Shown here: piece after piece, positions 1 through 44,012 of the stretch
Layout: every line of letters begins with the position of its first letter
Position numbering within the stretch: the first letter of the stretch is position 1
Assembly: GCA_024696005.1 (NCBI GenBank)
Contig: JAILHF010000016.1
Span: 1 to 44,012 of the forward strand
Reading direction: 5' to 3'
DNA length: 44,012 bases
Source: Lachnospiraceae bacterium
GTDB lineage: Bacteria > Bacillota > Clostridia > Lachnospirales > Lachnospiraceae
Position numbers and translations under genes: made by a program
Notes under the pieces: generated by a model
Database searches by the model: none
What the model was told of the DNA's origin: nothing
Seen by the model: the letters and a program-made list of their open reading frames with translations, nothing else

Positions 1-141
1 GTTCAGTCCCGAGCCACGCACTTCGCTGCGTGGCTACGGGCCGACACTTGGGCTGGCAGGCTTGCCGCCCATCGGCGAAGCCGATTATGCATGGCGGCAA
101 GCCAGTTACGTTCAGTGGCTGGCAAGCCACTGAACAGTAAC
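1..141. mobile_element. MITE-like element, copy 1 (left end cut off by window)
   Basis: This is the same element as 9809-9955, with 2 mismatches in 141 aligned bases and no indels (a/g at 46 and c/a at 135). Its right end reads ACTGAACAGTAAC, the exact inverse of the left end seen in the second copy. Three stem-loops are visible: 12-20 with 27-35; 59-69 with 93-103, enclosing an inner stem 71-76 with 80-85; and an 11-bp stem 110-120 with 125-135. It has no coding capacity. It ends 19 bases before the start codon of the histidine phosphatase, so it lies in that gene's upstream region and possibly in its 5' UTR. Confidence 0.8.
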
Positions 142-160
142 ATATTAAGAGAGGTACTGC

Positions 161-889
161 ATGAAATTGATCTTTATCCGGCACGGCGATCCGGATTACA
201 GGAATGACAGCCTTACGGAGCAGGGGGAACGGGAAGCAAAGCTTCTGGCGCCCCGTATCCCGAAGCTCGGAGCGAAGGAATATTATGTGTCTCCCCTGGG
301 CCGCGCACAGCGTACGGCACGGATCGCGATGGAGGGGCTTTCGGAAAAACCGGAGACGCTATGGTGGCTGGAGGAATTCAGTCCGCCCACGAGAAGGCCC
401 GATTCGCCGGATAAAGACCATGTTCCCTGGGACTGGTATCCGCAGCACTGGACGACAGAGGATATCCTGTATCAGGAAGAACATTGGACGGAACATCCTG
501 TTTTTGTAAAGGCCGGCATCGCCGAAAAGCACGGAAAAGTGATCCGGGAGCTGGACAGCTTCCTGCAGGCTCATGGCTACGAGCGGGAAGGCAGGATGTA
601 TAAGGCCGTAGCGGCAAATAATGATACCATCGTATTTTTCTGCCATTTCGGGCTGACCTGCCTGGTGCTGAGCCATCTGATCGGCACCTCCCCGATGATA
701 CTCTGGCAGGGCTTTATCAGCGCACCCACTTCGGTGACGACCGTTGTCAGCGAAGAACGCACGGAGGGAAACGTGCAATGGCGCTGCACGGCTTTCGGAG
801 ATACTTCACATCTGTACGCAGCGGATACGTTTCCCGGTTTTTCCGGCCGCTTCTGCGAGTGCTTTTCCAACGCGGACGAAAGGCATTGA
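161..889 (+). CDS. Histidine phosphatase superfamily protein (phosphoglycerate mutase-like)
   Basis: A 242-aa soluble protein that begins with the family signature Arg-His-Gly at residues 7-9; His8 would be the phospho-acceptor. The second catalytic histidine is probably His162, in a Cys-His-Phe-Gly context at the end of a hydrophobic strand. Family members hydrolyse or transfer phosphate on sugars, nucleotides or proteins; the substrate cannot be told from sequence. The start has a GAGAGG ribosome site at about 149-154. A GC-rich hairpin follows the gene at 908-932. No functional neighbour is evident: the MITE lies directly upstream and the xylanase has its own leader. The family call is firm, the specific function unknown. 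Confidence 0.85.
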   Translation: MKLIFIRHGDPDYRNDSLTEQGEREAKLLAPRIPKLGAKEYYVSPLGRAQRTARIAMEGLSEKPETLWWLEEFSPPTRRPDSPDKDHVPWDWYPQHWTTEDILYQEEHWTEHPVFVKAGIAEKHGKVIRELDSFLQAHGYEREGRMYKAVAANNDTIVFFCHFGLTCLVLSHLIGTSPMILWQGFISAPTSVTTVVSEERTEGNVQWRCTAFGDTSHLYAADTFPGFSGRFCECFSNADERH

Positions 890-907
890 TGCCGTTTCCC
901 CGCCGGG

Positions 908-932
908 CATGTCCGGGCCCGGCCGGGGCATG
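908..932 (+). terminator. Weak terminator-like hairpin after the phosphatase gene
   Basis: CATGTCCGGGCC and GCCGGGGCATG form a GC-rich stem with one wobble and one mismatch, followed by only three T. It could be a weak terminator or a processing hairpin. Confidence 0.35.
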
Positions 933-947
933 TTTCCGCTTCTCCCG

Positions 948-1010
948 ACAAAAAATGATATGTCCCATGCCGAAGCATGAGAAGAAATGCGCTCGCCGCG
1001 ATGTTATGAT
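948..1010 (+). promoter_or_regulatory. Promoter/leader segment shared with the SDR gene (copy A)
   Basis: This stretch resembles 40375-40438 over its whole length: an identical 12-base start (ACAAAAAATGAT), then TGTCCC after one differing base, then AGAAG, and an identical end GATGTTATGAT. The last six bases, TATGAT at 1005-1010, can serve as a -10 box. No -35 consensus lies 17 bases upstream, which suggests activator dependence. A small dyad, CATGC with GCATG, sits in the middle. Confidence 0.45.
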
Positions 1011-1059
1011 GAGCCGGTAATGAACGCGGAAGTACCGTTTGGAGAAGGGAGAGGAGCGC

Positions 1060-2268
1060 ATGGATCTTTCACACAGAAAAGTAACAAAACAGATACTGCT
1101 GACGGATGAAAAGGGCGAAAAGCTGGCAAACAGGGTGGTTCATGTTCAGCAGACCGCCCATGATTTTCTTTTCGGCTGCGGGGCTTTTCATTTTATCCCC
1201 TACGCCAACGGCGCCGAAGGCGATTTCGCCGAACTGGTCGACAGCTGGCTCGAGATCTTCAATTACGGCACCCTGCCCTTCTACTGGGGCGGATACGAGC
1301 CCGAGGAAGGGAAGTCTTCGAAAGACAGCCTGATGAAGACGGCTGAATTCATGAAGAGCAAAAACGTCCTGGTCAAGGGCCATCCGCTCTGCTGGCATAC
1401 GGCCTGCGCGGACTGGCTCATGAAATATGACAACGAGACCATCCTGCGCAAGCAGCTGGAGAGGATAGACCGGGAAGTGAGCGGCTTTAAGGGCGTGATC
1501 GACATGTGGGATGTGATCAACGAGGTCGTCATCATGCCCGTCTTTGACAAGTACGACAATGCGATCACCAGGATCTGCAAGGAGAAGGGACGCGTGCGCC
1601 TAATCAGGGAAGTATTTGAGAGGGCCCGCGCGAACAATCCGGATGCGGTCCTTCTGCTGAACGATTTCAATACTTCGATCGATTACGAGATCCTGATCGA
1701 CGGCTGCCTGAACGCCGGTGTGCCGATCAGCGCCATCGGGATACAGTCGCACCAGCACCAGGGATACTGGGGCCGTGAAAAGCTGGAGAAGGTGCTGGAG
1801 CGCTTCTCTTCCTTCGGACTGCCGATCCATTTCACCGAGAATACGCTGATCTCCGGCGAGATCATGCCTCCCCATATCGAGGACCTGAACGACTGGCAGG
1901 TGGAAGAGTGGCCGAGCACGCCGGAAGGCGAGGAGCGACAGGCAAAGGAGATCGCGGAGATGTATGGCATCCTCTTTGCGCATCCTCTGGTACAGGCCAT
2001 CACGACCTGGGATTACCGCGACGGGGCATGGCTGAACGCGCCCAGCGGATTCCTGCGGAAGGACAATTCCCGCAAGCCGTCCTACCACACGCTCAAAAAG
2101 CTCGTGAAGGAAGACTGGTGGACGGATGTCACGCTCCGGACCGACGCGGAAGGCCGTATTACGGTGGACGCCTTCAAGGGCGATTACCGGATCAGCGCGG
2201 ACGCTCTGTCACAGGAGGCGAAGCTTGCGGACGATGCTCCGCTCTCACTGAAGCTTGCAAATGCGTAA
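1060..2268 (+). CDS. GH10 endo-1,4-beta-xylanase, cytoplasmic type
   Basis: A 402-aa glycoside hydrolase family 10 protein, which would cleave beta-1,4 xylosidic bonds with retention. The acid/base glutamate is Glu155 in Trp-Asp-Val-Ile-Asn-Glu, and the nucleophile is probably Glu260 in Phe-Thr-Glu-Asn. The GH10 substrate-binding segment Gly-His-Pro-Leu-Cys-Trp-His lies near residue 107. No signal peptide, carbohydrate-binding module or anchor is present, so it probably acts inside the cell on imported xylo-oligosaccharides. The start at 1060 is preferred over an upstream in-frame TTG because GGGAGAGGAGCGC precedes this ATG. No xylan transporter or other glycosidase gene is next to it. The upstream segment resembles that of the SDR gene at 40489, so the two may be co-regulated. 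Confidence 0.88.
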   Translation: MDLSHRKVTKQILLTDEKGEKLANRVVHVQQTAHDFLFGCGAFHFIPYANGAEGDFAELVDSWLEIFNYGTLPFYWGGYEPEEGKSSKDSLMKTAEFMKSKNVLVKGHPLCWHTACADWLMKYDNETILRKQLERIDREVSGFKGVIDMWDVINEVVIMPVFDKYDNAITRICKEKGRVRLIREVFERARANNPDAVLLLNDFNTSIDYEILIDGCLNAGVPISAIGIQSHQHQGYWGREKLEKVLERFSSFGLPIHFTENTLISGEIMPPHIEDLNDWQVEEWPSTPEGEERQAKEIAEMYGILFAHPLVQAITTWDYRDGAWLNAPSGFLRKDNSRKPSYHTLKKLVKEDWWTDVTLRTDAEGRITVDAFKGDYRISADALSQEAKLADDAPLSLKLANA

Positions 2269-2316
2269 CGTTCATCCGTCCGGGACAGGCCCGACGGTTT
2301 TCAGGGGGGATCTGAC

Positions 2317-2556
2317 ATGAAAATGCTCTGGCGTCTGAGCCGCGAAGCCATACGATACCGCTCGCTTTATGTGATCGCGATCCTGTCCACGCTCATGCTC
2401 ACGGTGGTCAATCTCACGGCCCCGAAGGTATTGTCGTCCATGACGGGGATCGAGGAAGGCCGCATCACCGAAGAAGGCACACACGAGGAACTGGTCGCCC
2501 TCGGCTGCAGTTACGCCCGCATGGACCGCATCCAGAGTGCCGCTGCCCGCAGCTGA
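2317..2556 (+). pseudogene. ABC exporter remnant with internal in-frame deletion
   Basis: A 79-codon open frame. Residues 1-45 look like the start of an MdlB/MsbA-type ABC exporter, with a basic amphipathic start and a first membrane helix. Residues 46-79 are the extreme C-terminal tail of the nucleotide-binding domain (Glu-Glu-Gly-Arg-Ile-Thr-Glu-Glu-Gly-Thr-His-Glu-Glu-Leu). The remaining transmembrane helices, Walker A, ABC signature and Walker B are all missing, so roughly 500 residues have been lost without breaking the frame. The ribosome site (AGGGGGGA) is intact and a terminator follows directly. The product cannot transport; a one-helix peptide could still be made. Confidence 0.8.
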
Positions 2557-2590
2557 AACGGTTCCGCGTTTCCGGCAGTTCATCGATTAA

Positions 2591-2621
2591 AAAAAGTGCC
2601 GCGGTCAGCGCGGCACTTTTT
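2591..2621. terminator. Bidirectional intrinsic terminator
   Basis: A 13-bp perfect stem, AAAAAGTGCCGCG with CGCGGCACTTTTT, and a 5-base loop. The A-run on one side and T-run on the other let it serve both the plus-strand exporter remnant and the minus-strand signalling operon, which converge here. Its last base is the last base of the kinase-DegV stop codon. Confidence 0.9.
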
Positions 2622-5305
2622 CATTCTCTCAGGTTTTCGCGATAGAGCAGTCCGAAGGTTCCGGCGCCGCAGTTTACGGCGATGACCGGCGAGGCCTTGC
2701 GGAACCAGATCTTGTCGAAGTGCATCCGCTGATCGATGTAGCTTCGGATCAGTTCCTTGTCCCGGTTGGACAATCCCACATAGGTCACGAACAGGATCGA
2801 GGTGTCGATGTCCAGAAGCGGCGTGAGCTCCGAATCGATGTACCTCTTCCAGGCGCGCTCCTTCGAACCGAAGAAGACCCGGCCGACCCGGAGCCTGCCT
2901 TTGCGCATGACGAGCACGGGCCGTATCATGAGTGCCTGGCTGAGATTCGCGACCCGGCTGCTGATCTGTCCGGCTCTTGCCAGGAAATCCATCTCGTTCA
3001 CGACAAAGCTCGTGTGGATCTTTCCCGCGTAGTTCTCCAGGGCCTCGGCGATCTCGGCGGGGGAATATCCTTCCCTTGCCAGACGGCAGGCTTCCAGAGT
3101 CATCAGTCCCTCACCGCTGGAAAGGTGGTGACTGTTGATGACAAAGACGTTGCCGAAAGCCTTCGCGGCTTCCAGAGCCTTCAGATACCCGCTCTTTGCC
3201 ACATTTGAGGAGACGGAGATGTGGATCACATTGTTGGCAGTGGTCAGGCAGTCCGCGAAGAAAGCTTCGTGTTCGGCGATCGTCGGGGAAGCGGTCTCGA
3301 CCTTGTGATCCGAGTCTTTCATGTAGTCGAGCAGACCGTCCGTGTCGATCTCGATGCCGTCGCGGAAAGAGCCGTCTTCCGTCACGACCTTGTGGGCAAA
3401 CACCTTGATGTCGTATTGCGAGATCAGCTCTGCAGGAAGGTCGGAGACGCTCTCGGTCGAGATCGCGATGGCTTTTTTCTGCCGGCGCGACTGCATCCAG
3501 GACATGGTCTCTTTCGTGAATTCCTCCGCATTTCCCATAGAGCGGACGAGTTCCGAAGGGAGCAGATGGTACAGCTCCTGCTCCAGGATATCGCCGCTGA
3601 CCGGTTTTTCGATATAGGAATCGAAACCCTCGCGGGCGTAGAGCTGGCGGTTCTTTTCACCGGCATTGGCGGTGAGGGCCACGATGCGCGCGTTGCGGCT
3701 GCGTCCGCCGGTCTGGTTCAGGATGCGGCGCCGGCATTCGATGCCGTCCATCTCGGGCATCAGGTGGTCCATGAAGATCACCTGGTATTCGTTGTTCAGT
3801 GTCAGCTTCAGCGCTTCCTCGCCGCTCTTTGCCGTGTCGATGCGGATCTTTGTGTCGCGCAGCAGCTTGGTCGCGACCAGGAGGTTCGAGCTGTTGTCGT
3901 CCACGATCAAAAGCCTTGCATCGGGGGCTTCAAATTTTGTTCTGTATTTATCACGCCTGCGGAAGGTCCGGCGGTCCTCGATCTCGATCTCACCCAGCTC
4001 CCGCGTGCTCATGATCTTCTGCGGGATCTCGATGACGAAGGTCGAACCTTTGGTATATACGCTGTTGATCGCGATCTTTCCGCCCATGAGGTCGACGAGC
4101 TGCTTCACGATGGAGAGCCCCAGGCCCGTTCCTTCGATGTAGCGGTTCTTTTCCTCATCCACGCGCTTGAAGGCACTGAAGAGATGCGGGATGCTCTCCT
4201 TCTTGATGCCGATGCCGGTATCGGTGACCGAGTAGACGATGTTCATCTCATCCCCGTTCTTTTCCCCGCATTGCACGGAAAAGGTCACGGAGCCTTCGCG
4301 GGTATACTTGATCGCGTTGTTGATGACGTTGATCAGGATCTGCTTGATGCGGACCTCGTCGCCGTACAGCTCGGCGGGGAGGTCGGGAGCGATGTTCACG
4401 AGGAAATCCAGATCCTTGTCCTTTGCGCGGACCCAGAGCATACCCACGATCTCGGAGAGCATGTTGCCGGGATCATAGGTCGAGAGCGAAAGCTCCATCT
4501 GGCCGGACTGTATCTTGGACATGTCCAGGATATCGTTGATCAGGTGCAGGAGCATCTTGCCGGCTGCCCGGATGTTGGCGGCGTCCTCCGCGACCTCGTC
4601 CGAGATGTCTTCGCGCAGGATCATCTCGTTTAAGCCGATGATCGTATTGATCGGGGTGCGGATCTCGTGGCTCATGTTGGAGAAGAACTGGTTCTGGGAG
4701 CGGCTCATCTCCTCCACCTTGCTGGCTTCCTCCCGGGCCTTCTGGTTCTCGACCAGGAACATGTTGTTCTGGAAGCGTACCAGGATATAGATCACGAAGC
4801 CCACGAGGACCACGGATACCAGAATGTCCAGCTGGCCCATCATGTCGCTGTGCGGCTGTATGAGGTCGGGACGCACCCGGTTCATGAAGAATTCGAACAC
4901 CGCGAGCAGTGTAAGCGAGCTGAGCATCACGAAACGCCATGCGCCGGTCAGCAGCAGTCCCACATAAAGATAGGCAAAGGAAAACCACTGGATCGCGCCG
5001 CCCTGCATGCCGCCTCCGGCGAAAAAGGTGACGGGCATGACCAGATAGATGGTCGTGAAAGCCATGATGATGCGGCCTTCCTTCTCGTGCTTCAGGCGTA
5101 TGGACAGATAGCAGGTGAGGGGCAGGAACACGATCACGAGCGCGATGACGATGACTTCCAGCGGATGTTCCGTCAGCAGGATGTCGGCGATGAGTATGAT
5201 CAGCAGGGCCAGATCAGCCATGGCGGTGAGCAGGATGTACAGGCGCTGCTGCAGATCCCTGTCGGCACGCTGCGGTTGTTTGAGCAGGTTCTTCAGAAAG
5301 TGCAT
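2621..5305 (-). CDS. Membrane hybrid histidine kinase fused to a DegV domain (HK-REC-DegV)
   Basis: An 894-aa protein in four parts. Residues 20-180 hold about six membrane helices with no large extracellular domain. Residues 205-430 are HisKA plus HATPase: phospho-acceptor His213 in Met-Ser-His-Glu-Ile-Arg-Thr-Pro, N box near 327-334, Asp-Thr-Gly-Ile-Gly at 362-366, and Gly-Thr-Gly-Leu-Gly-Leu at 392-397. Residues 463-580 are a receiver with Asp469, Asp470 and acceptor Asp513. Residues 611-890 are a whole DegV (EDD-fold) domain, a family that binds fatty acids: Ser-Asp-Leu-Pro near 621, Phe-Arg-Asp-Gly at 647-650, Ala-Arg-Ala-Gly-Gln-Ile-Ser near 776-782. It has no Hpt of its own. Its start overlaps the stop of the upstream kinase by one base (TGATG), so translation is coupled. 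Inference: lipid or acyl-chain state may modulate the kinase. Confidence 0.88.
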   Translation of the reverse strand: MHFLKNLLKQPQRADRDLQQRLYILLTAMADLALLIILIADILLTEHPLEVIVIALVIVFLPLTCYLSIRLKHEKEGRIIMAFTTIYLVMPVTFFAGGGMQGGAIQWFSFAYLYVGLLLTGAWRFVMLSSLTLLAVFEFFMNRVRPDLIQPHSDMMGQLDILVSVVLVGFVIYILVRFQNNMFLVENQKAREEASKVEEMSRSQNQFFSNMSHEIRTPINTIIGLNEMILREDISDEVAEDAANIRAAGKMLLHLINDILDMSKIQSGQMELSLSTYDPGNMLSEIVGMLWVRAKDKDLDFLVNIAPDLPAELYGDEVRIKQILINVINNAIKYTREGSVTFSVQCGEKNGDEMNIVYSVTDTGIGIKKESIPHLFSAFKRVDEEKNRYIEGTGLGLSIVKQLVDLMGGKIAINSVYTKGSTFVIEIPQKIMSTRELGEIEIEDRRTFRRRDKYRTKFEAPDARLLIVDDNSSNLLVATKLLRDTKIRIDTAKSGEEALKLTLNNEYQVIFMDHLMPEMDGIECRRRILNQTGGRSRNARIVALTANAGEKNRQLYAREGFDSYIEKPVSGDILEQELYHLLPSELVRSMGNAEEFTKETMSWMQSRRQKKAIAISTESVSDLPAELISQYDIKVFAHKVVTEDGSFRDGIEIDTDGLLDYMKDSDHKVETASPTIAEHEAFFADCLTTANNVIHISVSSNVAKSGYLKALEAAKAFGNVFVINSHHLSSGEGLMTLEACRLAREGYSPAEIAEALENYAGKIHTSFVVNEMDFLARAGQISSRVANLSQALMIRPVLVMRKGRLRVGRVFFGSKERAWKRYIDSELTPLLDIDTSILFVTYVGLSNRDKELIRSYIDQRMHFDKIWFRKASPVIAVNCGAGTFGLLYRENLRE

Positions 5306-7872
5306 CAGTCCTCACCCCCTTTGTTTTCCGGGTCGAATTCCAGGATCACTTCGTTATTCTCCTTTTCCTGAGGTTCAAATTCGAGTATGCTTTCTCCTGC
5401 GTCATCTTCCCCTTCCGGGTTGAACGGAAGATCCAGCGCATAGGCGATGGCGTTTGCGGTCTTCTGGTAGAGAGCGATCATCTCTTCGTGCATTTCCCCG
5501 CGTATGCCCTCGCCTCCCGCGGAAGCAAGCTCTTCCAGGGTCTTGGCGCGCTCGGAGAGAGCATCGGCGCCGATCATGCGTGCCGTGCTCTTCAGGGCAT
5601 GAACGAGGATCTCGTAATTCTTGAAATCTTTGCTAAGGTAATAGCGCCGGATCTTTGCCTGTTTTGAGGGCTCGTCGGCGGTAAACTGCTTCAAGAGGCT
5701 GTGATAGAGCTCGCTGTCATTCTGCGCATAGCGCAGGCCCGAGTCGGTTTTGATGCCGATGGCTTCCAGTATGGTGTAACGGCTTCCTTCTTCGTCCGGA
5801 AGATCCTCTTTCGTGACCGACTCATAGCGGATCGCGGATTTCGGCAGGACCTTTTTCAGCGTCCGTTCCAGGTCGGCGGGCTCGATGGGCTTGCTTACAA
5901 AGCCGTCAAAGCCTTCGGAGAGAAACATCTCCCTCGCGGTGCTGACGGTATTTGCGGTCAGGGCGATGAAAGGCGCATCCTTGCAGGCGCCGCTTCGGTC
6001 GGAGCGGATCGCGTGCATGGTCTCGATGCCGTCCATCCCGGGCATCATGTGGTCCATGAAGATCAGATCGAAAGAGCGCTTCCGGCATTGCTCGATGGAT
6101 TCGGGACCGGAGAGTGCCGTGCTCACGTTCATGCCGTAGCTGCTGAAGACACCGCGCGCCACGGTCAGGTTCATCGGCTCGTCATCCACGACCAGGACTT
6201 CCAGGCCGGGGCAGAGCATCTTGGTCTTTCTTGCCTGCGTGAAGCGGTCCGAATTGAGGATCGTGGCGACCGGGAAGCAGTAGAAGGGCTTCTCGAGGAT
6301 GCGCGAGCGGGAATTCTCCGGCAGCTTGAAGCCGCTGTCCGCAACGACCACGACCAGCATCTCTTTCGCGAGCTCTTCGATGTAGGCGGGATCGGTCGCG
6401 TATTCCTCTTCGGCGATGAAGAGATGGGTCAGATGCAGGGATGAGGTGAGGCGCTTCAGGTCGTCTAAGTTGTCCACGCGGTGCATGTGAACGCCCAGGC
6501 CGTGCACGATATTGCTGACCATGGTGTTGTAGTATTCACGCACATCGGGATTGATGAATTTGTCGAAATGCAGATAAGCGCCGAGGCACAGATCCTCGCG
6601 GTTGTTGATGGTCATGCAGCTGCTCGGATCGCTGACCCGCTGCGGCAGCGAGATGTGTACCGAGGTGCCCTTTCCGGGCTTGGAATCGATGGTCATGAAG
6701 CCGCCCAGCGAGGATACGAAACCGGCAACGATCGGGAAGCCGAGTCCCAGGCCGCCGCCCATGCGGGTGCGTCCCGAATTGGCCTGGTAGAAACGTTCGG
6801 CCATTCGTTCCACTTCCGTGGAAGTCATGCCGATGCCGGTATCCGTGATCTCGATGCACAGGTTGATGCCGTAGCTTTCCTCCACGGAGGAGATGCGCAC
6901 ATACACGCCGCCTTTCATCGTGTATTTGAGCCCGTTCATGATCAAATGCCAGAGGATCTTTTTGAGTTTGATGACGTCCGTGACCATGACGCTCGGGATC
7001 GCGGGATCCACATCAATGATCAGTTCGATCTCGGGCCGCTTGTAGGGCCTGAGTTCCTCAACCAGGTCATTGAGGAGCGAATCCAGCATGTAGTCTTCTT
7101 CGTTGCGGACCAGCATGCCGCGGTCGATCTCGGAATAATCCAGGATGTCGCTGATCTGCTCGCCGACACGTTTTCCGGCAGCCCGGATCGAACGCAGTTC
7201 CCCGTCGAGTTCTCCGCCTCCTGCTTTTTCGATGCACACGCCCGAAAGGCCGATCACGGCGTTGACGGGTGTGCGGATCTCGTGGGAGACATTGGCGAGG
7301 AAGTCGTCCAGCCGGTCGGTGGAATCGCGAAGGACCTCGATCTCACGCATCGATTCTTCAAGGACGGAAGCCCAGCGGTCGATGATGGTGCGGGCGAACC
7401 AGCCGGTCATGAAGACCACGACCAGATGCATGAGTATGCGGCTGATCAGCAGGGTATCGAACTGGGTGCCGTTTTTTATCATGAGGGCCACGCCGTAGGC
7501 CATGGTCACAAAGTAGGTGGCCAGGCAGGCGTTGATCAGATTTTTCAGTCCCGTCATGGTAAAGAGCAGGACCAGGGCCGACATGATGACTGCCAGGTCA
7601 AAGGTGCTGGTCTCGTGTATCCCGTAAAAGAAAAAGATGGCCATCATCATCAGGGAATAGATCCAGAGCCTGGAGTGAGCCGTGAGCAGCTGACGGATGT
7701 GCAGGGTCCAGCTGATGACCACTGCTGCCCCGATCATGATGAGCGCCCATCTTTCCCATCCCATGATCAGGGATTCCGCGGTGAGGATCAGGGAAAAGAT
7801 CGTAAAGGCGACCAGGATCATCATGTGAGCTGTCTGGAACAGCTCGTTCTTTTCGATTTTTGTTTCTTTCAT
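5305..7872 (-). CDS. Membrane hybrid histidine kinase with pseudo-receiver, receiver and Hpt
   Basis: An 855-aa protein. About five or six membrane helices fill residues 15-165. HisKA follows with His197 (Val-Ser-His-Glu-Ile-Arg-Thr-Pro), then the ATPase domain with Asp-Thr-Gly-Ile-Gly at 344-348 and Gly-Gly-Gly-Leu-Gly-Leu at 372-377. Residues 425-545 look like a receiver fold without the acidic pocket or acceptor aspartate, hence a pseudo-receiver. Residues 557-675 are a true receiver (Asp563, Asp564, acceptor Asp607). The C-terminal Hpt has His758 in His-Ala-Leu-Lys-Ser-Thr-Ala-Arg. The tail holds two similar acidic segments, Ile-Leu-Glu-Phe-Glu-Pro and Ile-Leu-Glu-Phe-Asp-Pro. As the operon's only Hpt, it could relay phosphate for the DegV kinase and to the HD-GYP protein. 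A GGGAAG site precedes the start, one base after the previous stop. Confidence 0.87.
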   Translation of the reverse strand: MKETKIEKNELFQTAHMMILVAFTIFSLILTAESLIMGWERWALIMIGAAVVISWTLHIRQLLTAHSRLWIYSLMMMAIFFFYGIHETSTFDLAVIMSALVLLFTMTGLKNLINACLATYFVTMAYGVALMIKNGTQFDTLLISRILMHLVVVFMTGWFARTIIDRWASVLEESMREIEVLRDSTDRLDDFLANVSHEIRTPVNAVIGLSGVCIEKAGGGELDGELRSIRAAGKRVGEQISDILDYSEIDRGMLVRNEEDYMLDSLLNDLVEELRPYKRPEIELIIDVDPAIPSVMVTDVIKLKKILWHLIMNGLKYTMKGGVYVRISSVEESYGINLCIEITDTGIGMTSTEVERMAERFYQANSGRTRMGGGLGLGFPIVAGFVSSLGGFMTIDSKPGKGTSVHISLPQRVSDPSSCMTINNREDLCLGAYLHFDKFINPDVREYYNTMVSNIVHGLGVHMHRVDNLDDLKRLTSSLHLTHLFIAEEEYATDPAYIEELAKEMLVVVVADSGFKLPENSRSRILEKPFYCFPVATILNSDRFTQARKTKMLCPGLEVLVVDDEPMNLTVARGVFSSYGMNVSTALSGPESIEQCRKRSFDLIFMDHMMPGMDGIETMHAIRSDRSGACKDAPFIALTANTVSTAREMFLSEGFDGFVSKPIEPADLERTLKKVLPKSAIRYESVTKEDLPDEEGSRYTILEAIGIKTDSGLRYAQNDSELYHSLLKQFTADEPSKQAKIRRYYLSKDFKNYEILVHALKSTARMIGADALSERAKTLEELASAGGEGIRGEMHEEMIALYQKTANAIAYALDLPFNPEGEDDAGESILEFEPQEKENNEVILEFDPENKGGED

Positions 7873-7873
7873 C

Positions 7874-9730
7874 TCAATCTTCCCTCATGGTAAATCCGGC
7901 ATCCTCGTCGATCATGGCGATCATGATCGCGGCGAAGCGGGGATCGAACTGCTTCCCGCTTTCCATCTCCAGTTCAGCCCGGGCAACCTCCTGCGGAAGG
8001 GGGGAGCGGTAGGGGCGTTTGCTTGTCATGGCGTCGTAAGCATCGGCCACGGCGATGATCCTGGCTTCTTCGGGGATGGAATCCCCCTTCAGGCCGTCGG
8101 GATAGCCGGTCCCGTCGTAACGCTCGTGGTGCCACCGCGCACCGCGAGCCAAAAGAGGCATTTCCTTTATGCTCTGCAGGATGCGCGCGCCGGCCTCGGC
8201 ATGCGGTTTTACCTGCCCGTATTCTTCCCCGCTCAGTTTTCCCTTTTTGTTGAGCACGGATGCGGGGACCTCGATCTTACCCACGTCATGCAAAAGTCCC
8301 AGGATATGGATCTCGTTCAGCGCCTTTTCGGAATAGCCGCATCGGCGGGCAATCTCGCGGGCATATTTTGCGACCCGCCCGGAGTGGCCGCGAGTGACGC
8401 TTTCCTTTGCCTCGACTGCCTCGGCCATGGCACGGATGACCTGCAGGGTGAGCTTTTCGCTCTCCTCGGTCTTTTGCTGCACTTCTTCGCCGAAACGGTT
8501 CTGCAGGCGCACCAGCTCCAGGATGTGACGGACGCGCATAACCAGGCTGCTCGGGATGATGGGCTTGCGGATGAAATCCATCGCGCCGAGGGCAAAGCCC
8601 CTGGTTTCGGCGCTTTCGTCCTCGTCCCCCGTCAGGAAGATGACGGGGATGCGTTGGGCGGGGCCGCCCCGCCCGCGCAGCTGCTTCAGGGTTTCGAAGC
8701 CGTCCATGTCGGGCATCTTCACGTCGAGCAGGATCAGATCCGGAGTATTGTCTTTTATGAAATCCAGGAAAGCCTGTCCGGACTGCAGGGCGCTGACGCG
8801 CATCTTTTCGCGGCTTAAGATGCTGCCGGCGATGGTCAGGTTGGCCATGTCATCGTCCACGACCACGATCCAGTCGGGTTCCCGGGTGTCGCTGTGCTCC
8901 GGCTTCCTGTCATCGGAATGTATGCTCTCGGCTTCCACGTTCAGCCCGGCTTTCGCGCTTGCGGGATCGTTCTTCCAGGCGTCCCCGATCCTTTCGATCA
9001 CGTTTTCCACATGGAAGCGGTTGAGTTCGGGCAGAAGCAAAAAGAAGTGGTTCTCGCCGATCTTCATCATGATGTCGCTGTTTCGCAGGGAATCCTGCAG
9101 GAGCCGGCGCGCGGTCTCCATGATGGCGGGATGCTCGCCTGCGGGAACCTCCGGAGAGATCTGAACGGTGTAGAGCAGCTTGTAGGCAGTGCCCCGGTAG
9201 CGGTCCATGTAGCGTATCATGTAGTGATACACGTCGCTGAAGGCTTCGCGGCCCATCCACATGGCGTTATGCGGGATGTTGCGCTCTTCGAGGATCTGCG
9301 AAAGTGTTTTCAGATCGATATCGGACGGAATGTCGCGGTCGTCACCCTTTCCGGCGGAAAGGAGGTTCCCGACACGGCTTGTCAGGTTGTCGGGATCGAT
9401 GGGCTTGCGGATGAAATCGGAAACGCCCATCTCAAAACCGCGGCTTTCGGTGCTTTTGTCTTCGTCCGCGGTCAGAAATGCCACGGGAACCTTCGGGATC
9501 TTCATTTCCGCTTCATAACTGCGGTATTTCTGCAGGGTTTCAAAGCCGTCCATCCCGGGCATGAGGATATCGAGAAGGATCAGGTCCGGGGTTCCGTGCG
9601 CCCGGACATAGTCGAGCATGGACTGTCCGGAGTTTAGGGCAGTCACCCGGATATTGTTGCGGCTCAGTATCGTGCCCGCAAGCTTCAGATTCGCAATATC
9701 GTCGTCAACAACGATCACCCAGTCCGCCAT
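7874..9730 (-). CDS. REC / degenerate GGDEF / REC / HD-GYP c-di-GMP phosphodiesterase
   Basis: A 618-aa cytoplasmic response regulator. Receiver 1 spans residues 4-125 (Asp9-Asp10-Asp11, acceptor Asp54). Residues 140-255 resemble a GGDEF domain, but the signature is Lys-Ile-Gly-Glu-Asn-His-Phe (223-229), so cyclase activity is unlikely. Receiver 2 spans 286-405 (acceptor Asp336). Residues 425-610 are HD-GYP with His481-Asp482 and His-His-Glu-Arg-Tyr-Asp-Gly-Thr-Gly-Tyr-Pro at 534-544, the signature of phosphodiesterases that open or fully hydrolyse c-di-GMP. The two receivers are clearly similar to each other. The ATG at 9730 is preferred over one at 9736 because the AGGAG at about 9739-9743 is then properly spaced. 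First gene of the operon, and probably its output. Confidence 0.9.
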   Translation of the reverse strand: MADWVIVVDDDIANLKLAGTILSRNNIRVTALNSGQSMLDYVRAHGTPDLILLDILMPGMDGFETLQKYRSYEAEMKIPKVPVAFLTADEDKSTESRGFEMGVSDFIRKPIDPDNLTSRVGNLLSAGKGDDRDIPSDIDLKTLSQILEERNIPHNAMWMGREAFSDVYHYMIRYMDRYRGTAYKLLYTVQISPEVPAGEHPAIMETARRLLQDSLRNSDIMMKIGENHFFLLLPELNRFHVENVIERIGDAWKNDPASAKAGLNVEAESIHSDDRKPEHSDTREPDWIVVVDDDMANLTIAGSILSREKMRVSALQSGQAFLDFIKDNTPDLILLDVKMPDMDGFETLKQLRGRGGPAQRIPVIFLTGDEDESAETRGFALGAMDFIRKPIIPSSLVMRVRHILELVRLQNRFGEEVQQKTEESEKLTLQVIRAMAEAVEAKESVTRGHSGRVAKYAREIARRCGYSEKALNEIHILGLLHDVGKIEVPASVLNKKGKLSGEEYGQVKPHAEAGARILQSIKEMPLLARGARWHHERYDGTGYPDGLKGDSIPEEARIIAVADAYDAMTSKRPYRSPLPQEVARAELEMESGKQFDPRFAAIMIAMIDEDAGFTMRED

Positions 9731-9768
9731 GAGCATCTTCTCCTTTATATGTAGGCATACTTATTGAA

Positions 9769-9797
9769 AATATACCGTATTTGCGCGCTTTTTGCAA
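9769..9797 (-). promoter_or_regulatory. Sigma-A-type promoter of the signalling operon
   Basis: On the minus strand, TTGCAA (9797-9792), a 17-base spacer and TATATT (9774-9769). The MITE target duplication starts 3 bases upstream of the -35 box, so any activator site farther upstream has been displaced by about 155 bp. Confidence 0.7.
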
Positions 9798-9808
9798 TGA
9801 AAACGGAA

Positions 9809-9955
9809 GTTACTGTTCAGTCCCGAGCCACGCACTTCGCTGCGTGGCTACGGGCCGACGCTTGGGCTGGCAGGCTTGCCGCCCATCGGCGAAGCCGATT
9901 ATGCATGGCGGCAAGCCAGTTACGTTCAGTGGCTGGCAAGCCACTGAAAAGTAAC
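9809..9955. mobile_element. 147-bp MITE with terminal inverted repeats and 8-bp target duplication, copy 2
   Basis: The element begins GTTACTGTTCAGT and ends ACTGAAAAGTAAC, a 13-bp inverted repeat with one mismatch (perfect at the right end of copy 1). It is flanked exactly by AAACGGAA at 9801-9808 and 9956-9963, a perfect 8-bp direct repeat, as expected for a transposase-made target duplication. Inside are three strong stem-loops and no gene. No parent transposase lies in the window. It sits between the divergent signalling and pfl promoters. Confidence 0.9.
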
Positions 9956-9974
9956 AAACGGAAAGTCCGGGAGG

Positions 9975-9990
9975 TGTAACATTTGTTACA
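9975..9990. promoter_or_regulatory. Palindromic candidate operator
   Basis: TGTAACATTTGTTACA has two perfect 7-base arms around TT. It lies about 120 bases upstream of the pfl -35 box and beside the MITE. It does not match the clostridial Rex box or a simple FNR box; its owner is unknown. Confidence 0.4.
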
Positions 9991-10110
9991 GACAAGGGCG
10001 CCGCGGGCTGTTATGATCACTTCGGAAGGACGGGAGGAAGCCGACGGGTAAACATAATATTTTTCAATGAGTTTTGATGAAAAATATAATGCAAAAAAGC
10101 GTTTTGTCTG

Positions 10111-10139
10111 TTGACTATTCCCGAAGATTTTACTACAAT
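10111..10139 (+). promoter_or_regulatory. Strong sigma-A-type promoter of the pfl operon
   Basis: TTGACT (10111-10116), a 17-base spacer and TACAAT (10134-10139). The leader is about 70 bases long and contains a small hairpin, TGGGGC with GCCCCA, at 10150-10170. An ideal AGGAGG at 10203-10208 lies 7 bases before the start codon, which fits very high expression. Confidence 0.85.
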
Positions 10140-10215
10140 GGATGCAGTTTGGGGCCTTTATCCCGCCCCAGTATAACCAATTTCACAACAATCATATTAT
10201 ATAGGAGGCAATGTA

Positions 10216-12270
10216 ATGAGTCAGGAATTGAGATCAGAATGGGAAGGTTTCACCGGCGGTAAGTGGGTGAACGAGATCGATGTGCGCGACTTCATCCAGA
10301 AGAATTATACGCCGTATGACGGTGATGATTCCTTCCTGGTAGGTCCCACGCAGGCAACCAAGGATCTGTGGGAGCAGGTTCTGGATCTGTCCCGCCAGGA
10401 GCGTGAGGCAGGCGGTGTTCTGGATATGGACACCAAGGTGATCAGCACGATCACTTCTCACGGCCCCGGATACCTGGACAAGAGCAAGGAAAAGATCGTA
10501 GGTTTCCAGACCGACAAGCCTTTCAAGCGTTCCATGCAGCCTTACGGCGGTATCCGTATGGCAGAGAAGGCATGTGCCGACAACGGCTATACCGTAGATC
10601 CCGAGATCAGCGAGTTCTTCTCGGTTCATCGCAAGACACACAACGCAGGCTGCTTCGATGCATACAACCAGGAAATGCGCGCATGCCGTTCCAGCCACGT
10701 TATCACCGGTCTTCCCGATGCTTATGGCCGCGGCCGTATCATCGGTGACTATCGTCGTGTCGCTCTGTACGGTATCGATCGTCTGATCGAGGACAAGCAG
10801 GCACAGAAGGATTCCACCGGCCGCGTGATGACCGACGATGTGATCCGTCTTCGTGAAGAGCTGTCCGAGCAGATGGTAGCTCTGAAGATGATGAAGGAGA
10901 TGGCTGCTTCTTACGGCATCGATATCTCCAAGCCCGCTACCAACGTACAGGAAGCGATCCAGTTCACCTACTTCGGTTATCTGTGTGCAGTCAAGGAGCA
11001 GAACGGTGCGGCAATGAGCCTTGGCCGTACTTCCACCTTCATCGACTGCTACGCAGAGCGTGACCTCAAGAACGGCAAGTTCACCGAGGAAGAGATCCAG
11101 GAGTTCGTTGATCACTTCATCATGAAGCTGCGTTGCGTGAAGTTTGCACGTACACCCGAGTACAACCAGATCTTCGCAGGCGATCCCGTGTGGGTTACCG
11201 AGTCCCTGGGTGGTGTAGGTGTTGACGGCCGTCACATGGTCACCAAGACCAGCTTCCGTTATCTGAACACCCTGAACAACCTGGGTGCGGCTCCCGAGCC
11301 CAACCTGACGGTTCTGTGGTCCACCAGACTTCCTCGTCCCTGGAAGGAGTTCTGCGCAAAGATGTCCATCAAGAGCTCTTCCATCCAGTACGAGAACGAC
11401 GATCTGATGAGAGTTACCCACGGCGACGACTATGCGATCGCCTGCTGCGTATCCTCCATGAGAGTCGGTAAGGAAATGCAGTTCTTCGGCGCACGTGCAA
11501 ACCTTGCAAAGTGCATGCTTTACGCTCTGAACGGCGGTATCGACGAAGTGTCCAAGAAGCAGGTCGGACCGAAGTACCGCAAGTATGAAGGCGATGTGAT
11601 CGAGTATGATAAGTTCATGCCGATGTTTGAAGATATGATGGAGTGGCTGGCAGATGTGTATGTAAACACCCTGAACGTGATCCACTACATGCATGACAAG
11701 TATTGCTACGAGCGCGCACAGATGGCTCTGCATGACAGAGACGTTCGCCGCTACTTCGCAACCGGTATGGCCGGTCTGTCCGTTGTGGCCGACTCCCTGA
11801 GCGCCATCAAGTATGCGACTGTTAAGCCGATCCGCGACGAGGACGGCATCATCGTAGACTTCGAGACCACCGGCGACTTCCCGAAGTACGGTAACGATGA
11901 CGACCGTGTTGACAAGATCGCTCACGATCTGGTAAGCAAGTTCATGATGATGATCCGTCGTCATCATACCTACAGAGACGGATTCCCGACGATGTCCGTG
12001 CTGACCATCACTTCCAACGTGACCTATGGTAAGGCAACCGGTAACACTCCGGACGGACGCCGCAAGGGACAGCCTTTCGCACCGGGTGCTAACCCTCTGC
12101 ACGGCCGTGACACCCACGGTGCAGTTGCATCCCTGAGCTCTGTTGCGAAGCTTCCGTTCAACGACAGCCAGGACGGTATCTCCAATACCTTCACCATCAT
12201 CCCCGGAGCACTGGGTAAAGAAGATCAGGTATTCGCAGGTGATATCGAAGTGGATCTGAGCAAGAAGTAA
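10216..12270 (+). CDS. pflB: Pyruvate formate-lyase catalytic chain lacking the glycyl-radical domain
   Basis: A 684-aa glycyl-radical-enzyme barrel that converts pyruvate and CoA to acetyl-CoA and formate. The adjacent catalytic cysteines are Cys410-Cys411 (Ala-Cys-Cys-Val-Ser-Ser-Met-Arg). The alignable sequence ends at Ala-Leu-Gly-Lys-Glu-Asp, followed by a short non-homologous tail, so the last ~75 residues of a normal ~760-aa enzyme, including the Arg-Val-Ser-Gly-Tyr radical loop, are absent. That part is supplied by the gene at 12577. Codon use is strongly biased and the promoter and ribosome site are near ideal, as for a major fermentation enzyme. The gene is not truncated by damage: the break falls at a domain boundary and the missing domain has its own ribosome site. 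No pflA activase gene lies in the window. Confidence 0.93.
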
Positions 12271-12290
12271 GTTTTAAACAATACCGAATT

Positions 12291-12319
12291 CACGCGCCGA
12301 AGCCAAGCATAGGCGCGTG
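12291..12319 (+). other. Intercistronic stem-loop between pflB and the small Cys-tailed gene
   Basis: CACGCGCC (12291-12298) pairs with GGCGCGTG (12312-12319) over a 13-base loop, and no T-run follows. This looks like a processing or mRNA-stabilising hairpin that could set the ratio of the catalytic chain to the small subunits. Confidence 0.5.
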
Positions 12320-12340
12320 GGTTGCGGAAGAGGTATAAAA

Positions 12341-12559
12341 ATGGACAATAAGAGTATGAGCGAAGAGCAGATGATACAGGATCTGGTTGCACAGCTGGAC
12401 GGCGGTTTCGCCGGCGGCGTGGGCCATGTGAATGTAAACGTGGACGAAAACGCTTCCGAGAAAAAGGAAGTGGAGACCATGGGCTGCACGGACTGCAGCC
12501 GCACGCCTCTCGCATGCTCCGTCCCCACTCTTCATCAGGGACTGGATAGTTACGAATAA
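12341..12559 (+). CDS. 72-aa paralogue of the glycyl-radical domain with a Cys-rich tail and no radical glycine
   Basis: The N-terminal half (residues 15-34) matches residues 12-31 of the following radical-domain protein without gaps, 11 of 20 identical, including Leu-Asp-Gly and His-x-Asn-Val-Asn-Val. After that it diverges: the radical loop Arg-Val-Ser-Gly-Tyr is missing, replaced by an acidic linker and a tail with Cys49-x2-Cys52-x6-Cys59. A GAAGAGG site sits 7 bases before ATG 12341, which is why this start is preferred to an upstream GTG. It lies between the two pfl chains in the same transcript, with codon use like theirs. Inference: it may dock in the same groove of PflB as the radical domain, as a placeholder, redox or metal sensor, or assembly factor. 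No family name is recognised. Confidence 0.75.
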   Translation: MDNKSMSEEQMIQDLVAQLDGGFAGGVGHVNVNVDENASEKKEVETMGCTDCSRTPLACSVPTLHQGLDSYE

Positions 12560-12576
12560 TTTAGGAGGAAAATAAA

Positions 12577-12822
12577 ATGGCAGAAGCAAGCAAAGCACAG
12601 GTAAATAACCTGGTATCTCTTTTGGATGGCTATGCAACCAAGGGCGGCCATCACCTGAACGTCAACGTTCTGAACCGCGATACTCTCATCGATGCGCAGA
12701 AGCATCCCGAGAACTATCCCCAGCTGACGATCCGTGTGTCCGGATACGCCGTGAACTTCATCAAGCTCACTCCGGAACAGCAGCAGGACGTCATCACCAG
12801 AACGTTCCATGAGTCTATATAA
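12577..12822 (+). CDS. Stand-alone glycyl-radical domain of pyruvate formate-lyase (GrcA/YfiD-like)
   Basis: An 81-aa protein equivalent to the C-terminus of pyruvate formate-lyase. The radical loop Arg-Val-Ser-Gly-Tyr-Ala-Val puts the radical on Gly56. The sequence before it (Leu-Asp-Gly, His-His-Leu-Asn-Val-Asn-Val, Pro-Gln-Leu-Thr-Ile) and after it (Asn-Phe-Ile-Lys-Leu, Arg-Thr-Phe-His) is typical. It resembles E. coli GrcA (YfiD), which repairs oxygen-cleaved enzyme; here the catalytic chain has no radical domain of its own, so this protein should be an obligate subunit. AGGAGG lies about 9 bases before the start, and a terminator follows 25 bases after the stop. Confidence 0.9.
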
Positions 12823-12846
12823 TACAACAGGGATTCCTAAAGAAGA

Positions 12847-12880
12847 AAGAGGGACATGCAAGCATGTCCCTCTTTTTTTT
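12847..12880 (+). terminator. Intrinsic terminator of the pfl operon
   Basis: A 14-bp perfect stem, AAAGAGGGACATGC with GCATGTCCCTCTTT, and a long T-run. The stretch from here to 13033 holds no gene that I can support. Confidence 0.95.
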
Positions 12881-13033
12881 TCTATGAGATTTATGCGCGA
12901 ATATAATCCTGAGTTGTTGCAAGTAACCCCGGTTTCGTACGGTTCGAAAGTGTCAAGGCAGTTTCGTCGAGTGGCTTAGCGACGGAATCGGGCGCCGCGG
13001 ACTATATCTGCGTGAAGAAAAAATGCGGATTCC

Positions 13034-13852
13034 TCAGGGAAGATAATGCATCTGCTCTTCCAGACGCTCGATCATCGTATCCTTCGACATGCAGTCGACC
13101 GACTCAAACGCAAATCCGGTGAGATAAAGCGTTTCCTCGTTCAGCTTGTTTTCGTACTCCTCAGCCGTCACTTCTTCGTCATTCCAGAACCAGCTCAGGT
13201 GCTCGTTATCCCCGGGGCCTTCATAGCCGTCGAGGACCTCGGTATAGCCGGAAGCGTACAGGCTCAGATGACCGTTATCGAGGAGAAAAACGTTGTCGCC
13301 GGGATTGTTATACGGTGCACTGCTGTAGTTTTCATACACGACGGAAAAGCTGGGAACATAGAAAAGCATTCCTCTGTAGCCGCCTGCACCGGCAACGCCG
13401 TCCTCAAGATCTTCGATCAGCTCCGCACCGGCATTGCTGTGAGTGATGAGCATGTATTGATGCAGGCCGTTTGCAGTGAGTTCGTCGGTGGTGATGAATA
13501 TCTCGGGGAAATCATCATCGTCAAGATTGATGAACTGGAACTTGTCCCACTTCGGATCCAGTCCGTTTATGATGTCATAATACTGCTCATAAAGGAAATC
13601 GAGGTCGTGATTGATGTACTCGTTATCGTTTTCACCAATGGTAATGATGTCATCTTCATCTTCAGGCGTGGGCTCTTCCGTGGGAGTGACCTCTTCCTTT
13701 TCCGGCTCCTCTTCCTCTTCTTCTTCTTCCTCTTCGGCTTCCTTAAGGGTGTCTCTTTCTTTCGTTTTCCCGCTGTCTGCGTCACTGCATCCGTTCAGCG
13801 CCAGAGCGGCACTCAGCACGAGCACACCGGTGGCAAAAAACTTTTTTCTCAT
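13034..13852 (-). CDS. Acidic lipoprotein of unknown function
   Basis: A 272-aa exported lipoprotein. The signal peptide ends in a lipobox Leu-Asn-Gly-Cys with Cys22 as lipid anchor. A low-complexity linker rich in Glu, Pro and Thr (an almost pure run of Glu) spans about residues 37-70 and probably holds the domain away from the membrane. The rest is an acidic globular domain whose strand-rich pattern and Asp-Asp-Asp-Asp-Phe-Pro-Glu-Ile motif are typical of secreted clostridial proteins without assigned function. ATG 13852 is chosen because GGAGG lies 5 bases upstream; an in-frame ATG 18 bases earlier has no such site. It is transcribed alone, divergently from the guanylate-kinase-like operon. 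Confidence 0.8.
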   Translation of the reverse strand: MRKKFFATGVLVLSAALALNGCSDADSGKTKERDTLKEAEEEEEEEEEEPEKEEVTPTEEPTPEDEDDIITIGENDNEYINHDLDFLYEQYYDIINGLDPKWDKFQFINLDDDDFPEIFITTDELTANGLHQYMLITHSNAGAELIEDLEDGVAGAGGYRGMLFYVPSFSVVYENYSSAPYNNPGDNVFLLDNGHLSLYASGYTEVLDGYEGPGDNEHLSWFWNDEEVTAEEYENKLNEETLYLTGFAFESVDCMSKDTMIERLEEQMHYLP

Positions 13853-13893
13853 GATTCCCTCCTTTTGCAAATATGCAATAAAACACAGCGTTT

Positions 13894-13922
13894 ATGTTAG
13901 CGCGTTTCCGCAGGATAATCAA
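13894..13922 (-). promoter_or_regulatory. Promoter of the acidic lipoprotein gene
   Basis: On the minus strand: TTGATT (13922-13917), a 17-base spacer and TAACAT (13899-13894). Confidence 0.6.
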
Positions 13923-14065
13923 GTCGGAACCGGAAAAAGGGTAAGGGACGCATATCTTCTGCCGGAAGGGAAGGAAAGCCTCCCTTCGAAAACCGAAAAC
14001 GGAATATGGAAAAATGTGCCGGAAAATGTTAATATGATAGAGAAAATACTCCTGTGATTTCGCCG

Positions 14066-14094
14066 TTGTCCGGATATCTCAAATGTGATACAAT
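14066..14094 (+). promoter_or_regulatory. Promoter of the guanylate-kinase-like/yaaR/holB operon
   Basis: TTGTCC (14066-14071), a 17-base spacer and TACAAT (14089-14094). The expected transcription start is near 14101, only about 3 bases before the start codon, so the first gene may be read from a leaderless mRNA. Confidence 0.7.
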
Positions 14095-14103
14095 AGTTAG
14101 GTT

Positions 14104-14682
14104 ATGGGTGGGATTTATTGTCTGATGGGAAAAAGTGCCAGCGGGAAGGACAGCCTTTACAGGCGTCTGCTGGAGGAAAAGGAGCTGGGGCTCAAGCCGC
14201 TGGTGACCTGGACCACCCGGCCGATCCGGGAAGGGGAAACGGACGGTGTGGAGTATCATTTCACGGATGCGGAAGGCCTTGAGCGGCTGCGCCGTGAGGG
14301 CCGGGTGATCGAGGAGCGTGTGTATCACACCGTGCACGGGGACTGGCACTATTTTACGGCGGATGACGGGATCGACATCGGGGCGAACGATTACCTCACG
14401 ATCCTGACGCCCGAAGCATTTATCCCTTTGCGCAGGTATTACGGAGCGGAGCATGCTCATCCGCTCTATATCGAAGTGGAGGACGGCTTGCGGCTCTCCC
14501 GTGCGCTGGAACGCGAACGGAGCCAGAGCGAGCCGAAATACAGGGAGCTTTGCCGCCGTTTTTTGGCGGATTGTGAGGATTTTTCCGAAGAGAAGCTTAA
14601 GGAATCGGGGATCACCCGTCGTTTTGTGAACGAGGATCTGGAGAGCTGCCTGGCTGAGTTGCGGGCGGCCATTACGGGGTAA
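14104..14682 (+). CDS. Guanylate kinase-like P-loop kinase
   Basis: A 192-aa member of the guanylate kinase family (GMP + ATP to GDP + ADP). The P-loop is Gly9-Lys-Ser-Ala-Ser-Gly-Lys15-Asp-Ser. The GMP-binding part Thr-Arg-Pro-Ile-Arg-Glu-Gly-Glu follows near residue 39, with Gly-Val-Glu-Tyr-His-Phe after it. The protein is diverged from the canonical Gmk and is of the type that precedes yaaR in Lachnospiraceae, so its true substrate is uncertain. No ribosome site precedes the start, and the promoter lies immediately upstream. The next gene begins 4 bases after the stop. Confidence 0.8.
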
Positions 14683-14686
14683 GAGG

Positions 14687-15130
14687 ATGGATTCCATACG
14701 CATCAATCAGATCCAGCAGCCGCAGCCCACAGAGGCAGCGGCACCGGTCGAGCAAAGGGATGACAGCTTCCGCTTCATCCTTTCCAGCAGCATTCAGGAA
14801 ACGGAGCTTCAGGAGAAGCTGGCGAGCCTGATGGGAGAGATCACGGCCACGGGGGAGCGGATCGGAAAAAAGAAAGACATCCGCGACATGAAGAAATACC
14901 GCGGTCTGATCAAGGAGTTCCTGAACGAAGTGGTGAACCGTTCCCACCAGTTTTCCAGAGAGAATTTCCTGGACAAGCGGGGGCGTCACCGTGTATACGG
15001 GATCGTGCGTCTGGTGGATGAAAATCTGGACATGCTGGCCCAGGAGCTGATGAAGGAAGAGAAAGACAACGTGGAGATCCTGGCAAAGATCGGGGAGATC
15101 CGCGGCCTGCTGCTGGATCTGTTTACCTGA
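14687..15130 (+). CDS. yaaR: YaaR family protein (DUF327)
   Basis: A 147-aa, strongly helical, soluble protein of the YaaR/DUF327 family of Firmicutes, whose biochemical role is not established. The first ~25 residues are Gln/Pro-rich and probably disordered; the remainder is helical with a conserved stretch around Ser-Arg-Glu-Asn-Phe and Arg-Val-Tyr-Gly-Ile-Val. Its position before holB and ricT is the usual conserved order. It lies 4 bases after the upstream stop, with a GGGGTAAGAGG ribosome site reaching to the start codon. Confidence 0.85.
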
Positions 15131-15142
15131 GGGGGTGAAGAT

Positions 15143-16147
15143 ATGGCATTTGCTGACATCGTAGGACAGAGTCTGATCAAGGAACAATTTCAGGGCGCCA
15201 TTAAGAGCGGGAAAGTGGCTCACGCCTATATCCTCTGCGGCGAAAACCGCAGCGGAAAGGAATTTGTGGCGAGGACCTTTGCGCAGGCGCTGGTGTGCGA
15301 GTCCCCCGTCGAAGACGGGAACGGAGCCATCGAAGCCTGCGGAGACTGCCATTCCTGCAAACAGGCTGCCATCCTTTCGCATCCCGACATCATCTATGTA
15401 AAGCATGAAAAGCCGAACACCATAGGCGTGGACGATGTGCGTGCCGGTATCATCGAAACCGTGCAGATCAAGCCTTATAGCGCGAAATACAAGATCTACA
15501 TCGTGGAGGAATCGGAAAAGCTCACGCCCCAGGCGCAGAACGCGATGCTTCGCACCATTGAGGAGCCGCCCGAATACGTCGTCTTCCTTTTGCTGACGAC
15601 CGGGACGGAAAGCCTGCTCCCGACCATCATCAGCCGTTGCAACGTGCTTCAGATGCGGCCGGTGCGCGACGATGAGATGCGCGACTATCTGATCCGCCAG
15701 CTGCACGTGCCCGAAAGTCGGGCCGAGATCTGCATCGCCTTTGCGAGAGGAAATGTGGGACGCGCCAAGGCCCTCGCCAGCAGCGAGGATTTCGACAAGA
15801 TCCGCAACGATGCACTGTCCCTGCTGAAAAACATCAAGGAAATGGACACGGCCGAGGTGATGGAAGCCCTGGCGCGGATCCGTGAGTACGGCTTCGACAT
15901 CAACGATTATCTGGATATCATGGCGGTCTGGTTCCGCGATATCCTGCTGTTCAAGGCAACGCATGACATGAACCACCTCATCTTCCGGGATGAGATCACG
16001 AGCATACAGAAAGCGGCACGTACCAGCGACTACGAGGGCATCGAAGAGGTGATCCGCGCGCTGGAGGTGGCAAAGAGCCGCCTGAGAAGCTCCGTAAGCA
16101 CCGAGCTGACCATGGAGCTTCTGCTGCTCACGATACAGGAGAGTTAA
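15143..16147 (+). CDS. holB: DNA polymerase III delta-prime subunit
   Basis: A 334-aa AAA+ clamp-loader subunit. Residues 33-39 are a degenerate Walker A (Gly-Glu-Asn-Arg-Ser-Gly-Lys). Residues near 66-73 carry the Cys-x2-Cys-x2-Cys part of the zinc module, with a further Cys upstream. The Ser-Arg-Cys sensor motif follows in Thr-Ile-Ile-Ser-Arg-Cys. It works with the DnaX and delta subunits to load the sliding clamp at replication forks. A GGGGGTG ribosome site precedes it, and it is co-transcribed with yaaR and ricT. Confidence 0.92.
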   Translation: MAFADIVGQSLIKEQFQGAIKSGKVAHAYILCGENRSGKEFVARTFAQALVCESPVEDGNGAIEACGDCHSCKQAAILSHPDIIYVKHEKPNTIGVDDVRAGIIETVQIKPYSAKYKIYIVEESEKLTPQAQNAMLRTIEEPPEYVVFLLLTTGTESLLPTIISRCNVLQMRPVRDDEMRDYLIRQLHVPESRAEICIAFARGNVGRAKALASSEDFDKIRNDALSLLKNIKEMDTAEVMEALARIREYGFDINDYLDIMAVWFRDILLFKATHDMNHLIFRDEITSIQKAARTSDYEGIEEVIRALEVAKSRLRSSVSTELTMELLLLTIQES

Positions 16148-16152
16148 GGAAA

Positions 16153-17085
16153 ATGAAAACGATAGTAGGCGTGCGTTTTCGCACGGGAGGAAAGGTTTAT
16201 TTCTTTGATCCGGGAGAGCATCCGGTAAAGCGGGGCAGTCACGTGATCGTGGAGACCGCGCGGGGAGTGGAATACGGGACCTGCGTGGATGCTCCCAGAC
16301 AGATGGAAGATGAAAAGGTCACTGCACCCCTGAAACCCCTGATCCGCATGGCGACGGCCCAGGACGATGCGCAGGATGCCGAGAACCGCGAGAAGGAAAA
16401 GGCGGCTGTGACCATCGCAAAAGAAAAGATCCGTGCCCGCGCGCTGGACATGAAGCTGATCGATGTGGAGTATACGTTTGATCGCAACAAGATCGTGTTT
16501 TATTTCACGGCGGACGGACGTGTGGATTTCCGTGAACTGGTAAAGGATCTGGCGAGTGTTTTCCGTACCCGCATCGAGCTGCGGCAGATCGGCGTGCGCG
16601 ACGCGACCAAGATGCTCGGCGGACTGGGCAGCTGCGGGCGTGTGCTCTGCTGTCATTCCTACATGTCGGATTTCATTCCCGTGTCCATCAAGATGGCAAA
16701 GGAACAGAGCCTGTCCCTGAACCCGGGAAAGATCAGCGGCATGTGCGGCAGGCTGATGTGCTGCCTGCAGTACGAGGCCGATACCTATGCTTACCTGAAC
16801 CGCAAGCTGCCCCGCGTGGGTGATGAGGTGACTACCCCCGACGGAACGGTCGGCACCGTGCGCGGTGTGGATGTGCTGCGCCAGCGTGTCCAGGTGCTTG
16901 TCGATGTGAACGACGAGAAAGAAATGGAAGAGTACCCCGTGGAGGAGCTGAAGTTTACGAAGCGCCCGCACGGCGGCAAGAAGGAAAAAGGAAATCAGGA
17001 GAACAACCGTAACGGGAAGAACCGTGAAAAGCTCTCGAAGGACGAACTGAAGGAGCTGGCCCGTCTGGAAAAGCCGGAGGACTGA
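16153..17085 (+). CDS. ricT: PSP1-domain protein RicT (YaaT)
   Basis: A 310-aa PSP1-domain protein. The Cys-rich region Cys-Gly-Arg-Val-Leu-Cys-Cys-His and Met-Cys-Gly-Arg-Leu-Met-Cys-Cys (about residues 159-200) is the conserved core. In Bacillus, RicT joins RicA and RicF in an Fe-S-containing complex that acts with RNase Y in mRNA maturation and affects sporulation and biofilm formation. The C-terminal ~40 residues are basic and acidic low-complexity sequence. It starts 5 bases after holB, and its stop overlaps the next start by one base (TGATG). Confidence 0.92.
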   Translation: MKTIVGVRFRTGGKVYFFDPGEHPVKRGSHVIVETARGVEYGTCVDAPRQMEDEKVTAPLKPLIRMATAQDDAQDAENREKEKAAVTIAKEKIRARALDMKLIDVEYTFDRNKIVFYFTADGRVDFRELVKDLASVFRTRIELRQIGVRDATKMLGGLGSCGRVLCCHSYMSDFIPVSIKMAKEQSLSLNPGKISGMCGRLMCCLQYEADTYAYLNRKLPRVGDEVTTPDGTVGTVRGVDVLRQRVQVLVDVNDEKEMEEYPVEELKFTKRPHGGKKEKGNQENNRNGKNREKLSKDELKELARLEKPED

Positions 17086-17801
17086 TGGAGCGTCTGGATG
17101 ATCTGCAGTTGTCGGGTCTGAAGATCTGGCAGGATACGGAGCGTTTCTGCTTCGGCATGGATGCCGTGGTCCTGTCGGGCTTTGTCCGGGTTCCGAAAGG
17201 AGCAAAGGTCCTGGACCTGGGGACAGGAACGGGCATATTGCCGCTTCTGCTTTCCGCCAAAACGGAGGCATCGGAACTGACCGGGCTCGAGATCCAGCAT
17301 GAGAGTGCCCTCATGGCGGCGCGCAGTGTGGAGCAGAACGGACTTTCGGAGCGGATCCATATCGTGGAAGGTGATATCAAAGAAGCGGCCGCGCTTTTCG
17401 GTGCTGCTTCTTTTTCTGTTATCGTGAGCAACCCGCCCTACATCGCGCAGGATTCGGGGCTTCATAATCCCGAAGATGCCCTGGCCATCGCACGGCACGA
17501 GATCCTCTGCGTTTTTGCGGACGTGGCGCGAGAGAGCGCGGCGGTCCTGCCCCATGGCGGGAAGCTCTTCCTGGTGCACCGTCCGGAGAGGCTGGCGGAA
17601 CTGATCTGCACCCTGCGGGAATACCGTCTGGAGGTGAAGCGCCTGCGCTTCGTTCATTCCTTCGCGGAGAGGGAGCCGTCGATGGTGCTTCTGGAAGCCG
17701 CAAAGGAAGGGCGGCCGGGGATGAAGGTGGAAGCCCCGCTGATCCTCTATGAGAGGGAAGGGGTTTATTCGGAAGAGATGAAAAGGGACTATGGCTTTTA
17801 G
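17085..17801 (+). CDS. tRNA1(Val) (adenine-N6)-methyltransferase-like protein (TrmN6 family)
   Basis: A 238-aa class I SAM-dependent methyltransferase. Motif I is Asp-Leu-Gly-Thr-Gly-Thr-Gly near residue 45, and the N6-adenine signature Asn-Pro-Pro-Tyr is at 116-119. It begins with Leu-Asp-Asp-Leu-Gln-Leu and Gly-Met-Asp-Ala-Val-Val-Leu, as in the TrmN6/YfiC group that methylates A37 of tRNA-Val. It is translationally coupled to ricT by a TGATG overlap and followed by rsmI, the standard Firmicutes order. Confidence 0.88.
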   Translation: MERLDDLQLSGLKIWQDTERFCFGMDAVVLSGFVRVPKGAKVLDLGTGTGILPLLLSAKTEASELTGLEIQHESALMAARSVEQNGLSERIHIVEGDIKEAAALFGAASFSVIVSNPPYIAQDSGLHNPEDALAIARHEILCVFADVARESAAVLPHGGKLFLVHRPERLAELICTLREYRLEVKRLRFVHSFAEREPSMVLLEAAKEGRPGMKVEAPLILYEREGVYSEEMKRDYGF

Positions 17802-17812
17802 GAGGCATGAGC

Positions 17813-18655
17813 ATGGCCGGAACATTATATTTATGCGCAACTCCGATCGGAAATCTCGGTGACATCACGCAGCGGGTGTTGGACACGCTTGCGCAGGTCG
17901 ACCTGATCGCAGCGGAGGATACGCGCAACAGTCTGCATCTTTTGACCCATTTCGGGATCAGGACACCGCTCACTTCCTACCATGAATACAATAAATACGA
18001 CAAGGCCGAGACGCTGATCGAAAAGCTCAGGGAAGGGCAGGAGATCGCATTGATCACGGACGCGGGGACGCCCGGGATATCGGATCCCGGCGAAGTGCTC
18101 TGCGCGCGCTGCATCGAGGAAGGGATCCCGGTGACCAGTCTTCCCGGGCCGGCGGCCTGCATCACGGCGCTCACGCTTTCGGGCCTGCCCACGCGGCGCT
18201 TCTGCTTTGAAGCGTTCCTGCCTGCCGACAAAAAGGAAAGGCAGCGTATCCTGGAAGAACTGAAGGAAGAAACGCGCACGATCATCGTCTACGAGGCACC
18301 GCATCATCTGCTGCAGACACTGCGGGAGCTTACGGCTGCGCTGGGGGAGAGACGCATCGCCCTGTGCCGGGAACTGACCAAGCGTTTTGAAAACGTGGAA
18401 CGGATGACGACGACCGAAGCCGTCGCGCATTATGAAGAAAACGAAGCCCGCGGGGAATACGTTCTTGTGATCGAAGGGCGCGACCCGCAGGAACTGGTAA
18501 AGGAGCGGCAGGCCAGATGGGAGGAGCTTTCCCTCGAGGAGCACGTGGCCCTTTACGAAAAGGAGGGCATCGATCACAAGGCCGCCCTCAAACAGGTAGC
18601 CCTGGACCGCGGCATTCCCAAGCGCGAAGTCTATGATGCCCTGCACAAAAAATGA
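17813..18655 (+). CDS. rsmI: 16S rRNA (cytidine1402-2'-O)-methyltransferase
   Basis: A 280-aa RsmI. It begins with Leu-Tyr-Leu-Cys-Ala-Thr-Pro-Ile-Gly-Asn-Leu-Gly-Asp and carries Ala-Glu-Asp-Thr-Arg and Asp-Ala-Gly-Thr-Pro-Gly-Ile-Ser-Asp-Pro-Gly, the signatures of the tetrapyrrole-methylase fold subgroup. It methylates the ribose of C1402 in the ribosomal decoding centre. The ATG at 17813 is preferred over one at 17807 because the GGAGG at 17801-17805 is then 7 bases away instead of 1. It is the last gene of the operon. Only 9 bases separate it from the convergent flavin reductase gene, and no terminator is visible between them. Confidence 0.95.
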   Translation: MAGTLYLCATPIGNLGDITQRVLDTLAQVDLIAAEDTRNSLHLLTHFGIRTPLTSYHEYNKYDKAETLIEKLREGQEIALITDAGTPGISDPGEVLCARCIEEGIPVTSLPGPAACITALTLSGLPTRRFCFEAFLPADKKERQRILEELKEETRTIIVYEAPHHLLQTLRELTAALGERRIALCRELTKRFENVERMTTTEAVAHYEENEARGEYVLVIEGRDPQELVKERQARWEELSLEEHVALYEKEGIDHKAALKQVALDRGIPKREVYDALHKK

Positions 18656-18664
18656 TGTTTTTCT

Positions 18665-19225
18665 TTACTTTCTGACGGAATATCCGAATTTGCCGAGCAG
18701 CTTGCCGAGTGAATAGTATTCCCCGTGCGAATAGGCTACCAGCCCGGTCTTTTCCAGGGCGAAGCGCCCCTCTTCGGTCATGTAGCGGTCATCCACGGTA
18801 ACACCGACCACTTCCGCGAGAAAGAGGTCGTGGGAGCCGAGAGGCTCGCATTTTGTCACGCGGCAGTAGATGTTCACCGGGCTCTCTTCGATCGCGGGTG
18901 CGTTCATCAGTTCCGACCGGTATTCATGCAGTCCCGTTTCCCGGAATTTATCATAGTCCTTGCCGGAACGGACACCGCACCAGTCACAGGCATTCGTCAG
19001 TTCCTCGGTGACCAGGTTGATCACGAATTCCCCGCTCTCGGCGATGATGTCGTGTGAGTGACGCTCGGGCCGCACCGAGATCGAGACCATGGCCGGATCC
19101 GAGCAGATCGTGCCCGTCCAGGCGATCGTGATGATATTGGCTTTTTCGTCACCCCGTTTGCAGCTGACCATGACAGCCGGCACGGGATAGAGCATGTTTC
19201 CGGCTTTCCAGACCTGTTTTCCCAT
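18665..19225 (-). CDS. Flavin reductase family protein (FMN-binding split barrel)
   Basis: A 186-aa protein of the flavin reductase-like group: Pro-Val-Pro-Ala-Val-Met-Val-Ser-Cys near the start, Thr-Ile-Ala-Trp-Thr-Gly-Thr, and Pro-Ala-Met-Val-Ser-Ile-Ser-Val-Arg-Pro. In anaerobes such proteins bind FMN and act as small oxidoreductases or flavoredoxins; the partner is unknown. It lies 40 bases downstream of the large cNMP-domain gene on the same strand, with an AGAGGAAAAAG ribosome site, so the two are probably co-transcribed. Confidence 0.88.
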   Translation of the reverse strand: MGKQVWKAGNMLYPVPAVMVSCKRGDEKANIITIAWTGTICSDPAMVSISVRPERHSHDIIAESGEFVINLVTEELTNACDWCGVRSGKDYDKFRETGLHEYRSELMNAPAIEESPVNIYCRVTKCEPLGSHDLFLAEVVGVTVDDRYMTEEGRFALEKTGLVAYSHGEYYSLGKLLGKFGYSVRK

Positions 19226-19265
19226 TCTTTTTCCTCTCTTTTAAGCGTTTATTCGTTGCAAAAGC

Positions 19266-21662
19266 TCAGCTCTCATAATAATGCAGCAGGTCCTCGATCT
19301 CCGGGGGGAGCGAGCCGAACTGCTTTTCCACCTTGTCGTATTTCAGATGCATCAGCTTGAAGCTCTTTGTTGCCTGGTTCTCGTAGCGCCGCACCAGATC
19401 CGTGTACATGGGGTTGTTTTCCAGGTTCTTGCGGACTTTCGCGGAGAACGGGCAGTACGAGAAGAGGATGCGCCGTGCGACCTTGGTGAGGCGGGGCGCT
19501 CCCTGCGATTCAAAGCGCATCCACTGCACATAGTCCAGAAGGAAGACGCTCTCATAGCTGTTCTTGCAGGCCTGGATCTCGGCCTTGACCTTTTCCTTCG
19601 CATCGGAGGAGAGGTCGCTGTTCTTTTTGTAGAACTGCAGGTAATCGTTGTAATCGGCCGTGAGGGAGGGATCGGAAACGTCGTTCCAGCGGGCTCCTTG
19701 CACCCGGCGGCAGATCGCCCAGCGGAAGCTGGCTGCCATCTTGATCTGCTGCAGGAACAGGTCCTCCCCGCAGAAGACGGGAAGATACATGCGGGCCGGC
19801 GTATCGCGCCTCACGCCGCTGATCTCCTGCCACAGGCCGCCTCTGACGCCGACCATCGGCAGCAGGATCATGTCCGGGAACACCTCGATCTGTATGCTCT
19901 CCCGGGGCAGATTGTAGGCGCTGTTCTGATACAGGGACAGACGGAAGAAGAGGGAAAAGTCCACGCTGCGTATCGTTTCCCAGTTCTTCTGTATGGATTC
20001 GGCCGTGACCAGCATCTGCTCAAGCGGACGTATGATGTTGTGCGCCGAGAGCAGAGGACAGAACACGGTAGGGCGGCCGGATGCGATGCGCATGCTCAGG
20101 TGAAGGAAATTGTCCAGCTCAAAGCGCATGCGTTCGCGGGGAGAATCCAGATAGCGCTTTTCCTGGTCCTCCGAGATCTCTCCCGACTGTCTGCGGGATT
20201 TCAGCCAGGTGGGATAATCCTGGTCAAATTCGTTGCGGGAAGGATCCTTTTCCCCGCGGTAGATCGCGGCCAGCCAGTCATAGATCGTATAGACCCTGCT
20301 GGCTTTGACGCGGCTTTCGCTTTCTTCTTCCGCCGCCTCTTTCATCTCCTCGATCCTGTCGAGAAGGCGCAGAAGCTGGGCACAGTTGTCGCGTCCGATC
20401 AGCTCTTCATCCATGTAGCCGAAATACAGGAAGAGCTTGACGGGAACGGGAAGGCCGCGGCGCGATTCCATGGCGGCCAGCACGGCACTCTCGTACAGAT
20501 TGAAGAAGCCGCGTCCGATATCGTGACGGAGCTGGCGGATCGCATTGTCGGAAGAGTTCTTGTCGTTAATGGATTTGTATGCTTCAAGCAGCTGGCGGAA
20601 GCGGTCTTCCTCCGCCTCATCAAGCTGCGTGCAGGCAAGGATCTGGTCCAGGGAACGGTCGAGAACGGCCAGCGGATCCGGTGCTTCGGGGACCTCCGGC
20701 GTCTCGGGTGTTTCGGGAGCCTGGATGCTGATCTCCTCTGCGGGAGAGGGGGCTTCGCTTTCGGGAAGCATTTCCTCGGCAGGCTTTGCTTCGGCCTTTT
20801 TCTGCGAGCGGCTGCCCGCACAGCCGTTCTCGTAACGCAGACGCCGTTCTTCCAGCAGATTATCCGTCAGCAGCTCCGTGCGGCTCACGCTTTTGTCGTA
20901 ATCCTCCACGGCGCTGTCGATCTGCTCCTGCAGTTCGGGCTTGCCGTTGCAGCGCCGGCGCAGGTTCAGATACAGGTCGAACAGGTCGGGCCCGGAAAAA
21001 TACGTTTCGCGTATGTTATTGCTGTAATCGCTGAGCTGGTCAAAGAGCCCGCGGATCAGACGGATGTGACCGACCGCCTCGAGTATGGCGGCGGTGGTGA
21101 TGGAAGTATGGGAAGAATAAAAAGCGCTGCGGATGTCCTGGGGCATCAGTCCCAGCTGGTCATAGTAATCGCCGAGCCAGTCCGGAAGCTCTTTCTCGGG
21201 TGTGAAGTTTTCCAGTTCCTCCACGAGGGGCCAGGGCTGGATGTCGAAGCTGTTGCTTTCGCAGAAGCTGCGGTAACCGGAATAGCCCTTGCGGAGTGCC
21301 TTCAGCAGGGTGTCCACCCGGCGCTGGCTGCGTTTGTAATGCCCGAGCAGGCTCAGCGTGATGCTCGCGTTGGCGCAGACCAGGCGGTCGCTGTCGCTGA
21401 TGCGGTCGCGAACGATGGCGTCCGTGTCGGAACGGCGCCGGAAGGGATAACGGTCCAGGGTGCAGGTTTCCTTCGCGATGTAGGTATAGCTGTAGTTTTC
21501 CCTGGGCATCTCGAAGAGGCCGAGGATGCTTCCGCGTTCCGCGGTGATGTGGAAGTCGGGAGAGATGATCTCGACTTTTCCGCTGGTGACCAGCTCCAGG
21601 CAGTCTGCCTTATCCGCCGCGGTATGCAGCACGGTACCCACGTTGATCGTAACACTTTCCAT
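19266..21662 (-). CDS. Large protein with N-terminal cNMP-binding-like domain, otherwise unknown
   Basis: A 798-aa soluble protein. Residues 5-90 look like a CRP/cNMP-binding beta-roll (Gly-Thr-Val-Leu, Leu-Glu-Leu-Val-Thr-Ser-Gly-Lys-Val-Glu, Gly-Ser-Ile-Leu-Gly). No DNA-binding helix-turn-helix follows. The middle is mostly helical, with a Pro/Glu-rich linker at about residues 300-340 (repeated Pro-Glu-x-Pro/Thr-Glu). The C-terminal half is a conserved-looking helical domain that I do not recognise. The ATG at 21662 is chosen over a TTG 30 bases upstream because GGAGG lies 10 bases before it and the -10 box is at 21701-21706. Its promoter overlaps the divergent glycan-operon promoter. A signal-responsive scaffold is a guess. 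Confidence 0.7.
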   Translation of the reverse strand: MESVTINVGTVLHTAADKADCLELVTSGKVEIISPDFHITAERGSILGLFEMPRENYSYTYIAKETCTLDRYPFRRRSDTDAIVRDRISDSDRLVCANASITLSLLGHYKRSQRRVDTLLKALRKGYSGYRSFCESNSFDIQPWPLVEELENFTPEKELPDWLGDYYDQLGLMPQDIRSAFYSSHTSITTAAILEAVGHIRLIRGLFDQLSDYSNNIRETYFSGPDLFDLYLNLRRRCNGKPELQEQIDSAVEDYDKSVSRTELLTDNLLEERRLRYENGCAGSRSQKKAEAKPAEEMLPESEAPSPAEEISIQAPETPETPEVPEAPDPLAVLDRSLDQILACTQLDEAEEDRFRQLLEAYKSINDKNSSDNAIRQLRHDIGRGFFNLYESAVLAAMESRRGLPVPVKLFLYFGYMDEELIGRDNCAQLLRLLDRIEEMKEAAEEESESRVKASRVYTIYDWLAAIYRGEKDPSRNEFDQDYPTWLKSRRQSGEISEDQEKRYLDSPRERMRFELDNFLHLSMRIASGRPTVFCPLLSAHNIIRPLEQMLVTAESIQKNWETIRSVDFSLFFRLSLYQNSAYNLPRESIQIEVFPDMILLPMVGVRGGLWQEISGVRRDTPARMYLPVFCGEDLFLQQIKMAASFRWAICRRVQGARWNDVSDPSLTADYNDYLQFYKKNSDLSSDAKEKVKAEIQACKNSYESVFLLDYVQWMRFESQGAPRLTKVARRILFSYCPFSAKVRKNLENNPMYTDLVRRYENQATKSFKLMHLKYDKVEKQFGSLPPEIEDLLHYYES

Positions 21663-21700
21663 ATCCGGATCGCCTCCGCCCCCAATAGTCAAACAGGAAT

Positions 21701-21729
21701 ATTATAGCAAAAAAATGCCATTTGATAAA
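21701..21729 (-). promoter_or_regulatory. Promoter of the cNMP-domain gene
   Basis: On the minus strand: TTTATC (21729-21724), a 17-base spacer and TATAAT (21706-21701). The -35 box overlaps that of the divergent promoter at 21722-21727, so the two polymerases should exclude one another. Confidence 0.55.
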
Positions 21730-21750
21730 GTGCCGCTTTCTGATTATAAT
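21722..21750 (+). promoter_or_regulatory. Promoter of the glycan operon
   Basis: TTGATA (21722-21727), a 17-base spacer and TATAAT (21745-21750); transcription should start near 21757, 25 bases before the first start codon. Confidence 0.8.
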
Positions 21751-21781
21751 GGTCGGGAATGGGATATTTTTGAGGTCAAAA

Positions 21782-22744
21782 ATGTATTATCTGATATTTA
21801 CCGGCGGAGAAGAAAATGAATTGTTTGACGACATGTTCGCGGATCTGCGGGAGAGGGAGAACATGCGCTGCATCCCGGACGTGCCGCAGGTGGCGGGGGC
21901 ATTGCGTCCGTTGTACCGCCTTCATCATGCCCGGAGCCTGAACAGGAAGCGTCCGCTTCCGTTCCGGGGGATCTGGTCAGACCGCCGTCTGTCGGAGCTG
22001 GTCGCGCGGGAGGCAAAGGAGCATCCGGAGCTGACGCTCTTTTTCAACAATTTTTCCATCTCGCATTTTGAACCGTCCCAACTGGCAGCCCTGCAGAAAC
22101 GCTACGGCTGCAGGCTCTGGCTCTGCTACATCGACCGGATGAGCTCCTATTGCGCGGAAGTGGCGCGGATGTACGAGAGCCGGCTGCATTTCGACCGCGT
22201 TTTGAGCTATTACCGTGCGGATGCGGAGCGGCATGGGAAGGAATATTTTGACTGCTACTATTCCCGGCCGCTGCTTCCGGAGGCCGGGAAGCGCTGTGAA
22301 CTGTATTTCTGGGGCTCGGACACCGGGCGTCGCCCGATGCTGGAGCAGGTCTACCGCCATGTGACGGGACTGGGACATGACTGCCGCATGGGCATCTGCT
22401 ATGCGCAGGGCGACGGAGAGCGCCTGAAGGGCATCAGCTACGATGAGCCGAAGACTTACCCCGAAGTGCTGCGGGACGTGGCCGGCGCGGAGATACTCCT
22501 GGACCTGATCTGCGGCGAAGGCGGGGTGTCGCTGCGCTATTACGAGGCTGTCGTGTTCGGAAAAAAGCTGATCAGCAACAATCCCGAGATCAGGCGCATG
22601 CGTCTTTATGACCCCGAAAGCATGCTGCTGATCGAAAAGCCGGAGGACATCACGGAGGAATTCCTGGCAAAGAAGATTACACCCCGTCCCTACAACGACG
22701 AGTTTTCCCCGCTCGGTCTCTTTCCGCCCGGCGAGAGGGGATGA
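21782..22744 (+). CDS. Putative glycosyltransferase of a surface-glycan operon
   Basis: A 320-aa soluble protein without membrane helices. The C-terminal third has the pattern of a retaining GT-B sugar-nucleotide site: a run ending Gly-Ala-Glu-Ile-Leu-Leu-Asp, then Gly-Gly-Val-Ser-Leu-Arg-Tyr-Tyr-Glu-Ala-Val-Val-Phe-Gly-Lys-Lys-Leu-Ile-Ser. I do not recognise a named family. The start at 21782 is supported by a GAGG site 8 bases upstream and by the promoter position; in-frame codons further upstream overlap the promoter. The stop overlaps the next start (ATGA), so the two are coupled. Context with a methyltransferase-kinase-like protein and a GT2 enzyme points to polysaccharide assembly. Confidence 0.65.
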   Translation: MYYLIFTGGEENELFDDMFADLRERENMRCIPDVPQVAGALRPLYRLHHARSLNRKRPLPFRGIWSDRRLSELVAREAKEHPELTLFFNNFSISHFEPSQLAALQKRYGCRLWLCYIDRMSSYCAEVARMYESRLHFDRVLSYYRADAERHGKEYFDCYYSRPLLPEAGKRCELYFWGSDTGRRPMLEQVYRHVTGLGHDCRMGICYAQGDGERLKGISYDEPKTYPEVLRDVAGAEILLDLICGEGGVSLRYYEAVVFGKKLISNNPEIRRMRLYDPESMLLIEKPEDITEEFLAKKITPRPYNDEFSPLGLFPPGERG

Positions 22745-24759
22745 CAGAAAAAAGGATATGCGGTAGAATAAGGCCTATGCATGAAATGATCGGAAAAGTG
22801 AAACTGGATCTGAGCCGCTACGGCGGCCGGGATCTGTACTGCGACGGCGAGGTGGAGGACGAGCTGCTTTCGATCGCGCGGGAACACACAGAGGAAGAGT
22901 TCCCGGCGCTGATCGCGGAAAGGCGGAAATGGCCGATCCTCTATCATCTGTCGGATCTGCGCGGAAACATCGTGGACTGGATCCGTTTAAAGAGCGGGGC
23001 AAAGGTCCTGGAGGTCGGAGCCGGCTGCGGCGCCGTCACGGGCACGCTTGCCAAAAAAGCAGGGCATCTGGATTGCGTGGATCTTTCCAAAAAGCGCAGC
23101 ATGATCAATGCCTGGCGCCACAGGGATGCCGAAAACATCTGCATCCACGTGGGCAATTTCGAGGATATCGAGCCCGATCTGGACAGCGATTATGACGCGA
23201 TCTTTCTGATCGGCGTCTTTGAATATGCAGCAAGCTATATCCACGATGCGGACCCGTACGGGAGTTTTCTGCGCATCATCCGCAAGCACCTGAAAAAGGA
23301 CGGGCTGCTCGTGATCGCCATCGAGAACCGTCTGGGGATGAAGTATTTCGGCGGTGCCAGAGAGGACCACCTGGGAAGCTATTTCAGCGGGATCGAGGAC
23401 TATCCCGGCGGCGGCGTGGTCCGCACCTTCTCGCGTCCGGCTCTGGAAAAGCGGCTGCGTGCGGAAGGGATCGACGATTACCATTTCTATTACCCCTATC
23501 CGGATTACAAGTTCATGTTAAGCCTCTATTCGGACCGGCGGCTGCCGCAGGAAGGGGAACTCAGCACCAATCATCTGCGCCTCGACCGCGACCGCATGGA
23601 ACTCTTTGATGAAAGCCGTGCCTACGACGCGGCCATCCGGGACGGGGTTTTTCCGCTCTTTTCCAATTCCTATCTGCTGCTGATCGGGCCGGAGAGCGAA
23701 GTGGTCTACTCGAAGTATTCGAACGACCGCGCGCCCCGATACGCGATACGCACGGATATCCTGGAGAAGAACGGCGAACGTTTCGCGCTGAAAGTACCCA
23801 TGCGCCCCGAAGCCGCGGAGCACGTGAAAAGTCTTGCGGAAAAAGCAAAACGGATGGAAGAACGTTTCGAAGGCAGCGCTCTTTCGGTATGCCCTGCGCA
23901 GGAGGAGGGCGACGCCGTGCGTTTCCCCTTTGTTGAGGGGCCCACGATGGAAGAAGAGCTCGGCAGTGCGCTGCAGCGCGGGGATACTGCTGCGGCGAAG
24001 GAGCTGTTGAAGCAATACCGCAAGCTGCAGGAGTACAGGCCGGATTGTCCCGCAGGCAACAGGGACATCCAGTTTTCCAACCTGATCCGCCGGGACAGCA
24101 AATGGGTGCTGATCGATTACGAATGGGTCGGGAAAGGGACGCGTGACATCAAAAAAGATATCGAGCGCGCGCTCTTCCTCTTCAAAGAATATCATGCGCA
24201 GGGGAATGCCCTCACGGAAGAGCTGCTGCGGGAAGTCTTTCCGGAGCTTTCGCAGCCCTTCGACAGTGCTGCCCTGCGGGAGAGGGAGCGTGCCTTCCAG
24301 AAGAGCATCACGCAGGAGCGGACCGCGCTCGGAGAGATGAATGAGCTTTTGGGTTTCCGCATCGAAAAGAGCCGGGAGGAAGGCGGCGGAGAACTTTTCC
24401 GGCCGCGGATCTACCGGGACAGCGGAAACGGCTTTTCGGAGTCGGAGAGCAGCCTTGCGGATGCCGTGCGGCAGCCGGACGGAAGCCTGCTTCTCGAGGT
24501 CCCCGTCACGCCGGAGCTGAAGGCCTTCCGTTTCGATCCCTGCATGCATGCCTGCATACTCGAACTGATCGATGTGGAAGGAAAATGCCTGCGAAAGCTG
24601 CTTCCTTTCCGGGCAGGCGAGAACGGCAGGGCATTGACGGAGCGCAGCTGGTATTTCGCGGACGATGATCCGAATGTCAGCTTTTTTGCGGGGAAGGGCG
24701 AAGGAACGGTCCGGATCCGTTATCGCATCAAGGCGGTGAAAGATTTATGGGAGCAATAA
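22741..24759 (+). CDS. Bifunctional SAM methyltransferase plus kinase-like protein (WbdD-like layout)
   Basis: A 672-aa protein. Residues 60-260 form a class I methyltransferase (motif I Leu-Glu-Val-Gly-Ala-Gly-Cys-Gly near 90-97, then Asp-Leu-Ser). Residues 340-500 resemble a small-molecule kinase fold of the choline/aminoglycoside kinase type: Ala-Leu-Lys-Val-Pro, catalytic-loop-like Asn-Arg-Asp-Ile-Gln-Phe-Ser-Asn near 440, then Ile-Asp-Tyr-Glu-Trp. The usual catalytic-loop His is replaced and the metal motif is altered, so kinase activity is uncertain. The C-terminal ~150 residues look beta-rich. The layout recalls WbdD, which caps O-antigen chains with phosphate and methyl and sets their length. 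The start is uncertain: ATG 22741 overlaps the previous stop, while ATG 22777 (AAGG upstream) is also credible. Confidence 0.7.
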   Translation: MTEKRICGRIRPMHEMIGKVKLDLSRYGGRDLYCDGEVEDELLSIAREHTEEEFPALIAERRKWPILYHLSDLRGNIVDWIRLKSGAKVLEVGAGCGAVTGTLAKKAGHLDCVDLSKKRSMINAWRHRDAENICIHVGNFEDIEPDLDSDYDAIFLIGVFEYAASYIHDADPYGSFLRIIRKHLKKDGLLVIAIENRLGMKYFGGAREDHLGSYFSGIEDYPGGGVVRTFSRPALEKRLRAEGIDDYHFYYPYPDYKFMLSLYSDRRLPQEGELSTNHLRLDRDRMELFDESRAYDAAIRDGVFPLFSNSYLLLIGPESEVVYSKYSNDRAPRYAIRTDILEKNGERFALKVPMRPEAAEHVKSLAEKAKRMEERFEGSALSVCPAQEEGDAVRFPFVEGPTMEEELGSALQRGDTAAAKELLKQYRKLQEYRPDCPAGNRDIQFSNLIRRDSKWVLIDYEWVGKGTRDIKKDIERALFLFKEYHAQGNALTEELLREVFPELSQPFDSAALRERERAFQKSITQERTALGEMNELLGFRIEKSREEGGGELFRPRIYRDSGNGFSESESSLADAVRQPDGSLLLEVPVTPELKAFRFDPCMHACILELIDVEGKCLRKLLPFRAGENGRALTERSWYFADDDPNVSFFAGKGEGTVRIRYRIKAVKDLWEQ

Positions 24760-26738
24760 AGGACGCGCTGCAGGATGCGCTTCACAAAAGTGCCCTGCGG
24801 CAATATGAAAAGGAACTGGCAAGGCAGAAAGATCCTTATGCGAAAAAACGGGATGACGGCCCCTCTGCCCGTCCGGGGCGGATCGGCTCGGAAAGCTATC
24901 TGATCCCCTATTCGGAGGCCTCTGCAAGTTTCCCCGAAACGGGCGTGTCTGTTCTGATCTATGCCATGGACGACGGCTGGCTTACGACGGACGCGGCGGA
25001 TCTCATCGAACGCTTCTTCCGCGACAATCCGCAGGTCAACTGGCTCTATCCCGATGAAGATGTCTGTGACGATGACGGGATCTGCTGTTTCCCGTATTAC
25101 AAGCCGGCTTTTTCGCCGGATACCCTTCTTTCGTATTTTTATGTCGGCGGGATCTTTGCCGTGCAGCGCAAGGCTGCCGAGCAGGCCGCGGAAAAGCTAT
25201 GGGACGGGGCGCGTTCTCTTTCGGGCCTCCCCTTCCTTTACGCTCTTTGTCTGCAGCTGGGATCCTCCGGCGACGTTGCCCACATGCAGAAGGTCCTTTA
25301 CCACGGCATCGAGGCCGAGCCCGAAAGCCGGGATCACATGCTGCTCGGCGGCGCATTGTGTGCGGGAAAGGAATTCGACGACCTGCGGGAAGCTTATTTT
25401 CGCGCGCAGGGGATCAAAGGACATTTCGAAAGGGATGAGGACGGCTTTGCCTATCCGCTCTATGACACGCCGGAAGGCCGCGTGAGCATCCTGATCCTCT
25501 CCAAAGACCATCCGGAGCTTCTGAAGGCCTGTGTTTCCTCCATCCGGGGGCGCAGCAGCCACAAGGACTATGAGATCCTGGTGACAGACAACGGCAGCAG
25601 CCCCGAGGCGCGTGCCGAATACGAGGCGCTGGCAGAGGAGTATTCCTTCCGTTATATTTACGAGCCCATGGAGTTCAACTTTTCCGCACTCTGCAATCTG
25701 AGCGCCGAAAAGGCCGAAGGCTCCTGGCTGCTCTTTCTCAACGACGATACCGAGGTGCTGACCCCCGACTGGCTGGAACGCATGCTGGGACAGGCTGCGC
25801 AGTCCGGAGTGGGAGCGGTGGGTGCCAAGCTCTATTACCCGGGAAAGGAAAAGCGCATTCAGCATTGCGGTGTCGCCAATCTGGAAACGGGACCGCTGCA
25901 CCGCCTGAACGGCTGGGAGGACGACGAGGTCTACGACCGCGGCAGGAACCGCGGCGCGCGCAATGTCCTTGCCGTGACGGGCGCCTGCCTTCTGGTCTCG
26001 CGCAAGCTCTTTGTGCAGGAAGAGGGCTTCTTTGAGGAGCTTCCCGTTGCCTACAATGATGTGGATCTGTGCCTGCGGCTGCTGTTTGCCGGTTACGGAA
26101 ACGTCATCCGAAACGATGTGCGCCTCATCCATCACGAGTCGGCTTCCAGGGGGGACGACCTGCAGGATGCGGAGAAAAAAGAGAGACTCATGAGAGAGTG
26201 CTGCGCGCTGTATAAGCACCTGCCCGGAAGCTACGGTCTCGATCCCTATGAGGGAGCGGGCCTGAGCCGCGACAGCGAGCGCTATGAGGCGGCCCATCCC
26301 TGCGAGATCGCAAGGATCCCTGTCACGGATCTGGCGGATCCGGTTCGGGAGAAGGCGGACAAGGGGGAGGAGAACGAGGCACTGATCGTAAACCGCGACC
26401 GTCTGGGCCCCTCGCCTGCCGGGGACTGCTTTCTTCTGGACATTTACGCGCATGTCCGGGGACAGGACAATGCCGATTACGACTTCTCGGTATATTTTGA
26501 GCAGGAGGGATATGTCTTCCGGGTGCCGGTGACCAGGCGCTACCGCGCGGATGTGGAGCAGGTACATCACGACCAGCTGCACGTGGGCCTTTCGGGTCTG
26601 AGTGCCCGCCTGGCCGTATCGTCGCTGCCGCCCGGCGAACTTACGCTCCGGGTAGAGGCAAAAAGCCGCATTTCCAGGCAGCGCCTGCGGCGCTCTGCGG
26701 GGACCGTGCGGTTTGACGCTTTCTGGGAAATATGTTAA
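24747..26738 (+). CDS. GT2 family glycosyltransferase with two GT-A-like domains
   Basis: A 663-aa protein. Residues 60-225 look like a degenerate GT-A domain (Pro-Asp-Glu-Asp-Val near 108). Residues 245-490 are a full GT2 domain: Val-Ser-Ile-Leu-Ile-Leu-Ser, Val-Thr-Asp-Asn-Gly-Ser-Ser, and the metal-site motif Asn-Asp-Asp-Thr-Glu near 332, then Asn-Asp-Val-Asp-Leu-Cys-Leu-Arg. This two-domain layout is common in rhamnan and polysaccharide clusters. The last ~120 residues are a beta-rich extension. It overlaps the methyltransferase gene by 13 bases, so translation is coupled. The donor sugar and linkage cannot be inferred. Confidence 0.85.
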   Translation: MGAIKDALQDALHKSALRQYEKELARQKDPYAKKRDDGPSARPGRIGSESYLIPYSEASASFPETGVSVLIYAMDDGWLTTDAADLIERFFRDNPQVNWLYPDEDVCDDDGICCFPYYKPAFSPDTLLSYFYVGGIFAVQRKAAEQAAEKLWDGARSLSGLPFLYALCLQLGSSGDVAHMQKVLYHGIEAEPESRDHMLLGGALCAGKEFDDLREAYFRAQGIKGHFERDEDGFAYPLYDTPEGRVSILILSKDHPELLKACVSSIRGRSSHKDYEILVTDNGSSPEARAEYEALAEEYSFRYIYEPMEFNFSALCNLSAEKAEGSWLLFLNDDTEVLTPDWLERMLGQAAQSGVGAVGAKLYYPGKEKRIQHCGVANLETGPLHRLNGWEDDEVYDRGRNRGARNVLAVTGACLLVSRKLFVQEEGFFEELPVAYNDVDLCLRLLFAGYGNVIRNDVRLIHHESASRGDDLQDAEKKERLMRECCALYKHLPGSYGLDPYEGAGLSRDSERYEAAHPCEIARIPVTDLADPVREKADKGEENEALIVNRDRLGPSPAGDCFLLDIYAHVRGQDNADYDFSVYFEQEGYVFRVPVTRRYRADVEQVHHDQLHVGLSGLSARLAVSSLPPGELTLRVEAKSRISRQRLRRSAGTVRFDAFWEIC

Positions 26739-26741
26739 AAT
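26713..26741 (+). promoter_or_regulatory. Promoter of the dehydratase-activase gene, inside the GT2 gene end
   Basis: TTGACG (26713-26718), a 17-base spacer and TAAAAT (26736-26741). It overlaps the last codons of the glycosyltransferase gene, which gives the next gene independent expression; I see no terminator between them. Confidence 0.7.
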
Positions 26742-26785
26742 TCACTGTTTGTGGGGGTAATAAGGATTAAAGGCAGGAAGGTAAG

Positions 26786-29700
26786 ATGAAAAACGGGATC
26801 TGCAGGGTAGGAATAGACGTGGGTTCTACCACGACGAAGATCGCGATCACGGAGGACGGAGAACTTCTTTATCACAAATACATCCGGCACTTTGCAAAGC
26901 AGAGGGAGAGCATCGTAAAGCTCTTTGAGGAAGCCCGGGAACAGCTGGCAGACAGGCCTTTCCGGATCTGTCTGACGGGAAGCGGCGCCCGGAACATCGC
27001 GGATGCGCTCGGCGTGCCTTTTACCCAGGAAGTCGTGGCCAATTCTCTCGCGCTGAAGCGCGAATACCACCATATCGGAACAGCCATCGAGCTTGGCGGG
27101 CAGGATGCAAAGATCATCTTTTTCCGGGACGACGAAAACGGCGAGCCCCGGGTTTTTGACATGCGCATGAACGGCAGCTGTGCGGGAGGCACGGGTGCCT
27201 TTATCGATGAAGTGGCGACGGTGCTCAATGTCCCCGCGACGGAGCTCAACGCCATGGCCGAGGCCGGCAGCAGCGTCTATGACATCTCCGGCCGCTGCGG
27301 CGTGTTTGCCAAGACCGATATCCAGGCCCTTTTGAACCAGGGTGTCCGGAAAGAGGATATCGCGCTCTCGAGCTATCACGCCATCGCGAAGCAGACGATC
27401 GGCGGCTTGTCCCAGGGACTGGACATCAAGGCTCCGGTCGCTTTCGAGGGAGGTCCGCTGACCTTCCATCCCCGTCTGGGAAAGGTCTTTCAGGAAAGAC
27501 TGCAGCTTGCGGATTCCGACATCATCGTTCCGGAATTCCCCGAGATGATGGTCGCCTGGGGTGCAGCGCTCTCGATCGAAGAGCTTCACGCCGATTCCCG
27601 GGAATACAAGGCCGATGAGATGATCGCGGCCCTGAAGGAGATCGAAGGGCAGGATCTGAGCGTCGGCGAAAAGGGACAACGCTATTTTGCGGGGGAGAGG
27701 GAGAAGGAAGATTTCCTCCGGCGCCACAAAAAAGCACCCATGCCCTGCTATAAGCCCTCGCGCGGGGAAAAGGTCCGGGCCTATCTGGGGATCGACTCCG
27801 GATCCACCACCACCAAACTGGTATTGATGAACGAGAAGGAAGAACTGATCGATTCCTTCTATGCTTCCAACAAGGGCAATCCGCTGGATGTGGCGAAGAA
27901 GGCCCTGTTGGATCTGTATGACAAATACGAGAAAGCCGGTGCCGAGCTGACGATCATCGCGGCGGCATCCACCGGTTACGGCGAATTCCTCTTCCACAAG
28001 GCCTTCCGCACGGAGGCGCATCTGGTGGAGACGGTGGCGCATGCGATGGCGGCGTCCCGCTATGTGGACGATCCCAGCTTCATCCTGGATATCGGCGGGC
28101 AGGACATGAAGGCGATCTGGCTGGAAAACGGCATCATCACCAACATCGTGGTGAACGAGGCCTGCTCCTCCGGCTGCGGTTCCTTCCTCGAGAACTTCGC
28201 TCGCACCCTTCATATCGAAACGAACGACATCGCCGAGGCGGCTTTCCGCTCCGATGCGCCTGCCAAGCTCGGCAGCCGCTGCACCGTGTTCATGAACAGC
28301 TCCATCATCACCGAGCAGAGGAACGGCAGCCTTCCGGACGACATCATGGCAGGGCTCTGCCGCTCGATCATCGAGAATGTCTTCACCAAGGTCATCCGCG
28401 TCTCCAACATCGATTCGCTCGGAAAGCGCATCGTGGTACAGGGCGGAACCTTCCAGAACGACGCGGTCCTTCGCGCGATGGAACAGTACGTGGGCCGTGA
28501 GGTGATACGCGCGCCCTACGCCGGTCTGATGGGAGCCATCGGCTGCGCCCTTACCGCCAGGGAAAAGGCGGAGGAAAAGGGCTTCATCCACAGCTTCCCC
28601 GACCGGAAGGAACTGGAAAGCTTTACCTATGAGCAGAAGGCAAATTCGCCCTGCCCGTATTGCACCAATCACTGCAACCGCACGATCCTGCGCTTCAGCA
28701 CCGGCGAAAGCTGGGTGACGAACAACCGCTGCGAGCGCGGCGAGGTCCTCGGCGATCCGAAGGACAAGGAAGTGCAGCAGCGCATACGTGATATCAACAA
28801 CCGGACGGACAAGCCCGTGAACATGTACGAGACCAGGCGACGTCTGCAGAACATGGACTATCCCTTTGAGCAGCTTTTGCCCGACAGGGGTGTCACGATC
28901 GGCATCCCGCGCGTTCTCAATTTCTGGGAAGGGCTTCCTTTCTGGAGCACCTTCTGGAAGTCGCTGGGCTTCGGCTTCAAGCTCTCGCCCGTCAGCACCC
29001 GTGCCATCTACGAGAACGGCATTCATGCAGTGCCTTCGGATACGGAGTGTTTCCCGGCCAAGCTGGTGCACGGACACATACGTGAGCTGGTCAAAATGAA
29101 GGTGGACCGCATCTTCATGCCCGAGATCGTCGTAATGCCTTCGGAAAACCGCGAGGAGACCAGCTTTTCCCGCTGTGCCCTCGTCAAGGGTTATCCGATC
29201 GTGATCAAGAATTCCGACAATCCGATGGATAAATACGGCATTCCCTTCGATTCGCCGTATTTCTACTGGTATACCGACGAGGATCGTGAGAAGCAGCTTT
29301 GCGATTACATGAAGGAAATGTACAACATCGATCCCGTGACCACGAGACAGGCCGTGGAAATGGCTTCCAATGCGCAGAAGCATTATGACGAGGAGCTGAA
29401 GGCGGCCGGAAAGCTGGTGCTCGAAGGCGTGGAAAAGAACGGCGGCTTTGCCGTGGTGCTGGCCGGACGTCCCTATCACAACGATCCGCTGGTGAACCAC
29501 GAGCTGCCCGAACTGCTGGTGAGCATGGGTGTGCCCGTGCTGACGGCGGATTCCCTGCCGGATCTTCCCGATGTGGAGCTTCGCAAGTCCCGCATCGACA
29601 TCGTGAACAATTTCCATGCGCGCATGCTTGGCAGCAGCATCCTTGCGGCCGGAAATCCGAATCTGGAGTACATCCAGATCGTCAGTTTCGGCTGCGGTCA

Positions 29701-31162
29701 TGATGCGGTGCTCTCCGACGAGATCGTGCGCATGATGAAGGAGATCTCGGGCAAAGCCCCGCTGATCCTGAAAGTGGACGAGAGTGACGCACAGGGCCCC
29801 CTGCGGATCCGCGTGCGCAGCTTCATCGAGACGATACGCCGCAAGCGGCGCCTGCAGCTGAAGAATGAGGTCAGGCCCCTGCCGGATCCCTATCCGGTCA
29901 AGTACACGAAGAAGGAGCGCAAGGAGCACACGGTGTTGGTACCCAATTCCTCTCACGCTTTCAGCCGCATCATGTCCTCTGCCTTTGCTTCGCAGCACAT
30001 ACGCTGTGTTCCTCTGGGCGTGGGCCGGGAAGAGGCTGTGCGTCTGGGCAAGCGTTTTACCCACAACGATATCTGCTTCCCGGCACAGATCGTCATCGGC
30101 GAGATCCTGGAAGCGCTCAACAGCGGCAAGTACGACACGCACAACACTTCGGTGGCGATGGCCAAGTATCTCGGATGCTGCCGTCTGCCCCATTACGCGA
30201 CCATCCTGCGCAAGTCGCTGGATGATGCCGGCTACGATTACGTGCCCATTATGACCAATGACGACATCGACCTGCACGATATGCATCCGGGCTTCAAGAT
30301 CAACGCGGTCTCCCTGCTTCGGATCTCCACCTGCCTGCCGATGATCGACACCCTCGAGGAGATGCTGCGCAAGATCCGCCCTTACGAAAAGGTCAAGGGA
30401 AGCGCCGACGCGGCTTTCGAGATCGCGATGGACCAGCTTTGCGAAGGCCTGGAAAAGCACGGAACGCCCGGAGCGATCAAGGGCTTCAAGCGTGCGATGA
30501 AGACGCTGGGTTCGGTGGAATACGACCGTTCCAATCCCAGACCTACCGTGCTGATCGTCGGGGAATACCTGCTGAACTTCCATCCGGGAGCGAACAACGA
30601 GATCGAGCGCTATCTGGAGGATAACGGCTTTGAGATCATCGAAGCCAAGATGACGGACGTCATCCAGAAATCGTATTTCTGCCAGGGCAAGCAGATCAAG
30701 GAATTCAAGGTGCACCGTGACGGCGCGACGCGCTTCTGGAGCGGAGTTGCCAACAAGTTCTTTGCATTTGCGCACTGGATCACCGACCGTGTGGCCAAAG
30801 ACGAACCGCTGCACGAGAAAGCCGTGTTGATGGACGAGCTTGCCGTGGATTCGGATCCCGTGATCCATCATACCTTTGATACGGGAGAAGGCATCCTGAT
30901 CCCGGCCGAGATCATCTACAACGCAAAGCACGGCTGCCGTCATTTCGTGATCCTGCAGCCCTTCGGCTGCCTGCCGAATCACGTGATCGGGCGCGGCGTG
31001 TGCAAGAAGCTCAAGGAGATGTTCCCGGATATCGAAGTGCTGCCTCTGGATTACGATCCGGATGTCAGCCACGCCAACATCGAAAACCGTTTGCAGATGC
31101 TGATCATGAATGCCGGGGCTGTGGCGGAAAAGCCGCAGGAAGGCGGATCGGATACCCACTGA
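26786..31162 (+). CDS. Giant acyl-CoA dehydratase activase-related protein (two BadF/HgdC-type ATPase domains plus dehydratase-like part)
   Basis: A 1458-aa protein. Two ASKHA ATPase domains of the HgdC/BadF type are fused: Gly-Ile-Asp-Val-Gly-Ser-Thr-Thr-Thr-Lys near residue 9 and Gly-Ile-Asp-Ser-Gly-Ser-Thr-Thr-Thr-Lys near 333. Each has a cluster-ligand segment (Gly-Ser-Cys-Ala-Gly-Gly-Thr-Gly; Glu-Ala-Cys-Ser-Ser-Gly-Cys-Gly). A Cys-Pro-Tyr-Cys-Thr-Asn-His-Cys motif follows near 622, then ~800 residues related to 2-hydroxyacyl-CoA dehydratase components (with Asp-Thr-Glu-Cys-Phe-Pro-Ala-Lys). In HgdC systems the activase uses ATP to push one low-potential electron into the dehydratase. 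These fused proteins are widespread in Clostridia, but their substrate is not established. An AGGAAGG site precedes the start. Confidence 0.85.
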   Translation: MKNGICRVGIDVGSTTTKIAITEDGELLYHKYIRHFAKQRESIVKLFEEAREQLADRPFRICLTGSGARNIADALGVPFTQEVVANSLALKREYHHIGTAIELGGQDAKIIFFRDDENGEPRVFDMRMNGSCAGGTGAFIDEVATVLNVPATELNAMAEAGSSVYDISGRCGVFAKTDIQALLNQGVRKEDIALSSYHAIAKQTIGGLSQGLDIKAPVAFEGGPLTFHPRLGKVFQERLQLADSDIIVPEFPEMMVAWGAALSIEELHADSREYKADEMIAALKEIEGQDLSVGEKGQRYFAGEREKEDFLRRHKKAPMPCYKPSRGEKVRAYLGIDSGSTTTKLVLMNEKEELIDSFYASNKGNPLDVAKKALLDLYDKYEKAGAELTIIAAASTGYGEFLFHKAFRTEAHLVETVAHAMAASRYVDDPSFILDIGGQDMKAIWLENGIITNIVVNEACSSGCGSFLENFARTLHIETNDIAEAAFRSDAPAKLGSRCTVFMNSSIITEQRNGSLPDDIMAGLCRSIIENVFTKVIRVSNIDSLGKRIVVQGGTFQNDAVLRAMEQYVGREVIRAPYAGLMGAIGCALTAREKAEEKGFIHSFPDRKELESFTYEQKANSPCPYCTNHCNRTILRFSTGESWVTNNRCERGEVLGDPKDKEVQQRIRDINNRTDKPVNMYETRRRLQNMDYPFEQLLPDRGVTIGIPRVLNFWEGLPFWSTFWKSLGFGFKLSPVSTRAIYENGIHAVPSDTECFPAKLVHGHIRELVKMKVDRIFMPEIVVMPSENREETSFSRCALVKGYPIVIKNSDNPMDKYGIPFDSPYFYWYTDEDREKQLCDYMKEMYNIDPVTTRQAVEMASNAQKHYDEELKAAGKLVLEGVEKNGGFAVVLAGRPYHNDPLVNHELPELLVSMGVPVLTADSLPDLPDVELRKSRIDIVNNFHARMLGSSILAAGNPNLEYIQIVSFGCGHDAVLSDEIVRMMKEISGKAPLILKVDESDAQGPLRIRVRSFIETIRRKRRLQLKNEVRPLPDPYPVKYTKKERKEHTVLVPNSSHAFSRIMSSAFASQHIRCVPLGVGREEAVRLGKRFTHNDICFPAQIVIGEILEALNSGKYDTHNTSVAMAKYLGCCRLPHYATILRKSLDDAGYDYVPIMTNDDIDLHDMHPGFKINAVSLLRISTCLPMIDTLEEMLRKIRPYEKVKGSADAAFEIAMDQLCEGLEKHGTPGAIKGFKRAMKTLGSVEYDRSNPRPTVLIVGEYLLNFHPGANNEIERYLEDNGFEIIEAKMTDVIQKSYFCQGKQIKEFKVHRDGATRFWSGVANKFFAFAHWITDRVAKDEPLHEKAVLMDELAVDSDPVIHHTFDTGEGILIPAEIIYNAKHGCRHFVILQPFGCLPNHVIGRGVCKKLKEMFPDIEVLPLDYDPDVSHANIENRLQMLIMNAGAVAEKPQEGGSDTH

Positions 31163-31180
31163 ACACGGAAACGGATATGA

Positions 31181-31650
31181 GGAAAGCCGGATGATTATGA
31201 GGCGCGTTCCAATCTGATGTGGACCGGCTCCCCGGCGCTGAACCATCTGTTCACGTTCGGAAAGGGCGGCGCCTGGAGCGTGCATCCCATGGAGCACGAA
31301 CTGTCTGCTTTTTATGACATCACGCACGGTGTGGGGCTTGCGATCCTGACACCTGCGTGGATGAGATACGTGCTCTCGGATGAAACGAAAAAAAGATTTG
31401 CGCTTTTTGCAAGAAATGTCTGGGACGTAAAGGAGGAAAATGACCGGGCGGCAGCACTCGCCGGCATAGAGCTGACGGAAAGCTTTTTCCGCAAGCTGGG
31501 CATGCCTTCGTGTCTGTCCGAGGCGGCATCGATGACGCCCTGCTTGAAAAGATGGCATCCGAAGCCGTGCGGACCAGCGGATTGTCGGAAAGAGCCTATG
31601 TGCATCTTTCGGCAGCCGATGTGGAGCAGATCTACCGGAATTGTCTGTAA
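31181..31650 (+). pseudogene. Iron-containing alcohol dehydrogenase fragment, N-terminally truncated and frameshifted
   Basis: From about 31184 the frame reads Lys-Pro-Asp-Asp-Tyr-Glu-Ala-Arg-Ser-Asn-Leu-Met-Trp-Thr-Gly, followed by His-Glu-Leu-Ser-Ala-Phe-Tyr-Asp-Ile-Thr-His-Gly. That is the metal-binding C-terminal half of BDH-type iron alcohol dehydrogenases. A stop lies just upstream and the N-terminal ~230 residues are absent. Near 31510 the homologous sequence shifts to another frame (Gly-Ile-Asp-Asp-Ala-Leu-Leu-Glu-Lys-Met-Ala onward) and ends at TAA 31648-31650. A normal terminator follows, so this is the relic of a once complete gene. Confidence 0.88.
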
Positions 31651-31654
31651 CGCG

Positions 31655-31682
31655 AAAGGACCGGCAGTGCCGGTCCTTTTTT
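31655..31682 (+). terminator. Intrinsic terminator after the alcohol dehydrogenase remnant
   Basis: AAAGGACCGGC pairs perfectly with GCCGGTCCTTT over a 3-base loop and is followed by T residues. It probably now ends the dehydratase-activase transcript. Confidence 0.92.
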
Positions 31683-31727
31683 GGTGCTTTGAAGGCAGAT
31701 CGGCGGGATTCACGGAAAAGCGTCTGC

Positions 31728-31757
31728 TTGTGCAGGCAATGCTCCGTATGGTAATAT
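31728..31757 (+). promoter_or_regulatory. Putative promoter of the radical SAM gene
   Basis: TTGTGC (31728-31733), an 18-base spacer and TAATAT (31752-31757), about 80 bases before the start codon. Confidence 0.5.
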
Positions 31758-31835
31758 ATGATCTGTGGGATGACATTACACTCATGACCGACATCGGAAC
31801 TCCGGAAAGCGGCATGGGATCGGAGACAGGGGAAC

Positions 31836-32717
31836 ATGCATTTTGTTGATGCGAAAGGGATATTGAGCGGCAGCGACGGCCGCCTCGGCATGAACATCTA
31901 CCGGGGCTGCACCCACGGCTGTGTGTACTGCGACAGCAGAAGCCGCTGCTATCGTTTCACGCATCCCTTCGAAGATATCGAGGTGAAGCGGAATGCGCCG
32001 GAGCTTCTGGAGAAGGCGCTGAAGACGAAACGGAAAAAGTGCATGATCGGTACCGGGGCGATGTCGGATCCCTACATGCACTGTGAGGAAGAACTGGGGC
32101 TGACCAGGCGCTGCCTGGAGATCATCCTGCAGCATGAATTCGGTCTGGCGATCCAGACAAAGTCCGACCGCATCCTTCGTGACATCGACCTGCTGGATGC
32201 GATCAACCGAGGGAGCAAGTGCGTGGTGCAGATGACGCTCACGACCTGGGACGATGAGCTCTGCGCGATCCTCGAGCCGAATGTATGCAATACGAAGCGG
32301 CGCATTGAGGTGCTTGCGGAGATGAAAGAACGAGGCATCCCGACCATGGTCTGGCTTTCTCCCATTCTGCCGTTCATCAACGACACGGAGGAGAACGTCG
32401 GCGCGATCCTGAAGGAATGTGCGCGCGTGGGTGTGAAGGGCATCATAAACTTCGGCATGGGACTGACCCTGCGGGAAGGCGACCGCGAATATTATTACGC
32501 AGCGCTGGATAAGCATTTCCCCGGTCTGAAGCAGAAGTACACGGAGCTTTACGGAAATGCCTATGAGCTGCCCAGTCCGAAGACAAAGCAGCTGATGGCG
32601 CTTTTCCGGAGGATCTGCAGGGAAAACGGGCTTCTTTATACACCGGATGCCTGCTTTGCCTACATGAACGAGTATCCGGAGAAAAATGTGCAGCTGAGTC
32701 TCTTTGAACTGCCGTGA
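31836..32717 (+). CDS. Radical SAM protein, SplB/Rv2578c-like
   Basis: A 293-aa radical SAM enzyme with the cluster motif Cys-Thr-His-Gly-Cys-Val-Tyr-Cys near residues 23-30 (Cys-x3-Cys-x2-Cys), preceded by Asn-Ile-Tyr-Arg-Gly-Cys. The following Met-Ser-Asp-Pro-Tyr and Gln-Thr-Lys-Ser-Asp-Arg segments fit the group related to spore photoproduct lyase, often annotated as SPL family or Rv2578c-like; its reaction is unknown. AGGGGAAC precedes the start. The last 78 bases of the gene are part of a 96-bp tandem repeat that extends past its stop. Confidence 0.87.
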   Translation: MHFVDAKGILSGSDGRLGMNIYRGCTHGCVYCDSRSRCYRFTHPFEDIEVKRNAPELLEKALKTKRKKCMIGTGAMSDPYMHCEEELGLTRRCLEIILQHEFGLAIQTKSDRILRDIDLLDAINRGSKCVVQMTLTTWDDELCAILEPNVCNTKRRIEVLAEMKERGIPTMVWLSPILPFINDTEENVGAILKECARVGVKGIINFGMGLTLREGDREYYYAALDKHFPGLKQKYTELYGNAYELPSPKTKQLMALFRRICRENGLLYTPDACFAYMNEYPEKNVQLSLFELP

Positions 32718-32735
32718 TCTCTATGCATTCTCGCA
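32640..32735. repeat. 96-bp junction repeat, copy A
   Basis: This copy contains the end of the radical SAM gene and the first bases beyond it. It aligns without gaps to 32736-32831. Of 11 codon differences within the coding part, 7 are silent and 4 are conservative (Asp/Asn, Ala/Asn, Tyr/His, Glu/Asp). Confidence 0.9.
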
Positions 32736-32831
32736 ACACCAAATGCTTGCTTTAACTATATGAACGAACATCCGGAAAAGAATGTGCAGCTGAGTCTCTT
32801 CGATCTGCCGTGAACTCTATACGTTCTCGGT
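32736..32831. repeat. 96-bp junction repeat, copy B (orphan end of a second radical SAM allele)
   Basis: This copy encodes a diverged version of the radical SAM C-terminus, ending in Leu-Pro and TGA, but has no gene body. It also contains the last codons and stop of the convergent exonuclease gene. In copy A the corresponding bases (32721-32733) still resemble an exonuclease end, so the repeat carries the junction of both genes. Confidence 0.9.
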
Positions 32832-33488
32832 ATAGCGGCAGGCCGGATATGCGCTGCAGCCCATGAAGCGGCCGAATCTTCCGGTCCGCAGCGTAAGGAC
32901 CGAGCCGCATCGCGGGCATTTCTTCGCGTTCTTCAGGCTTTCCTCCAGCACTTCCCCCAGCTTTTGATACACGGCCGCATTCATCCGGCAGTCGTTAAGG
33001 GCGCGGTGCGCGCCCTGTGTGGAGATGCCGTAGAGGGAGGCGAGATCCTCCAGGGTATGATGCCTTTGCCCGGGAAGGCATAAGCGCGAGAGCTTCAGGG
33101 TATCCACGTAGTCGTTCATCAGGACCTTTCCGTACAGGGCCTCGCAATCCCGGTTGAGGAAATTCAGATCAAAGGACTGTATGTTATGTCCCACCAGGAC
33201 CATGTCGCCTATGAAGGTGAGGAAATCGTCAAGGACCTCCGGGAAGAGAGGTGCATCCGCCACCATGTCGTCCGTGATGCCGTTTACCATGGAAGCGCGG
33301 TAAGGGATGGGACATTCGGGATTGACCAGGGAGGAGAATTCGTCCGTGATCTGTCCGCCGATGACCTTGATGGCCGAGATCTCGACCACGCGGTCCGTCC
33401 GGCAGGAGATCCCGGTGGTCTCCAGGTCAAATACGACGTGATCGGGCAGATATTCGTTTCTGTGTGTTCCCTTTGTCTTCCCCAGCAT
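32817..33488 (-). CDS. DnaQ-type 3'-5' exonuclease with C-terminal topoisomerase-like zinc finger
   Basis: A 223-aa protein. The DEDDh exonuclease fold shows Phe-Asp-Leu-Glu-Thr-Thr-Gly (Asp21, Glu23), Gly-His-Asn-Ile-Gln-Ser-Phe-Asp, and His-Arg-Ala-Leu-Asn-Asp. The C-terminus has Cys-Pro-Arg-Cys, then Gly-Arg-Phe-Gly-Arg-Phe-Met-Gly-Cys and Cys-Arg-Tyr, a topoisomerase I-type zinc ribbon that should bind single-stranded nucleic acid. It resembles the PolC exonuclease domain and is likely a repair or RNA/DNA trimming nuclease. The start at 33488 (AGGAG upstream) is preferred over an in-frame ATG 96 bases earlier, which lies upstream of the promoter. Confidence 0.88.
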   Translation of the reverse strand: MLGKTKGTHRNEYLPDHVVFDLETTGISCRTDRVVEISAIKVIGGQITDEFSSLVNPECPIPYRASMVNGITDDMVADAPLFPEVLDDFLTFIGDMVLVGHNIQSFDLNFLNRDCEALYGKVLMNDYVDTLKLSRLCLPGQRHHTLEDLASLYGISTQGAHRALNDCRMNAAVYQKLGEVLEESLKNAKKCPRCGSVLTLRTGRFGRFMGCSAYPACRYTENV

Positions 33489-33521
33489 GATGTGTTCTCC
33501 TTTGTGAAAAGTCCAAGGCAT

Positions 33522-33550
33522 ATTGTAGAGCCAAACGGGGGATTTGTCTA
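33522..33550 (-). promoter_or_regulatory. Promoter of the exonuclease gene
   Basis: On the minus strand: TAGACA (33550-33545), a 17-base spacer and TACAAT (33527-33522). Confidence 0.65.
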
Positions 33551-33617
33551 TGATGACGTTCCCTAAAGCCCCATGCTTACGCACGGATCCGGGAAGGACG
33601 GCAAAACGGAGGATCTT

Positions 33618-33627
33618 GTGGTATAAT
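33618..33627 (+). promoter_or_regulatory. Extended -10 promoter of the HAD hydrolase gene
   Basis: TG-G-TATAAT ends at 33627. No good -35 box is seen, as is usual for extended -10 promoters. The start codon at 33656 is 28 bases further on. Confidence 0.6.
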
Positions 33628-33655
33628 GGCAGAAAAAAGAACAGGATGGAAAACG

Positions 33656-34369
33656 ATGAAGAAAGAAAGTATTAAGACAGTGCTGTTTGATCTGGACGGA
33701 ACGCTGCTTCCTATGGATCAGGATGTTTTTACGAAGACGTATTTCAAGGATCTTACGGTGAAGATGATCCCCCACGGATACGAGGCAGAGTCGCTGGTCA
33801 GGGCGATCTGGGCCGGAACCGGGAAGATGGTGGGAAATGTTGGCGAAAAGACCAACGAGAAAGCGTTCTGGGAGACCTTTGCCTCGATCTACGGGGAAAA
33901 AGGTCTGGCGGATAAACCCGTGTTTGACGAGTTCTATGAGAATGAGTTCGACGCGGCAAAACGCTGCTGCGGCTATAACGAAAAAGCCGCCGAACTGGTG
34001 AAGGCGCTGAAAGAAGCGGGATACCGGATCATACTGGCTTCGAATCCGATCTTCCCTCTGGTGGCGCAGAAAAAGAGGATGCAGTGGGCCGGGATCGATC
34101 CGGACGACTTTGCATACATCACGTCCTACGAGAATTCCACTTATTGCAAACCCAATGTGGATTACTACCGCGAGATCCTGCGGAAGACAGACGTGAAGCC
34201 CGAAGAATGCCTCATGATCGGCAACGATGTTTCGGAAGACATGGTCGCGGCGGAGCTTGGCATACAGACCTTCCTGCTTACCGACTGTATGATCAACAAG
34301 GACAATTTGGATATCGACTGCTTCGAGCACGGGGATTACGCGGTGCTCATGGAGGCACTCCTTCCCTGA
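33656..34369 (+). CDS. HAD family hydrolase
   Basis: A 237-aa haloacid dehalogenase superfamily phosphatase. Motif I is Phe-Asp-Leu-Asp-Gly-Thr-Leu, with nucleophile Asp12 and acid/base Asp14. Motif II is Leu-Ala-Ser-Asn-Pro, the lysine of motif III is in Tyr-Cys-Lys-Pro, and motif IV is Met-Ile-Gly-Asn-Asp-Val-Ser-Glu-Asp. A helical cap sits between motifs I and II. The substrate is probably a small phosphorylated metabolite. The start at 33656 is chosen because the extended -10 box lies at 33627; an in-frame ATG at 33626 overlaps it. Confidence 0.88.
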   Translation: MKKESIKTVLFDLDGTLLPMDQDVFTKTYFKDLTVKMIPHGYEAESLVRAIWAGTGKMVGNVGEKTNEKAFWETFASIYGEKGLADKPVFDEFYENEFDAAKRCCGYNEKAAELVKALKEAGYRIILASNPIFPLVAQKKRMQWAGIDPDDFAYITSYENSTYCKPNVDYYREILRKTDVKPEECLMIGNDVSEDMVAAELGIQTFLLTDCMINKDNLDIDCFEHGDYAVLMEALLP

Positions 34370-34402
34370 ACAGGATTCACAGCTCAATGGAAAGAAAATG
34401 GA

Positions 34403-35365
34403 ATGAACCAAAAACACCGATCAGGGAGTCGTTTTGTTATGAAAGGATGCGAAAAAAGTAATGGATGGAAAATATATAAGAAAAGGATATCTGTCTATGT
34501 TTTTGTGACGCTTTTTCTGTCGTTTGTTGTATCGATTCCCATGGTGCTGTTGAAAGCAGGCGAAGGGGATTTGATCGTTATGATCACAGCGGTCGTATTC
34601 ATGTTCCTTCCGTTGTTTTCAACTCTTATCACAAAGAGAGTAACAAAGGATGACAGTAAGATACCGTTTAAAATGTCAATAAAGGGTAACCTTAAATATC
34701 TGGCAATGTCTGCATTTCTGCCGGGCGTATGTATAGTGCTCGGTGCGGTGATCTATTTTGTGTGTTTTCCTGACCAGTTGGATCTGAATATGGAGTATGT
34801 CAGGAATATGGCGGATGCAGTGGGGCAGGAAATTGCTGTTCCGACGATAACGCTTCCGGTACTGATATTGATAGGGATCGTTCTGCCGCTTTTCGCACCG
34901 TTTGTGCTAGTAAACCATGTTTTGGCATTCGGAGAAGAGATCGGATGGAGAGGTTACCTGCTTCCTCTGCTGATGAAAGTGACCGATCAGAGAAAAGCGA
35001 TCCTGATCAGCGGCTCTTTGTGGGGACTTGCACACGCATTTCTGGTGGCCTATGGAGTTAATTACTCCGGCAATTATCCCGGAAAACCGTTTTCGGGAAT
35101 TGTAATGATGATCGTTTTTGCGACAGTATTAGGTAGTTTCCTTTCTTTCGTAATGATAAAGACAGATTCCATTATTCCTGCATGCATTGCACATGGGGCG
35201 ATCAATGCGATCAGAGAGGCTCCTTTGTTTATTGCGAAAAGTTCGGCAAACGCGCTTCTCGGACCCAAACCGTCGGGAATCATCGGAATGAGTATTCTTA
35301 TTCTCGTCAGTATTTGGCTTATGATGGCACTTGAAAAGAAGGATAAAAGCAGGAGTAGTAATTGA
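34403..35365 (+). CDS. CPBP family intramembrane glutamic endopeptidase
   Basis: A 320-aa integral membrane protein with about eight hydrophobic helices. The CPBP (Rce1-like) active-site motif Glu178-Glu179-Ile-Gly-Trp-Arg183 is present, and later helices carry His in Trp-Gly-Leu-Ala-His and Ala-His-Gly-Ala-Ile-Asn. Members cleave or process peptides within the membrane; in Firmicutes some mature bacteriocins or confer immunity to them. The gene is visibly AT-richer than its neighbours, which suggests recent acquisition. The start is uncertain: ATG 34403 or ATG 34439. No peptide precursor gene is recognised next to it. Confidence 0.85.
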   Translation: MNQKHRSGSRFVMKGCEKSNGWKIYKKRISVYVFVTLFLSFVVSIPMVLLKAGEGDLIVMITAVVFMFLPLFSTLITKRVTKDDSKIPFKMSIKGNLKYLAMSAFLPGVCIVLGAVIYFVCFPDQLDLNMEYVRNMADAVGQEIAVPTITLPVLILIGIVLPLFAPFVLVNHVLAFGEEIGWRGYLLPLLMKVTDQRKAILISGSLWGLAHAFLVAYGVNYSGNYPGKPFSGIVMMIVFATVLGSFLSFVMIKTDSIIPACIAHGAINAIREAPLFIAKSSANALLGPKPSGIIGMSILILVSIWLMMALEKKDKSRSSN

Positions 35366-35488
35366 AATCTAACTGATACAGTCCGTTTTATTACCCTCTG
35401 TTTTCTGTAAGATCTGATCATGTCAGATAAGAACAGAAAGTCAAAATCGGATACGACAGAAAAAACGGAAAAAGAGGAGGATAAAACC

Positions 35489-35551
35489 ATGACGGATGAA
35501 ACCATTGATCTGAGCAATCTTGATCTGGATGCATATGATGATGACAACTGA
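35489..35551 (+). CDS. Acidic leader peptide overlapping the HNH gene
   Basis: A 20-aa frame, ending in Asp-Ala-Tyr-Asp-Asp-Asp-Asn and TGA at 35549-35551. An excellent GAGGAGG site at 35474-35480 lies 8 bases before ATG 35489. An in-frame ATG at 35420 would give 43 aa with a Lys/Glu-rich front. Its end overlaps the start of the HNH gene, which has no ribosome site of its own. It may serve mainly to couple translation of the HNH gene. Confidence 0.45.
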   Translation: MTDETIDLSNLDLDAYDDDN

Positions 35552-36140
35552 AACCATGATCCTCGGAACGGCAAGGCTGAATATCGGGATCCTTGGGTTC
35601 GGAACTGCAATCCCAAACGTCGAGATCCCCGTCATCGGAACCTTTGACGGCAAAAGCCTGATCATCATTCTCCTGCTTGCGGCCCTGGTCCTGCTTTTTC
35701 TCCTGTTTGCCCACTATAAAAGAAAAAGCCGCAGGGAGAACCGCAGATACCGGGATTTTTCCCGAAGGATCGCGCGCCAAAAGGCGGCTGAAAGAGAGAC
35801 AGCGGGCAGACGCAGGGTATCGATGCGGATGAAGCAGGACGTACTGGAACGCGATGACTATACCTGCCGGATCTGCGGGATTTCCAGACAGTTCATGGAT
35901 GATCTGTGTCCCGGTCTGGGCGACTACCTGCTTCTGGAGATCGACCACATCGAATCGGTAGCGAAGGGCGGAACAGGAAAAGACGAAGACAACCTGCAGG
36001 TGCTTTGCTGGAGATGCAACAGAAAGAAGGGCGGGACAAAGACGAACGAGGAAGTGGAAGAGCTCATCGATTACGGGATCTGGTATCTGACGGATGGTGA
36101 CGTAGAAGACGATGAGTATGATGATGAAGATGATGAGTAA
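35541..36140 (+). CDS. HNH endonuclease-like protein with N-terminal membrane helix
   Basis: About 199 aa. After a ~37-residue front comes one strong hydrophobic helix (Leu-Ile-Ile-Ile-Leu-Leu-Leu onward), then a basic stretch, then an HNH module: Arg-Asp-Asp-Tyr-Thr-Cys-Arg-Ile-Cys-Gly, Glu-Ile-Asp-His-Ile (His136), and Asn-Leu-Gln-Val-Leu-Cys-Trp-Arg-Cys-Asn. Four Cys give the zinc site and the His is the likely catalytic base. The C-terminus is a short Asp/Glu tail. HNH proteins cut DNA in restriction, repair or mobile elements; a membrane anchor is unusual and would place the nuclease at the inner face of the membrane. The exact start among several nearby ATG codons is uncertain. Confidence 0.78.
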   Translation: MTTETMILGTARLNIGILGFGTAIPNVEIPVIGTFDGKSLIIILLLAALVLLFLLFAHYKRKSRRENRRYRDFSRRIARQKAAERETAGRRRVSMRMKQDVLERDDYTCRICGISRQFMDDLCPGLGDYLLLEIDHIESVAKGGTGKDEDNLQVLCWRCNRKKGGTKTNEEVEELIDYGIWYLTDGDVEDDEYDDEDDE

Positions 36141-36142
36141 AG

Positions 36143-36174
36143 GAAGCCGTTGACAGGTCAGCGGCTTCTTTTTT
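36143..36174 (+). terminator. Intrinsic terminator after the HNH gene
   Basis: GAAGCCGTTGAC pairs with GTCAGCGGCTTC (one G-T wobble) and is followed by six T. Confidence 0.92.
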
Positions 36175-36210
36175 CTCTTGAGCCAATTGTAGCCGGCATG
36201 CAAAAAACAA

Positions 36211-36254
36211 TATACTTTTAGTATATAGGTTTTTTCTCGTTTCTCTTATATAAT
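36211..36254 (+). promoter_or_regulatory. Operator-promoter 1 of the two-component module
   Basis: A 15-base dyad at 36211-36225 (TATAC-TTTTA-GTATA) followed by TAG, then exactly 20 bases, then the -10 box TATAAT at 36249-36254. The -35 position reads TAGGTT, far from consensus. The dyad centre falls near -43, the typical place for a class II activator. The same arrangement recurs at 39050-39093. Confidence 0.75.
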
Positions 36255-36295
36255 ATGCAATGAAAAACAGAATTACGTGAACGATAGGGAAAAGA

Positions 36296-38434
36296 ATGAA
36301 CAATACAAAGAAACTTTCTTCGGCTATTCGGACGCTGATCTCTCCGGAGGGCAGCGATATCCGGGTACATGCCTTTAATATCCTGGCGATCTGCGGGATC
36401 GCCGTCAGCCTGGTCACCGGTTTTTATAACCTTGCAGCCGGCTTCGGGATCGTTTCGTTCCTGGAATGCATGTCCGGTGTGGTGATGTCGGTCCTGCTCA
36501 TGGTCTATACCAGAAAGACCGGCAATTACAGGTTTGCCATGGTCCTGACCGTGCTGTTTGTTTTCCTGGGCCTGTTTACCTTCCTGTACTTCACGAACGG
36601 CTGCTACCTGGGCGGTGTCCCTTATTTTTTTATCTTTGCCACGGTTTTTACGGCTTTCCTTCTGGACGGCGTCATCATGCCGGTCCTGATCGTGGTGGAG
36701 CTCGTATGGTACGCGGTCCTGTGCATGTATACCTATTACCATCCCACTTCGTCCTTTTTGAGCGAAAACACCAAGGTCCGCGTGTTCGATCTGGTGGTGT
36801 GCGAATCCATTGTCTCCGTGAGCCTTGCGATCACGATGTACTACCAGATCCGTGTGTACCGGAAAAAGCAGCAGGAACTGAATGTGGCGATCGAGGCGGC
36901 AGAAAAGGCAAACCGCGCAAAGAGCGATTTCCTTGCGAAGATGAGCCACGATGTGCGCACGCCCCTGAATACGATCATGGCGACCAACGAACTCATCGTT
37001 GCCAATACTTCCTCTGCAAGGATCAGGGAGTGGGTCAATGACAGCAATGTTTCGGGGAGGATCCTGATCTCGATGATCGATGACCTGCTCGACCTTTCCC
37101 GTATCGAGGCCGGAGGCCTGAACCTGCTGGAGCAGCCCTGGGATACAAGACAGCTGTTCGAAGAATCGGCCAAGATCTGGAAATTGAATGCGGACAAGGC
37201 CGGACTGCAGTTCAAATGCGAGATCGCGGAAGATGTGCCGGCGTTTCTGAACGGTGATGAGAGCCTGATCCGCAAGGTCGTGGACAACCTGCTCAGCAAT
37301 GCGGTGAAATATACGAAAAAAGGAAGTGTCAGCCTGCTCGTTGCCATGGAGGAGCAGCTCACGATCCGTGTTGCGGATACCGGCGTGGGCATCGCGGCGG
37401 AATATCTGGAAAAGATCTTCCGCCCCTTTGAGCGCGGGGTGGAGGATATCTACCGCGAAACCAGCGGAAGCGGTCTGGGACTGGCCATCGTGAAGGAGCT
37501 GGTGGATGCGATGGGCGGCACGATCGACTGCGACAGCGTTCCCGGTGAGGGCACGACATTTACCGTCAGGCTTCCGCAGAAAGTCGCCGGTGGAAAAGGA
37601 GAGGAAACAACGGAAGGGGCGGAAACGGAAGGAACGGGCGGAACAACGATGAAGCAGTTCGTTGCGCCGGATGCCCGCATCCTTGTGGTGGATGATAATT
37701 CCTATAACCGGAAAGTGATCGAAGGCTTTCTGGAGCCGACCCTGATCCGGATCGATGATGTGGAGAGCGGTTTTGACGCGCTGGAGATGATCGACATCCG
37801 CGACTACGACCTGGTCCTGATGGATCTGCGCATGCCTAAGATGGACGGTGCGGAAACGCTGGAACGCATCCGGAAGGAATATCCGGATTTCAAGGCACCG
37901 GTGATCGCGCTCACGGCAGACATCATGAACGGGATCGAGCAGAAACTCCTGCAGGCAGGATTTGACGCCTTTCTGGCAAAACCCGTAAGTTCGGCGAAGC
38001 TGCTGGAAGCGATCGCGGAACGGATCGGGGACAAGATCGTTCCGCTGGCCGGAGAAGAAGAGCGGGAGTTCTCAGCGGCGAAGATGGAAAGCTTTCAGGA
38101 CATGCTCCGGCCCTATGGGGTCGATCTGAAGCTGGCTCTGGAATACAGTGCGGGAAATGCCGAGGAATTCCTTACGAGAGCCTCGCTTTTTGAAGAATAT
38201 GCCGATGCGGGAATGGAAAAACTCAGGAACTGCGTTTCGGATGAGGACTTTTATCTGCAGATCCACTCGGTGAAGTCCATTGCCAGAGGTGTGGGTGCCT
38301 ATCTGCTGGCCGAGCTTGCGGAAACTCTGGAATACCGCAAAGACGCGGAATACGCGAAGACAGCGGGACCGCTGCTGCTTGCCGAATACGAAAGAGTTCG
38401 GAGCGGACTCGGAATGATCAGGAAGGAGTTATAG
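36296..38434 (+). CDS. Membrane hybrid histidine kinase (HK-REC-Hpt)
   Basis: A 712-aa kinase. Residues 20-185 form about six membrane helices with short loops. HisKA follows with acceptor His218 (Met-Ser-His-Asp-Val-Arg-Thr-Pro), then the ATPase domain (Asp-Thr-Gly-Val-Gly-Ile and Gly-Ser-Gly-Leu-Gly-Leu). A linker of Gly/Thr/Glu leads to a receiver (Val-Val-Asp-Asp-Asn, acceptor Asp510, Met-Pro-Lys-Met-Asp-Gly). The last ~110 residues look like an Hpt with His657 in Ile-His-Ser-Val-Lys-Ser. A complete phosphorelay is thus within one chain and could feed the response regulator encoded 5 bases downstream. An AGGGAAAAG site precedes the start. Confidence 0.88.
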   Translation: MNNTKKLSSAIRTLISPEGSDIRVHAFNILAICGIAVSLVTGFYNLAAGFGIVSFLECMSGVVMSVLLMVYTRKTGNYRFAMVLTVLFVFLGLFTFLYFTNGCYLGGVPYFFIFATVFTAFLLDGVIMPVLIVVELVWYAVLCMYTYYHPTSSFLSENTKVRVFDLVVCESIVSVSLAITMYYQIRVYRKKQQELNVAIEAAEKANRAKSDFLAKMSHDVRTPLNTIMATNELIVANTSSARIREWVNDSNVSGRILISMIDDLLDLSRIEAGGLNLLEQPWDTRQLFEESAKIWKLNADKAGLQFKCEIAEDVPAFLNGDESLIRKVVDNLLSNAVKYTKKGSVSLLVAMEEQLTIRVADTGVGIAAEYLEKIFRPFERGVEDIYRETSGSGLGLAIVKELVDAMGGTIDCDSVPGEGTTFTVRLPQKVAGGKGEETTEGAETEGTGGTTMKQFVAPDARILVVDDNSYNRKVIEGFLEPTLIRIDDVESGFDALEMIDIRDYDLVLMDLRMPKMDGAETLERIRKEYPDFKAPVIALTADIMNGIEQKLLQAGFDAFLAKPVSSAKLLEAIAERIGDKIVPLAGEEEREFSAAKMESFQDMLRPYGVDLKLALEYSAGNAEEFLTRASLFEEYADAGMEKLRNCVSDEDFYLQIHSVKSIARGVGAYLLAELAETLEYRKDAEYAKTAGPLLLAEYERVRSGLGMIRKEL

Positions 38435-38439
38435 AAAAG

Positions 38440-39045
38440 ATGACGCGCAACAAGATCATGATCATCGATGATGATGCGGAGGTTCTGAGCCTCATGAAGA
38501 AACAGCTTGCGGTGCTTTATGAGGTGGAAGCTTTTTCTTCCGGAAAAGAAGCGCTGGAGCTGCTTGGGAAAGAGGAGGAGCCGCCGCAGCTGATCCTGCT
38601 GGACATCATGATGAGCGGGATGGACGGCTACGAAGTGCTGGGCTGCCTGAAAGCGGATGAAAAGCTCAAGAGGATCCCGGTTGTTTTCCTGACGGGCATG
38701 ACGGATGAGGTTTCCGAGTGCCGGGGGCTGGAGATGGACGTGGTGGATTATCTGAAGAAGCCGGTGTCGGGAAAAGTGCTGTTCGCAAGGATCCAGCACT
38801 ATCTGGAGCTGTATTCCGAAACGGAAAAAAAGGGAAAACTGGACGAAACGAAACTGTCGGATCTGCCGCAGCCCTTGAGCGAAAGGGAGTTGGAAACGGC
38901 ACGCCTGATGGCGGAATTCCGCTCCGACCGCGAGATCTGTGACATCCTTCACATCTCGATGCCCTATGCCAAAAAGCTGGTGGCGGCGGTCAAGGAAAAG
39001 CTCGGTCTGGAAAAACGCGGCGACATCCGGAGATTTCTTTTGTAA
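38440..39045 (+). CDS. Response regulator with LuxR-type C-terminal DNA-binding domain
   Basis: A 201-aa regulator. The receiver (residues 4-122) has Asp10-Asp11-Asp12 and acceptor Asp55. Residues 145-201 fit a GerE/LuxR helix-turn-helix: Leu-Ser-Glu-Arg-Glu-Leu-Glu at its start, Ile-Cys-Asp-Ile-Leu-His-Ile-Ser, then Leu-Val-Ala-Ala-Val-Lys-Glu-Lys-Leu-Gly and a terminal Arg-Arg-Phe. The domain is diverged but complete. It lies 5 bases after the hybrid kinase and before the second operator-promoter, so it is the best candidate to bind the TATAC/GTATA dyads and to control itself and the lipoprotein. Confidence 0.85.
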   Translation: MTRNKIMIIDDDAEVLSLMKKQLAVLYEVEAFSSGKEALELLGKEEEPPQLILLDIMMSGMDGYEVLGCLKADEKLKRIPVVFLTGMTDEVSECRGLEMDVVDYLKKPVSGKVLFARIQHYLELYSETEKKGKLDETKLSDLPQPLSERELETARLMAEFRSDREICDILHISMPYAKKLVAAVKEKLGLEKRGDIRRFLL

Positions 39046-39049
39046 AGAG

Positions 39050-39093
39050 TATACTTTTAGTATGTAGCATTTCGGGAAAAATGACGTTATAAT
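39050..39093 (+). promoter_or_regulatory. Operator-promoter 2, in front of the lipoprotein gene
   Basis: The 18-base element at 39050-39067 matches that at 36211-36228 in 17 positions (one A/G change). It is followed by exactly 20 bases and the -10 box TATAAT at 39088-39093. The -35 position reads TAGCAT. The spacing is identical to promoter 1 while the spacer sequences differ, which argues for functional conservation. Confidence 0.75.
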
Positions 39094-39147
39094 CCCACAA
39101 TGTGAGAAGAATGATCCGGAAAGGATCGGTGAAAAAGGGGAGGAATC

Positions 39148-40293
39148 ATGATGAAAAAGAGAGTTTTGGCACTTTTACTGGCAGGGGTCATGGCGGCATC
39201 GTCTCTGACGGGCTGCGGTGAGAAGGAAGAGCCCGCGAAGAAGACGGAGGATAACAAGGAAGAGGACGAGCCGGAAGAGGAGCCCGAGGAGAAAAAGCCG
39301 GCAGAGGATGAAAAAGAGGTAAGCGCATTCGACGGTATCTGGATCAGGGACAAGACGCATGACAGATGGGTCGTGATCAAAGGCAGCAAGTGGCATGAGG
39401 TCGACTATAACGGAGAAGCGAGCAGTGACGAAAAGGTAGAATACAGGGAAGACGGGAAATACGCCGATCTGATCGATTCGGACGGATCGGTATATCTTAC
39501 CTTCAGCATCGCTCCGGATGGCGGTCTCTTCGATGAGACCTTCCAGGAGACGTATTCTCCCGAGGATAAGCTTCCTGACGTATTCCCGGGTCAGGCTGCC
39601 GCCACGCTCGGCTTTGATGATATCGCGGACGGCTGGTATTACGAGGTGATCGATCCGGACAACCTTACGGATTATGTCGCCCAGGGCACCATACAGATTG
39701 AGGCGGACGGCACTTATACGATGTGCTGGAATGATGGGGATGTGACGACGGGAACGATCCTGATCGAATATGCTGAGAACCCCGACGGGTCGTCGTATCC
39801 GGTATATTCCTTCTTTGCGGGAGGGAATAATCTCTGGATCGCCGGCACCTATGACGAGTCGGAGCCGCAGTATCTCTGGATCGGCAACGGCGGGATGGAG
39901 CGCCTGGTGCGCGGCGGCCGCGGCGACGAGTTCCTCGGACAGGGACGGATGGAATTTGAGGGGATGTATACGGATCCCGATTTCGGCAGAAGCACCATCG
40001 AGATCATCAGCCAGGACGGCATCCATTACAGCATCGATGTTGAATGGGCCTCAAGCCATGACGAAACCAGCTACTGGGAGATCGCCGATGCCGTGTATAA
40101 TGAGTCCGAGGGCGTTCTCGAGTATAGCGGAGCCAAGTTTTACGTACGTACCGGATCCAAGGATGATGTGAAATATACAAACGGAAGCGGAACCTTCTTT
40201 TTCGATGATGACGGAATGCTGAACTGGATCAGCGATAACAGCAAGGAAGACGGTGTTGACGGCAGCACCGTGTTCGAAAAGCTTCCCTGGTGA
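39148..40293 (+). CDS. Secreted lipoprotein, probable target of the two-component module
   Basis: A 381-aa lipoprotein. The signal peptide ends in Leu-Thr-Gly-Cys with Cys23 as anchor. A strongly charged Glu/Lys/Pro linker spans about residues 24-56. The rest is beta-rich and acidic with several Trp-containing repeats (Gly-Ile-Trp-Ile-Arg, Ser-Lys-Trp-His-Glu, Asp-Gly-Trp-Tyr, Ser-Tyr-Trp-Glu). This pattern recalls lipocalin-like or ligand-binding extracytoplasmic domains, but no family is recognised. GGGGAGG precedes two adjacent ATG codons; either can start. Its promoter carries the module's operator, so it may be the sensor's partner or its response. Confidence 0.8.
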   Translation: MMKKRVLALLLAGVMAASSLTGCGEKEEPAKKTEDNKEEDEPEEEPEEKKPAEDEKEVSAFDGIWIRDKTHDRWVVIKGSKWHEVDYNGEASSDEKVEYREDGKYADLIDSDGSVYLTFSIAPDGGLFDETFQETYSPEDKLPDVFPGQAAATLGFDDIADGWYYEVIDPDNLTDYVAQGTIQIEADGTYTMCWNDGDVTTGTILIEYAENPDGSSYPVYSFFAGGNNLWIAGTYDESEPQYLWIGNGGMERLVRGGRGDEFLGQGRMEFEGMYTDPDFGRSTIEIISQDGIHYSIDVEWASSHDETSYWEIADAVYNESEGVLEYSGAKFYVRTGSKDDVKYTNGSGTFFFDDDGMLNWISDNSKEDGVDGSTVFEKLPW

Positions 40294-40324
40294 TGCAAAG
40301 AACGTAAAACGGAACGAAAAAGTG

Positions 40325-40351
40325 TGGGGCGCCCTCATGGGCGCCCCATTT
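40325..40351 (+). terminator. Terminator hairpin after the lipoprotein gene
   Basis: TGGGGCGCCC pairs perfectly with GGGCGCCCCA over a 4-base loop; only three T follow, so termination may be incomplete. Confidence 0.6.
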
Positions 40352-40374
40352 GGCCTGCGTATCCCTGCAGGTCA

Positions 40375-40438
40375 ACAAAAAATGATCTGTCCCGTGACGG
40401 GTAATAAGAAGTTTTGCATGGCGGGCGGATGTTATGAT
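40375..40438 (+). promoter_or_regulatory. Promoter/leader segment shared with the xylanase gene (copy B)
   Basis: This is the counterpart of 948-1010, one base longer. It carries TATGAT at 40433-40438 as a possible -10 box and a small dyad CCCGT with ACGGG where copy A has CATGC with GCATG. As in copy A, a GC-rich hairpin lies upstream and a GGGAGAGG ribosome site downstream. Confidence 0.45.
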
Positions 40439-40488
40439 TTATGTGCGCGGCAGGCGCAGATACCAAAAATACGGAAGGGAGAGGGCTG

Positions 40489-41520
40489 ATGAAAAAAAGA
40501 GCATTGTTTATCGGAGGAACGGGGACGATCAGCACGGCGGTTGTCAAGAGGCTTGTCAACGAGCTGAACTGGGAAGTATGGGTCCTGAACCGGGGAAACC
40601 GCCCGGGTGTGCTGCCGGAGGAGGTCCGTCAGATCACCGCGGATATCAACGATGAAGCGGATGTTCTTTCCAAACTCGGGGATGCGCATTTCGATGCGGT
40701 GTGCGAGTTCATCGGCTTTACCGTTTCCCAGGTGGAAAGAGATTACAGGCTTTTTGCAGGCAGGACCTCGCAATATATCTATATCAGCTCGGCTTCTGCC
40801 TATCATAAGCCCGCTTCGGGCTATGTCATCACCGAAGGCACCGGTCTGGCGAACCCTTATTGGCAATATTCCCGCGACAAGATCGCGTGTGAAGAATTCC
40901 TGATGAAGATGTATAAGGAAAACGGCTTCCCCGTCACGATCGTCCGACCCAGCCACACCTATGACGAAAGAAACATTCCTTTGGGTGTGCACGGCAAGAA
41001 CGGATTCTGGCAGGTGATACGCCGCATGCAGGAGGGAAAGCCGGTGATCATCCAGGGTGACGGCTCCAGCCTGTGGACGCTGACCTGGAATGCCGACTTC
41101 GCGATCGGCTATACCGGGCTGATGGGAAACAGGCATGCGATCGGCGAAGCCTTCCAGATCACCTCGGATGAAACGCTTACCTGGGATCAGATCTACGAGA
41201 CCATTGCGGATGCACTGGGTGTGGAGCTCAAGGCATATCACGTTTCCACCGATTTTCTCCGCGCGGTCGGCGACAAGTATGGCTTCGACTATACGGGATC
41301 CCTTCTCGGGGACAAGTCCGTATCGGTCGTTTTTGACAATGCAAAATTGAAGCGCGTTGTGCCCGACATGAGAACGAATGTCCGTTTTGACATGGGCGTC
41401 CGCATCGCTCTGGATTATGTCCTTTCGCACCACGAGGAGTGCTGCAGGGAAGATCCGGAATTTGATGCCTGGTGCGACCGTGTGATCGAAGCATTGGAAA
41501 AGGCCAAGGCAGCTGTCTGA
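40489..41520 (+). CDS. NAD-dependent epimerase/dehydratase family (SDR) protein
   Basis: A 343-aa extended short-chain dehydrogenase/reductase. The dinucleotide motif Gly-Gly-Thr-Gly-Thr-Ile-Ser is at residues 9-15. Ile-Ser-Ser-Ala-Ser-Ala-Tyr supplies the catalytic Ser region, and Tyr-Ser-Arg-Asp-Lys takes the place of the usual Tyr-x3-Lys. It resembles sugar-nucleotide epimerases/reductases; the substrate is unknown. The start at 40489 is chosen because GGGAGAGG directly precedes it. It is transcribed alone, with its own upstream segment and a strong terminator. Confidence 0.87.
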   Translation: MKKRALFIGGTGTISTAVVKRLVNELNWEVWVLNRGNRPGVLPEEVRQITADINDEADVLSKLGDAHFDAVCEFIGFTVSQVERDYRLFAGRTSQYIYISSASAYHKPASGYVITEGTGLANPYWQYSRDKIACEEFLMKMYKENGFPVTIVRPSHTYDERNIPLGVHGKNGFWQVIRRMQEGKPVIIQGDGSSLWTLTWNADFAIGYTGLMGNRHAIGEAFQITSDETLTWDQIYETIADALGVELKAYHVSTDFLRAVGDKYGFDYTGSLLGDKSVSVVFDNAKLKRVVPDMRTNVRFDMGVRIALDYVLSHHEECCREDPEFDAWCDRVIEALEKAKAAV

Positions 41521-41538
41521 CATTTTTTCCCTTTTTTC

Positions 41539-41573
41539 GGGGGGAAGAACTCCGGTTCTTCTCCCCCTTTTTT
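41539..41573 (+). terminator. Intrinsic terminator after the SDR gene
   Basis: GGGGGGAAGAAC pairs with GTTCTTCTCCCCC around a TCCG loop, with one unpaired T, followed by six T. Confidence 0.92.
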
Positions 41574-41623
41574 GTTGCACAAACCCGCCGGGAGACTGCC
41601 GTGCCTGCATGAGCTGAAATGTC

Positions 41624-41652
41624 TTGACTAGTGAAGCACCGGATGATACACT
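41624..41652 (+). promoter_or_regulatory. Promoter of the surface protein gene
   Basis: TTGACT (41624-41629), a 17-base spacer and TACACT (41647-41652). Transcription should start near 41659, giving a leader of about 210 bases before ATG 41868. The leader has the hairpin listed next and a 16-base perfect palindrome at 41751-41766 (AGGAACTGCAGTTCCT). No known riboswitch was recognised in it. Confidence 0.75.
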
Positions 41653-41660
41653 TTGTCCCA

Positions 41661-41689
41661 ATATGGCGTTGGCAAACGTCATATTTTTG
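41661..41689 (+). other. 5'-terminal hairpin with T-run in the surface protein leader
   Basis: ATATGGCGTT (41661-41670) pairs with AACGTCATAT (41675-41684), 10 bp with one wobble and a GGCA loop, followed by TTTT. It begins about 2 bases after the predicted transcription start. It could stabilise the mRNA or attenuate transcription. Confidence 0.5.
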
Positions 41690-41867
41690 TTGCAGAAAAA
41701 TTCAGAATGAAGAATGGACGAAACGGAATGTGGAGTAAGGCCAAAGGAGAAGGAACTGCAGTTCCTGAAGGCCGCGATCCTGGATAAATACAGGTCCACA
41801 GGCTGAAGGGCTTTAGAGCAGATATAAAGCGGAAAAATGAGAAAGGTAGAATTTCGGAGGAGATACC

Positions 41868-44012
41868 ATGAAGAAAGATAAGAGATACTATTTCAGAAAC
41901 ATCATCAGTTGGTTTCTGATGCTGTCCATGATGCTGGGGACAATGCAGACGCCGGAGTTTGCGTTGGTGGTGCAGGCAGAGGAGCCGGGAGCTCCGGGGG
42001 ACCCGGAGGCGGGCCAGACGCAGACGGCTGTTTCTTATCTTGATGAAAGCGGTGAGGAACAGACTTGTGAGTCGGCTGCTGTCCTTTCGGGAAATGAGAC
42101 GTCCCTCGAACCCGGCTGGTATGTGGTCAATAGTGATCGTCTTCCACAACTCCGTCAGCCTGGATACTTCCGGGGCGTATCATATCATCCTTGCGGACGG
42201 CGGAAAGATGTCCATTGTGGGTGATAAGGACGAGAATGATGACTGGAGTGCATACAGCAACGGAGAAAGCCCTGTCGGTTTGGGCTGTTTATATGATGAT
42301 GACCGTAAAACCGGTATCGATCTCAGCATATATGCACAGTCTGCCGGCACAGGAGAGTTGTATATTAATAACGGATCAGGGTCTTTTGAGGACAGGATTA
42401 AGGTAGGTGATGCCATAAATGTCGATGAGCTCACCATTAACGGCGGAAAGATCACTTGCGATACCGAAGGTTCAAAAAGTTACGGAATAAGTACAAAGAA
42501 TCTTACCATCAATGATGGAACAGTTAATGCCACTGCCGCCACTATGAATAGTTATGCTTTGTTTAGTACCGGGAACATCACCATCAACGGCGGCAGCATA
42601 ACTGCTACTGCAAACGGGACTGACGGATCCGGAATAAAGGCAGATGCTTCCATAACGATCAACGATGGTGAGGTAAAAGCCGAAGCTCTGAAGGGAGGCA
42701 CTTTGGATGATAATTATGGAATAAGATCCGATGGACAAATAACGATCAACGGTGGTCGTGTTACAGCAAAGGGATCAAAGGCGGGTATTTATTCCGGTAA
42801 CGATGAAACACCTCTTTTACTGAGTTGGGAAAAGGAAACAGATTATTTCAGTGCTAACAGCTTCTCTCTTCCAAACGCTGATGTTGCCATCAGACCGGGG
42901 AAAACCTTTACCGACGGCAAGGGGCATTACTATGTGGCAGCAAATGCTTCCGAAGTGAAGAGTTTGGAAAATGTCACCCTCTCGGCTACAAGCGATACGG
43001 TCCATGCCGTAAACTTTGACTGTGGAGGATATGAGACTGTTCCGCCGCTGCAGATCCTGAAGGCCGGAAGCACGGTTACAGAGCCGGCTGACCCTAATGG
43101 GGAGACTACATATGACGGGAAAACCTTTGCCGGCTGGTATCAGGACGAGGCTTATCAGATCCGTTACGATTTTGATTCCGAGCTGACGGCAGATCTGTAT
43201 CTCCATGCCAAATGGGCGTCGTTAAGCAACGATCTTGAGAATGCATCCGTTAAAATGATCTATCGCTATACCGGCGATACCATTGAGCCCGTGGTAGAAA
43301 ACAATATCGGAAACACGCTTACAAAAGATACAGATTATACTGTCAGCTGTAAGAAAGATGGATCGGATACAGCTGTGTCCATGAAGGATCCCGGTTTTTA
43401 CAACATTACGGTTACCGGTAAAAATACATACAGCGGTTCAAAGACCGTGCGTGTCTGCGTGCTGACCTTTGACGCATATGACCCCGTTTCGGGAGAACTG
43501 AAACATGGCGTTACCTTACCGGAAGGAAAAGACGCCGCGATCGTCACAGCTTCCACCGTCTCCATGAATACGGGCTGGTATGTGGTGACGGAGAACGTGA
43601 GGGTGGATTCCCGCATGAAGGTAAACGGCGATGTCCATCTGGTCTTATGCGACGGCGTGACCCTGGATGCCGGAGGCGATGCGGGAAACAGGGGCATCAG
43701 CGTTACGGAGGGAAACTCTCTGACCATCTATTCCCAGGAGGGAAATAGCGGAAAGCTTGATGCGAGTACCGGGAAGGTGAATTATTATGCTGCTATCGGC
43801 GGCGACTGCCCTGCAAATCATAGTAATAACAGCAATAATAATATCAATAACAATAACGGAAATTTCAGCTTCGTGACGGCGGACTTCTGGCTGTACGCGA
43901 AATGGACGATCAAGCAGCACAGCGTGAGCTTCAACATGGCCGGAAAGAGCGTGGAGAACATGCCTGAAACGCAGACCGTGGAGCACGGTGCCGTGGCGAC
44001 CAGGCCGGCCGA
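41868..44012 (+). pseudogene. Large secreted beta-solenoid surface protein, frameshifted near 42138 and cut by window end
   Basis: A signal peptide (cleavage after Val-Gln-Ala, about residue 37) opens the gene, with AGGAG before ATG 41868. After Tyr-Val-Val-Asn-Ser-Asp at 42117-42137 the homologous sequence continues one base later, from 42139, and stays open to the window end (over 620 codons). One extra base (or two lost) explains this. Downstream come five ~20-26-residue units with Thr-Ile-Asn-Gly/Asp-Gly, a beta-solenoid like the Cthe_2159 carbohydrate-binding family. An InlB/Flg_new-type repeat follows (Phe-Ala-Gly-Trp-Tyr ... Lys-Trp), then a second Gly-Trp-Tyr-Val-Val domain, an Asn/Ser-rich run and a second repeat start. 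It could be a cell-surface adhesin or glycan binder. The frameshift may be real or a sequencing error. Confidence 0.75.

Follow-up and report, generated by a model that had tools for sequence, protein, structure and literature searches.

How a pyruvate formate-lyase (PFL) whose radical domain is always detached protects its catalytic cysteines is the question raised by a pfl locus of a Lachnospiraceae bacterium, and with it comes the question of whether a glycyl radical enzyme uses an RNR-like thiol arm. PFL is central to fermentation in gut anaerobes, and the damage that oxygen does to it is a textbook problem. Many gut anaerobes make the enzyme in separate pieces, and a small protein encoded between two of these pieces, for which we use the working name PflT, is apparently a third piece that brings a cysteine pair. 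To our knowledge, no auxiliary thiol subunit was previously known for PFL, and a search of open-access titles and abstracts found no description of PflT or of a cysteine tail carried in cis on PFL. The data point to PflT as a conserved, hitherto undescribed third component of split PFL.

The window, that is, the whole stretch of 44,012 nucleotides analysed (contig JAILHF010000016.1), carries a pflB–pflT–grcA3-like three-gene unit on the + strand at 10216-12822, with the features listed below. Cis-type PflB denotes a large chain that itself ends in a cysteine tail.

10216..12270, + strand: pflB, split pyruvate formate-lyase large chain, 684 aa (TIGR01255, 1094 bits, profile positions 1-665 of 744)
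11443..11448, + strand: codons of the catalytic cysteine pair C410-C411 (E. coli C418-C419), in the motif ACCVSS
12330..12333, + strand: GAGG, Shine-Dalgarno-like, 7 nt 5' of the pflT ATG (from the sequence)
12341..12559, + strand: pflT, 72-aa cysteine-tailed candidate third subunit (open reading frame, homologues and alignments)
12371..12448, + strand: PflT docking half (residues 11-36), made up of the helix IQDLVAQLDGG and the strand GHVNVNV (homology to GrcA and to the beginning of the PFL radical domain)
12476..12556, + strand: PflT cysteine tail, residues 46-72 (homology to the C-terminal tail of cis-type PflB)
12485-12487, 12494-12496 and 12515-12517, + strand: codons of PflT C49, C52 and C59
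12563-12568, + strand: AGGAGG ahead of the grcA3-like gene
12577..12822, + strand: grcA3-like gene, 81-aa glycyl-radical subunit (NF038360, 157.8 bits; PF01228, 86.3 bits)
12742-12744, + strand: codon of Gly56 in the GrcA3-like loop RVSGYAV
12846..12875, no strand assigned: 13-pair inverted repeat, then a T run on the + strand (repeat listed on the - strand)

The window PflB (PF02901, E 7.9e-215) ends ahead of the glycyl-radical helix, strand and loop and has a tail without cysteine; its C410 and C411 columns are invariant in the PflB alignment. The radical helix, strand and loop missing from it are all found on the 81-aa GrcA3-like protein, which scores slightly below the curated NF038360 cut-off of 158. 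The three-gene transcript probably ends at the inverted repeat and T run of 12846-12875. A search for promoter-like sites within 12150-12950 gave none, and no activase gene is present at the window locus between pflB and 14.7 kb; the sequence of this genome that best matches a pfl-linked activase is on a different contig. The host genome also has an additional GrcA-like frame away from pfl. Upstream of pflB, positions 9810-9960 of the window are palindrome-rich (gccacgcacttcgctgcgtggc and similar).

pflT is a real gene under purifying selection. An earlier note on this DNA, made from its letters, had placed a gene with its own ribosome site here, which is borne out by the 72-aa frame and the GAGG preceding its ATG. 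Rapid decay of the frame was looked for and purifying selection was found instead, with dN/dS values of 0.06-0.22 in the nine of 12 relatives for which they were computable, the other three being left out with dS saturated. The codon bias that the gene was said to share with pfl was also recovered, as a modest signal from only 68 codons: scored against pflB usage, pflT reaches -0.13 per codon and is closer to pflB than the five other window genes tested (-0.26 to -0.62), the alternative frames scoring -0.71 (+1) and -0.77 (+2) and the antisense -0.27 per codon. The reading of pflT as a decaying duplicate of grcA was rejected, because dN/dS is low and the tail is conserved. As to a phage or mobile origin, PflT matched no PHROGs family.

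PflT is a chimera of a GrcA-like docking segment and a cysteine tail. The GrcA-type helix and the GHxNV strand of the radical domain are present in its first half, which aligns with GrcA over 33 columns in a profile-profile comparison (hhalign, Prob 96.4, E 1.1e-9), so that the likeness is beyond chance. Against the following GrcA3-like protein, BLASTP (E 6e-5) returned the same 11 identities that the earlier note had counted, over 23 ungapped residues and not the 20 given there. As that note had also read, the radical loop is lost and cysteines are gained: RVSGYAV is absent, C49, C52 and C59 are present, and the loop RVSGYA(V/R) is missing from the PflT family alignments as well. Its proposal that the protein mimics the docking part of the radical domain gains support from the shared docking half and from the genetics that tie PflT to PflB, described below. 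PflT scores 13.4 bits against NF038360, whose cut-off is 158, and passes no NCBIfam cut-off. It has no significant Pfam match, Gly_radical (PF01228) included, weak matches to PF01228 occurring in five of 47 PflT members (best E 0.01), and a PDB profile search with PflT gave no credible relative.

The C-terminal end of PflT, ...TMGCTDCSRTPLACSVPTLHQGLDSYE, follows the pattern C49-x2-C52-x6-C59-x-V-P-T-L-x-x-G-L-D. Among 135 distinct PflT members, 133 have C52, likewise 133 have C59, and 115 have C49; G28 (135/135), P62 (133/135) and T63 (131/135) are kept as well. The spacing between neighbouring tail cysteines ranges from 0 to 9 residues. Conservation of the cysteine motif in relatives, a test set in advance, was found, the motif being the best conserved part. 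In all 12 comparisons with close relatives, the lower dN was that of the tail. The tail is the better conserved portion of PflT, and its being kept better than the docking half is the reverse of what would be expected for a simple mimic.

Small proteins with a PflT-like start were also seen elsewhere. Eight of them (L211, L215, L217, L218, L219, L220, L221 and L226) join a PflT-like helix-strand start, which matches the profile inside positions 2-54 (E 6e-6 to 4e-9 for the loci retrieved), to a different conserved tail, mostly YHHGRCDVGSPWAKG or near it; no constant neighbour was seen by eye, and the group is possibly a sister family of adaptors. In another small family with this start (L164, L165, L169 and L216; E 5e-4 to 5e-7), the cysteines of the tail stand side by side, S-(H/Y)-(K/E)-CC-x2-YG-(R/K)-x-A, and the contexts are scattered.

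When 299 genomes of the family, spanning 298 genera, were searched with the single PflT sequence, 86 gave a match at E <= 0.01; radical domains in intact PFL frames are among the weakest of these matches. Relatives of PflT are encoded on 396 stretches of the GTDB contig collection, of which the best 80 were kept. The PflT profile matched 139 of 299 genomes in the family (the matches listed go down to E 3.8e-5, a level that every full PflT clears by far), 53 of 295 in the order and 6 of 299 in the phylum. Many of the matches in the family and order lie in grcA or in intact PFL and cover no more than the N-terminal part common to these and PflT, and in the phylum search four genomes outside the family match solely inside intact PFLs (frames of 744-775 aa). 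The PflT family is therefore placed in the order Lachnospirales, the rest of the class being thinly sampled.

The order pfl-pflT-grcA on a single strand was found in all 151 loci in which the three genes were present (some fetched twice). Intergenic distances are mostly tens of bases; the extremes are slight overlaps on the one hand and gaps of 222 nt on the pfl side of pflT and 690 nt on its grcA side on the other. No PFL frame adjoining PflT exceeds 728 aa in the unfiltered lists, so that every PflT-adjoining PFL is split; the 94 complete PflBs at PflT loci measure 678-694 aa, frames below 735 aa only being considered. pflT was found without pfl nearby in L122, L126, L127 and L132 and as an unlinked copy in L210, and in L041 the contig ends 256 nt past pflT. 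Extra short grcA genes with no pfl on the stretch retrieved occur at L171 and L222-L225; their genomes have a split pfl locus as well, and the extra genes are perhaps true spares like YfiD.

Where PflT is missing, the cysteine tail is found on PflB itself. We counted 114 genomes with a split pfl/grcA locus, each genome once. A full PflT adjoins the split locus in 71 of them, with a PflB tail that has no cysteine, and in two (G012 and G026) the adjacent PflT ends naturally after CxxC, which brings the genomes with adjacent PflT to 73. In 36 genomes, PflB has a C-terminal tail with two or three cysteines, and a full-length PflT was not found. PflT lies unlinked elsewhere in the genome in four (G130, G282, G297 and G002), and one (G288) has a split PflB with neither a cysteine tail nor PflT. 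Tail cysteines of PflB were counted after LGK; G282, with one cysteine right after LGK and PflT elsewhere, is classed here as unlinked PflT and in the neighbour counts given below as cis (37). PflT copies ending directly after CxxC were seen in L159 and L162, from two genera.

Seen by locus, 36 of the 38 split loci that have a short grcA frame and no adjacent pflT encode a PflB tail with two or three cysteines, these 38 having been picked by eye among the matches listed in the same 299-genome sample, a cis side that covers GrcA matches up to about E 3.7e-32 and none more diverged. Conversely, none of the 172 loci with adjacent pflT (some fetched twice) has a PflB tail with cysteine. Examples of cis tails are ...FAGDLDMELDCPDEACRIPNLMEGLDREF (L172) and ...GCGDMACKVPTLHKGIDDDDNN (L206); outside the cysteines they vary widely (CACCEP, GCCEG and similar). 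In a profile-profile comparison, the PflT tail aligned with the cis PflB tails over 22 columns (E 8.2e-11), based on 21 of the 36 cis tails chosen mainly for the form C...C-x-x-P or alike, with 15 dropped. This cis tail was not in the earlier note.

On the best PflB tree, the cis and trans states changed at least 13 times, and the well-supported branches alone require six changes of the cis label and five of the trans label. The tree was built with FastTree from 111 of 139 PflBs after removal of near copies, and 37 of its 108 inner branches are open. A pairs test on the well-supported branches yielded seven independent pairs, of which five agreed, none disagreed and two showed no difference; its p value of 0.0625 lies above 0.05 because only seven pairs exist. 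Given the genome counts, the homology of the tails and the at least 13 state changes, we are highly confident that the cysteine tail belongs to split PFL as a standing third component, carried either on PflB (cis) or on PflT (trans). The repeated switches provide evidence of the Rosetta-stone type that PflT and PflB work together. They also suggest that the tail may do the work and the docking half deliver it, since it is the tail and not the docking half that 36 of the 38 loci without adjacent PflT carry on PflB.

We propose the following explanation of these arrangements. PflT may be the dedicated third subunit of a naturally split PFL composed of PflB, PflT and GrcA3. Its docking half would allow the cysteine tail to come transiently to PflB, at the GrcA site or close by, and the tail would act while GrcA is off and the catalytic pair C410/C411 is exposed. 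As a flexible thiol/disulfide arm, it could keep C410/C411 reduced, or re-reduce the pair after air exposure, until the docking of GrcA displaces the arm and gives the active enzyme. That PflT or the cis tail is a dithiol arm guarding or re-reducing the cysteine pair of PflB is the reading that we favour by analogy, with a shade more doubt than belief. For PflT itself, we infer a stable complex, a binding site and redox chemistry.

PflT is regarded as a thiol arm acting in trans because it has two conserved cysteines with variable spacing, predicted disorder and a position that is C-terminal or on an adaptor. As GrcA is exchangeable, a split PflB would expose its cysteine pair, which in PFL sits beside the radical glycine (PMC12338860). 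The buffer used for PFL activation in vitro contains 10 mM DTT (PMC10591478). Several points count against the dithiol arm: PFL turnover leaves its cysteines unoxidised, so that such an arm would serve maintenance; intact PFLs manage without one, no cysteine segment being present in 22 of the 23 intact loci examined; most PflT members have three cysteines, which makes a metal site possible; the conserved PTLxxGLD after the cysteines hints at a binding function in addition to thiol exchange; and G288 has neither tail nor PflT, while some PflT genes are unlinked from pfl. At L256 (G096), a single-chain PFL was observed with the three-cysteine segment TCGCEEVTC between the core and the radical domain; it is perhaps a re-fused split enzyme.

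The earlier note had offered a redox or metal switch. Its redox part stands as the best fit of the three guesses made there, and its metal part fares poorly, because only two cysteines are conserved, their spacing drifts and a constant fourth ligand is lacking. Metal is known from related settings, namely the Zn(Cys)4 site of NrdD and the small subunits that carry clusters in certain glycyl radical enzymes, and a tail binding zinc or an iron-sulphur cluster would agree with the C-x2-C-x6-C arrangement of the 109 three-cysteine members among the 135, with D51, present in 124 of them, and with the presence of a ferredoxin-like match at 106 split loci out of 215. The spacing of 0 to 9 residues is expected for a dithiol arm and less so for a fixed metal site, the H65 position holds histidine in only 90 of the 135, and no significant Pfam match exists, which together leave a metal site quite improbable. 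The neighbour counts are uncurated phmmer matches at E 1e-6 over 215 loci that include duplicates, many of them truncated. By the same counts, MecA matches in 52 of the 215, and no thioredoxin or glutaredoxin gene stood out among the recurring neighbours. DUF1858 proteins, examples of which carry CxxC, occur in 71 of the 215 loci and lie next to pflB in L143, L177 and L191, which were viewed; they are a possible redox partner.

The structure models bear on whether PflT is better described as a dithiol arm or as a placeholder. In the latter reading, the PflT helix and strand dock in the empty radical-domain site and the cavity is filled by the tail of PflT or of the cis-type chain. Apo-PflB would thereby stay closed and protected from proteolysis until GrcA takes the place of PflT, with the cysteines locking by mixed disulfide in air. 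Since the window's own pflB and pflT are out of frame with each other, the PflB-PflT read-through chain of a relative (L033) was folded by AF2 from 58 alignment rows with no intact PFL among them. In this model (mean pLDDT 72.6), PflT forms a helix and one short paired strand, HVN, and no other strand. A fused PflB-PflT-GrcA chain modelled by AF2 from 62 rows, 22 of them intact PFLs, had a mean pLDDT of 79.9, with GrcA at about 79-91, and resembled E. coli PFL (TM 0.96 to 2pfl, normalised by the length of 2pfl). With GrcA present, the paired strand is gone and the helix is all that PflT keeps, with block means of pLDDT between 36 and 52. The PflT tail stays below pLDDT 50 in both models.

The models thus suggest that PflT and GrcA may compete for one PflB site and that the tail is flexible, as predicted from fused chains and unlike alignments. 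This loss of the strand when GrcA occupies the predicted site, the docking half common to PflT and GrcA and the proneness to proteolysis reported for E. coli cPFL without its radical-domain end (PMC8683613) would all suit a placeholder. However, cis-type enzymes have just a short tail after the core and no docking half, the tail is predicted to be disordered in both models, and the comparison of the models is itself confounded and weak, because the second alignment holds 22 intact PFL rows and the first none. We therefore regard the placeholder as rather unlikely; it and the recognition element considered next are the main rivals to the dithiol arm, with the metal site less likely.

The window PflB ends near what we take to be residue 695 of E. 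coli PFL. When E. coli PFL is cut there, both the binding and the activation of YfiD are poor, and residues 696-733, needed for YfiD binding, were proposed to form a recognition element (PMC8683613). Because PflB ends near the point where the cut PFL works poorly with YfiD, the split enzyme may need extra help. The tail could provide it by recruiting or orienting GrcA or the activase in place of 696-733, its cysteines being structural or incidental. Such a role would fit the pflA-like match in 178 of 215 split loci (trans 137/172, cis 36/37, other 5/6, some fetched twice) and the conserved PTLxxGLD end. A pure recognition peptide needs no cysteine, though, and the cysteine pair is the most constant element in both arrangements, the rest of the cis tails varying widely. 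A recognition element is in our judgement unlikely.

Another role for a thiol pair would be to quench the radical, the dithiol donating a hydrogen atom via the catalytic thiols and so discharging the glycyl radical before oxygen cuts GrcA. A thiol tail that may lie near C410/C411, together with an exchangeable radical subunit, would suit this, but the tail would have to reach the site with GrcA bound, and it is disordered in the model that includes GrcA; we consider quenching highly improbable. Returning to the dithiol arm, a wider form of the proposal is that the Lachnospirales have a three-part split PFL with an RNR-style arm that moves freely between cis and trans, and that PflT and GrcA alternate at one PflB site, perhaps one per protomer, the dithiol guard being swapped for the radical subunit once oxygen is gone. 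This wider form is possible and, as a whole, doubtful.

Among known systems, the GrcA/YfiD/GrcA3 proteins (TIGR04365, NF008341 and NF038360) are closest in build: like PflT, they are small and have the first half of the radical domain, with its helix and GH-strand, and they act with PflB. Unlike them, PflT has no glycine loop and has a cysteine tail. The name GrcA3 is that of NCBIfam and was not found in the open-access papers searched. The small subunits of 4-hydroxyphenylacetate decarboxylase and benzylsuccinate synthase are likewise small cysteine-containing partners of a glycyl radical enzyme; they bear Fe-S clusters, have more cysteines and are not derived from a radical domain. Their four-cysteine cluster motif is absent from PflT, which has two cysteines family-wide and three in most members.

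The arm of class I RNR is a closer match for the tail. In E. coli NrdA, the C-terminal arm is flexible and ends in a cysteine pair with four residues between (DGCESGACKI); PflB of L177, ending ...DCSNGACQIPNLNDVEDNE, resembles it, and the cis tail DCSNGACQI has nearly the same letters. As in that arm, at least two conserved cysteines stand in the C-terminal tail of the enzyme or its subunit (C52 and C59 in PflT; 36 of the 38 PflB tails at split loci without adjacent PflT). Unlike in NrdA, the cysteines of the PFL tail are followed by PNL or PTLxxGLD. The short NrdA-like motif in cis tails could be convergent or due to chance, and the likeness between the NrdA and PFL tails is likely convergent.

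Oxygen-cleaved E. coli PFL repaired by YfiD offers a parallel for the split itself, since there, too, a loop-less PflB is completed by a separate radical protein (PMC8683613); unlike that case, the split here is genetically encoded. The window PflB, by a length reckoned from the E. coli sequence as we assume it, is about as short as tPFL(1-695), a poor YfiD binder. For the division of the cysteines between chains, the parallel is the split class II RNR of P. aeruginosa, in which NrdJb is a small subunit made as a chain of its own, with C-terminal cysteines that serve the large radical subunit NrdJa, and single-chain relatives carry the cysteine pair in cis (PMC4520616), as with PflT and PflB. 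NrdJb belongs to another enzyme, and the RNR active-site disulfide forms in catalysis, whereas in PFL it would not. The likeness between NrdJb and PflT is one of arrangement only.
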